Of a DNA stretch of 35,923 nucleotides, positions 1-35,923 are shown piece by piece (position 1 is the first letter of the stretch; each line of letters begins with the position of its first letter). Below the pieces are notes generated by a model, which worked only from the letters and a program-made list of their open reading frames with translations, did no database searches and was not told the origin of the DNA. The stretch covers positions 1-35,923 of the forward strand of contig JAFDVN010000053.1 of NCBI GenBank assembly GCA_018269025.1, given 5' to 3'. The DNA is from Acidobacteriota bacterium. Lineage in GTDB: Bacteria > Acidobacteriota > Holophagae > Holophagales > Holophagaceae. Made by a program: the position numbers and the translations under genes.

Positions 1-46
1 CCTTCTCCCGCAGCTTGAAGGTCGCGGGCGCGATGAGCCGCTTCAT
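1..46 (-). CDS. Glycerate kinase, N-terminal fragment (cut by window edge)
   Basis: Only the first 15 codons are in the window. They read MKRLIAPATFKLREK, which resembles the opening strand of glycerate kinases (family PF02595, typically M-K-x-x-I-A-P-x-x-F-K). The ATG lies one base downstream of the TGA of the nucleotidase gene at 48-956 on the same strand, so the two are probably cotranscribed and translationally coupled. The family phosphorylates glycerate to 2- or 3-phosphoglycerate. With 15 residues this is a pattern match only; the rest of the gene lies to the left of the window. Confidence 0.4.
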   Translation of the reverse strand, partial: MKRLIAPATFKLREK

Positions 47-47
47 G

Positions 48-956
48 TCAGACCTTGGGCTCGTTGCTCACGCCGCTCGCCACATGGCCCGTGGGGATGA
101 CCTGGGCCGCGGCGTCGCAGTGGCCCGTCTGGTCGTCGAAGAAGAAATCCGGCTCGAATTCCCGTAGGAAGTCCGCCTTGGTGAGCCCACCCAGGAACAT
201 CGCCTCGTCCACGCCGATATTCCATTGCATGAGCGTGCGAATGGCGCGCTCGTGGGCGGGCGCGCTCCGGGCCGTCACCAGCGCGGTGCGGATGCGCGTG
301 GGCGTTCCGCCCGCGCCGGACTGGAGGCGGTGCAGCGCCTCCAGCAGCGGCTTGAACGGGCCGGGTGGAAGGGGCTCCGCCGCGTGTTCCGTCTCGTGTT
401 TCTGGAAGGCATCCATGCCCTCGGCCTGGTAGACCCGCTCCGCCTCGTCGCTGAAGAGCACCGCGTCGCCGTCGAAGGCGATGCGGATTTCATCCGGGTG
501 CCTCTCGGCGGCGACGGCGCTGTTGGGATAGACCCGAGCCGCCGGATAACCCGCCAGCAGGGCGGAGCGGACATCCTCCTCCTTGGCGCTCAGGAAGAGA
601 TTCGCACCGAGAGGCCGCAAATACTGGAAGGGGTTCTTGCCCTTGGTGAACACCCCCCGTTCCAGGGCCAGTTCCGCCGCCTTGGCGCTGCGGAAGACCC
701 GCATCCCGCTCACCGGGTCGTTCTGGGAGAGGATGACGACTTCCACCCGCTTTTCATCTCCCGCGTTGAAGGCGAGGAGCTTCTTCACCAGCGGGAAGGC
801 CACCCCGGGCCGGGCCGGAGTCTCCAGGCGGTCGAGCTGAAGGCGCATGTAGGCCGATTCCCCTTCCTTTTCGAAGAGGCGGTTTTCCTCCTCGAAATCG
901 AAGAGCGCCCGGGACGAAATGGCGACGACGAGCTGGCCTTCCAGCGTTTTGGGCAT
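48..956 (-). CDS. 5'-nucleotidase, cytosolic NT5C1-like family
   Basis: The 302-residue protein resembles the PF06189 5'-nucleotidase family (relatives of cytosolic 5'-nucleotidase 1), which hydrolyses nucleoside 5'-monophosphates to nucleosides. The segment SSRALFDFEEE at residues 14-24 is the characteristic N-terminal motif. IAFDGDAVLFSDEAE at about 159-173 provides a HAD-like Asp-x-Asp pair, TARSAPAHERA follows in the C-terminal third, and EPDFFFDDQTGH near residue 275 supplies an acidic Mg-binding motif. No signal peptide is seen, so it should be cytosolic. It lies head-to-head with the cysteine desulfurase gene, with only 33 bp between the two start codons, and runs directly into the glycerate kinase start. 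The family call is from remembered motifs; the physiological substrate cannot be told. Confidence 0.8.
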   Translation of the reverse strand: MPKTLEGQLVVAISSRALFDFEEENRLFEKEGESAYMRLQLDRLETPARPGVAFPLVKKLLAFNAGDEKRVEVVILSQNDPVSGMRVFRSAKAAELALERGVFTKGKNPFQYLRPLGANLFLSAKEEDVRSALLAGYPAARVYPNSAVAAERHPDEIRIAFDGDAVLFSDEAERVYQAEGMDAFQKHETEHAAEPLPPGPFKPLLEALHRLQSGAGGTPTRIRTALVTARSAPAHERAIRTLMQWNIGVDEAMFLGGLTKADFLREFEPDFFFDDQTGHCDAAAQVIPTGHVASGVSNEPKV

Positions 957-989
957 GGGGAAAGGCTAGCACTGCGCGAAACTTGGGAC

Positions 990-2030
990 ATGACCCGCCT
1001 CTACTTCGATGCCAACGCCACCGCGCCGGTCCATCCAGCGGCTGTGGAGGCCATGGCGAAGGCGATGACGGAGGCCTGGGCCAATCCCACGAGCACCCAC
1101 CGGGAAGGCCAAAAGGCGCGCAATGCGGTGGAAGAAGCCCGGCGCGCCATCGCGGCTTCACTCGGTGTGGCCCCGGCGGAGCTGGTCTTCTGCGCTTCCG
1201 CCACGGAGGCGCTGCATCTGCTCTTGGACGGACTTTGGAGCGAGTTGGGGGATGAGCCCGCCGCGGCCTTTCCCGGCGAGCACAGTGCCTGCCTGAATCC
1301 CCTTCGGACCTGGAGCCGGGTGAGCTGGTTGCCAGAGATCCCGGATGGCGTCCGAACCCTCATCCAGATGGCCGCGAACAATGAGACGGGTCTTTGCTAC
1401 GCGATGCCCCAGCGGGTTGGCGCGATCCGGCTCAAGGACTGCGCCCAGGCCTGGGGAAAGGTGGCGCTGGACCTCTCCGATTGCGACGCGGCGGTGTTCA
1501 GCGGCCACAAGATGGGCGGCCCCCGGGGCGCGGCCCTGCTCTGGATGCGGCCCGGTCTGCCCTGGGAGCCGGTGATGGAAGGGCCTCAGGAGCGGCGGCG
1601 GCGCGGTGGCACAGAGGACACGCCGGCCATCCTCGGCCTCGCGGCGGCGGTGAAGCACCTGCCCGAACGGCTGGAGGGCAACGCCGCCCTCGCGCCCTTG
1701 CGGGACGCGCTGGAGGTGGAGGTGCTGGGTTGGTCGCCGGACTTCGAGGCCATCGGCTGCGGGCAGGATCGCCTGCCCAACACGAGCTGCCTCCTGCTCC
1801 GCGGCCACAGCGGCGAAGCCGTCCACATGGCCTTGGACCTGGAAGGCCTCGCCATCAGCACGGGAAGCGCCTGTCACAGCGGCGCGGTGAAACCCAGCCA
1901 TGCGGTGATGAGCCTGGGTTACAGCGAGGCTGAAGCCCGAAGCGTCATCCGGGTTTCGATGCTGCCCGGCACGACCAACGCGGAGGTGGATCGCCTTGTC
2001 GCGGGTTTGAAGAAGGTGCTTAAAGCCTAG
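990..2030 (+). CDS. Cysteine desulfurase, class V aminotransferase fold (NifS/IscS-like)
   Basis: This 346-residue PLP enzyme is predicted to remove sulfur from cysteine as a protein persulfide. MTRLYFDANATAPVHP is the typical NifS/IscS opening. SGHKMGGPRG places the PLP-binding lysine at K174, and STGSACHSGAVKPSH places the catalytic cysteine at C295. Asn-Glu-Thr at 131-133 and Gln153 fit cofactor-binding positions. At 346 residues it is shorter than IscS (about 400). No iscU, iscA or other Fe-S assembly gene is adjacent, so the sulfur acceptor is unknown; it could serve tRNA thiolation or Fe-S assembly. The ATG at 990 is chosen because the open frame upstream of it is the antisense of the nucleotidase gene. 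Its stop overlaps the stop of the convergent phosphodiesterase gene. Confidence 0.85.
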   Translation: MTRLYFDANATAPVHPAAVEAMAKAMTEAWANPTSTHREGQKARNAVEEARRAIAASLGVAPAELVFCASATEALHLLLDGLWSELGDEPAAAFPGEHSACLNPLRTWSRVSWLPEIPDGVRTLIQMAANNETGLCYAMPQRVGAIRLKDCAQAWGKVALDLSDCDAAVFSGHKMGGPRGAALLWMRPGLPWEPVMEGPQERRRRGGTEDTPAILGLAAAVKHLPERLEGNAALAPLRDALEVEVLGWSPDFEAIGCGQDRLPNTSCLLLRGHSGEAVHMALDLEGLAISTGSACHSGAVKPSHAVMSLGYSEAEARSVIRVSMLPGTTNAEVDRLVAGLKKVLKA

Positions 2031-3160
2031 GGCAGGAAGGGGATGATCTTGCCATCGGGTGCCTGCTCCCACTTAAGGCCGAGCATCTTCGCCACCGTCG
2101 GCGCGAGGTCCCAGAGGGGCACGGATCCGAGGGGGCCGCTGCCCTGATCGAAGACGACGAGCCAAGTGTGCATCTCCGGGTTCGCGGGATCGAAGGCGTG
2201 ACAACCGATGCGAGCTGCGCGTTCCTTGGCGAGGGAAGCCGCGTCCGTGGCCTCGCTGAGCCAAGTGCCCTTGGGTGCGGAGATGATGATGTCTCCGACG
2301 CGGGGTGAAGCCGCGAGATGGAAACGCAGGGGCAAGGTGTCCCTCGTCCAGGCGCGGAGGCCCGCGTGGCGAAGGCGGGCGAGGGCTTCCTCCACCTGTG
2401 CCTTGTGATCCAGGTACACGAAGGCGCTGCCCCCGTGCGCGTTGATGCGGCCCGGGATGCCCTTCAGGACCTTCGGAAGCGACATCATCTTGGGCACCCG
2501 GGCGAATCCGTGATCGGCGCAGAGAATGATTCGGGTCTCGGGGTCCTCGGCTCGGATCTTCGCGATCCAGGGCGCGAGCAGCGCGTCCGTGGCGCGAAGC
2601 TTCCGGTAGACTTCGCGGCTGTCGGGTCCGTGGCGGTGCGCTTCACTATCCATCCCGCTCAGGTAAGCCATGACGAGGCGTGCACCCTCCTTCAGCGCCG
2701 TGTCGCAGAAGGCGAGGGCCTGGGCATCGGGTCGGCCTGGTGTGAAGGATTCCATCCGCCAAGGCGATTCGCCGCGCCAGGGCCCCGTGGCGCAGGGCCA
2801 GTGGTAGACGGCGGCCTTCACGCCGCTGCGCTCCGCCGCGATCCAGAGGGGTTCCCGCTCCAGGAACTCCGCCTTGGCGGTGTAGGGAACGAAGCCCGCG
2901 ACCGGGTCCACAAAGCCATTGGCGACAATGCCATGGTGCTCGGGCCAGCAGCCCGTGGCGATCGTCGCGTGGCCGTTGAAGGTGGTGGACGGGAAAGGCG
3001 GGATGCCCTCGCCCACCCAGGCCTGCCGACTGAGCTTCCAAGTCTGGGGCATGGTGTGGGCATTGAACTTTCGCGCGGCCAAGCCATCAAAGCTGAGGAT
3101 CACGACCTTGGGTTGGGCACCCAGGATCGCGCAGACCAGGAGCAGCAGAAGAGCACGCAT
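2027..3160 (-). CDS. Type I phosphodiesterase/nucleotide pyrophosphatase (alkaline phosphatase superfamily), exported
   Basis: This 377-residue protein has a short N-terminal hydrophobic signal (residues 1-15, ending LGAQ) and the metal-site pattern of the PF01663 family. Residues expected to bind two Zn ions or act in catalysis are D25 (SFDG), nucleophile T60 (FPSTTFNGHATIATG), D171 and H175 (GMDSEAHRHGPDS), D216-H217 (CADHG) and a histidine in INAHGG near 242. Such enzymes hydrolyse phosphodiester or pyrophosphate bonds of nucleotides or lipid head groups outside the cytoplasm; the substrate here is unknown. It is convergent with the cysteine desulfurase gene (4-bp overlap of stop codons) and divergent from the methyltransferase gene, with 38 bp between the start codons. 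Confidence 0.85.
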   Translation of the reverse strand: MRALLLLLVCAILGAQPKVVILSFDGLAARKFNAHTMPQTWKLSRQAWVGEGIPPFPSTTFNGHATIATGCWPEHHGIVANGFVDPVAGFVPYTAKAEFLEREPLWIAAERSGVKAAVYHWPCATGPWRGESPWRMESFTPGRPDAQALAFCDTALKEGARLVMAYLSGMDSEAHRHGPDSREVYRKLRATDALLAPWIAKIRAEDPETRIILCADHGFARVPKMMSLPKVLKGIPGRINAHGGSAFVYLDHKAQVEEALARLRHAGLRAWTRDTLPLRFHLAASPRVGDIIISAPKGTWLSEATDAASLAKERAARIGCHAFDPANPEMHTWLVVFDQGSGPLGSVPLWDLAPTVAKMLGLKWEQAPDGKIIPFLP

Positions 3161-3198
3161 CTCCCCAGTCTGCGGTCCCGCTCCGCTAGAGTGAAGCC

Positions 3199-4380
3199 AT
3201 GGCGTGGCCCTATCCCATCCTCAAACTCAAACCCGGCAAGGAAGACCTGCTGGGCAAGCGACATCCGTGGATTCTGTCGGGCGCGCTGGAAGAGCCGCCG
3301 AAATCCACGCTCGTGCGACTCGCCGACGCGCGCGGTCGCGTGCTGGCCGTGGGTACGGCTTCGCCCTCGAACCCGCTGGCGGTGCGGATCTTCCGCTTCG
3401 AGGAAGCCCCGTTGGATGGGGACTTCTTCCGGGAGCGCTTCGAGGCCGCCCTGTCCTTGAGAAAGGTGCTTGGCCTTTGGAACCCGGAAGGCGGATGCCG
3501 CTGGATCTTCGGCGAAGGGGATTTCTTGCCGGGGCTCGTGGTGGACCGCTACGGCCCGGCCCTCGTGATCCAGGTGGGCACGGCGGGGTTGGAAGCCCTG
3601 CGCGATCTCTGGTGGCCGGTGCTGCGAAGCCTCGCCGAGCGGGAAGGCTGCACCATCTTCGTGGAGCGTAGCCAATCCGGGCGCAAGGAGGAGGGTCTCC
3701 AGCCCGTGAACCGCCTGCTGAAGGGCAGTCTCGGCGCGCCGGTGGTGATCCGTGAAGGCGCGGCGAAACTCAGCGTGGATCTCATGAAGGGTCAGAAGAC
3801 GGGCTTCTTCCTGGATCAGCGCGCCCATCGCCTCAAGGTGGGTTCTCTCGCTGTGGGCAAGCGCGTGCTCAACGCGTTTGGCTACACCGGCGGTTTCTCC
3901 ATCCACGCCGGGCTCGGCGGCGCCTACGAAGTCGCGACCTTGGATATCAGCGGCCCCGCGCTCGATGCTTGCGAAAAGGACTGGGCGGCCAACGGCCTGG
4001 ACCCCGCCGCCCACACGCGCATGGAGGGAGACGCCTTCGAACTCATGCGTCAGCTCGAACCGGCGTCCTTCGACCTCGTCATCGTGGACCCTCCGGCCTT
4101 CGCCAAGCGCCGGGTGGATGTGCCCCAGGCCTTCAAAGCCTACAAGGATGTGTTCCGTCTCGGTGCCCGAGCCACGGCCGATGGCGGCCTACTCTGGTGC
4201 TTCTCCTGCAGCCAGCATCTGGATCGTGGTCGTTTTCAGGAAGCCGTGTGGACCGCGTTGCTTGAAGCGGGTCGGGATGCCCAAGTGGTCGCCCACCTCG
4301 GCCAACCGGAAGACCATCCCTATTCCTTGAACCACCCCGAAGGCTTCTACCTCAAGGGGTTGTTGCTCGCCGTGCAATAG
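3199..4380 (+). CDS. rlmI: SAM-dependent 23S rRNA methyltransferase, RlmI-like
   Basis: The 393-residue protein matches RlmI (E. coli 396 residues), which methylates C5 of a 23S rRNA cytosine. Residues 1-70 form the PUA-type RNA-binding domain (LKPGKEDLLGKRHPWILSGA). The linker contains GQKTGFFLDQR (about 198-208). The Rossmann methyltransferase domain has motif I at 229-240 (GKRVLNAFGYTGGF), motif IV at 297-301 (DPPAF) and a cysteine motif near 342-346 (CFSCS) where the catalytic cysteine is expected. It ends just before a duplicated hairpin region, and its last 17 codons are repeated at 4579-4631. Substrate assignment to C1962 is by family only; the related YccW/YwbD subfamily has the same architecture. 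Confidence 0.85.
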   Translation: MAWPYPILKLKPGKEDLLGKRHPWILSGALEEPPKSTLVRLADARGRVLAVGTASPSNPLAVRIFRFEEAPLDGDFFRERFEAALSLRKVLGLWNPEGGCRWIFGEGDFLPGLVVDRYGPALVIQVGTAGLEALRDLWWPVLRSLAEREGCTIFVERSQSGRKEEGLQPVNRLLKGSLGAPVVIREGAAKLSVDLMKGQKTGFFLDQRAHRLKVGSLAVGKRVLNAFGYTGGFSIHAGLGGAYEVATLDISGPALDACEKDWAANGLDPAAHTRMEGDAFELMRQLEPASFDLVIVDPPAFAKRRVDVPQAFKAYKDVFRLGARATADGGLLWCFSCSQHLDRGRFQEAVWTALLEAGRDAQVVAHLGQPEDHPYSLNHPEGFYLKGLLLAVQ

Positions 4381-4401
4381 AACGGCGACTACGCGGAGAG
4401 A

Positions 4402-4464
4402 AGCGGAGAAGCGGAGGGCAGCAGAGGATTCCTGATTTTCTCCGCTGCCCTCCGCTTCTCCGCT
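4402..4464. terminator. Long hairpin, copy A; probable bidirectional terminator
   Basis: A perfect 20-bp inverted repeat (4403-4422 with 4444-4463, extendable by one A-T pair) encloses a 21-nt loop. Outer GCGGAG/CTCCGC arms at 4393-4398 and 4468-4473 lengthen the stem further. The arms are built of CGGAG-containing units. It lies between convergent genes, as expected of a bidirectional terminator, although no clean U tract follows on either strand. Confidence 0.6.
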
Positions 4465-4483
4465 GTCCTCCGCTTGGTGCTTA

Positions 4484-4576
4484 TTACTTCGAAAGCGCCG
4501 ACGCGATGAATCCCCTTACATCGCCACGCAGCTTGGCGCGCTGGGCGTCGTCAATGTAGATCATGTGCCCGGCTTC
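4484..4576 (-). pseudogene. Relic of the S10 carboxypeptidase 3' end (duplication remnant)
   Basis: This piece encodes the same last 30 residues plus stop as the intact peptidase gene (4734-4826). It differs only at synonymous sites: the Leu-Ser pair before the final Lys is CTT TCG here and CTA TCC in the intact gene, and one Lys codon is AAG instead of AAA. It has no start codon or upstream coding region and joins directly to the rlmI tail relic at 4577-4579, so it cannot make a functional protein. Confidence 0.85.
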
Positions 4577-4578
4577 GC

Positions 4579-4631
4579 TGAACCACCCCGAAGGCTTCTA
4601 CCTCAAGGGGCTGTTGCTCGCCGTGCAATAG
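4579..4631 (+). pseudogene. Relic of the rlmI 3' end (duplication remnant)
   Basis: This relic encodes the last 16 residues of the RlmI-like protein, from Asn-His-Pro to Val-Gln, plus the stop codon. One synonymous Leu codon differs (CTG here, TTG in the intact gene). It has no start and is preceded by the peptidase relic on the other strand, so it is a duplication remnant. Confidence 0.85.
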
Positions 4632-4652
4632 AACGGCGACTACGCGGAGAGA

Positions 4653-4715
4653 AGCGGAGAAGCGGAGGGCAGCAGAGGATTCCTGATTTTCTCCGCTGCC
4701 CTCCGCTTCTCCGCT
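4653..4715. terminator. Long hairpin, copy B; probable bidirectional terminator
   Basis: This is the exact duplicate of the hairpin at 4402-4464: the 20-bp arms lie at 4654-4673 and 4695-4714. It sits about 20 bp from the stop codon of the S10 peptidase gene and probably ends that transcript. Together with copy A it fills the 353-bp stretch 4381-4733, which otherwise holds only the two coding relics. Confidence 0.6.
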
Positions 4716-4733
4716 GTCCTCCGCTTGGTGCTT

Positions 4734-6257
4734 TTACTTGGATAGCGCCGACGCGATGAATCCCCTTACATCGCCACGCAGTTTGGCGCGCTGGGCGTCG
4801 TCAATGTAGATCATGTGCCCGGCTTCATAGAACCCGAGGGAGATGCGCGCGCGCATGGCGGGCTCCAGGCCCATGTGGTCCAGGGTGTATTCCGTGGCGA
4901 AGAAGGGTGTGCCCAGGTCGTAGTAGCCATTGGCCACGAAGAGCTTCATGTAGGGGTTCTTGCGGAAGGCCTCGGACAGCTTGGTGCTGGTGTCCACCAT
5001 GCTGTTATCGGAATTCCAGTCCCAGGCGCCGTTCACTTTGTAGCTGAGCGTCTCGTAGGGATCATCCGTCTCGAAGCCCAGGTCCCGGCGCACATAGTCA
5101 TTGAAGCAGGAGGTGTAGGGCGGCGTGATGGCGGCCATGAGCGGATCGGTCTCGGACATTTCCTCGGTGCCGCGGGAAGGCATCTGCTTGAAACGGGCTT
5201 CCAACCGCCCGATGAGGCGGTTCTGATCGCGAAGCAGCTCGGAGGTGAACGCGTAGATCACCGGGCGAAGGTTGGATTGGAGCACATAGGCCGGGCTCAG
5301 ACCCGTGAATCGGGCGATCTTCTGGGCCAGATCGTTGCGCTCCGTGGGGGTGAGCAGATCGCCTTTTCGAAGCGCGTCCGCGTAGGCGCCGGTGGCGAAG
5401 GCCTTGGCCTGGGCGGCGACCTCCGCGACAGGAAGGGCCTGGAGATCCGCACCGAGTTTCTTGTGGTACCAGGCGGTCGTCGCATAACTGGGCAGGAAGA
5501 GCTCGAAGGGCAGGTCGTTGCCGCGGGCGAATTCCGTGGTCTGAAAGTTCATGATGGAGGAGATGAGGATCACGCCGTTCAGCGCGACGCCCTGATTCAG
5601 CAAATAACTGGAGAGCGCCGATGCCCGTGTCGTGCCGTAGCTTTCGCCCGCCAGGAACAAGGGCGAGGTCCAGCGCTCGTTGCGGGTGAGGTAGAGGCGG
5701 ATGAAGTCCGCCACGGAACTCACATCGCCCCGGAGGGACCAGTACTTCTTGGCATCCTCAGGCTTCTCGGTCTTGCTGAAGCCGGTGCCGACTGGGTCAA
5801 TGAAGACCAAGTCCGCCTGGTCCAGCCAGGTCTCGTTGTTGTCCTCGAGATGGAAAGGCGGCGGCGGCAGCTCGCCATCGGCCTGGAGGTGCACGCGACG
5901 GGGCCCGATGCAGCCCAGATGCAGCCAGATGGAGGAGGAGCCGGGACCGCCGTTGAAGCAGAAGATAAGGGGGCGATTCGACCCTCCGCCATCCAGGGTG
6001 TAGGCGGTGTAGAAGAGTTTGGCTTCGCGGTCGCCCTTGGCGTCGCTCAACGGCATGTAGCCGACGGTGGCGGTGTACTTCAGCACCTTGCCGGAAGCCG
6101 TGATCTGGTGATGGGTGGAGACCGGCTTGGGCAGGGCTGCGGCTTCATCCTTCGGCCCCGCCTTGGGGGCCTTGAGATCGGGCTTGGCTTGGTGCGCGTC
6201 TTGGGCGCAGAGAGGTAGGAAAAGGGCCATCGCGGCCGGGGCGAGCAGTTTCCGCAT
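4734..6257 (-). CDS. Serine carboxypeptidase, peptidase family S10, exported
   Basis: This 507-residue protein has an N-terminal signal peptide (MRKLLAPAAMALFLPLCAQ) followed by an Ala/Lys/Pro-rich linker. The S10 substrate-binding motif FNGGPGSSSIW is at about 101-111. The catalytic triad is S206 (AGESYGTT), D447 (DLGTPFF) and H481 (YEAGHMIYID). These alpha/beta-hydrolases remove C-terminal residues from peptides, here in the periplasm or outside the cell. An ACGAGG ribosome-binding site lies seven bases before the ATG, inside a 9-bp inverted repeat that touches the start codon. The 3' end is duplicated at 4484-4576. Family assignment is secure; the substrate is unknown. Confidence 0.9.
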   Translation of the reverse strand: MRKLLAPAAMALFLPLCAQDAHQAKPDLKAPKAGPKDEAAALPKPVSTHHQITASGKVLKYTATVGYMPLSDAKGDREAKLFYTAYTLDGGGSNRPLIFCFNGGPGSSSIWLHLGCIGPRRVHLQADGELPPPPFHLEDNNETWLDQADLVFIDPVGTGFSKTEKPEDAKKYWSLRGDVSSVADFIRLYLTRNERWTSPLFLAGESYGTTRASALSSYLLNQGVALNGVILISSIMNFQTTEFARGNDLPFELFLPSYATTAWYHKKLGADLQALPVAEVAAQAKAFATGAYADALRKGDLLTPTERNDLAQKIARFTGLSPAYVLQSNLRPVIYAFTSELLRDQNRLIGRLEARFKQMPSRGTEEMSETDPLMAAITPPYTSCFNDYVRRDLGFETDDPYETLSYKVNGAWDWNSDNSMVDTSTKLSEAFRKNPYMKLFVANGYYDLGTPFFATEYTLDHMGLEPAMRARISLGFYEAGHMIYIDDAQRAKLRGDVRGFIASALSK

Positions 6258-6282
6258 GTAAGCCTCGTGAGGTGAGGCTTAC
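6258..6282 (-). promoter_or_regulatory. Hairpin covering the ribosome-binding site of the S10 peptidase gene
   Basis: A perfect 9-bp inverted repeat (GTAAGCCTC / GAGGCTTAC) with a 7-nt loop abuts the ATG at 6257. In the minus-strand mRNA the Shine-Dalgarno-like ACGAGG lies in the start-proximal arm and loop edge. When folded, the hairpin would hide the ribosome-binding site, so it could tune translation. As DNA it could instead be an operator. No ligand-binding structure is apparent. Confidence 0.45.
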
Positions 6283-6308
6283 AGCCTACGCCGGGTGGTG
6301 GACCTGAT

Positions 6309-6695
6309 TCAATCCCCGAATCCAAGGCTCGTGCGGATGGATCGCCGGAGGGCGGCGGCCGCGTCCAGACTCTGGTGCGCCATCCCCTCATCCGCCATGG
6401 CACCGGGGTGGACGATCTGGATGGTGTGGGCGGTGAGCGTCCGGGCGGATTCCTTCAGATCGCCCCAGGCGGGTTCCAGATCCTCGCAAATGGACAGCAA
6501 GACCCCCAAATGGTGGGTGGTCGGGAAGGGGATATCGGCCTCCTCCATGCGGGCCAGGAGGTACTTCTTCACGCACTGCTGGGCGTGGAAGCAGGCCGCA
6601 TCATAGTTGGGCTGATCCTCGGTGACGAATTCCCGCCGGGCGGTCGTCCAGTCGGCCTCGGCCTTGTCCACCCACTCCTGGCTGAGGGCTTTCAT
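6309..6695 (-). CDS. HEPN-domain protein
   Basis: The 128-residue protein shows the HEPN pattern: an N-terminal helix WVDKAEADWTTARREF (about 8-23), the YDAACFHAQQCVKKYLLA helix (about 31-48), and LTAHTIQIVHPG in the position of the usual L-T-x-Y...R-Y-P-G motif. HEPN proteins often pair with a minimal nucleotidyltransferase as toxin-antitoxin modules, but no such partner is adjacent. The RNase-type R-x4-6-H motif is not clearly present; the R-T-L-T-A-H segment is the only candidate. The ATG at 6695 is preferred over an upstream start because GGAG lies about six bases before it. It follows the Rrf2 gene on the same strand after 84 bp. Function unknown. Confidence 0.75.
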   Translation of the reverse strand: MKALSQEWVDKAEADWTTARREFVTEDQPNYDAACFHAQQCVKKYLLARMEEADIPFPTTHHLGVLLSICEDLEPAWGDLKESARTLTAHTIQIVHPGAMADEGMAHQSLDAAAALRRSIRTSLGFGD

Positions 6696-6779
6696 CCGTG
6701 CTCCGGGGAAGATTCGAGACCAGTCTAGCGAGGTCCCGCGCCTCATGCCTCCATCGGCAGGTTTCTCACTGGAGTTGAT

Positions 6780-7292
6780 TCAGGACAGAAGTGCCGCGCA
6801 GCCCTTGGGACGACCGTTCTGCATCTGGGCCTGGACCTCCTTCACATACTCCGGGCAGGAACAGGCGGTGCAGGTGTTGGAGTGGGTCTCGGAGCAAAGA
6901 TCGGCGATGGTGACGGTCTCCAGGAATCCGACGATGTGATCCGTCAACTGGCGCCACAACACGCGCGTCATGGTCCGGTCCTGATTGAGCAGTTCCACCG
7001 CGGCTTCGGGGTCCTCCAAGGCCGAGGCGTAGAAGCCTGGATCCGTGAGGCGCAACACCTCGCCCACGCTGAGCTTGTCGCAGGCCCGGGTCATCACATA
7101 GCCGCCCCGTGGACCGCGCACCGAGGTGACGACGCCGGCTTTACGCAGCTTGTGGAAGATCTGCTCCAGGAAGGGCAAGCTGATGCCCTGGCGCTCGGCG
7201 ATGGCATGGAGCGGCACCGGCTGCCCATGGCTGTGATGGGCAAGATCGAAGAGGGCCTGCATGGAATAGCGGCCACGGGCTGAGATCTTCAG
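6780..7292 (-). CDS. Rrf2-family transcriptional regulator with Cys-rich C-terminus; probable CTG start
   Basis: From the CTG at 7292 the 170-residue protein begins MKISARGRYSMQALFDLA, the classic Rrf2/IscR start. A winged helix follows, with recognition region SLPFLEQIFHKLRKAG (38-53) and wing VRGPRGGYVMTR (58-69). No in-frame ATG or GTG fits that start. GGAGG at 7299-7303 lies six bases before the CTG, and a TTGACC / 17 bp / TAGGCT promoter lies just upstream. IscR-type cysteines (near 92-104) are absent. Instead C133, C141, C144 and C146 cluster after the dimerisation helix and C165 lies near the end; they could bind an Fe-S cluster or sense thiol redox state. It is divergent from a thioredoxin-like gene, its likely target. 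Confidence 0.85.
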   Translation of the reverse strand: MKISARGRYSMQALFDLAHHSHGQPVPLHAIAERQGISLPFLEQIFHKLRKAGVVTSVRGPRGGYVMTRACDKLSVGEVLRLTDPGFYASALEDPEAAVELLNQDRTMTRVLWRQLTDHIVGFLETVTIADLCSETHSNTCTACSCPEYVKEVQAQMQNGRPKGCAALLS

Positions 7293-7314
7293 GGCGCGCC
7301 TCCGTTCACCTACC

Positions 7315-7343
7315 AGCCTAGGATTCCAAAGCGCCTTGGTCAA
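7315..7343 (-). promoter_or_regulatory. Candidate promoter of the Rrf2 regulator gene
   Basis: On the minus strand, TTGACC (7343-7338) and TAGGCT (7320-7315) are separated by exactly 17 bp, giving a good -35 and a weak -10 element. Transcription would begin about 7308, leaving a leader just long enough for the GGAGG at 7303-7299 and the CTG start at 7292. The spacer contains a palindrome that could be an autoregulatory operator. Confidence 0.45.
7326..7339. promoter_or_regulatory. Operator-like palindrome between divergent rrf2 and thioredoxin-like genes
   Basis: CCAAAGCGCCTTGG is a 14-bp palindrome with one mismatched pair. It lies in the spacer of the predicted rrf2 promoter. It also overlaps the place where a -35 element would sit for the rightward promoter, whose near-consensus -10 TATGAT is at 7355-7360. 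Binding here could repress the regulator and control the thioredoxin-like gene. Confidence 0.4.
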
Positions 7344-7377
7344 GTATTCGGGACTATGATGGGGGCGAGGTGCCTTG

Positions 7378-7899
7378 ATGCTGCCCTTGTTTCCGCCCGC
7401 GACGATCCAGCAGGACCCCGCGCCGAACCTTCCTTGTGATGCCAAGGACCATCAGCCGCTGCTCTTGGGCCCCTGCTCCCGCGCTCAGATCCTGGCCCAT
7501 AGGGAGGTGTTCAGGACCGGGACCGAGCACGCGGACCTCCCCGAGGCTCTCAAGACCCGATGGATGGCCATCCATCGGCCTTTCACCCTTGTCCTGGCCT
7601 TCGGGTCCTGGTGCAGCGACAGCCAGCACGAGATTCCGAGCTTCCTGGCCCTGGATGGGCAGCCCAACCCCTTCGTGGAGGTCCACTTCATCGGCGTCCC
7701 CCGCACGAAGGAGATTGAAGCAGGCTCCTGGCCCACCGGTCTCGCGCCGCAGAAAGCGGAAAAAGTTCCTACCGCCTGGGTCTACGCCCTTGGCCCCGGA
7801 GGCCAGCAGACCCTCGTGGGAAGCGTGGTGGAGCATCCGCCCAAGGCGAACGAAACCTTCGCCGAGGCGGTGGTGGAGGTTTTGGAGAAGGCGCGTTAG
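7378..7899 (+). CDS. Thioredoxin-fold protein with monothiol CSDS active site
   Basis: The 173-residue protein contains FTLVLAFGSWCSDSQHEIP (69-87), the strand and active-site helix of a thioredoxin fold. The usual CxxC is C79-S-D-S82, leaving one cysteine. Related W-C-x-D-S proteins occur in thioredoxin-like families of unclear role. KVPTAWVY further on fits the region around the thioredoxin cis-proline (a V-P-T here). No signal peptide or membrane segment is evident, so it is probably cytosolic. The ATG at 7378 is preferred over the TTG just before it, because GAGG at 7367-7370 then has seven-base spacing. It is divergent from an Rrf2 regulator with many cysteines, suggesting a shared redox or metal-stress role; that is inference. 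Confidence 0.7.
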   Translation: MLPLFPPATIQQDPAPNLPCDAKDHQPLLLGPCSRAQILAHREVFRTGTEHADLPEALKTRWMAIHRPFTLVLAFGSWCSDSQHEIPSFLALDGQPNPFVEVHFIGVPRTKEIEAGSWPTGLAPQKAEKVPTAWVYALGPGGQQTLVGSVVEHPPKANETFAEAVVEVLEKAR

Positions 7900-7908
7900 G
7901 GCGAGAAG

Positions 7909-8826
7909 CTAGAGCCGCTCGACGCGCACTTCGATCTTGGAATCCTTGGGTCCGCGGTCCCGATCTTCGTGATGCTCGCGGCGGCGGGGCTCCTCGTGAT
8001 GGCGTGGCTCGCGATGCTCCCGGTGTTCGTGGCGCGGCTCGGGCCTCGGCGCGGGCGCTGGTGGCACGGGCGCGACCTTGGGCGCGGGCAGCTTGGCACC
8101 CCAGGCGGTGGCGGCCTGGCGGATGCGGTCCAGCAGTCGGGCCGGCTCCTGCACCGTCACGCCATCCCCAAACTGCATCACCCACCGGGCGATGGCGCGG
8201 AGGTCCGTGGCGGTGAAGGAGACGAGGGCCTTGCCCTCTTCCTTGTCCTCCAAGTGGAAGGCCGGAAAGGCCGGAGGCGCCTGTTTCACGGCAAAGACCC
8301 ACTGCTTGTGCAGCAGCACCTTCACGGCGATGGCGTCGCCGCCCAGCCAGCCGCCAATCTGGTTGCCAGGGGTGCCTTCGGCATAGGGGCCCTGGGCGCT
8401 GCGGCCCACGCCCTCCACAGCGTTGATCTCCTTGAGGAGGTTCAGATTATGGAAGCGCTCGGCGTTGTAGCGGCGATCCCATCCCCAGGCGAACCAGGCT
8501 TGGGCCAGGGCGTCAAAGACGAGCTGGCGGGGCTCGAAGGTGCGCGGCGCGTTGGCCGTCTCGTCCTCGAAGATGAACTCCACCGCACGGCCTTCGCTGA
8601 TGGCCGAAAGGATTGCGGCGGCATGGGGCGTGAGGCTCGCGGGATCGGACTTGGCGGCCTTTTTCGTTGCTGACTTTTTAGGCGCGGCCTCGGGTGCCGG
8701 TTCCACGGCCTTGGCCTTCTTGGTCGCCTTCGGTTCAGCCTTCTCCTTGGCCACCTTCTTCGCGGCGGTCTTCTTGGGCTTCGTCTCGTCCGCCTCGGCG
8801 GGCTTCGCGATCTTCTTCGTCGGCAT
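7909..8826 (-). CDS. WYL-domain protein with Lys/Ala-rich N-terminal and His/Arg-rich C-terminal tails
   Basis: The 305-residue protein has three parts. Residues 1-60 are rich in Lys, Ala, Pro and Thr, like histone-H1-type tails. The middle contains a WYL-like ligand-sensing region: EGRAVEFIFEDE, then RTFEPRQLVFDALAQAWFAW and NAERFHNLNLLKEI. Residues from about 245 to the end are low-complexity and rich in Pro, Arg, His and Glu. WYL domains bind oligonucleotides or other ligands in transcription factors, but the usual N-terminal helix-turn-helix is replaced here by the basic tail. The ATG at 8826 has GGAG nine bases upstream, which favours it over the ATG at 8850. It is probably nucleic-acid binding; the function is unknown. 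Confidence 0.7.
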   Translation of the reverse strand: MPTKKIAKPAEADETKPKKTAAKKVAKEKAEPKATKKAKAVEPAPEAAPKKSATKKAAKSDPASLTPHAAAILSAISEGRAVEFIFEDETANAPRTFEPRQLVFDALAQAWFAWGWDRRYNAERFHNLNLLKEINAVEGVGRSAQGPYAEGTPGNQIGGWLGGDAIAVKVLLHKQWVFAVKQAPPAFPAFHLEDKEEGKALVSFTATDLRAIARWVMQFGDGVTVQEPARLLDRIRQAATAWGAKLPAPKVAPVPPAPAPRPEPRHEHREHREPRHHEEPRRREHHEDRDRGPKDSKIEVRVERL

Positions 8827-8858
8827 GGATGGGAACTCCATCTCCATCATGCCCGATC

Positions 8859-8955
8859 AGGCGTCAGGCGTCAGGCTTCAGGCGTCGGGCCCCTTTGCCG
8901 ATCGAGTGGCTGGTTCCATGAAATCAGCTTGTATGGAGGCCTGACGCCCGACGCC
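8859..8955. repeat. Tandem AGGCGTC heptamers with inverted partner
   Basis: Four copies of the heptamer AGGCGTC (third copy AGGCTTC) run from 8859 to 8886. At 8939-8955 the complementary sequence occurs inverted; GGCGTCGGGC (8881-8890) pairs perfectly with 8946-8955. The element fills most of the 132-bp gap between the recombinase and WYL genes, both leftward. It could form a large hairpin and terminate the recombinase transcript, or be a dispersed intergenic repeat. Confidence 0.7.
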
Positions 8956-8958
8956 AGT

Positions 8959-9876
8959 TCATCCGCGCGATCTCGGATGCATGCGGTCGTAGAGCGCCCG
9001 CAACCGCGCCTGGTGGACATGGGTGTAGATCTGGGTCGTGCTGATGTCCGCGTGGCCGAGCATGGCCTGGACGGCTCGCAAGTCTGCCCCGTGGTCTAGG
9101 AGGTGAGTCGCGAAGGCGTGCCTCAGCACATGGGGACTCACGGTCTTCGCGTCCACGCCCGCCTTGGTGGCGTAGCGCTTGATGAGGCGCCAGAGATGCT
9201 GGCGGGTGAGCGCTTCACCGCCCCGACCCAGAAAGAGTTCGCCGCCCTTGGGACGAAAACCCGGTCGCAGCGCGAGCCAGCTCCGAAGCCAGCTTTCGGC
9301 GCCTTCTCCGAAGGGCACGAGGCGTTCCTTGCGACCCTTGCCCATGACTTTGATGAAGCCTTCGTCCAGGAAGACGGACAGGGCGGGTAGGGCGGCCAGT
9401 TCGGATACCCGCAGGCCGGTGGCGTAAAGCAGTTCAATCCAGGCCCGGTCCCGCACGCCCAAGGGGTCGCCCAGGTCCGGCGCGGCGAGGATGGCCTCGA
9501 CTTGAGCTTCGCTCAATGTCTTGGGCAGGATGCGGGGCGGCCGGGGTGGCTTCACGACAGCCTCCGGTCCCGCGCCGGTGGAGCCTTCCAGCCGAAGAAA
9601 GGCCAGGAATTGCCGAAGCGCCGAGGAGAGCCTCGCCAGGCTTCGGGGCTTCTTTCCCAATCCCTGTTGATGGACGAGGAAGGCGGTGATGGCATCCCGG
9701 TCCAGGCTTCCCGGCTCTTGATCCCGCTCCACGGCCCAGGCGGCCATCTGCCCCAGATCCGAGAGGTAGGCTTCCACCGTTTTCGTCCCGAGGCCGCGCT
9801 CCACGCCCAGGTGCGTGCGAAATTCCCGCAGGCTGGCGGCCCATCCCAGATCGTGCTCCTGTTCGATTCCGGTCAT
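8959..9876 (-). CDS. xerD: Site-specific tyrosine recombinase, XerD-like
   Basis: The 305-residue length and layout match XerC/XerD: an N-terminal SAM-like core-binding domain (residues 10-105) and a catalytic domain with R156 (TGLRVSEL), K180 (VMGKGRKERLVPF), H249 and R252 (HVLRHAFATHLL), H275 (LGHADISTTQIYTH) and nucleophile Y284. These enzymes resolve chromosome dimers at dif together with FtsK. No attachment site or phage genes are near, so a housekeeping Xer role is more likely than an integrase. XerD is slightly favoured over XerC from the GHADISTTQIYTHV segment. The ATG at 9876 is used because the frame upstream is antisense to the acpP promoter region and lacks family sequence. Confidence 0.85.
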   Translation of the reverse strand: MTGIEQEHDLGWAASLREFRTHLGVERGLGTKTVEAYLSDLGQMAAWAVERDQEPGSLDRDAITAFLVHQQGLGKKPRSLARLSSALRQFLAFLRLEGSTGAGPEAVVKPPRPPRILPKTLSEAQVEAILAAPDLGDPLGVRDRAWIELLYATGLRVSELAALPALSVFLDEGFIKVMGKGRKERLVPFGEGAESWLRSWLALRPGFRPKGGELFLGRGGEALTRQHLWRLIKRYATKAGVDAKTVSPHVLRHAFATHLLDHGADLRAVQAMLGHADISTTQIYTHVHQARLRALYDRMHPRSRG

Positions 9877-9904
9877 GGGGCTATTGTCCCGGGAAATGCA
9901 TGGT

Positions 9905-9932
9905 TTGACTTCCGCCCGGGGCGTGATAGCTT
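9905..9932 (+). promoter_or_regulatory. Candidate acpP promoter
   Basis: TTGACT (9905-9910) matches five of six -35 consensus bases. TAGCTT (9927-9932) is a weak -10 element at 16-bp spacing. It lies about 40 bp before the acpP start, in the gap separating acpP from the divergent recombinase gene. Confidence 0.4.
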
Positions 9933-9967
9933 CACTGGGTTCGATTTCGCCATCAAGGAGCCAAACA

Positions 9968-10207
9968 ATGGCCGACGTGCGCAAGAAGGTCATCGCCATC
10001 ATCGCCGAGCAACTCGCGAAGCCCGAGGATTCCATCCAGGAGACGAGTCACTTCGTGGACGATCTGGGCGCGGACAGCCTCGACACCGTTGAGATCATCA
10101 TGGCGATCGAGGAGGCCTTCAGCCTCGAGATCCCCGAGTCCGAGCAGGAGAAGATCAAGACCGTGGGCGACGCGATCTCCTACATCGAGAAGCACGCCAA
10201 GGCCTGA
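9968..10207 (+). CDS. acpP: Acyl carrier protein
   Basis: This 79-residue acidic protein carries growing acyl chains in type II fatty acid synthesis. S37 in DDLGADSLDTVEI is the 4'-phosphopantetheine attachment site, and the second-half EEAFSLEIPESEQEKI helix is typical. A strong AAGGAG at 9955-9960 lies seven bases before the ATG. It is followed on the same strand by fabF, as in many bacteria, and a hairpin in the gap could raise acpP expression over fabF. The identification is secure. Confidence 0.97.
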   Translation: MADVRKKVIAIIAEQLAKPEDSIQETSHFVDDLGADSLDTVEIIMAIEEAFSLEIPESEQEKIKTVGDAISYIEKHAKA

Positions 10208-10224
10208 GTCCTTAAGGGCTGATT

Positions 10225-10265
10225 GAAGCGCCGCCGGGCCAACCCCGCGCGGCGCTTCACCTTTT
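10225..10265 (+). terminator. Hairpin between acpP and fabF, possible partial terminator
   Basis: A perfect 10-bp stem (10225-10234 with 10249-10258) with a 14-nt loop is followed by ACCTTTTCC. The short pyrimidine run suggests partial termination or mRNA 3'-end protection, which would let acpP mRNA exceed fabF mRNA. Confidence 0.6.
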
Positions 10266-10298
10266 CCAGTGGCATAATTGAGGTTGCGAGGTGAACGC

Positions 10299-11549
10299 AT
10301 GACCACCATCCAACGCAGGCGCGTCGTCGTCACGGGCATGGGCACCGTCAACCCCTGCGGCCTCACGGTCCAGGAGACCTGGGACAATCTGCTCGCCGGG
10401 AAAAGCGGCGTCGGTCTCGTGGACCGCTTCGATGTCTCCGAGTACGCCTGCAAGATCGCCGGGCAGGTGAAGGGCTACGACCCCGACAAGTTCATTGACA
10501 AGAAAGAACAGAAGAAGATGGACATCTTCATCCGCTACGCCCTGGGCGCGGCGCATGAAGCCTGGGTGGACGCCGGGTTCGACGGCGTCGAATTGACCCA
10601 GGAGGAGCGGGAGCGATTCGGCACCTACATCGGCAGCGGCATCGGCGGCCTCAACACCATCTGGGAGGAAGCCAACGGTTTCCGCGGCCCTCGCCGCATC
10701 AGCCCCTTCTTCATCCCATCGCTCATCGTGAATCTGGCCAGCGGCTTTGCGAGCATCAAGTACGGCTTGAAGGGCCCCAACTCCGCCGTCGCCACCGCCT
10801 GCGCCACGGGCAATCACGCCATCGGTGACGCGGCCCGCCTCATCGCGCTGGGCTACGCGGATCGCATGATCGCGGGCGGCGCGGATAGCGTCGTCAACCC
10901 GCTCGGCCTCGGCGGCTTCGCCGCTATGCGTGCCCTCTCCACCCGCAACGACGAGCCCGGAAAGGCCAGCCGTCCCTTCGACAAGGGCCGCGATGGCTTC
11001 GTCATGGGCGAGGGCGCGGGCATCGTCGTGCTCGAAGACTACGAAATGGCGAAGGCGCGTGGCGCGAAGATCTACGCCGAGGTGGCGGGTTATGGCATGA
11101 GCGGCGACGCCAACCACATCACGAGCCCCGCGCCGGAAGGCGAAGGCGGCCAGCGTGTGATGCGCGCGGCCATGAAGGACGCGGGCATCGTGCCCGAACA
11201 GGTGGGCTATGTGAACATGCATGGCACCAGCACGCCTGTAGGTGACCAGCTCGAATGCTTCGCGGTCCGCAAGGTGATGGGCGCCCACGCCGACAAGGTG
11301 AAGGTGAGCAGCACCAAGTCCATGACCGGCCATTTGCTCGGCGCGGCGGGCGGCCTGGAGAGCATCGTCACCATCCTCGCCCTCAAGACCGGCAAGATCC
11401 CGCCGACGATCAATGTGGATGAGCAGGATCCCGAGTGCGACCTGGATGTGACCGCCAACAAGGCCGGCACCTTCGACGCTGAGTACGCGCTGAACAATGG
11501 CTTCGGCTTCGGCGGCACCAACGGGTGCTTGGCGTTCAAGAAAGTCTAA
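10299..11549 (+). CDS. fabF: 3-oxoacyl-[acyl-carrier-protein] synthase II
   Basis: The 416-residue condensing enzyme elongates acyl-ACP with malonyl-ACP in the cytoplasm. The thiolase-fold catalytic triad is C168 (SAVATACATG), H308 (VNMHGTSTP) and the histidine of KSMTGHLLGAAG (H345 by spacing). All are shifted by five from the E. coli numbering 163/303/340. NNGFGFGGTNG at the C-terminus is the conserved glycine-rich end. The ATG at 10299 has GAGG seven bases upstream. It is partnered with acpP immediately upstream, and no other fab genes are in the window. It ends at a strong inverted repeat shared with the convergent dehydrogenase gene. Confidence 0.96.
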   Translation: MTTIQRRRVVVTGMGTVNPCGLTVQETWDNLLAGKSGVGLVDRFDVSEYACKIAGQVKGYDPDKFIDKKEQKKMDIFIRYALGAAHEAWVDAGFDGVELTQEERERFGTYIGSGIGGLNTIWEEANGFRGPRRISPFFIPSLIVNLASGFASIKYGLKGPNSAVATACATGNHAIGDAARLIALGYADRMIAGGADSVVNPLGLGGFAAMRALSTRNDEPGKASRPFDKGRDGFVMGEGAGIVVLEDYEMAKARGAKIYAEVAGYGMSGDANHITSPAPEGEGGQRVMRAAMKDAGIVPEQVGYVNMHGTSTPVGDQLECFAVRKVMGAHADKVKVSSTKSMTGHLLGAAGGLESIVTILALKTGKIPPTINVDEQDPECDLDVTANKAGTFDAEYALNNGFGFGGTNGCLAFKKV

Positions 11550-11557
11550 AAAACTCT

Positions 11558-11613
11558 TTCACCACGGAGAACACGGAGGACACGGAGCGTTTCTCCGTGT
11601 TCTCCGTGGTGAA
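11558..11613. terminator. Perfect 20-bp inverted repeat with CACGGAG units; bidirectional terminator
   Basis: A 20-bp perfect stem (11558-11577 with 11594-11613) with a 16-nt loop lies between the convergent fabF and dehydrogenase genes. The left arm and loop contain three spaced CACGGAG units. A-rich sequence precedes it, giving a U-rich run on the minus strand after the stem. It is related in style, though not identical, to the CGGAG hairpins at 4402 and 4653. Confidence 0.7.
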
Positions 11614-11614
11614 T

Positions 11615-12442
11615 TCAGTCTGGATAGTCCGCTCCCAACGCGCGTTCGAGGCCGCTGTCCAATTCGCTTCGGAGCGTCTTGAGCTTGGCTTCCAGGCGGG
11701 TCATGGCGATCTTGCCGAGGACCATGCGGAGTTCGGACCGGTTCTGGGCGATGTGGTCGAGGATGGCTCGTGCGGCGCGTTCGGGATCGCCGGCCTGGTG
11801 GCCATCGGCGTCGGCGATGTATTTCCGCGTCGCAGCGATGGCCTTGGCGTAGTCCGGGAGCTGGGTGGCGTGAACGATGGAACGGCCCGCGAAGTCGGTG
11901 CGGAAAGGGCCGGGTTCCACGATAAGGACGCGGATGCCGAAGGCGGCCACTTCGCCCGCTAAGGCCTCGGACAACCCTTCCACCGCGAACTTGCTTGCGT
12001 TGTAGACGGGGAAGCCCGGCGTGGCGGCGAGCCCGGCGATGGAGGAGAGGTTCACGATCCAGCCGCTCTTCTGGGCGCGCATCACCGGCAGGGCGGCCTT
12101 GGTCATCTCGATGAGGCCGAAGACATTGGTTTCGAAGAGACGGCGGATCTCGCCGCTGCTGGATTCCTCTAGCGCCCCCACCATGCCGTAGCCCGCGTTG
12201 TTGATGAGCACATCGAGATGTCCAAACTGGGCGCAGGTGGCCTCCACCGCCCGGTGGCAGGCGGCTGGGTCCGTCACATCCAGGTTCAGCCCGAGGAATC
12301 GTTCCGGGGCCGATGCGCCGAGACCTTCCAGCGTGACCGCGTTCCGCGCCGTCGCGACGACGGCATGGCCCGCCTTTAGCGCGGCCTCAGTGAAGACACG
12401 ACCGAAGCCGGTGGAACAGCCGGTGATGAGCCAGACCTGCAT
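11615..12442 (-). CDS. Short-chain dehydrogenase/reductase (SDR), classical type
   Basis: The 275-residue protein has the Rossmann cofactor motif TGCSTGFG (7-14), NNAG at 90-93 and a catalytic Ser-Tyr-Lys: S134, Y147 and K151 in the YNASK signature. SDRs of this type are NAD(P)-dependent oxidoreductases with varied substrates. The Arg-rich segment after strand 2 (ATARN) suggests NADP preference, which is inference. The ATG at 12442 has GGAGG close upstream. It is divergent from uvrB (46 bp) and convergent with fabF. Substrate unknown. Confidence 0.85.
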
Positions 12443-12488
12443 GGGAACCTCCGCGCTATCCTGGTCATCTTCGCGCAAGGTAGGTGGC

Positions 12489-14528
12489 ATGCCCAAGGCG
12501 ATTCCGTTCAAACTGCACGCGCCTTACGCACCGGCGGGTGACCAGCCCGAAGCCATCGCTCAGCTCGCGGCGGGCATCGAAGCGGGGGACCGCTTTCAAA
12601 CCCTGCTCGGCGTGACGGGCTCGGGCAAGACCTTCACCATGGCCTCCGTCATCGAGAAGACCGCGCGGCCCGCGCTCATCTTCGCGCCGAACAAGACGCT
12701 GGCCGCCCAGCTCTTCAGCGAGTTCAAGCAGTTCTTCCCGGAAAACGCGGTCGAATACTTCGTCAGCTACTACGACTACTACCAGCCCGAGGCCTATGTG
12801 CCCGAGCGGGACCTCTTCATCGAAAAGGATTCGGCCATCAACGAGGAGTTGGAAAAACTTCGCCTCAGCGCAACCCGGAGCCTGCTGGAGCGCCGGGACA
12901 CCATCGTCGTTGCGTCGGTCTCCTGCATCTACGGACTGGGCGACCCGAGCAGCTACCTGAGCCTTTCCGTGAGCCTGGAGCAGGGCCAGACCATTGACCG
13001 GGCCGTGCTGCTCCGGGACCTCGTCGCCATCCAATACCAACGCAACCTCGTCAGCTTCGAGCCCGGCGTCTTCCGCGTGCGCGGCGATGTGATCGAGGTC
13101 TACCCGGCCTACGAGGATTGCGCCTACCGCATCGAGCTCTGGGGCGACGAGGTGGAGCGGCTCTCCCGCATTGATCCCCTGCGAGGCCTCGTGACGGAGA
13201 AGCTGGAGGCCCTCACTATCTGGCCCAAGTCCCACTATGTGACGCCCGAGGCCAAGCTCAAGACCGCCATCCGGAACATCTCGGAAGAGTTAGAGGCTCG
13301 CGAGATCCAGCTTCGGTCTGATAACAAGCTCGTGGAGGTCCAGCGCCTCCACCAGCGTACGGTCTACGACCTGGAGATGCTGCGGGAGATGGGCGTGTGC
13401 AGCGGCATCGAGAACTACAGCCGCTTCCTGGATGGGCGCAAGCCCGGCGAGCCGCCCCACACGCTGCTGGACTATTTCCCCGAGGACTTCATCCTCTTCA
13501 TGGACGAAAGCCATGTGGCCACGGGCCAGCTCCATGGCATGTACAACGGCGATCAGGCCCGCAAGCGGACCCTGGTGGACTATGGCTTCCGTCTGCCCAG
13601 CGCTCTGGACAACCGGCCCTTGCAGTTCGAGGAATTTGAGAAGCGCGCGAACCAGGTCGTTTTTGTGAGTGCCACGCCGGGGAATTACGAGCTTCAGCAA
13701 AGCGGCGGCGTCATCGCAGAGCAGGTGGTGCGGCCCACGGGCCTCGTGGATCCTGAAGTGGAAATCCGACCCGTCACGAACCAGGTGGATGACCTATTGG
13801 CGGAGATCCGCAAGGTGGTCGCGCGGGATGAGCGCGTGCTCGTCACCGTGCTCACGAAGAAGCTCGCCGAGCAGCTCACGGAGTACTACCGCGAGGTGGG
13901 CGTGAAGGCCGAATACCTCCATAGCGAGGTGGACACCCTGGAGCGGGTGGAGCTGCTCAAGAACCTGCGCCGGGGCGTGTTCGATGTGCTCATCGGCATC
14001 AACCTCCTGCGCGAAGGCCTGGATCTTCCGGAAGTGAGCCTCGTGGCCATTCTGGACGCGGACAAGGAGGGCTACCTCCGCAGCCGCTCCAGCCTCATCC
14101 AGACCGTGGGCCGCGCCGCGCGGAACCTGAACGGCCGGGCCATTCTCTACGCGGATCGCATGACGGGCTCCATGCAGGCCGCGCTGGAGGAGACTTCCCG
14201 CCGTCGCCAGAAGCAGTTGGACTACAACGCCGCCAACGGCATCACGCCGGAATCCGTGAAGCGGAACCTGGACGATGTGCTCGGCGAAGCCCTGGCCCGG
14301 GAATTCATCACGCCCCCCCGGGAGGAGGCCGCGGAAGAGCCCATCCTCTACCTGGACGACAAGGGTTTCGAGCGAGAGATGGGCAAGCTGGAAAGGCGCA
14401 TGAAGGAGCTGGCCTCCCAGATGAAGTTCGAGGACGCCGCCGAGCTTCGCGATCGCATTCTCCGCCTCCGCCGCGAACGGCTTACGGACCTCTACAGCGC
14501 CGTCCCGGCCACCGGGCCGGTCGAATGA
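12489..14528 (+). CDS. uvrB: UvrABC system protein B
   Basis: This 679-residue protein is the damage-verification helicase of nucleotide excision repair, acting with UvrA and UvrC. Walker A GVTGSGKT lies at 41-48, and the beta-hairpin [11 protein letters not shown] near 95-105 clamps DNA. The DExx box is DESH, with [18 protein letters not shown] and QTVGRAARN as later helicase motifs. A C-terminal UVR domain (from about 630, [24 protein letters not shown]) contacts UvrC. The start is ATG 12489; the open frame further upstream is antisense to the dehydrogenase gene. I saw no LexA-like palindrome in the short intergenic region, so SOS control is not evident. Confidence 0.97.
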
Positions 14529-14581
14529 TTTTCCCTGGCGCCATCCCCTCGCCGGGATGAGACTTGCGGGCAAGGACCCCC

Positions 14582-17500
14582 ATGCAGCGCACACGGAATG
14601 GACTGGGCCTGGCGGCCCTCGTGTTCGGCGTCTATCTCCTGACGCTGGCGTTGCCTGTGCGGGCGCAGGATCTCGGAACGCCCTTCGTCCGCAACTTCAC
14701 CCCAAAGGAATACGGAGCGGATTCCCAGAATTGGGCGGTGGTCCAGGACAACCGGGGGGTCGTCTACGCGGGCAACAACCAAGGTGTGCTTTCCTATGAT
14801 GGCGTTCACTGGCGGCTGATCCGCACGCCGGGGCGAAACACCGTCCGGTCCCTCGCCTTGGACGCGGAGGGCCGTGTCTTCGTGGGCTCGGTGGGGGAGA
14901 TCGGCTACCTCGCGCCGGACCCCTCCGGGCGGATGGCCTTCGTCTCCATCGCCGATAAGTTGCCCCCCGCCGCCCGAGCCTTCAGCGATGTCTGGGCGAC
15001 CCGCGCGACTTCGAGGGGCATCCTCTTTCAATCCCGCGAGGAGTTGCTGCTTTACAAGGATGGCGTCTTCCAAGTCTGGAAATCCTCCACGACCTTCCAT
15101 GTGGCCTTTTCCGTGGGCGACCGGATCTTCGTCCGCCAAAGGGAAGTGGGCCTCGAGGAAATGGTGGACGGCAAGCTCCAACTCGTTCCGGGTGGTGATC
15201 GCTTTGCCCATGAAAGCGTGTTCGCGATGGTGCCCATGCAGGACGGCATTCTCCTGGCGACCCGGAACATGGGCTTGTTCATTCTTTCCACCAAGGGCGT
15301 GGAACCCTTCAAGACGGAGGCAGACACCCTCCTGAAGAAGGACGCGCTCTACGGAGGCGCGGCCTTGCCGGATGGCACGGTCGCTTTGGCCACGATCCAA
15401 GGTGGCGTGATCATCCTCGATGCCCAAGGCCGGGTTCGGATGACCTTGGACCAATCCTCGGGCCTTCAAGGCGACAATGTGAAAGCGATCTACCCGGATG
15501 GTCATGGGTCGCTTTGGCTCGCCATGGACAATGGCTTGGCGAGGGTCGAATGGCCCTCTCCCTTCACGGTCCTGGACGAACGAAATGGGTTGAAGGGCAC
15601 GGTGTGGGCGGTGATGCGCCACGAGGGAAGGCTCTATGTCGCAACGGGACAAGGTGCCTATGGCCTGAAGCAACCGGATGCGCCGGGGAGTCGGCCCCGC
15701 TTCGAACAGGTGGCCAATTCCCAAACCCAGAGCCTCAGCTTTCTGGAATTCGATGGGAGGCTCCTGCTCGCGAACTCCCGGGGCGTTTTCGAGATCAAAG
15801 ACGACGCCGCTCGCCCCGTTCGTCCTTCGGGGAATGTGGCCATCACGCTTCTTCGCTCTCGCCGCGATCCGTCCCGCGTGTTCGTCGGGCTCCAGGGGGG
15901 ACTCGCCTCCATGCGCCTCTCGGGAGGTCAATGGCTTGATGAAGGCCTCATCCCGGGCGTGAGCGATGACATTTATTCCCTGGCGGAAGATTCCAACGGG
16001 CGCCTTTGGCTTGGGACCGGCGGACAGGGGGCGCTGCGGGTCACCTTCGGCCCGAGCTGGTCCGGAGGCGCGGCGAGTCCACCCCCTCGTGTGGACCGCT
16101 TCGGCACCGCCCAGGGGCTTCCCCCCAATCAGATTCTCGTGAAGGAATTCGAGGGTGAGCCGCTCTTCGCGACCCACGCGGGTCTTCTGCGATTTGAGGG
16201 GAACTCTGGACTCTTCTCGCCCGACCCGCGCTTCTCAAGCTTGTTCCCAGAAGGATCAAGGTGGGTGAAGGTCCTGACTCCCTGCGACCACGGCGAACTT
16301 TGGATGGACACGCTCAACGAGACGACGGGCCAGCACGAGAGCGGTCTGGCACGCCCCGGCAAGGATGGATCCTACGCGTGGGATCCGACCCGACTCCGCC
16401 GCGTCTCCGACACTGCGGTGGAATCCATCTATCCGGGACCTTCAGGCTTGGTGTGGTTCGGAGGTCCGGATGGCCTCATCCGCTATGACCTTTCCGTGCC
16501 TCGCCCCATGGATCGTCCGTTCCCTGTCCTGATCCGCGGCATTCATGTGAAGGATGGGCCCTTCCTTCCCTCCTCTTCGATGGGAACGAAACTTCCCTTC
16601 CGCCAGAACGCGCTCCGGTTCGATTTCGCCGCACCGGGCCAGGATCAGAGTTCCGGCCTCCATTATCAGGCGATGCTGGAAGGCTATGACCACGCATGGG
16701 GCGCCTGGTCGTTGGACACTTCGAAGGAGTACACCAACCTCCGGGAAGGGGACTATCGGTTCCGCGTGAAGGCTCGAAACGCCTTTGGAAAGGTGACGGG
16801 GGAGGCGATATTCCCATTCCAGGTGCTTCCACCCTGGTATCGGACCTGGTGGGCCTGGCTGCTCTGGGTCGCCTGCGCGGGAGGCGTTCTCGCCGCCGGG
16901 ATCGGCGCACGGACGCGCTTCCTTCATCAACGGGCGGAACGCCTGGAAACCAAGGTGGCTGAAGCCACGGAAGAGCTACGGGAGCGGGAGCAGCTCCTCG
17001 CCCACCAAGCCGCCGATCTGGAGAACGCAAACCGCGCGCTCCACGCGCTGAACGACCAGAAGGACCAGTACCTCGGCCTCGTGGCGCACGATCTTCGCAA
17101 CCCGCTGCACGGCATCCTGCTCACGGCGGAAAACCTCGGCGAGGAATCCGCGGACCCTGCGGTTCGTCAATCCGCCGCGAAGATCATGCGAACCGCCGAG
17201 GACATGGGCGGGCTCATCGGCCGTTTCCTGGATATCGCGGCCATTGACGCGGGGACGGTGAAAGCCAACCTCGAGTCCATTCCCTTGGAGGCGCTCGTCC
17301 ATGAGGCCATCATCGCGATGGTTCCCTTGGCCAAGGCCAAGGCCATCACGATGCAGCCTGAAATTTCTCCTGGCATACCCATGGTCGAGGCGGATCACAC
17401 TTTCGCGAAGGAGATCCTCGCCAACCTCCTTTCGAATGCGATCAAATTCTCGCCCACGGGCAGTCGCGTCATTCTTCGCCTGGAATCGGCAAACGAAGAA

Positions 17501-17731
17501 GTGACCCTCTCCGTGGAAGACCAGGGGCCCGGCCTCACCGAGGAAGACAAGCGCCGCCTCTTCGGCCGATTCGCCCGCTTGAGCGCCCAACCCACCGCAG
17601 GCGAAGGTTCCGTGGGCCTCGGCCTTTCCATCGTCAAGCATATGGTCGAAGCGTGCGGCGGCCGAATCTGGGTGGACAGCGCCGAAGGGCAGGGCGCGGC
17701 CTTCCGCGTGGCGTTTCGGAGGGCGGACTAA
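14582..17731 (+). CDS. Sensor histidine kinase with Y_Y_Y beta-propeller sensor domain
   Basis: The 1049-residue protein has a signal peptide (LAALVFGVYLLTLALPVRAQ) and a long periplasmic region of repeated propeller blades (for example VVQDNRGVVYAGNNQGVLSYDG and EDSNGRLWLGTGGQGALRV). A Y_Y_Y immunoglobulin-like domain follows (LHYQAMLEGYDHAWGAWS...YRFRVKARNAFG). One membrane helix lies at about 756-777, then a coiled coil. The DHp domain has H836 in VAHDLRNPLHGIL. The ATPase domain has the N box NLLSNAIKFSP and the G boxes EDQGPGLTEED and VGLGLSIVKHM. Unlike Bacteroides hybrid regulators it has no receiver or AraC output, so an unlinked response regulator is expected. AAGGA lies five bases before the ATG. 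Ligand unknown, perhaps a polysaccharide product. Confidence 0.88.
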   Translation: MQRTRNGLGLAALVFGVYLLTLALPVRAQDLGTPFVRNFTPKEYGADSQNWAVVQDNRGVVYAGNNQGVLSYDGVHWRLIRTPGRNTVRSLALDAEGRVFVGSVGEIGYLAPDPSGRMAFVSIADKLPPAARAFSDVWATRATSRGILFQSREELLLYKDGVFQVWKSSTTFHVAFSVGDRIFVRQREVGLEEMVDGKLQLVPGGDRFAHESVFAMVPMQDGILLATRNMGLFILSTKGVEPFKTEADTLLKKDALYGGAALPDGTVALATIQGGVIILDAQGRVRMTLDQSSGLQGDNVKAIYPDGHGSLWLAMDNGLARVEWPSPFTVLDERNGLKGTVWAVMRHEGRLYVATGQGAYGLKQPDAPGSRPRFEQVANSQTQSLSFLEFDGRLLLANSRGVFEIKDDAARPVRPSGNVAITLLRSRRDPSRVFVGLQGGLASMRLSGGQWLDEGLIPGVSDDIYSLAEDSNGRLWLGTGGQGALRVTFGPSWSGGAASPPPRVDRFGTAQGLPPNQILVKEFEGEPLFATHAGLLRFEGNSGLFSPDPRFSSLFPEGSRWVKVLTPCDHGELWMDTLNETTGQHESGLARPGKDGSYAWDPTRLRRVSDTAVESIYPGPSGLVWFGGPDGLIRYDLSVPRPMDRPFPVLIRGIHVKDGPFLPSSSMGTKLPFRQNALRFDFAAPGQDQSSGLHYQAMLEGYDHAWGAWSLDTSKEYTNLREGDYRFRVKARNAFGKVTGEAIFPFQVLPPWYRTWWAWLLWVACAGGVLAAGIGARTRFLHQRAERLETKVAEATEELREREQLLAHQAADLENANRALHALNDQKDQYLGLVAHDLRNPLHGILLTAENLGEESADPAVRQSAAKIMRTAEDMGGLIGRFLDIAAIDAGTVKANLESIPLEALVHEAIIAMVPLAKAKAITMQPEISPGIPMVEADHTFAKEILANLLSNAIKFSPTGSRVILRLESANEEVTLSVEDQGPGLTEEDKRRLFGRFARLSAQPTAGEGSVGLGLSIVKHMVEACGGRIWVDSAEGQGAAFRVAFRRAD

Positions 17732-17737
17732 TCCGGG

Positions 17738-19120
17738 CTAATGGGCGGTGTACTGGTCAATCACGCCGCCGATGGCTTTGCGGCAGGCGGCGCAGAAGCC
17801 GGCGCTGAGGTCCCGGGTGAACATGATGCAATCCTCCTGGGAGCGGTAGTAGCCGGTGGCGTAGTAGTTGCCACCTTCGAACGCGCCCACCCTGTGGCTG
17901 TTGGCATCGGTCCCGAGCAGCTTTGTTTCGTGGGCGCGCTCTTCGGTGAAGAGCGCTTCCATGACGGATTCCGGTTGGTTGGCGGCCCGGATGGCGCGGC
18001 GGCGCTTCTGGATGCCCAGGCTGTAGGCTTCGAACTCGGCCTTCTTCCAGGGGGTGGGCAGGAGCGTGCCCGGTGAGATGAGGTCGGCCCACTTGGGGTG
18101 CTTCGGGTCCGCGGTCACATTGGGCTCCCAGGGCTCAGGCCGGGCCGCGGTGGGGTTGTAGTAGTTGTCGCTGGTGTAGTACTCATCCGCGAGACCCGCG
18201 ATGTGGTGGCCGAATTCATGGACGAACACATAGGGGCTGAAGGCGTTGTCACTGGCGACGGTGCCATAGAGCTGATGGATGCCGCCGCCCCCGTAGGTGC
18301 GGCCGTTCACGAGGATCTCGACGAAGTCATAGGGCGCTTGGGATGCCGCATCTCGGAAGGCGCGGGTATCGAAGGTGAGGATGTAGCGCTCGCTGCCAAA
18401 GGCGTCGTAGGTGCAGCCTAGCGCCGAGCGCTTGTGAATGCCCGTGCTGGGGCGGCTGATGCCGCTCTCTTTGGACACGGGGCAGAGCGCCCACACATTG
18501 AAATCCGCCTTGCGTGACTTGTAGGGTTCGTAGGCGAAGAGGGTCGCGGCCAGGCGCTTGGCGTCCTTGATGAACTTGGGGCGCTCCTTCGCGGTATAGC
18601 CATCTCCGAGGATGAGGAAGTCCACCTTGTGGGAGGGGTCCCCATTCTTCAGGATCGGGATGAGCGCGCCCGCGCTGGGCGGCGCGCCTCGTTCGACGCT
18701 TTGGGCCTTGGGGTCCACGGGGCAGGACCAGACTTCCTTCCATCCCATGTCTGGTTGGCGGCGCAGGAGGTGGACGGTGACGGGCCCTCCGGGTTCCGGG
18801 AAGCGCACGGATTCCTCGAAGGCCCGCTGGAGCTTGGTGGCTTCGTCCGTGTCCTGCCATTCGCCAAAGATGCTGGCGAAGCCCCGTGAGTAGATCACCT
18901 TCCCGGAAGCGTCGCGCACCTCGGCCTTGTATTTTCCGAGGTTGGAATCATCCACGGCGCGGTCGGGATCACCGGGCCAGGGGAGCGGTTCCTCCACCAC
19001 ACGCGCTAGGGCGAAGGTCTCCCCCTTGGAATCGCCACTATGGACATAGTCCAGGCGAAGGGTACGCGGCGTGGCTGCGGAGAGGGCACAAGCGAAAAGG
19101 AGGGCGAGGAAGGCGCGCAT
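17738..19120 (-). CDS. Peptidase M64 (IgA-peptidase-like) zinc metalloprotease, exported
   Basis: The 460-residue protein has a signal peptide (residues 1-16), an N-terminal beta-rich domain (about 20-150) and a metalloprotease domain. The metzincin-like zinc motif HEFGHHIAGLADEY lies at 301-314, with H301, E302, H305 and probably D312. LILGDGYTAKERPKF (179-193) and the GGGGI segment near 277-281 are typical of family M64, named after the Clostridium ramosum IgA protease. Bacterial homologues are common in non-host-associated species and probably degrade other proteins. The ATG at 19120 is backed by GGAGG eight bases upstream. The gene is convergent with the sensor kinase, 6 bp between stops. 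Confidence 0.88.
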   Translation of the reverse strand: MRAFLALLFACALSAATPRTLRLDYVHSGDSKGETFALARVVEEPLPWPGDPDRAVDDSNLGKYKAEVRDASGKVIYSRGFASIFGEWQDTDEATKLQRAFEESVRFPEPGGPVTVHLLRRQPDMGWKEVWSCPVDPKAQSVERGAPPSAGALIPILKNGDPSHKVDFLILGDGYTAKERPKFIKDAKRLAATLFAYEPYKSRKADFNVWALCPVSKESGISRPSTGIHKRSALGCTYDAFGSERYILTFDTRAFRDAASQAPYDFVEILVNGRTYGGGGIHQLYGTVASDNAFSPYVFVHEFGHHIAGLADEYYTSDNYYNPTAARPEPWEPNVTADPKHPKWADLISPGTLLPTPWKKAEFEAYSLGIQKRRRAIRAANQPESVMEALFTEERAHETKLLGTDANSHRVGAFEGGNYYATGYYRSQEDCIMFTRDLSAGFCAACRKAIGGVIDQYTAH

Positions 19121-19234
19121 GGGGAACTCCTCCCTCAACCCTAGCGCGGACGGGGCGAATCAGGGGCGGCTCGCGAGAGGGCTTGAAATATCCGAGGCCT
19201 CCACCCATGCTTGGCGGGTTCCTCCGGAGCCCGC

Positions 19235-20857
19235 GTGGGCGTCGTCATCCAGGTACCCGGCAAAGGGCGCTGCGCCCTCGACGCGGCGCAGCCTGAGGTG
19301 ACGGTGGGGAGGGGCTCGGGCAATGTCCTCGTGCTGGAAGACGGCATGTTGAGTCGACACCACGCCCGCTGTTTCCTCAAGGAGAACCGGGCCTGGGTGG
19401 AAGATCTGGGGTCGCGCCATGGCACCTTCCTGAATGGTCACCGTGTGGAATACCCCGTGGCGATCCAGGAGGGGGACCGATTGCTCGTGGGCCGCACGGA
19501 GATCCGCATCTTGCCCCCCGATCAGGACCCGACCAAGCCTTCCGGCACGGTGGTCGTCGAGGATCATCCCCATCCGGCGTTGACCCTCGTCCGCCCTCTA
19601 AGCGAGTTGTTCAGCAAGGCCGGTCCGAGCGATGGGCGCTGGTCCGAAGCCCTGGACTTCCTCCATGACGCGAGCCTGGACCTGCTCAAGGAGGCGGATC
19701 CGAGGGTCATGCTCGAGCGCATGGCCAAGGGCCTGCATGGATTCCTCAAACCCCAACGGGTCGCCATCCTACTCCGCCAGCCCGACGGGGAGTTGGAGAT
19801 GACCGCCTACGCGGGCAAGGCCCAGACCGAGCCCTTTCGCATCTCCAAGAATCTCGTCGCCAAGGTGCTGGAACAGCAGGAGGCGGTGCTGCTTCGGGAT
19901 CCGGCTCTGGATGCCGCGTACCAATCCGCCAGCATGGTTCTTAGCCAGATCAGCTCGGCCATCGTCACGCCCCTCGCCTTGGATGGGCAGGTGGAAGGCC
20001 TGCTGTATGTGGACGCCCGCATTCCGCGCGATCCCTTCACGGAAGAGGATCTTCGCCTCGTCTCCAGCCTCGCGCACATGGCCGCCGCCAAGCTGCAGCA
20101 GACCCGGCTGCTGTCTGAGGTCGCTCATAAACGGAAGATGGAAGAAGAACTCGCCCTGGCGCGGCGCATCCAGGAGCGGTTGATGCCGCTGCTTCCCCCG
20201 GAGCTGCCCGGCTTCGAACTCGCGTCGCTTCACGAGCCCAGCCGCCAGGTCTCGGGCGACCTCTTCGGGCACTTTCCGGGGCCCGAGGGCAGCGCCTGGC
20301 TGTGGGTGGCGGATGTGAGCGGAAAGGGGCTCGGGCCCGGCCTGCTCATGGCCACCATGCAGGCCTACCTGGATGCCTGGGCGGATAACAGCTCGGACCC
20401 TGGGCCCCTGGCGGATCGCTTGAGCCACACCCTCGCCCGCCACACCACCCGCAACCGCTACATCACGGCCTTTCTCCTGAGGGCCGAGCCCGGCGGGACC
20501 ATTCAGTATTGCAACGCCGGCCACAATCCCGGGCTGCTTCGTCGGGCGGATGGAAGTTTGGAACAGCTTGAAAGCCAAGGCATGCCCCTGGCGCTCTTCC
20601 CTGAGCAAGCGCATGGCTCATCCCACCTCACCCTGGCACCCGGGGATATGCTCGCCATCTTCACGGATGGCATCACCGAAGCCGCTCCGGCGGATGGGGA
20701 GGACTTCGAGCTCACCGGCCTCCAGGCCGTTCTGGATCGCCATGCGTCCGAACCCCTACCCCAAGTGATCGCCCGCATCGCCGAAGCGCTCCATGAACAC
20801 ACCCAAGGCGGCCCATTGGCGGATGACCGGACGCTGCTCCTCATCCGACGGAGGTAG
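19235..20857 (+). CDS. FHA-GAF-PP2C (SpoIIE/RsbU-type) serine/threonine phosphatase
   Basis: The roughly 540-residue protein has an N-terminal FHA domain (VGRGSGN...LSRHHARCF...DLGSRHGTFLNG), which should bind phosphothreonine peptides. A GAF domain (about 150-290) and a short linker coil (KMEEELALARRIQERLMP) follow. The PP2C SpoIIE-type domain has metal-binding aspartates in SGDLFGHF, VADVSGKGLGP, FTDGITEA and ADDRTLLL. Such proteins dephosphorylate anti-sigma-factor antagonists or other partners. GTG at 19235 is chosen since GGAG precedes it by five bases; TTG at 19211 in the same frame is an alternative. It opens a three-gene rightward run with yhbY and the kinase-like gene, with 9-bp and 10-bp gaps. 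Confidence 0.88.
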   Translation: MGVVIQVPGKGRCALDAAQPEVTVGRGSGNVLVLEDGMLSRHHARCFLKENRAWVEDLGSRHGTFLNGHRVEYPVAIQEGDRLLVGRTEIRILPPDQDPTKPSGTVVVEDHPHPALTLVRPLSELFSKAGPSDGRWSEALDFLHDASLDLLKEADPRVMLERMAKGLHGFLKPQRVAILLRQPDGELEMTAYAGKAQTEPFRISKNLVAKVLEQQEAVLLRDPALDAAYQSASMVLSQISSAIVTPLALDGQVEGLLYVDARIPRDPFTEEDLRLVSSLAHMAAAKLQQTRLLSEVAHKRKMEEELALARRIQERLMPLLPPELPGFELASLHEPSRQVSGDLFGHFPGPEGSAWLWVADVSGKGLGPGLLMATMQAYLDAWADNSSDPGPLADRLSHTLARHTTRNRYITAFLLRAEPGGTIQYCNAGHNPGLLRRADGSLEQLESQGMPLALFPEQAHGSSHLTLAPGDMLAIFTDGITEAAPADGEDFELTGLQAVLDRHASEPLPQVIARIAEALHEHTQGGPLADDRTLLLIRRR

Positions 20858-20866
20858 ACTGGGGGT

Positions 20867-21169
20867 ATGCCCAGCCTCACTCCCAAGCAGCGCCAGTTCC
20901 TGAAAGCGAAGGCCCATTCGCTCAAGCCCCTCCTCCAGATCGGCAAGGCTGGGCTCACCCCCGCCCTGGTGGAAGAGTTGGACCGGGTGTTGGATGTCCA
21001 CGAGCTGGTGAAGGTGAAGCTCAATGACAACACCTTCGAGGACGAGCCCGGCGTGGTCGCGGCCCTGAACGCAAAGGTCGCGGGTCTCCACCATGTCTGG
21101 ACCATTGGCCATACCCTGCTCCTCTTCCGCCCCAGCCGGGAGCGCGCCACGCGCTTTCCGCTGCCCTAG
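20867..21169 (+). CDS. yhbY: YhbY-family (CRM domain) RNA-binding protein
   Basis: This 100-residue protein consists of a single CRS1-YhbY domain: TPKQRQFLKAKAHSLKPL, the conserved GKAG loop at 27-30 (QIGKAGLTPALVEELD), then VKVKLNDNTFED. YhbY associates with pre-50S ribosomes and is thought to aid large-subunit assembly. It lies between two regulatory genes with gaps of about 10 bp, so it is likely cotranscribed with them; whether this is functional or only neighbourly is unknown. Confidence 0.88.
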   Translation: MPSLTPKQRQFLKAKAHSLKPLLQIGKAGLTPALVEELDRVLDVHELVKVKLNDNTFEDEPGVVAALNAKVAGLHHVWTIGHTLLLFRPSRERATRFPLP

Positions 21170-21179
21170 GCGGGGTCCG

Positions 21180-23270
21180 ATGCCCTTCCTGTCCTGGCAC
21201 GAAGGTCCCAAATTGCAGCGGCAGCGCCTGGAAGGCGCGCGTGTGCTGGGAGCGGACCCGATGCGCGCCACGGTGGTGAGTCCCATCGTGGGACCGCCGG
21301 TGCAGGCCATGATCCAACCCGAAGGCATTCACTGGAGGTTGCGCCCTCTGGAAGGCATGGTCATCCGCCGGGAAGGCGAGATGGTGCCCGCTTCGGGGAT
21401 CCTCCTCGGCGATGGGGATGTGGCGAACCTGGGCGCCTGGGAGATCCGGTTTTCCCACCGGTTTCCCGGACTTGATCCGGAGCGGTTCCTGGAGACATCC
21501 GGCCCGCTTCCGCTCCCCTCCGGAACCGCCGCGACCGCATCCCTTCGGTGGGTGGCAGGACTGGCCCAACGGCTGGAGCAGGGCCTCCTCGCGGATGAGG
21601 ACCCGACCTCCCTTGCCAAGCGGCTCCTTGAGGAGGCCTGTTCCTTTCTGGCCGCCGATGCGGGGCTCCACCTCCGCCAGTCCGCTTCCGCGCCTTGGCG
21701 GGTGATCCATCGCGTCGGTCTTTCCGTCGAGGATCTGGAGCCCGCCCATTCCTTGGTGGCCCACGCCCTGATGGATGAGGTCAGCCTCCTCTCCAACGAT
21801 CCCTGGCTCGACCCCCGCGCCCTCCGCGCACCCTTAGGGTCACCCTCGCTCGGCCCCATGCTCGTGGCGCCCGTCTTCCTCGCGGAGGGACTGGATGAAG
21901 GCCCTGAAGGCGCCTTTGTCCTCATTCGTCGCCCAGGATCTCCCACTTTCAGCGCTCCCGACCTGAGCCTGCTCCGCAGCGCGGCGGATCTCGCGGCGCT
22001 CGCCTACCGGCTCAACCTCGTCCATCGTCGCCTGCTCACCCACGCGGAGATGGAAAGTCAGATCCTCCACCTCCGGCGGGATTTGGAACGGCAGGATGAC
22101 CGCCAAGGCCACCTCCTTTCCGCGCTCCGGGGGAGCTTGGTCCGCGAGCAGGCGATGCTTCGGACGCTTGACGGCCCGTCCGCGGAAGCGTTGCGGCGTC
22201 ATCTCTCCTTCATGCTGCACCTCGTGGAGGACGGCATGACCACGGATCCTGGACTGGCACCTCCTCCGGGCCGCTCTTGGCGTCTTGTGGACATCCAGCG
22301 GGAAATCCTGGAAGGATGGACGCCCCTCGCGGAAAGCCTCGGCTTGCGGTTCGAGGAAGGCCCCGCGCCGGATTCCCAAGTCTGGCTCGGCGGCGGTCCC
22401 GTGTTCGAAGCGCTGCGGAGCCTGCTCGACACGCTGTTGCTCCAGCTTCCCTCCGAAACCCGTCTGTCCTTGAGCTGGAGCGAAGAGCCAGGACGGTGGT
22501 GCCTGGATGTGGCCCTCCCTTCGGGAACCCCACGGGTGAGCCCGGATGCGTGGAGTCGCGGCGTGTTCGCAACATCCGGCCTCGAATGGCGTTGGGCGGA
22601 TGCCCGCCTCACCCTGGCGTTCCGAGTCGCCGAGCATGCGGCCGTCGTCACTCCGGACCGCCCCATGCTCGGGCTCGTCACCGAGGACATGGGGCTCATC
22701 GGTCTGTTCCAAGGCGCGGCGGATTCCGATGATCTCGCCCTTTTCCCGCTGGAAGAGGCCCCGCCTTCGCCACCGCTCCCACCCTTCGAGACACTCGTGG
22801 TGGACGCGCGCGGCGTGAAGGATGTGATCGCCTGCCTTCAGGCCTACCGCGCCCATCCCACCTTCGCGACCACCCCCATCCTCGTCGTCCGGGCGAAAGA
22901 ACTGGAAGGCCCCGAGCTCTTGGCAGCGGGCGCGACGGATTGGCTCGCGGAAGCGTTGCGTTGGGAATCGCTCCATCACCGACTCCAGACCCTGCGGCGT
23001 CACCGGGAGTTGCAGAAGAAGGGAAGGGCCTCCGAGCGCCTGGAAACCGTCCGGCAAATGGCGGGCACCCTCAAACATGAGATCAACAACCCCCTCGCGG
23101 TGATCTCCCTCCAAACCGAGCTGCTTCAGCGGAAGTTTCCCGACGAGCCCAAGCTGGCCAAGATTTCCGAGCAGGTCCAGCGCATCCAAGGCCTCATGCA
23201 AATGCTTCAGAAGATGCGCGAGCCCGGGGATGAGGATTACCCCGGCGGCACCAACATCCTCCGCCTCTGA
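21180..23270 (+). CDS. Atypical kinase-like signalling protein: FHA-like, GAF-like, pseudo-ATPase, receiver-like, C-terminal DHp
   Basis: The 696-residue soluble protein starts with a region resembling a degenerate FHA domain (about 1-95) and a GAF-like region (115-285), then coil. Residues 355-480 look like a histidine-kinase ATPase domain (WTPLAESLGLRFEEGP...VFEALRSLLDTLLLQL) but lack the catalytic Asn and the glycine boxes. A receiver-like fold (about 525-605, LVVDARG...ILVVRAKELEG) follows, also without a clear phospho-Asp set. The end is a good DHp helix with H633 in GTLKHEINNPLAVISLQ, and the protein stops about 60 residues later with no ATPase after it. Phosphate for H633 would have to come from another kinase. 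The ATG at 21180 is 10 bp after the yhbY stop. Domain calls other than DHp are tentative. Confidence 0.65.
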   Translation: MPFLSWHEGPKLQRQRLEGARVLGADPMRATVVSPIVGPPVQAMIQPEGIHWRLRPLEGMVIRREGEMVPASGILLGDGDVANLGAWEIRFSHRFPGLDPERFLETSGPLPLPSGTAATASLRWVAGLAQRLEQGLLADEDPTSLAKRLLEEACSFLAADAGLHLRQSASAPWRVIHRVGLSVEDLEPAHSLVAHALMDEVSLLSNDPWLDPRALRAPLGSPSLGPMLVAPVFLAEGLDEGPEGAFVLIRRPGSPTFSAPDLSLLRSAADLAALAYRLNLVHRRLLTHAEMESQILHLRRDLERQDDRQGHLLSALRGSLVREQAMLRTLDGPSAEALRRHLSFMLHLVEDGMTTDPGLAPPPGRSWRLVDIQREILEGWTPLAESLGLRFEEGPAPDSQVWLGGGPVFEALRSLLDTLLLQLPSETRLSLSWSEEPGRWCLDVALPSGTPRVSPDAWSRGVFATSGLEWRWADARLTLAFRVAEHAAVVTPDRPMLGLVTEDMGLIGLFQGAADSDDLALFPLEEAPPSPPLPPFETLVVDARGVKDVIACLQAYRAHPTFATTPILVVRAKELEGPELLAAGATDWLAEALRWESLHHRLQTLRRHRELQKKGRASERLETVRQMAGTLKHEINNPLAVISLQTELLQRKFPDEPKLAKISEQVQRIQGLMQMLQKMREPGDEDYPGGTNILRL

Positions 23271-23282
23271 TCCAGGGAATCC

Positions 23283-24029
23283 ATGACGCCCGACCCGCGC
23301 CCCGCGCCCAATTTCCTCATCATCGGCGCCGCCAAGTGCGCCACCACTTCCCTGGCCTCCCTGCTGGAACAGCATCCGGAAGCGGGCATATCCCGGCCCA
23401 AGGAATCCCACTTCTTTTCCATGGATGCCCAGTACCAGGTGGGGTGGGACGCGTACCTGAAGCTCTTCGCCCACTGTGAAGGACGAAAGGCCATTGGCGA
23501 CGCTTCGACTTCCTATTCGCGGATCCGCTATCACCGGCAGGTGATTCCGCGGATCAAGCACCACCTTTCCGCGCCAAAGATCCTCTACATGGTCCGCCAT
23601 CCCCTGGAGCGCATGGAGTCGGCCTTCGCGGAGCATCGCAAGACCCCACGCGGAGCTGGTCTGATGGATCTGAACGACGCCATCCGCCGCCAGCCCATGA
23701 TCGTGGATTCCAGCCGCTACTGGGAGGTCTTCGATGCTTATCGCCAGGCCTTCGGAGAGGAAGTGATCAAGGTGATCTGGTTCGAGGACTATGTGGCCCG
23801 GACCCGCGAAGTGTTCCACGAAGTGTGCGGGTTCCTAGGCATAGGTGACACCTTCGAGCCTGAATGGACTAGGCAGGATCGCAATGAGCGAGACGAGGCC
23901 CATGCGGCTCCAGCGTGGGAGCCTGGACTCCGCCGCCTCGTGCTGGACGCGATCCGGGAAGACAATCTCCGTTTCCTCGATCATTTCGGGAAGGGGCGAG
24001 ATCACTGGGGCGGACTGTACTCGGTGTGA
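23283..24029 (+). CDS. PAPS-dependent sulfotransferase family protein
   Basis: The 248-residue protein has the 5'-phosphosulfate-binding loop GAAKCATTSL (15-24) and the 3'-phosphate motif MVRHPLERMESAF (103-115, with R105 and S113). Both are typical of the sulfotransferase family that moves sulfate from PAPS to an acceptor. YIKVIWFEDY-like sequence (VIKVIWFEDY) and the C-terminal region agree with the family. No membrane segment or signal peptide is visible. It starts 12 bp after the kinase-like gene and may be cotranscribed. The acceptor (lipid, glycan or small molecule) cannot be deduced, and no PAPS synthesis genes are nearby. Confidence 0.85.
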   Translation: MTPDPRPAPNFLIIGAAKCATTSLASLLEQHPEAGISRPKESHFFSMDAQYQVGWDAYLKLFAHCEGRKAIGDASTSYSRIRYHRQVIPRIKHHLSAPKILYMVRHPLERMESAFAEHRKTPRGAGLMDLNDAIRRQPMIVDSSRYWEVFDAYRQAFGEEVIKVIWFEDYVARTREVFHEVCGFLGIGDTFEPEWTRQDRNERDEAHAAPAWEPGLRRLVLDAIREDNLRFLDHFGKGRDHWGGLYSV

Positions 24030-24040
24030 CTTGAAAGAAA

Positions 24041-24086
24041 ACCACTACGCGGAGTTCGCGGAGGGGCGGAGGGCAGCGGAGGAAGG
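24041..24086. repeat. CGGAG-type intergenic repeat fragment
   Basis: The sequence shares ACTACGCGGAG and GCGGAGGGCAGC with the repeats at 4388-4430 and 4639-4681, but here it lacks the inverted second half. It lies between the sulfotransferase and cupin genes. It is probably a decayed or half copy of a dispersed element. Nothing else was recognised in the rest of 24030-24180. Confidence 0.6.
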
Positions 24087-24180
24087 CAATCCCTTCGCGC
24101 ATTTCCGATCGTTCCCCCACGCCTTGAGCGACATCAAGGTCCGAAGCCCGTTGCCGAATAAACTCTGATGTGGAGGTTCT

Positions 24181-24510
24181 ATGCCCAAGCCCGTGGATGT
24201 GGACGCGATGGAATGGAAGCCCCTCGCCTATCCGGGCATTCGGGCGAAGGTGCTCCATAGCGACCCGGAGACCGGCGACCGGGCCGCCCTCATCGAGTTG
24301 GACGAAGGTGCCCACTATCCCCTCCACGACCACCCCGGCGGCGAGCACGCCTACATCCTCGAAGGCGAGATGAAGTCTGGCGGCGAAATCCTCCGCGCCG
24401 GACAGTACATCCACACTCCACCCGGCGCCCCCCATGCCGTGATCGCCCGAACCCGCTGCCGCTTTTTCGTTGTCACGCCCAAGGGGGTGGTGCTGGTGGA
24501 AAAGGCCTGA
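24181..24510 (+). CDS. Cupin-domain protein
   Basis: This 109-residue single-domain cupin resembles the ChrR-type cupin group. The metal site is H49, H51, E55 (LHDHPGGEHAYILEGE) and H85 (GAPHAV), the usual 3-His/1-Glu pattern. It may be a metal-dependent enzyme or a sensor. No sigma factor is next to it, so a ChrR-like anti-sigma role is not supported by context. GGAGG lies a few bases before the ATG. The gene ends at a strong hairpin shared with convergent icd. Confidence 0.75.
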   Translation: MPKPVDVDAMEWKPLAYPGIRAKVLHSDPETGDRAALIELDEGAHYPLHDHPGGEHAYILEGEMKSGGEILRAGQYIHTPPGAPHAVIARTRCRFFVVTPKGVVLVEKA

Positions 24511-24515
24511 ATGAC

Positions 24516-24543
24516 GAAGAGGCCCGCGGATGCGGGCCTCTTC
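24516..24543. terminator. Bidirectional hairpin between cupin gene and icd
   Basis: A perfect 12-bp stem (GAAGAGGCCCGC at 24516-24527 with 24532-24543) closes a GGAT tetraloop. It sits 6 bp after the cupin stop and 18 bp from the icd stop on the opposite strand, as expected of a shared terminator. A U tract is lacking on both strands. Confidence 0.75.
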
Positions 24544-24560
24544 GAGAGTGCATTGCGCGC

Positions 24561-25808
<1,248 letters not shown>

Positions 25809-25859
25809 GTGAGGCTCCTCAAAGCAAACGCTTCAGGTTCCCACGGGGAGGCCCGGCCT

Positions 25860-26939
<1,080 letters not shown>

Positions 26940-26943
<4 letters not shown>

Positions 26944-27731
26944 GGCAGCTTCACCGTGCGCTGCTCCAGCGCGTCAAGGAAGGCATCGGGAATCGTGTAG
27001 GGCGTGTCCTTCGGCGGCAGCAGCGGCTTGCCCGCCTTGCCCAGGGCCTCGCAGGCCTGGAGCACGGTATCCCGGAGTTTGAGCCCGGTGTCCTGGGGCT
27101 GACGGCCCGCGAGGGCGCGCATGGTGTCGCCGCTCTTGGCGAGGTAATCGGAAGTCGCGACCCGGTAGAGGGTCGTGGGGAGGATCGGCGAGCCATCTGC
27201 GAAGGTGACGGTGCAGACCGGGGCTTCGGGCGTGCCGGAAAGGACCGCTTTCAGATTGGAGACGGGCTCTCCAGAGCGGCGTTCGATCCCCTGCTTCACG
27301 GCGCGGATGAGGTCCGCCCCGCTCATCTCCACAACGACGAGGGCATTCTCGAAGGGCATCACCTCGTAGACATCGCCGACCGTTACCGGCCCCCGGCGCA
27401 GGTTGGCCCGGAGGCCGCCGCTGTTGGTGAGGGCGGCATCCACCTTCTGGCCCGTGGCCTTCGCCGCCGCGTCCCGCATGAGATCCGCCATCCAATCGCC
27501 GAGATCGTTCGGCTCGCCCCGGCGGCCCCGGAAGAGGCCCTTCGGCGCTTGGCACAGCACGCGACCATACTTCGCATCGAGCTGGGCGCGGTAGGGTGCC
27601 AGGATTTTCTCGACACCGGGATCCGGCGGAAGGGAAGCGTCCACCGGATAGACCTTGAAGCCGTCGTAATGGGCCTGTTGGGCGCCTAAGGGCAGGCCCA
27701 GGGCCAGGAGTAGCGTGGCGACCCTATTCAC
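26940..27731 (-). CDS. 5'-nucleotidase C-terminal-domain protein: substrate-binding half of a split nucleotidase
   Basis: The 263-residue protein starts with a hydrophobic Sec-type signal (MNRVATLLLALGLPLGAQ) when begun at the GTG at 27731. It then matches the 5_nucleotid_C domain: DLGDWMADLMRDAA, TNSGGLRANLRRG, VTVGDVYEVMPFENALVVVEM and the later SDYLAKSGDTM. In UshA this domain binds the nucleotide and follows the metallophosphoesterase domain in one chain; here it is a separate gene placed first. The GTG overlaps the upstream stop codon by 8 bp, and the stop overlaps the next ATG by 4 bp, implying coupled synthesis. Confidence 0.85.
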
Positions 27732-28668
27732 CGGCGGAAGCTCCGGCAGTGGAAGCCGCCTCAAGCTCGGCAATGGCCTTGCGCACCGCCTGATCGTGCC
27801 GCCAGAACAGCGCCGTCACCCTCAGCAGCCAGGCAATGGTCCAGGCGCCGATGAGGGTGGCGACCGCCTCCAGAAGGACGAAGAGCCATACGCGCCCAAC
27901 ACTGCCGCCGCCCATGCGCCAGGCGAGCTCGATCACGGCGGCGTGGAGCGCGAGGCGCAGGAGGGAGAGCCCCACCGCGAGGGTGAACCATTGAACCGGA
28001 TTGCCCCACATCCGAAGGAATCCGAGCTTCGCGTGGCCGAACCAGGTAAGGCCCTTCCGCTCCAGCCGGTTCAAGCGCATCAGCCACCACTGGATCATGA
28101 TCGTTGACACCGTCGCGAGGGCGAGGATGGGGCGACCAAAGAAGGCGAGCCAGGAGAGGGCAGGAACCCCGAGGCCCCCCAGGTAGCCCAGGAACACCGA
28201 GGCGATCACGAAGGCGATCACGAAGGGGATGCCCAGCACGAGCGTGTCCAGCGCGCCCCCGATCCAGGGGCCCACCCGATGACGGAGCCCCGCCGCGGCG
28301 GCTTGGTGCTTCCAGGAGGCCCAAAGCACCAACACGAAGCCGACGATCAGGAAGGTCGAAGCCCCAAACCCGAGCACGCCGTGGATCTCACCACGGTCAA
28401 AGAGTTCCACCAGATCCTTGGCGTTGAGTTGCTCGCCCCAGTGGGCGGGCATGGCGGACCAGCCATTCCCCACCTGGGTGTGGCCCATGAGGTAGGAAGC
28501 CCAGAGAAAGGCCGGGATCACCGCGAGGATGAGCCATCCCGCCATGAGCCAGAGGCCGCTGCTGTTGAAGCCGCCTCGGGAGGCTTCCTTGAGGAAACCC
28601 CACGGACCTTTCGGGCCGAGGCCGGGCTCGTCATGGATGGAAACGGGAACGCGGGCGGAATCGCTCAT
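27724..28668 (-). CDS. Integral membrane protein of unknown function
   Basis: The 314-residue protein has about six hydrophobic segments: LWLMAGWLILAVIPAFLW, GASTFLIVGFVLVLWASW, TLVLGIPFVIAFVIASVFL, ILALATVSTIMIQWW, WFTLAVGLSLLRLALHAAV and VLLEAVATLIGAWTIAWLL. The N-terminal 30 residues are soluble and the C-terminal tail is Ala/Glu-rich. I do not recognise a named family. It is the first gene of the split-nucleotidase cluster and overlaps it by 8 bp, so a role alongside that enzyme in the membrane is possible but unproven. GGAAGG lies six bases before the ATG. It is divergent from the pirin gene. Confidence 0.75.
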   Translation of the reverse strand: MSDSARVPVSIHDEPGLGPKGPWGFLKEASRGGFNSSGLWLMAGWLILAVIPAFLWASYLMGHTQVGNGWSAMPAHWGEQLNAKDLVELFDRGEIHGVLGFGASTFLIVGFVLVLWASWKHQAAAAGLRHRVGPWIGGALDTLVLGIPFVIAFVIASVFLGYLGGLGVPALSWLAFFGRPILALATVSTIMIQWWLMRLNRLERKGLTWFGHAKLGFLRMWGNPVQWFTLAVGLSLLRLALHAAVIELAWRMGGGSVGRVWLFVLLEAVATLIGAWTIAWLLRVTALFWRHDQAVRKAIAELEAASTAGASAGE

Positions 28669-28734
28669 GGGGGACCTTCCCTCCATGTAAGCACAGGGCG
28701 CTGCTACAGTGCCCCTGGAGTTCGCGGAGGGGCC

Positions 28735-29619
28735 ATGACCATCCTCGCCATACCCGGACGGAAGGCGGACCTGGGGGAAGGCACGGCCGTTCGCCGCCTC
28801 CTCCCGACCCGGGGAAAAAGGCTGGTGGGGCCTTGGTGCTTCCTGGATCATTACGGCCCCAATGAAGTCGAGGGGCGGGGCATGGCGCTGGGTCAGCATC
28901 CCCACATCGGGCTGCAGACCGTGTCGTGGCTGCTGGAAGGTGACATCCTCCACCGTGACAGCTTGGGTTCCGAACAGATCATTCGTCCCGGTCAGTTGAA
29001 CCTGATGACCTCCGGCCGGGGCATCGCTCATTCGGAGGAATCGCCTTCGTCCCACGGTCCGCGCCTTCATGGCGTGCAGCTTTGGGTGGCGCTTCCCGAA
29101 GCCGCGCGAAACGAGGACCCGACCTTTGAGCACTTCGGCCACATGCCTGAGACCGGATTCGGGGGCCTGAAGGCTACCGTGTTCATGGGTGAATTGGGGG
29201 AAGCGGCGTCCCCCGCCTGGACGCGATCGCCCATGCTGGGCGCGGAGTTCTCCGCACTTCGGGATGGCCGGGAAGACATTCCCCTGCGCCCGGGCTTCGA
29301 GCACGCGGTGGCTCTGCTTTCCGGGCGCGCCGCCATCGGCGACCAGCCCCTGGAGATCGGCATTACCTACCTGGTTCCCTTAGGAGAGGAGGTCTTATCC
29401 CTGGCGATGGAGCAGGGCGCCCGGGTCCTGCTTCTCGGTGGAGAGCCCTTTCCGGAACCGATCCTGATGTGGTGGAACTTCGTCTGCCGGACGCCGGAAG
29501 AGATGATGGCCGCCCGTACCGATTGGGCGGCAGGACGACGCTTCGGTTCCGTGGAGGGGACGCTGCCCTCGGTTCCCGCGCCCATCCTCGATCCATCCAC
29601 CTTGAGATTGAGAGGTTGA
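28735..29619 (+). CDS. Pirin family protein
   Basis: The 294-residue bicupin matches pirin. The N-terminal domain has GPWCFLDHYGPNEV, HPHIGLQTVSWLLEGDILHRDSLG and GRGIAHSEES, supplying the three His and one Glu that bind Fe. The C-terminal domain is the Pirin_C type (FEHAVALLSG...LLLGGEPFPEPILMWWNFV). Pirins may act as quercetinases or redox-sensing cofactors; the role here is unknown. GGAGG lies four bases before the ATG. The gene ends just before the trp promoter and is probably a separate transcript. Confidence 0.9.
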   Translation: MTILAIPGRKADLGEGTAVRRLLPTRGKRLVGPWCFLDHYGPNEVEGRGMALGQHPHIGLQTVSWLLEGDILHRDSLGSEQIIRPGQLNLMTSGRGIAHSEESPSSHGPRLHGVQLWVALPEAARNEDPTFEHFGHMPETGFGGLKATVFMGELGEAASPAWTRSPMLGAEFSALRDGREDIPLRPGFEHAVALLSGRAAIGDQPLEIGITYLVPLGEEVLSLAMEQGARVLLLGGEPFPEPILMWWNFVCRTPEEMMAARTDWAAGRRFGSVEGTLPSVPAPILDPSTLRLRG

Positions 29620-29625
29620 AAAGGG

Positions 29626-29656
29626 TTGACAGGAAGAGGTGCTCCCGAGTCAGACT
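29626..29656 (+). promoter_or_regulatory. Candidate trp operon promoter
   Basis: TTGACA at 29626-29631 is a perfect -35 element, placed right after the pirin gene and upstream of the leader peptide. The -10 element is unclear: CAGACT at 29651-29656 is a weak option with a long 19-bp spacer, and the 17-bp position is worse. No trp operator palindrome is evident, so the attenuator may be the main control. Confidence 0.4.
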
Positions 29657-29663
29657 GGAACCC

Positions 29664-29753
29664 ATGAAGTCCTTCCGTCCCTATTCCTGCTGCGAAGCCC
29701 CCATGGGCTTCTGGTGGTGGTCTACGGGCTCGGAGGGCATTCCCGGCGTCTAG
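29664..29753 (+). CDS. trpL: trp operon leader peptide
   Basis: The 29-codon reading frame has three consecutive Trp codons (29712-29720) in GFWWWSTG. This is the hallmark of a trp attenuator, where the ribosome pauses when charged tRNA-Trp is scarce. The stop codon at 29751-29753 lies 26 bases before the terminator stem. A weak GGAA lies upstream of the ATG. The peptide itself should have no function beyond regulation. Confidence 0.9.
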   Translation: MKSFRPYSCCEAPMGFWWWSTGSEGIPGV

Positions 29754-29785
29754 ACACCGTCATCGCCGAACACCTTCCGGGCCCG
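29725..29785 (+). promoter_or_regulatory. trp attenuator: antiterminator pairing
   Basis: CGGGCTCGGAGGG (29725-29737) can pair with CCTTCCGGGCCCG (29773-29785) over 13 bp, two of them G-U. The 3' partner takes in the first six bases of the terminator stem (29780-29785), so the two structures exclude each other. The 5' partner begins four bases after the last Trp codon. A ribosome stalled on the Trp codons would leave it free, favouring read-through into trpE. A small hairpin (29694-29700 with 29705-29711) lies before the Trp codons. Confidence 0.75.
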
Positions 29786-29812
29786 GTCACTGTGACCGGG
29801 CCTTTTTCTTTC
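29780..29812 (+). terminator. trp attenuator: intrinsic terminator
   Basis: An 11-bp GC-rich stem (29780-29790 with 29792-29802; the innermost pairs open to form the loop) is followed by TTTTTCTTTC. This is a strong intrinsic terminator 12 bp before the trpE start codon. It should stop transcription when tryptophan is plentiful. Confidence 0.92.
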
Positions 29813-29823
29813 TGGATCCGACC

Positions 29824-31218
29824 ATGCTGCTTCGTTTTCGCCTTCCCGCCGATCTGCTCACGCCGCTCTCGGCCTATCTCGCCCTTCAGACCCACGGGGC
29901 AAGCCTTCTTCTGGAATCCGCCGACCGGGGAGAGCGTGTAGGGCGCCACAGCTTCGTGCTGCTCGAGGGCGAGGGCGAGGTGCGCCTTGAAGGGCAGGGC
30001 ACCGGATGGGTCGAGGCCATCCGCGCTCTCGCGGGACGAAGAGAAACGACGGGTGAACTCGCCTCGGATTCCGAGCTTGGTGAAGGCCGCGAACCCATGC
30101 CGCTCGGAATCGGATGCGCGGGCTACCTGGGCTTCGAGGCCCTGGGCGCATCCGAACCGACCTTGCCCCTTCCCGTCTCGGACCATCTCGGCCTTCCCAC
30201 GGCCTGGGTCCGCCGCTTCGATGCCGCGCTCGTGTTCGATCACCTTCACCAGGTGGCCGAGCTTCAAGTTCGGAGCGCGACGCGCCCGGAGGCCGCCTCC
30301 CGGATCCGCGTGCTCAGGAAGGCCTTGAAAACGCTGCCCCGAGCCGGTGAAGAACCCGGCGCTCCGGAGATCGAACCAACCTTGACTCAGGAAGCCTACG
30401 AGGCCTATGTGCGCCGCGCGCAGGCTCTCATCCACGAGGGGGATGTCTATCAACTCGTGCCCAGTCAGCGGGTTCGCGTCCGCCGTCCGCCTTCGCCCCT
30501 CACCGCCTACCGACGCATGCGCCGCCTGAATCCAAGCCCTTACGCCTTTCTCCTGGAATGGGATGGATTCGCGCTCGCGGGAGCCTCCCCCGAAATGCTC
30601 GTCAAGGTCGCGGATGGCGAGGCCGAAACCCTGCCCATCGCGGGAACCGTTCCCCGGGGCGCGGATGAGGCGGAGGACGCCGCGCGCTTCGAGGCGCTCA
30701 AGGCGGATGCCAAGGAACTCGCGGAACACCAGATGCTCGTGGATCTGGCCCGCAACGATCTGGGGCGCATCTCGATTCCAGGAGGGGTTCGGGTGGAACG
30801 CCCCCTCGCCCTTCAGCGCACCAGCCATGTGCTGCACCTCACGACGACCGTGAAGGGCCGATTGAAGGAAGGCCTCGACGCGTTGGATGTGCTCTCGGCT
30901 TGCTTTCCGGCGGGGACCGTCAGCGGCGCGCCCAAGATTCGCGCGGCCCAGCGCATCGCGGAGCTGGAAGGGGAGCGCCGCGGCCCCTATGGCGGTGCTC
31001 TCCTTCGACTCTCCGCGGATGGCGCGCTGGACACGGCGCTCATCCTTCGGACCGCGGTTTACGCAGGGGGTTGCGCTTACCTGCAGGCCGGGGCGGGGAT
31101 CGTCCGCGCGTCGGATCCCACCAAGGAATACCTGGAGACGCTTCATAAGATGGCCGCGCCCGCGGCAGCTCTGGGCGTGGACCTGAGCTCGATGGTGCAA
31201 ACGGAGGTGGTCTCGTGA
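29824..31218 (+). CDS. trpE: Anthranilate synthase component I
   Basis: The 464-residue protein converts chorismate to anthranilate with ammonia from TrpG. ASLLLESAD near residue 26 is the LLES-type tryptophan feedback site. The chorismate-binding domain contains DVYQLVPSQR, PSPYAFLLEW, GASPEMLVKV, LPIAGTVPRGADEAED, LVDLARNDLGRI, HLTTTVKGRL and FPAGTVSGAPKIRA. It is the first structural gene after the attenuator and overlaps trpG by GTGA. Both the feedback site and the attenuator indicate control by tryptophan. It is somewhat shorter than E. coli TrpE (520 residues). Confidence 0.95.
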   Translation: MLLRFRLPADLLTPLSAYLALQTHGASLLLESADRGERVGRHSFVLLEGEGEVRLEGQGTGWVEAIRALAGRRETTGELASDSELGEGREPMPLGIGCAGYLGFEALGASEPTLPLPVSDHLGLPTAWVRRFDAALVFDHLHQVAELQVRSATRPEAASRIRVLRKALKTLPRAGEEPGAPEIEPTLTQEAYEAYVRRAQALIHEGDVYQLVPSQRVRVRRPPSPLTAYRRMRRLNPSPYAFLLEWDGFALAGASPEMLVKVADGEAETLPIAGTVPRGADEAEDAARFEALKADAKELAEHQMLVDLARNDLGRISIPGGVRVERPLALQRTSHVLHLTTTVKGRLKEGLDALDVLSACFPAGTVSGAPKIRAAQRIAELEGERRGPYGGALLRLSADGALDTALILRTAVYAGGCAYLQAGAGIVRASDPTKEYLETLHKMAAPAAALGVDLSSMVQTEVVS

Positions 31219-31790
31219 TCCTGCTGGTGGATGCCCTCGACAGCTTCACCTACAACCTCGTCCAGGCCATCGAAAGCCTCGGAGCTCCCGTAAAGGTAGT
31301 GCGCCACGACGCCATCTCGCTGGCGGAAGCCGAAGGGTTAAGGCCGGAGGCGATCATCCTCTCGCCGGGGCCCGGTCACCCTTCGGATAGCCCCGGCCAC
31401 ATGGCCATCGCAGGCTCGACGATGGCGATCCCGGTGCTGGGGGTTTGCCTCGGCCATCAGGCCTTGGTGGCTGCCACGGGTGGGAAGGTCATCCATGCGC
31501 GGGAGCCTCTGCACGGAGAGGCCACGGCGCTCCAACACGAGGGCGAGGGGCTCTTCGAAGGCCTGCCCCAAGGCTTTCCCGTAGGCCGTTACCACAGCCT
31601 CATCGCGGCTTCCGAAGGACTTCCGGACTGCTGGCGCGTCACGGCCCGAAGCCGTGGGGGCGAAATCATGGGCCTCGCCCATCGCACGCTCCCACGGTGG
31701 GGCGTGCAGTTCCACCCCGAAAGCATCCTCACCCCCGATGGACCTTCCCTCCTCGCCAACTTCCTCCGACTCGCAGGTGTATCCCGATGA
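31215..31790 (+). CDS. trpG: Anthranilate synthase component II, glutamine amidotransferase
   Basis: The 191-residue class I glutamine amidotransferase supplies ammonia to TrpE. C78 in GVCLGHQ is the nucleophile, and the triad is completed by His and Glu in VQFHPESILT. LSPGPGHPSDSPG forms the oxyanion region, and HGEATALQH is the usual TrpG signature. The GTG start overlaps the trpE stop (GTGA), which implies coupled synthesis of the two subunits. It is not fused to trpD or trpE. Confidence 0.95.
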   Translation: MILLVDALDSFTYNLVQAIESLGAPVKVVRHDAISLAEAEGLRPEAIILSPGPGHPSDSPGHMAIAGSTMAIPVLGVCLGHQALVAATGGKVIHAREPLHGEATALQHEGEGLFEGLPQGFPVGRYHSLIAASEGLPDCWRVTARSRGGEIMGLAHRTLPRWGVQFHPESILTPDGPSLLANFLRLAGVSR

Positions 31791-32815
31791 CGCTGCTCAC
31801 CACCCACAACCCCATCCGCCCCTTGCCGGAGCAAACGGCCAAGGAATTGATGCGGATGTTCATTGACCAGGACACGGACGCGCTGCTGGTGGGCGCCTGC
31901 CTCGCGCTCCTCGCCCAACGCGCTCCAGAAGCTCAAGAACTCCACGCTTTCGCGGAAGCCCTCCTGGAAGTGGCCGTCCCCTTCGCCAAACCGACGCTTC
32001 CCGTGTTGGACACCTGTGGCACGGGCGGTGATGGCGCGGGAACGGCGAACCTCAGCACCCTGGCGGCCCTGTTCCTCGCCAGCCTAGGCGTGCCCATCGT
32101 CAAGCACGGGAACCGGGCGGCCACTTCCGTCTGTGGAAGCGCCGATCTGCTCGAAGGTCTGGGCTACGATCTGACCCGTGGACCTGAGCAGCTTCACGCG
32201 GATCTCGCCACCAAGGGGTTTGCCTTCCTCTTCGCACCCGCCTATCACCCGTTGCTGGGTCGGTTGAAGGAGATCCGCAGTCGCCTCGGCATCCCGACGG
32301 TGTTCAACTTGCTGGGTCCCTTGCTCAACCCGGCGCGCCCGGAGTTTCAGGTCCTCGGCGTGGCGCGGGAGGATCTGGTTTTGCCCATGGCCGCCGCGCT
32401 CGCGGGACAGGGCGTTCGCCGCGCCTTCGTCATCCATGGCAAGGACGCGGAAGGACGAGGAATGGACGAAGCCTCCATCGAAGGCCCGACTTCCGTCGTG
32501 GAGGTCCGTGATGGCTCCGTGTTCACCAAGCAGGTGCTCGTGCCCCGGGAATTGGGCATCCCCGTTCCCGCGCGGGGCGCGCTCGCGGTCACCGACCGGT
32601 CGGAAGCCTTGGCGGTCGCGAAGGCACTGACCCTGGGCGATTCCCACCCAGGTTTCCGGCCTGCCGTCGCGGATGCCGTGGCCCTGCAAGCGGGCCTGGG
32701 GCTTGTGCTCCATCGCGGACTGTCCCTGGATGGATTGGGCTCCGCCTATTTGGAAGGTCGCCAAGCACTCACCGTCGGCTTTCGTCTTCCCCTGCCTGAA
32801 GCGGTGAACGCATGA
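31787..32815 (+). CDS. trpD: Anthranilate phosphoribosyltransferase
   Basis: The 342-residue enzyme joins anthranilate to PRPP. The PRPP loop is DTCGTGGDGAGTANLST, followed by VKHGNRAATSVCGSADLLEGLG and FNLLGPLLNPARP, all signature segments. The ATG at 31787 overlaps the trpG stop by 4 bp (ATGA). The reading frame is open further upstream, but that part lies within trpG in another frame and lacks family sequence. Confidence 0.95.
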   Translation: MTLLTTHNPIRPLPEQTAKELMRMFIDQDTDALLVGACLALLAQRAPEAQELHAFAEALLEVAVPFAKPTLPVLDTCGTGGDGAGTANLSTLAALFLASLGVPIVKHGNRAATSVCGSADLLEGLGYDLTRGPEQLHADLATKGFAFLFAPAYHPLLGRLKEIRSRLGIPTVFNLLGPLLNPARPEFQVLGVAREDLVLPMAAALAGQGVRRAFVIHGKDAEGRGMDEASIEGPTSVVEVRDGSVFTKQVLVPRELGIPVPARGALAVTDRSEALAVAKALTLGDSHPGFRPAVADAVALQAGLGLVLHRGLSLDGLGSAYLEGRQALTVGFRLPLPEAVNA

Positions 32816-33645
32816 GTCCCTTGCCGATTCCCTCCACCCTGGTCCGGGACGCTCGAATCGCTCCAGGTTCCCACCTGGCCACGGTGCTGAGCTCGGAACT
32901 TCGCCGTCTCGATTCCCTTCAGATCGCCGGTTCCGCTCCAGCCCGGCCAGCCTCGACTCGCTTCGAACAGGCGCTACGCCACGCGCGGGCCACGCTGGGC
33001 GGCGCGATCATCGCCGAATACAAGCAAGGGTCACCGTCACTCGGTCCTTTCGCGAAGGGCACGCCCCTTGAAGCACAGCTTGAAGCGTACCGGGTTGGCG
33101 GTGCGGCCTGTGTTTCCATCCTCACCGAGCCTGCCTATTTCCTGGGTTCCTCGGAGGATGTCACCGCGGCGGGAGCCTTTGGGCTGCCTCGGCTCTACAA
33201 GGGATTTGTCATCTCGGAATCCCAGATGGACGAAGCCGCGGCCTGCGGCGCGGAAGCGGTGCTGCTCATCGCCCGTGTCCTGCGCAAGCACACGGCGGCC
33301 TTCGCGGACGCGGCCCGGGCGCGGGGCCTTGAGCCGCTCATCGAGCTGCACGATCTGACCGAAGTTCCGTACGCCCAGGATTCGGCGGCGGCCCTGGTGG
33401 GCATCAACGCCCGGGATCTGGCGACCTTCACCCTGGGCGCGCCGGACGCGGGTCCGCTCCGGGAAGCCTTCCCGGGCGCGGTGCTGATTCGGGAATCGGG
33501 GCTCGTGTCGCCGGGAGACGCCATCGCCGCCTTTCGCGCGGGATTCGATGCCGTGCTCATGGGCGAGGCGCTCATGCGAAGCGTGGATCCCGCCGCCTTC
33601 CTTCGTCGCATTTTCGAAGGTCTGAACCAGGAGGTGGCCTCATGA
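32812..33645 (+). CDS. trpC: Indole-3-glycerol-phosphate synthase
   Basis: The 277-residue TIM-barrel enzyme closes the indole ring. The motifs present are IIAEYKQGSPS (K71), CVSILTEPAYFLGSSED, VLLIARVL, LIELHD, VGINARDL and RESGLVSPGD. The catalytic acid lysine is K130, but the usual Lys-Asp-Phe is Lys-Gly-Phe here (G131). This is a mild departure from the family. It overlaps trpD and trpF by ATGA and is not fused to trpF. Confidence 0.93.
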   Translation: MSPLPIPSTLVRDARIAPGSHLATVLSSELRRLDSLQIAGSAPARPASTRFEQALRHARATLGGAIIAEYKQGSPSLGPFAKGTPLEAQLEAYRVGGAACVSILTEPAYFLGSSEDVTAAGAFGLPRLYKGFVISESQMDEAAACGAEAVLLIARVLRKHTAAFADAARARGLEPLIELHDLTEVPYAQDSAAALVGINARDLATFTLGAPDAGPLREAFPGAVLIRESGLVSPGDAIAAFRAGFDAVLMGEALMRSVDPAAFLRRIFEGLNQEVAS

Positions 33646-34259
33646 AACTCAAGGCCAAGGTCTGCGGCCTGACCAATGCAGATGACGCGAGGCTCGCCCT
33701 CCACATGGGCGCGGATTTCGTCGGCTTCGTCCACCATCCGCCCAGCCCCCGCCACTGTGGGGACATTCCTTCCGCCAGCGCCAACGCGGGCGGGAAGGGG
33801 GTACTCGTCATCGTGGGGGAGGAAGCAGGTCCCATGATCGCCCTCGCCCGGGCCGCCGGTCTGACCTGGATCCAACCCCACTCTCGGGACCGCAAAGCCG
33901 CCCTGGTTCAGGACCTGCGCGGGGCGGGCTTCAAGGTGCTGCTGCCCTGGCCGGATGAAGGGGGTCAGGAGCCCATCAAGGCCGAGCTCTACCTCTGGGA
34001 GCCCAACCCCAAGCGGACGGGCGTGCCCGGCGGGTCTGGACAAGCCCACGAGGCCCTGCATCCGCCGCCGGGGCCCTACCTCCTGGCGGGTGGACTGGAT
34101 GCGGAGAATCTCCAGCGCCGTCTCGCCATTCTTCCTCTCGTCACCAAGTCCCTCCTCCGGGGCGTGGACGCGGCCAGCCGTCTGGAAGCGGGCCCTGGAC
34201 GCAAGGATCCCGTGAAAGTGCAGGCCTACCTGGAGAATGCCCATGCCCTCCACCTTTGA
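33642..34259 (+). CDS. trpF: Phosphoribosylanthranilate isomerase, with Glu at the catalytic Asp position
   Basis: The 205-residue TIM-barrel protein should carry out the Amadori rearrangement of phosphoribosylanthranilate. KVCGLT gives the general-base C8, GADFVGFV follows, and PGGSGQ, LLAGGLDAEN and GVDAASRLEAGPGRKD bind the phosphate and end the barrel. The general acid, normally Asp in L-L-D or L-D-N-G before the GGSGQ loop, is E120 in LYLWEPN, with a few residues inserted after it. It overlaps trpC by 4 bp and trpB by 17 bp, so it is clearly part of the operon. Activity is likely but the residue change deserves notice. Confidence 0.88.
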   Translation: MKLKAKVCGLTNADDARLALHMGADFVGFVHHPPSPRHCGDIPSASANAGGKGVLVIVGEEAGPMIALARAAGLTWIQPHSRDRKAALVQDLRGAGFKVLLPWPDEGGQEPIKAELYLWEPNPKRTGVPGGSGQAHEALHPPPGPYLLAGGLDAENLQRRLAILPLVTKSLLRGVDAASRLEAGPGRKDPVKVQAYLENAHALHL

Positions 34260-35427
34260 ATTGCCCACCCGGTTCGGGACGGCGGGTTACGGCGGTTGCT
34301 ATGCGCCCGAAACCCTGATGATGCCGTTGATGGAGCTTGAAGCCGCCCTTCGCGCTGCCCTCGCCGATCCCACCTTCGAGGCGGAACTCAAAACGGAACT
34401 CCGCGTCTTCGTGGGGCGACCGACCCCTCTGACACCCGCGCCCAGGCTCGCGGCGGCCCTGGGGTTCCGCCAGGTGCTTCTGAAGCGCGAGGATCTCTCC
34501 CACACCGGTGCCCACAAGATCAACAACGCATTGGCCCAGGCGCTGCTCGCCCGGCGCATGGGGAAAGCGGAGATCATCGCCGAAACCGGCGCGGGACAAC
34601 ATGGCGTGGCCACCGCCGCGGCTTGTGCGCGCTTGGGCCTTAAATGCACCGTCTACATGGGTGTGACGGACATGGCCCGGCAGGCGCCCAATGTGGCCCG
34701 CATGCGCCTCTTCGGCGCGGAAGTGGTCGGCGTCGAAGCGGGGCAGGGCACCCTCAAGGAAGCCGTGAACGAAGCTTTGAGGGCCTGGGCGGGGCGCTGT
34801 GACGCCGCCCATTACATCCTGGGCTCCGCCCTGGGGCCCCATCCCTTTCCGACCCTCGTTCGGACTTTTCAGACCGTCATCGGCGAAGAAGCCCGGAGGC
34901 AGGCCTTGGATCTCACCGGCAACCTCCCCGAAGCGGTGATCGCATGCGCGGGCGGGGGCAGCAACGGCTTGGGGCTACTCGTGCCCTTTCTTAAGGATCC
35001 TCTCCGCCGCATCGCGGTGGAGGCTGGGGGCCACGGGGAAGGTCTGGGTGAGCATGCCGCACGCGTCTCAGGGGGACGGGCGGGGGTGCTCCACGGCTGC
35101 AAAACCTTGCTCCTCCAGGATGAGGAAGGCCGAACCGCCGAGACCGCCTCCATAAGCGCGGGTCTGGATTACCCAGCCTTGGGGCCGGAACTCGCGGCCC
35201 TGGCCTCCGATCACATGGTTGAAGTCTGGCGCGCAAGCGATGAAGAAGCTCTACTTGGGGCTCAACACCTCTGCCAATTGGAGGGCATCCTTCCCGCTCT
35301 GGAATCCAGCCACGCCCTTGCGATGCTGCCACGCCTGGCCCAGGAAGGCATCGGGACCGTTCTCCTGGGTCTCTCCGGTCGGGGAGACAAGGACCTCGCC
35401 ACCTATCAAGCCCGTTTAGGGATTTAA
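34243..35427 (+). CDS. trpB: Tryptophan synthase beta chain
   Basis: The 394-residue PLP enzyme joins indole and serine to make tryptophan. K92 in LSHTGAHKINN binds PLP, ETGAGQHG holds the catalytic Glu, and GGGSNGLG binds the cofactor phosphate. It is the TrpB1 type that partners TrpA. GGAG at 34232-34235 lies seven bases before the ATG at 34243, which favours it over the ATG at 34237. The start lies inside the end of trpF. The gene is followed by a 77-bp gap before trpA. Confidence 0.95.
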   Translation: MPSTFELPTRFGTAGYGGCYAPETLMMPLMELEAALRAALADPTFEAELKTELRVFVGRPTPLTPAPRLAAALGFRQVLLKREDLSHTGAHKINNALAQALLARRMGKAEIIAETGAGQHGVATAAACARLGLKCTVYMGVTDMARQAPNVARMRLFGAEVVGVEAGQGTLKEAVNEALRAWAGRCDAAHYILGSALGPHPFPTLVRTFQTVIGEEARRQALDLTGNLPEAVIACAGGGSNGLGLLVPFLKDPLRRIAVEAGGHGEGLGEHAARVSGGRAGVLHGCKTLLLQDEEGRTAETASISAGLDYPALGPELAALASDHMVEVWRASDEEALLGAQHLCQLEGILPALESSHALAMLPRLAQEGIGTVLLGLSGRGDKDLATYQARLGI

Positions 35428-35439
35428 AAAACATCCACG

Positions 35440-35485
35440 GATTCCACAGATTGCACCGATTAAAGGGCCTCTGTGGAATCGGTGA
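35440..35485. repeat. Inverted repeat between trpB and trpA
   Basis: GATTCCACAGA (35440-35450) pairs perfectly with 35470-35480. An alternative pairing, CACCGATT (35454-35461) with AATCGGTG (35478-35485), competes with it. The unit resembles widespread intergenic repeats built of CACAGATT-like words. It could mark a dispersed repeat or modulate trpA expression. No U tract follows, so strong termination is unlikely. Confidence 0.65.
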
Positions 35486-35504
35486 ACCCTCTGGATAGCT
35501 CCCC

Positions 35505-35923
35505 ATGAATCCGATTCTCCCTTTTCTCATGGCCGGTGACCCTTCGCTGGAGTCCCTCCCGGCCCTGCTCTTGGAAGCTCATGCCCTTGGCATCGAGGCG
35601 CTTGAGGTTGGCCTCCCCCATTCGGACCCTATCGCCGATGGCCCGGTGCTCCAGGCTGCGGCCCACCGGGCGATCTTGAAGGGCGTCACGCCTCGGAAGG
35701 TCCTGGAGGCGCTGGCTGTGGTGACGAAGTCTCCTGACTTGATTCTGTTCACCTACCTGAACCCGCTGCTCCAGCTGGGCTCGGAGGAATTGATCCGACT
35801 CCTTCGTCCCACGCCCATCCGGGCCTTGCTGGTGGTGGATCTGCCCTTCGGAGAAGAACCCGCCTTCGAGGCGCGGCTACGGGAGGCCGGCTATCCCATC
35901 GTGCCCTTGCTGGCACCCACCAC
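35505..35923 (+). CDS. trpA: Tryptophan synthase alpha chain (partial, cut by window edge)
   Basis: About 139 codons are visible. PFLMAGDPS opens the barrel, LEVGLPHSDPIADGP carries the catalytic Glu and Asp, and VVDLPFGEEP is the later substrate loop. TrpA cleaves indole-3-glycerol phosphate to indole and passes it to TrpB. The N-terminus is short: the usual leading helix of about 15 residues before the first strand is missing, and no better upstream start is present in the gap. The Phe of the usual P-F-S-D-P is His here. The ribosome-binding site is weak. Confidence 0.93.
   Translation, partial: MNPILPFLMAGDPSLESLPALLLEAHALGIEALEVGLPHSDPIADGPVLQAAAHRAILKGVTPRKVLEALAVVTKSPDLILFTYLNPLLQLGSEELIRLLRPTPIRALLVVDLPFGEEPAFEARLREAGYPIVPLLAPT

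Follow-up and report, generated by a model that had tools for sequence, protein, structure and literature searches.

Unorthodox hybrid histidine kinases of the BvgS/ArcB type have the domain order DHp-CA-REC-HPt, with the phosphotransfer domain placed after the receiver. The dimeric histidine phosphotransferases ChpT and Spo0B carry an active His on a DHp four-helix bundle and make no use of ATP; in ChpT, the ATPase-like domain is degenerate (PMC3433190). In the Rcs system, the HPt domain of RcsD gets its phosphate in trans from the receiver of RcsC (PMC7418988). Finally, proteins of the P2CS category of incomplete histidine kinases, also referred to as “HisKA, no HATPase,” have been catalogued and are uncharacterised according to the available text of two surveys (PMC5847659, PMC3591291). 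The available part of the former also lists archaeal nonenzymatic HK-like proteins of the REC-PAS/GAF-HisKA type, such as AF_1472, and that of the latter counts 1556 HisKA proteins without HATPase among the 42417 in SMART.

A protein that bears on all these systems is encoded on a 35,923-nucleotide stretch of a contig from a member of the Acidobacteriota (“the window,” meaning the whole stretch of DNA that was analysed). The open reading frame at positions 21180..23270 (+) starts with the ATG at 21180, where the motif MP[YFW]LSW opens all orthologues, and specifies a protein of 696 amino acids. This product is best explained as a soluble signalling protein, a descendant of a hybrid histidine kinase that has lost the catalytic capacity of both its kinase core and its receiver. 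Its domain order, FHA-GAF-pseudoDHp-pseudoCA-pseudoREC-DHp, is the ordinary order of hybrid kinases with a decayed core and a DHp domain appended at the end, not a reversed one as the original prediction had it. The anatomy of the protein is well supported; the features of the locus are as follows.

14564-17731, complete propeller-type kinase gene (Reg_prop-HisKA-HATPase) upstream of the YhbY-target pair, with HATPase_c at 17393-17719
19211..20857, + strand, FHA-GAF-SpoIIE (PP2C-type phosphatase) gene, identified with Pfam
20867..21169, + strand, YhbY (CRS1_YhbY) gene, 10 bases upstream of the start at 21180 (Pfam E 4.4e-23)
21180..21479, + strand, N-terminal FHA-like domain (residues 1-100), degenerate in the window copy, recognised through Pfam in orthologues and residue conservation
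21597..22004, + strand, GAF domain (residues 140-275; Pfam GAF_2 E 4.1e-7, GAF E 9.9e-6)
22047..22265, + strand, degenerate first DHp-like helical hairpin lacking a phospho-accepting His (residues 290-362), from the AF2 model and hhalign
22266..22649, + strand, pseudo-ATPase (CA/Bergerat-like) domain with lost N-box and G-boxes (residues 363-490), from AF2 and Foldseek
22662..22979, + strand, pseudo-receiver domain (residues 495-600), from the PDB profile search and hhalign
22803..22805, + strand, D542, aligned with the acceptor Asp of receivers, invariant in 46/46 orthologues
23013..23225, + strand, C-terminal HisKA/DHp domain (residues 612-682), matched by Pfam HisKA in all 46 orthologues
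23076..23078, + strand, H633, the presumed phospho-accepting His, invariant in 46/46 and present in four short forms
23238..23270, + strand, conserved C-terminal tail YPGGTNILRL plus the stop codon (Y687, G690, and I693 in 46/46)

The only domains that Pfam reports in the product are a GAF domain and, at the C-terminus, a HisKA domain. The HisKA match (PF00512, residues 625-675) has an E value of 3.9e-8 and a score of 33.7 bits against a cut-off of 26.9, so the domain belongs to the HisKA family. The stop codon lies 63 residues past H633, which sits in the sequence LKHEINNPL; a DHp helix with H633 at the extreme C-terminus, followed by a stop some 60 residues later and by no nearby ATPase domain, had been read correctly from the DNA. 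Pfam finds no HATPase_c in this product or in any of the 46 orthologues, and in a genome-wide search the sole HATPase_c match of the contig was the one at 17393-17719; since that domain belongs to a separate upstream kinase, the DHp domain has no ATPase partner in cis. Among the 25 HisKA domains found in its own assembly (76% complete), all but this one share their frame with a HATPase match. The protein is consequently not a histidine kinase, a class whose members carry on one polypeptide a working HATPase_c domain that includes the N- and G-boxes, and it has the composition of an incomplete histidine kinase, i.e., sensors and a C-terminal HisKA domain with a conserved His and no HATPase.

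A search of 120 relatives returned matches in 70 genomes, and most members of the same family carry full-length or partial orthologues. The 46 full-length orthologues, all from one bacterial family, align end to end and share an identical end point; none has an ATPase domain after the DHp domain, an arrangement that the original prediction had named as a sign of truncation or sequencing error. Conservation climbs toward the C-terminus: mean pairwise identity, calculated without the window copy and the related protein L035, is 63% in FHA, 68% in GAF, 49% in the pseudo-DHp, 53% in the pseudo-CA, and 72% in the pseudo-REC domain, and it reaches 85% in the DHp domain with the tail (residues 612-696) and 93% in the surroundings of the H-box, where H633, E634, and N637 are invariant (46/46). 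These data bear on the simplest alternative, a truncated or decaying kinase (a pseudogene, or an error of sequencing or assembly), which would account for an FHA domain without ligand-binding residues in the window copy and for an eroded pseudo-kinase core. Such decay is vanishingly improbable in view of the invariant H-box and of L035, an independent public record that is 83% identical to the window protein; truncation, frameshift, pseudogene formation, and sequencing or assembly error are ruled out by 46 open full-length orthologues that all end alike. The window has its closest relative in L035, which groups with the same bacterial family; the title of that record, “Proteobacteria bacterium” (SZAS CTRL-27), may therefore be a wrong label.

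The kinase ancestry of the middle region was detectable only through profile-profile comparison and structure modelling. When compared by hhalign with 24 kinase DHp-CA cores from the fetched loci, residues 281-496 gave an E value of 7.9e-5, a score of 37.6, and a probability of 61%, and the match covered everything between the DHp helices and the end of the N-box helix; as controls, 60 shuffles of the same columns never scored above 21.2, and the reversed profile scored 15.1. The first hairpin alone (residues 281-362) showed no significant match to kinase cores (hhalign E 0.15), and the 46-orthologue alignment contains no conserved His at its H-box equivalent. In the AF2 model, computed from two sequences, residues 290-362 form two long helices and the secondary-structure elements of residues 363-490 follow the order of a CA domain; overall pLDDT is 57, with values of ∼70 to 89 across most of the CA part. 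The top Foldseek matches are kinase DHp-CA cores, including those of DivL and ChpT; the isolated CA domains of PhoQ (TMt 0.69) and VanS were matched as well. The N-box Asn positions are occupied by G414 in 44/46 and P418 in 42/46 orthologues (Ser and Thr in the window copy), and no G-boxes are visible in the pseudo-CA domain. No orthologue has a Pfam match for either the pseudo-kinase or the pseudo-receiver, NCBIfam gave nothing convincing, and a PDB profile search with the pseudo-kinase alignment returned no meaningful match. Taken together, the profile-profile and Foldseek matches and the absent motifs confirm that residues 281-496 are a homologue of kinase cores that has lost its catalytic residues, as foreseen in the description of an ATPase-like region devoid of its Asn and glycine boxes.

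The next segment, residues 495-600, is related to receivers (hhalign E 8.6e-8), its best PDB match by hmmsearch being the receiver of KdpE (E 5.3e-5). Both an ATPase-like and a receiver-like fold are thus detectable, the absence of which from a structure model had been put forward as evidence against the proposed architecture. The receiver-like nature of the segment had been recognised correctly, whereas the acceptor Asp, said to be unclear, is invariant: D542 occupies this position in the hhalign alignment, although the register is inexact, as the HMMER alignment to KdpE shifts D542 one position earlier. Of the five residues typical of receivers (acidic pair, acceptor Asp, Ser/Thr, and Lys), the acceptor Asp is invariant. 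The Lys position is taken by Glu or Asp and the Ser/Thr position by Arg (each in 45/46), and the first acidic residue is replaced by Thr or Ser. With the Lys and Ser/Thr lost, the segment is a pseudo-receiver by the definition in PMC12632262. The AF2 model of the pseudo-REC and DHp domains (two sequences) has a pLDDT of 46 and was disregarded, and the DHp domain was modelled at low confidence in both AF2 runs (two sequences each).

The middle of the protein is also dispensable. Four genomes (G027, G036, G038, and G041) encode, at the same locus downstream of YhbY, a shorter protein of ∼377 residues with the conserved start, in which FHA-GAF is joined straight to a DHp domain with an intact H-box and the whole pseudo-kinase/pseudo-receiver middle is gone; the joins fall inside coiled-coil linkers. 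A maximum-likelihood tree built from the regions common to all forms (midpoint rooted for drawing only) places these four in one clade (98/92) nested among the long forms, so a single loss of the middle is the simplest account. Because the middle was deleted and the DHp domain kept, the DHp domain is the part under selection and probably the one that carries the function, in place of the pseudo-kinase. The family offers a natural experiment in kinase decay: the core has eroded, and one clade has finally discarded it, yet the phospho-His domain has hardly changed.

At the other end of the protein, the original prediction of FHA-like and GAF-like inputs holds for GAF, which is found by Pfam, and for FHA across the family, of which the window copy has a degenerate version. 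Pfam FHA and Yop-YscD_cpl were matched in 44/46 orthologues and not in the window copy. The phosphothreonine-binding residues of FHA domains (GR, SxxH, NG), here R25, S39, R40, H42, N70, and G71, are present in 42 to 44 of the 46 orthologues and have been lost in the window copy and L035.

In all orthologous loci that extend far enough, the target gene adjoins YhbY. The FHA-GAF module of the phosphatase at 19211-20857 is homologous to that of the target (BLAST E 1e-12 to 1e-22 against target orthologues), and the order phosphatase-YhbY-target is seen only in the window, L035, G001, and G005; the shared module and this gene order suggest one input module serving two different outputs. The propeller kinase at 14564-17731 was considered as a cognate partner and rejected on synteny, as among the loci checked it lies near the target orthologue in only two genomes, G034 and G044, apart from the window itself. 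Kinase genes are not among the conserved neighbours in the orthologous loci, and none of the conserved genes downstream could be identified as one. Since the assembly is only 76% complete, candidate partners may be absent from it.

The best explanation of these features, to which we would give an even chance, is a sensor-gated phosphotransfer/phosphatase protein that acts in trans and has one working element, the C-terminal dimerising DHp domain. The earlier idea that the protein serves in phosphotransfer or as a scaffold and is supplied by another kinase fits all the findings, namely the lack of a functional ATPase in cis, the invariant His, Glu, and Asn, and the retention of DHp after loss of the middle; what does not stand is the domain order and the missing receiver Asp that went with it. 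For the phosphorylation of H633, the direction of transfer, and the partners, we infer the following scheme. The GAF domain (and in most relatives FHA as well) would set the conformation of the DHp four-helix bundle via the coiled-coil linkers. H633 would receive its phosphate in trans, from an ATPase domain that belongs to another kinase (a split kinase) or, in the manner of Spo0B and ChpT, by back-transfer from a phospho-receiver, and phospho-H633 would hand the phosphate on to a response regulator. When H633 is unphosphorylated, the HExxN motif could dephosphorylate the same regulator. In tested HisKA domains, the Glu/Asp beside the His is required only for the kinase reaction and the Asn/Thr only for the phosphatase reaction (PMC3510030), and the available text of PMC3591291 reports that the HisKA and HATPase domains of EnvZ remain active as separate polypeptides; the complete HExxN motif seen here fits, on these grounds, both phosphorylation in trans and phosphatase activity.

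The same motif could serve a dedicated response-regulator phosphatase, in which an FHA-GAF-gated DHp domain would bind a phospho-receiver, act through HExxN, and never itself be phosphorylated. N637 is invariant, the DHp domain of EnvZ or NtrB by itself suffices for phosphatase activity (PMC3510030), and this role has been proposed for archaeal HisKA proteins without HATPase in the available part of PMC5847659. Nevertheless, this reading appears unlikely, as H633 and E634 (the acidic residue used only in the kinase reaction in PMC3510030) are also invariant and a pure phosphatase would not obviously need them. The DHp domain could also pair with that of a full-length kinase and inhibit or redirect it, in which case the chemistry of the His would be irrelevant. 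DHp domains do dimerise, and GacS and a partner kinase provide a known case in which one sensor kinase regulates another (available text of PMC5992135). Such heterodimerisation is nonetheless somewhat unlikely here, given the near-complete constraint on every residue of the H-box, which goes beyond the expectation for a pure dimerisation surface. Moreover, kinases repurposed in this way can lose the His, an example being DivL, which has Tyr in place of the phospho-His and is named a tyrosine kinase among the Foldseek matches. For the preferred phosphotransfer/phosphatase protein acting in trans, the short form, with fewer than 400 residues, is a compact natural minimal version in which that role could be tested.

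HisKA proteins without HATPase occur elsewhere in the phylum, with the architectures REC-DHp (L057, L058, L061, L064, L150, L153, and L160-L168), REC-GAF-DHp (L067), Reg_prop-DHp-REC (L155, L158), GAF/PAS-DHp-REC (L156), and propeller-sensor-DHp (L210, its propeller being read from the sequence, not from Pfam). Those in L155:1208-4186, L158:1125-4250, L156:3192-5660, and L210 are large proteins with a Reg_prop propeller or GAF/PAS as the sensor and DHp or DHp-REC as the last part, and no ATPase domain lies between or after these parts; in L158, the H-box His itself is lost. A second ATPase-less family within the same bacterial family (L160-L168, L056, L059) consists of REC-DHp proteins of ∼245 amino acids with HELAQP or HALAQP and the tail KPYAxGxILDL. 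A plasmid search with a REC-DHp protein gave uninformative matches dominated by receiver domains. The acidic residue beside the His is not always present in the ATPase-less set (HALAQP in L163 and L167, HNINQP in L057); the members of this class may accordingly act in different ways.

ATPase-less DHp proteins have a common C-terminal tail, Y-x(2,5)-[MIV]-[LIV]-x-[LIF], where the single x before [LIF] is [DNKARE]. In the fetched loci, a set partly gathered with a model that contained the tail, it was found in 10 of 11 non-redundant ATPase-less C-terminal DHp domains and in none of 30 complete kinases. A DHp model that stopped short of most of the tail was also run against 21 genomes; there, the tail was present in all four classified ATPase-less proteins, two of which (L224 and L225) were already in the model, versus 0/45 complete kinases, classified by motif patterns (Fisher p 4.7e-6). 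The association is thus no more than suggestive. Possibly, although we regard this as doubtful, tail-bearing ATPase-less DHp domains are a distinct functional module, in which the tail would take the place of the linker into the ATPase domain and single out DHp domains built to cooperate, in trans, with an ATPase domain or receiver located on a different protein; several families of the phylum would contain this module, in proteins of the types REC-DHp, REC-GAF-DHp, propeller-sensor-DHp, propeller-DHp-REC, and FHA-GAF-pseudokinase-DHp. The findings suggest that “incomplete” HisKA proteins, which as a rule are annotated as kinases, are in many cases functional trans-acting parts of phosphorelays, and the tail provides a sequence signature with which such a role can be tested.

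Among known systems, the BvgS/ArcB-type kinases resemble the target in the order of their parts, except that in the target the first DHp, CA, and REC domains are inactive and the last domain is DHp, not HPt; its DHp domain thus occupies the HPt slot of unorthodox hybrid kinases. The same comparison applies to RcsD (PMC7418988), which likewise combines a sensor part, a kinase-like core that is inactive and less conserved, and, at the C-terminus, the His phosphotransfer domain on which its function rests. RcsD is, however, a membrane protein with an HPt end, whereas the target ends in HisKA/DHp (Pfam gives HisKA, not Hpt, at its C-terminus, so it is not of the RcsD type) and has an FHA-GAF input, a pseudo-receiver, and no linked RcsC-like partner. 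In ChpT, the degenerate CA domain follows the active DHp, whereas in the target the active DHp comes last, preceded by a degenerate core that contains a His-less DHp of its own. Incomplete histidine kinases share with the target the N-terminal sensors, the C-terminal HisKA domain with its conserved His, and the lack of HATPase; the available text gives no description of a pseudo-kinase/pseudo-receiver middle, an FHA-GAF input, or the tail in them. The remark that no described family with this order was known needs qualification, since the general class of HisKA proteins without HATPase is already on record in the available parts of PMC5847659 and PMC3591291. RcsD (PMC7418988) and ChpT (PMC3433190) show a logic comparable to that of the target; within the open-licence literature, three features are apparently new, namely the order FHA-GAF-pseudokinase-pseudoreceiver-DHp, the reduction of this architecture to FHA-GAF-DHp, and the signature in the tail.
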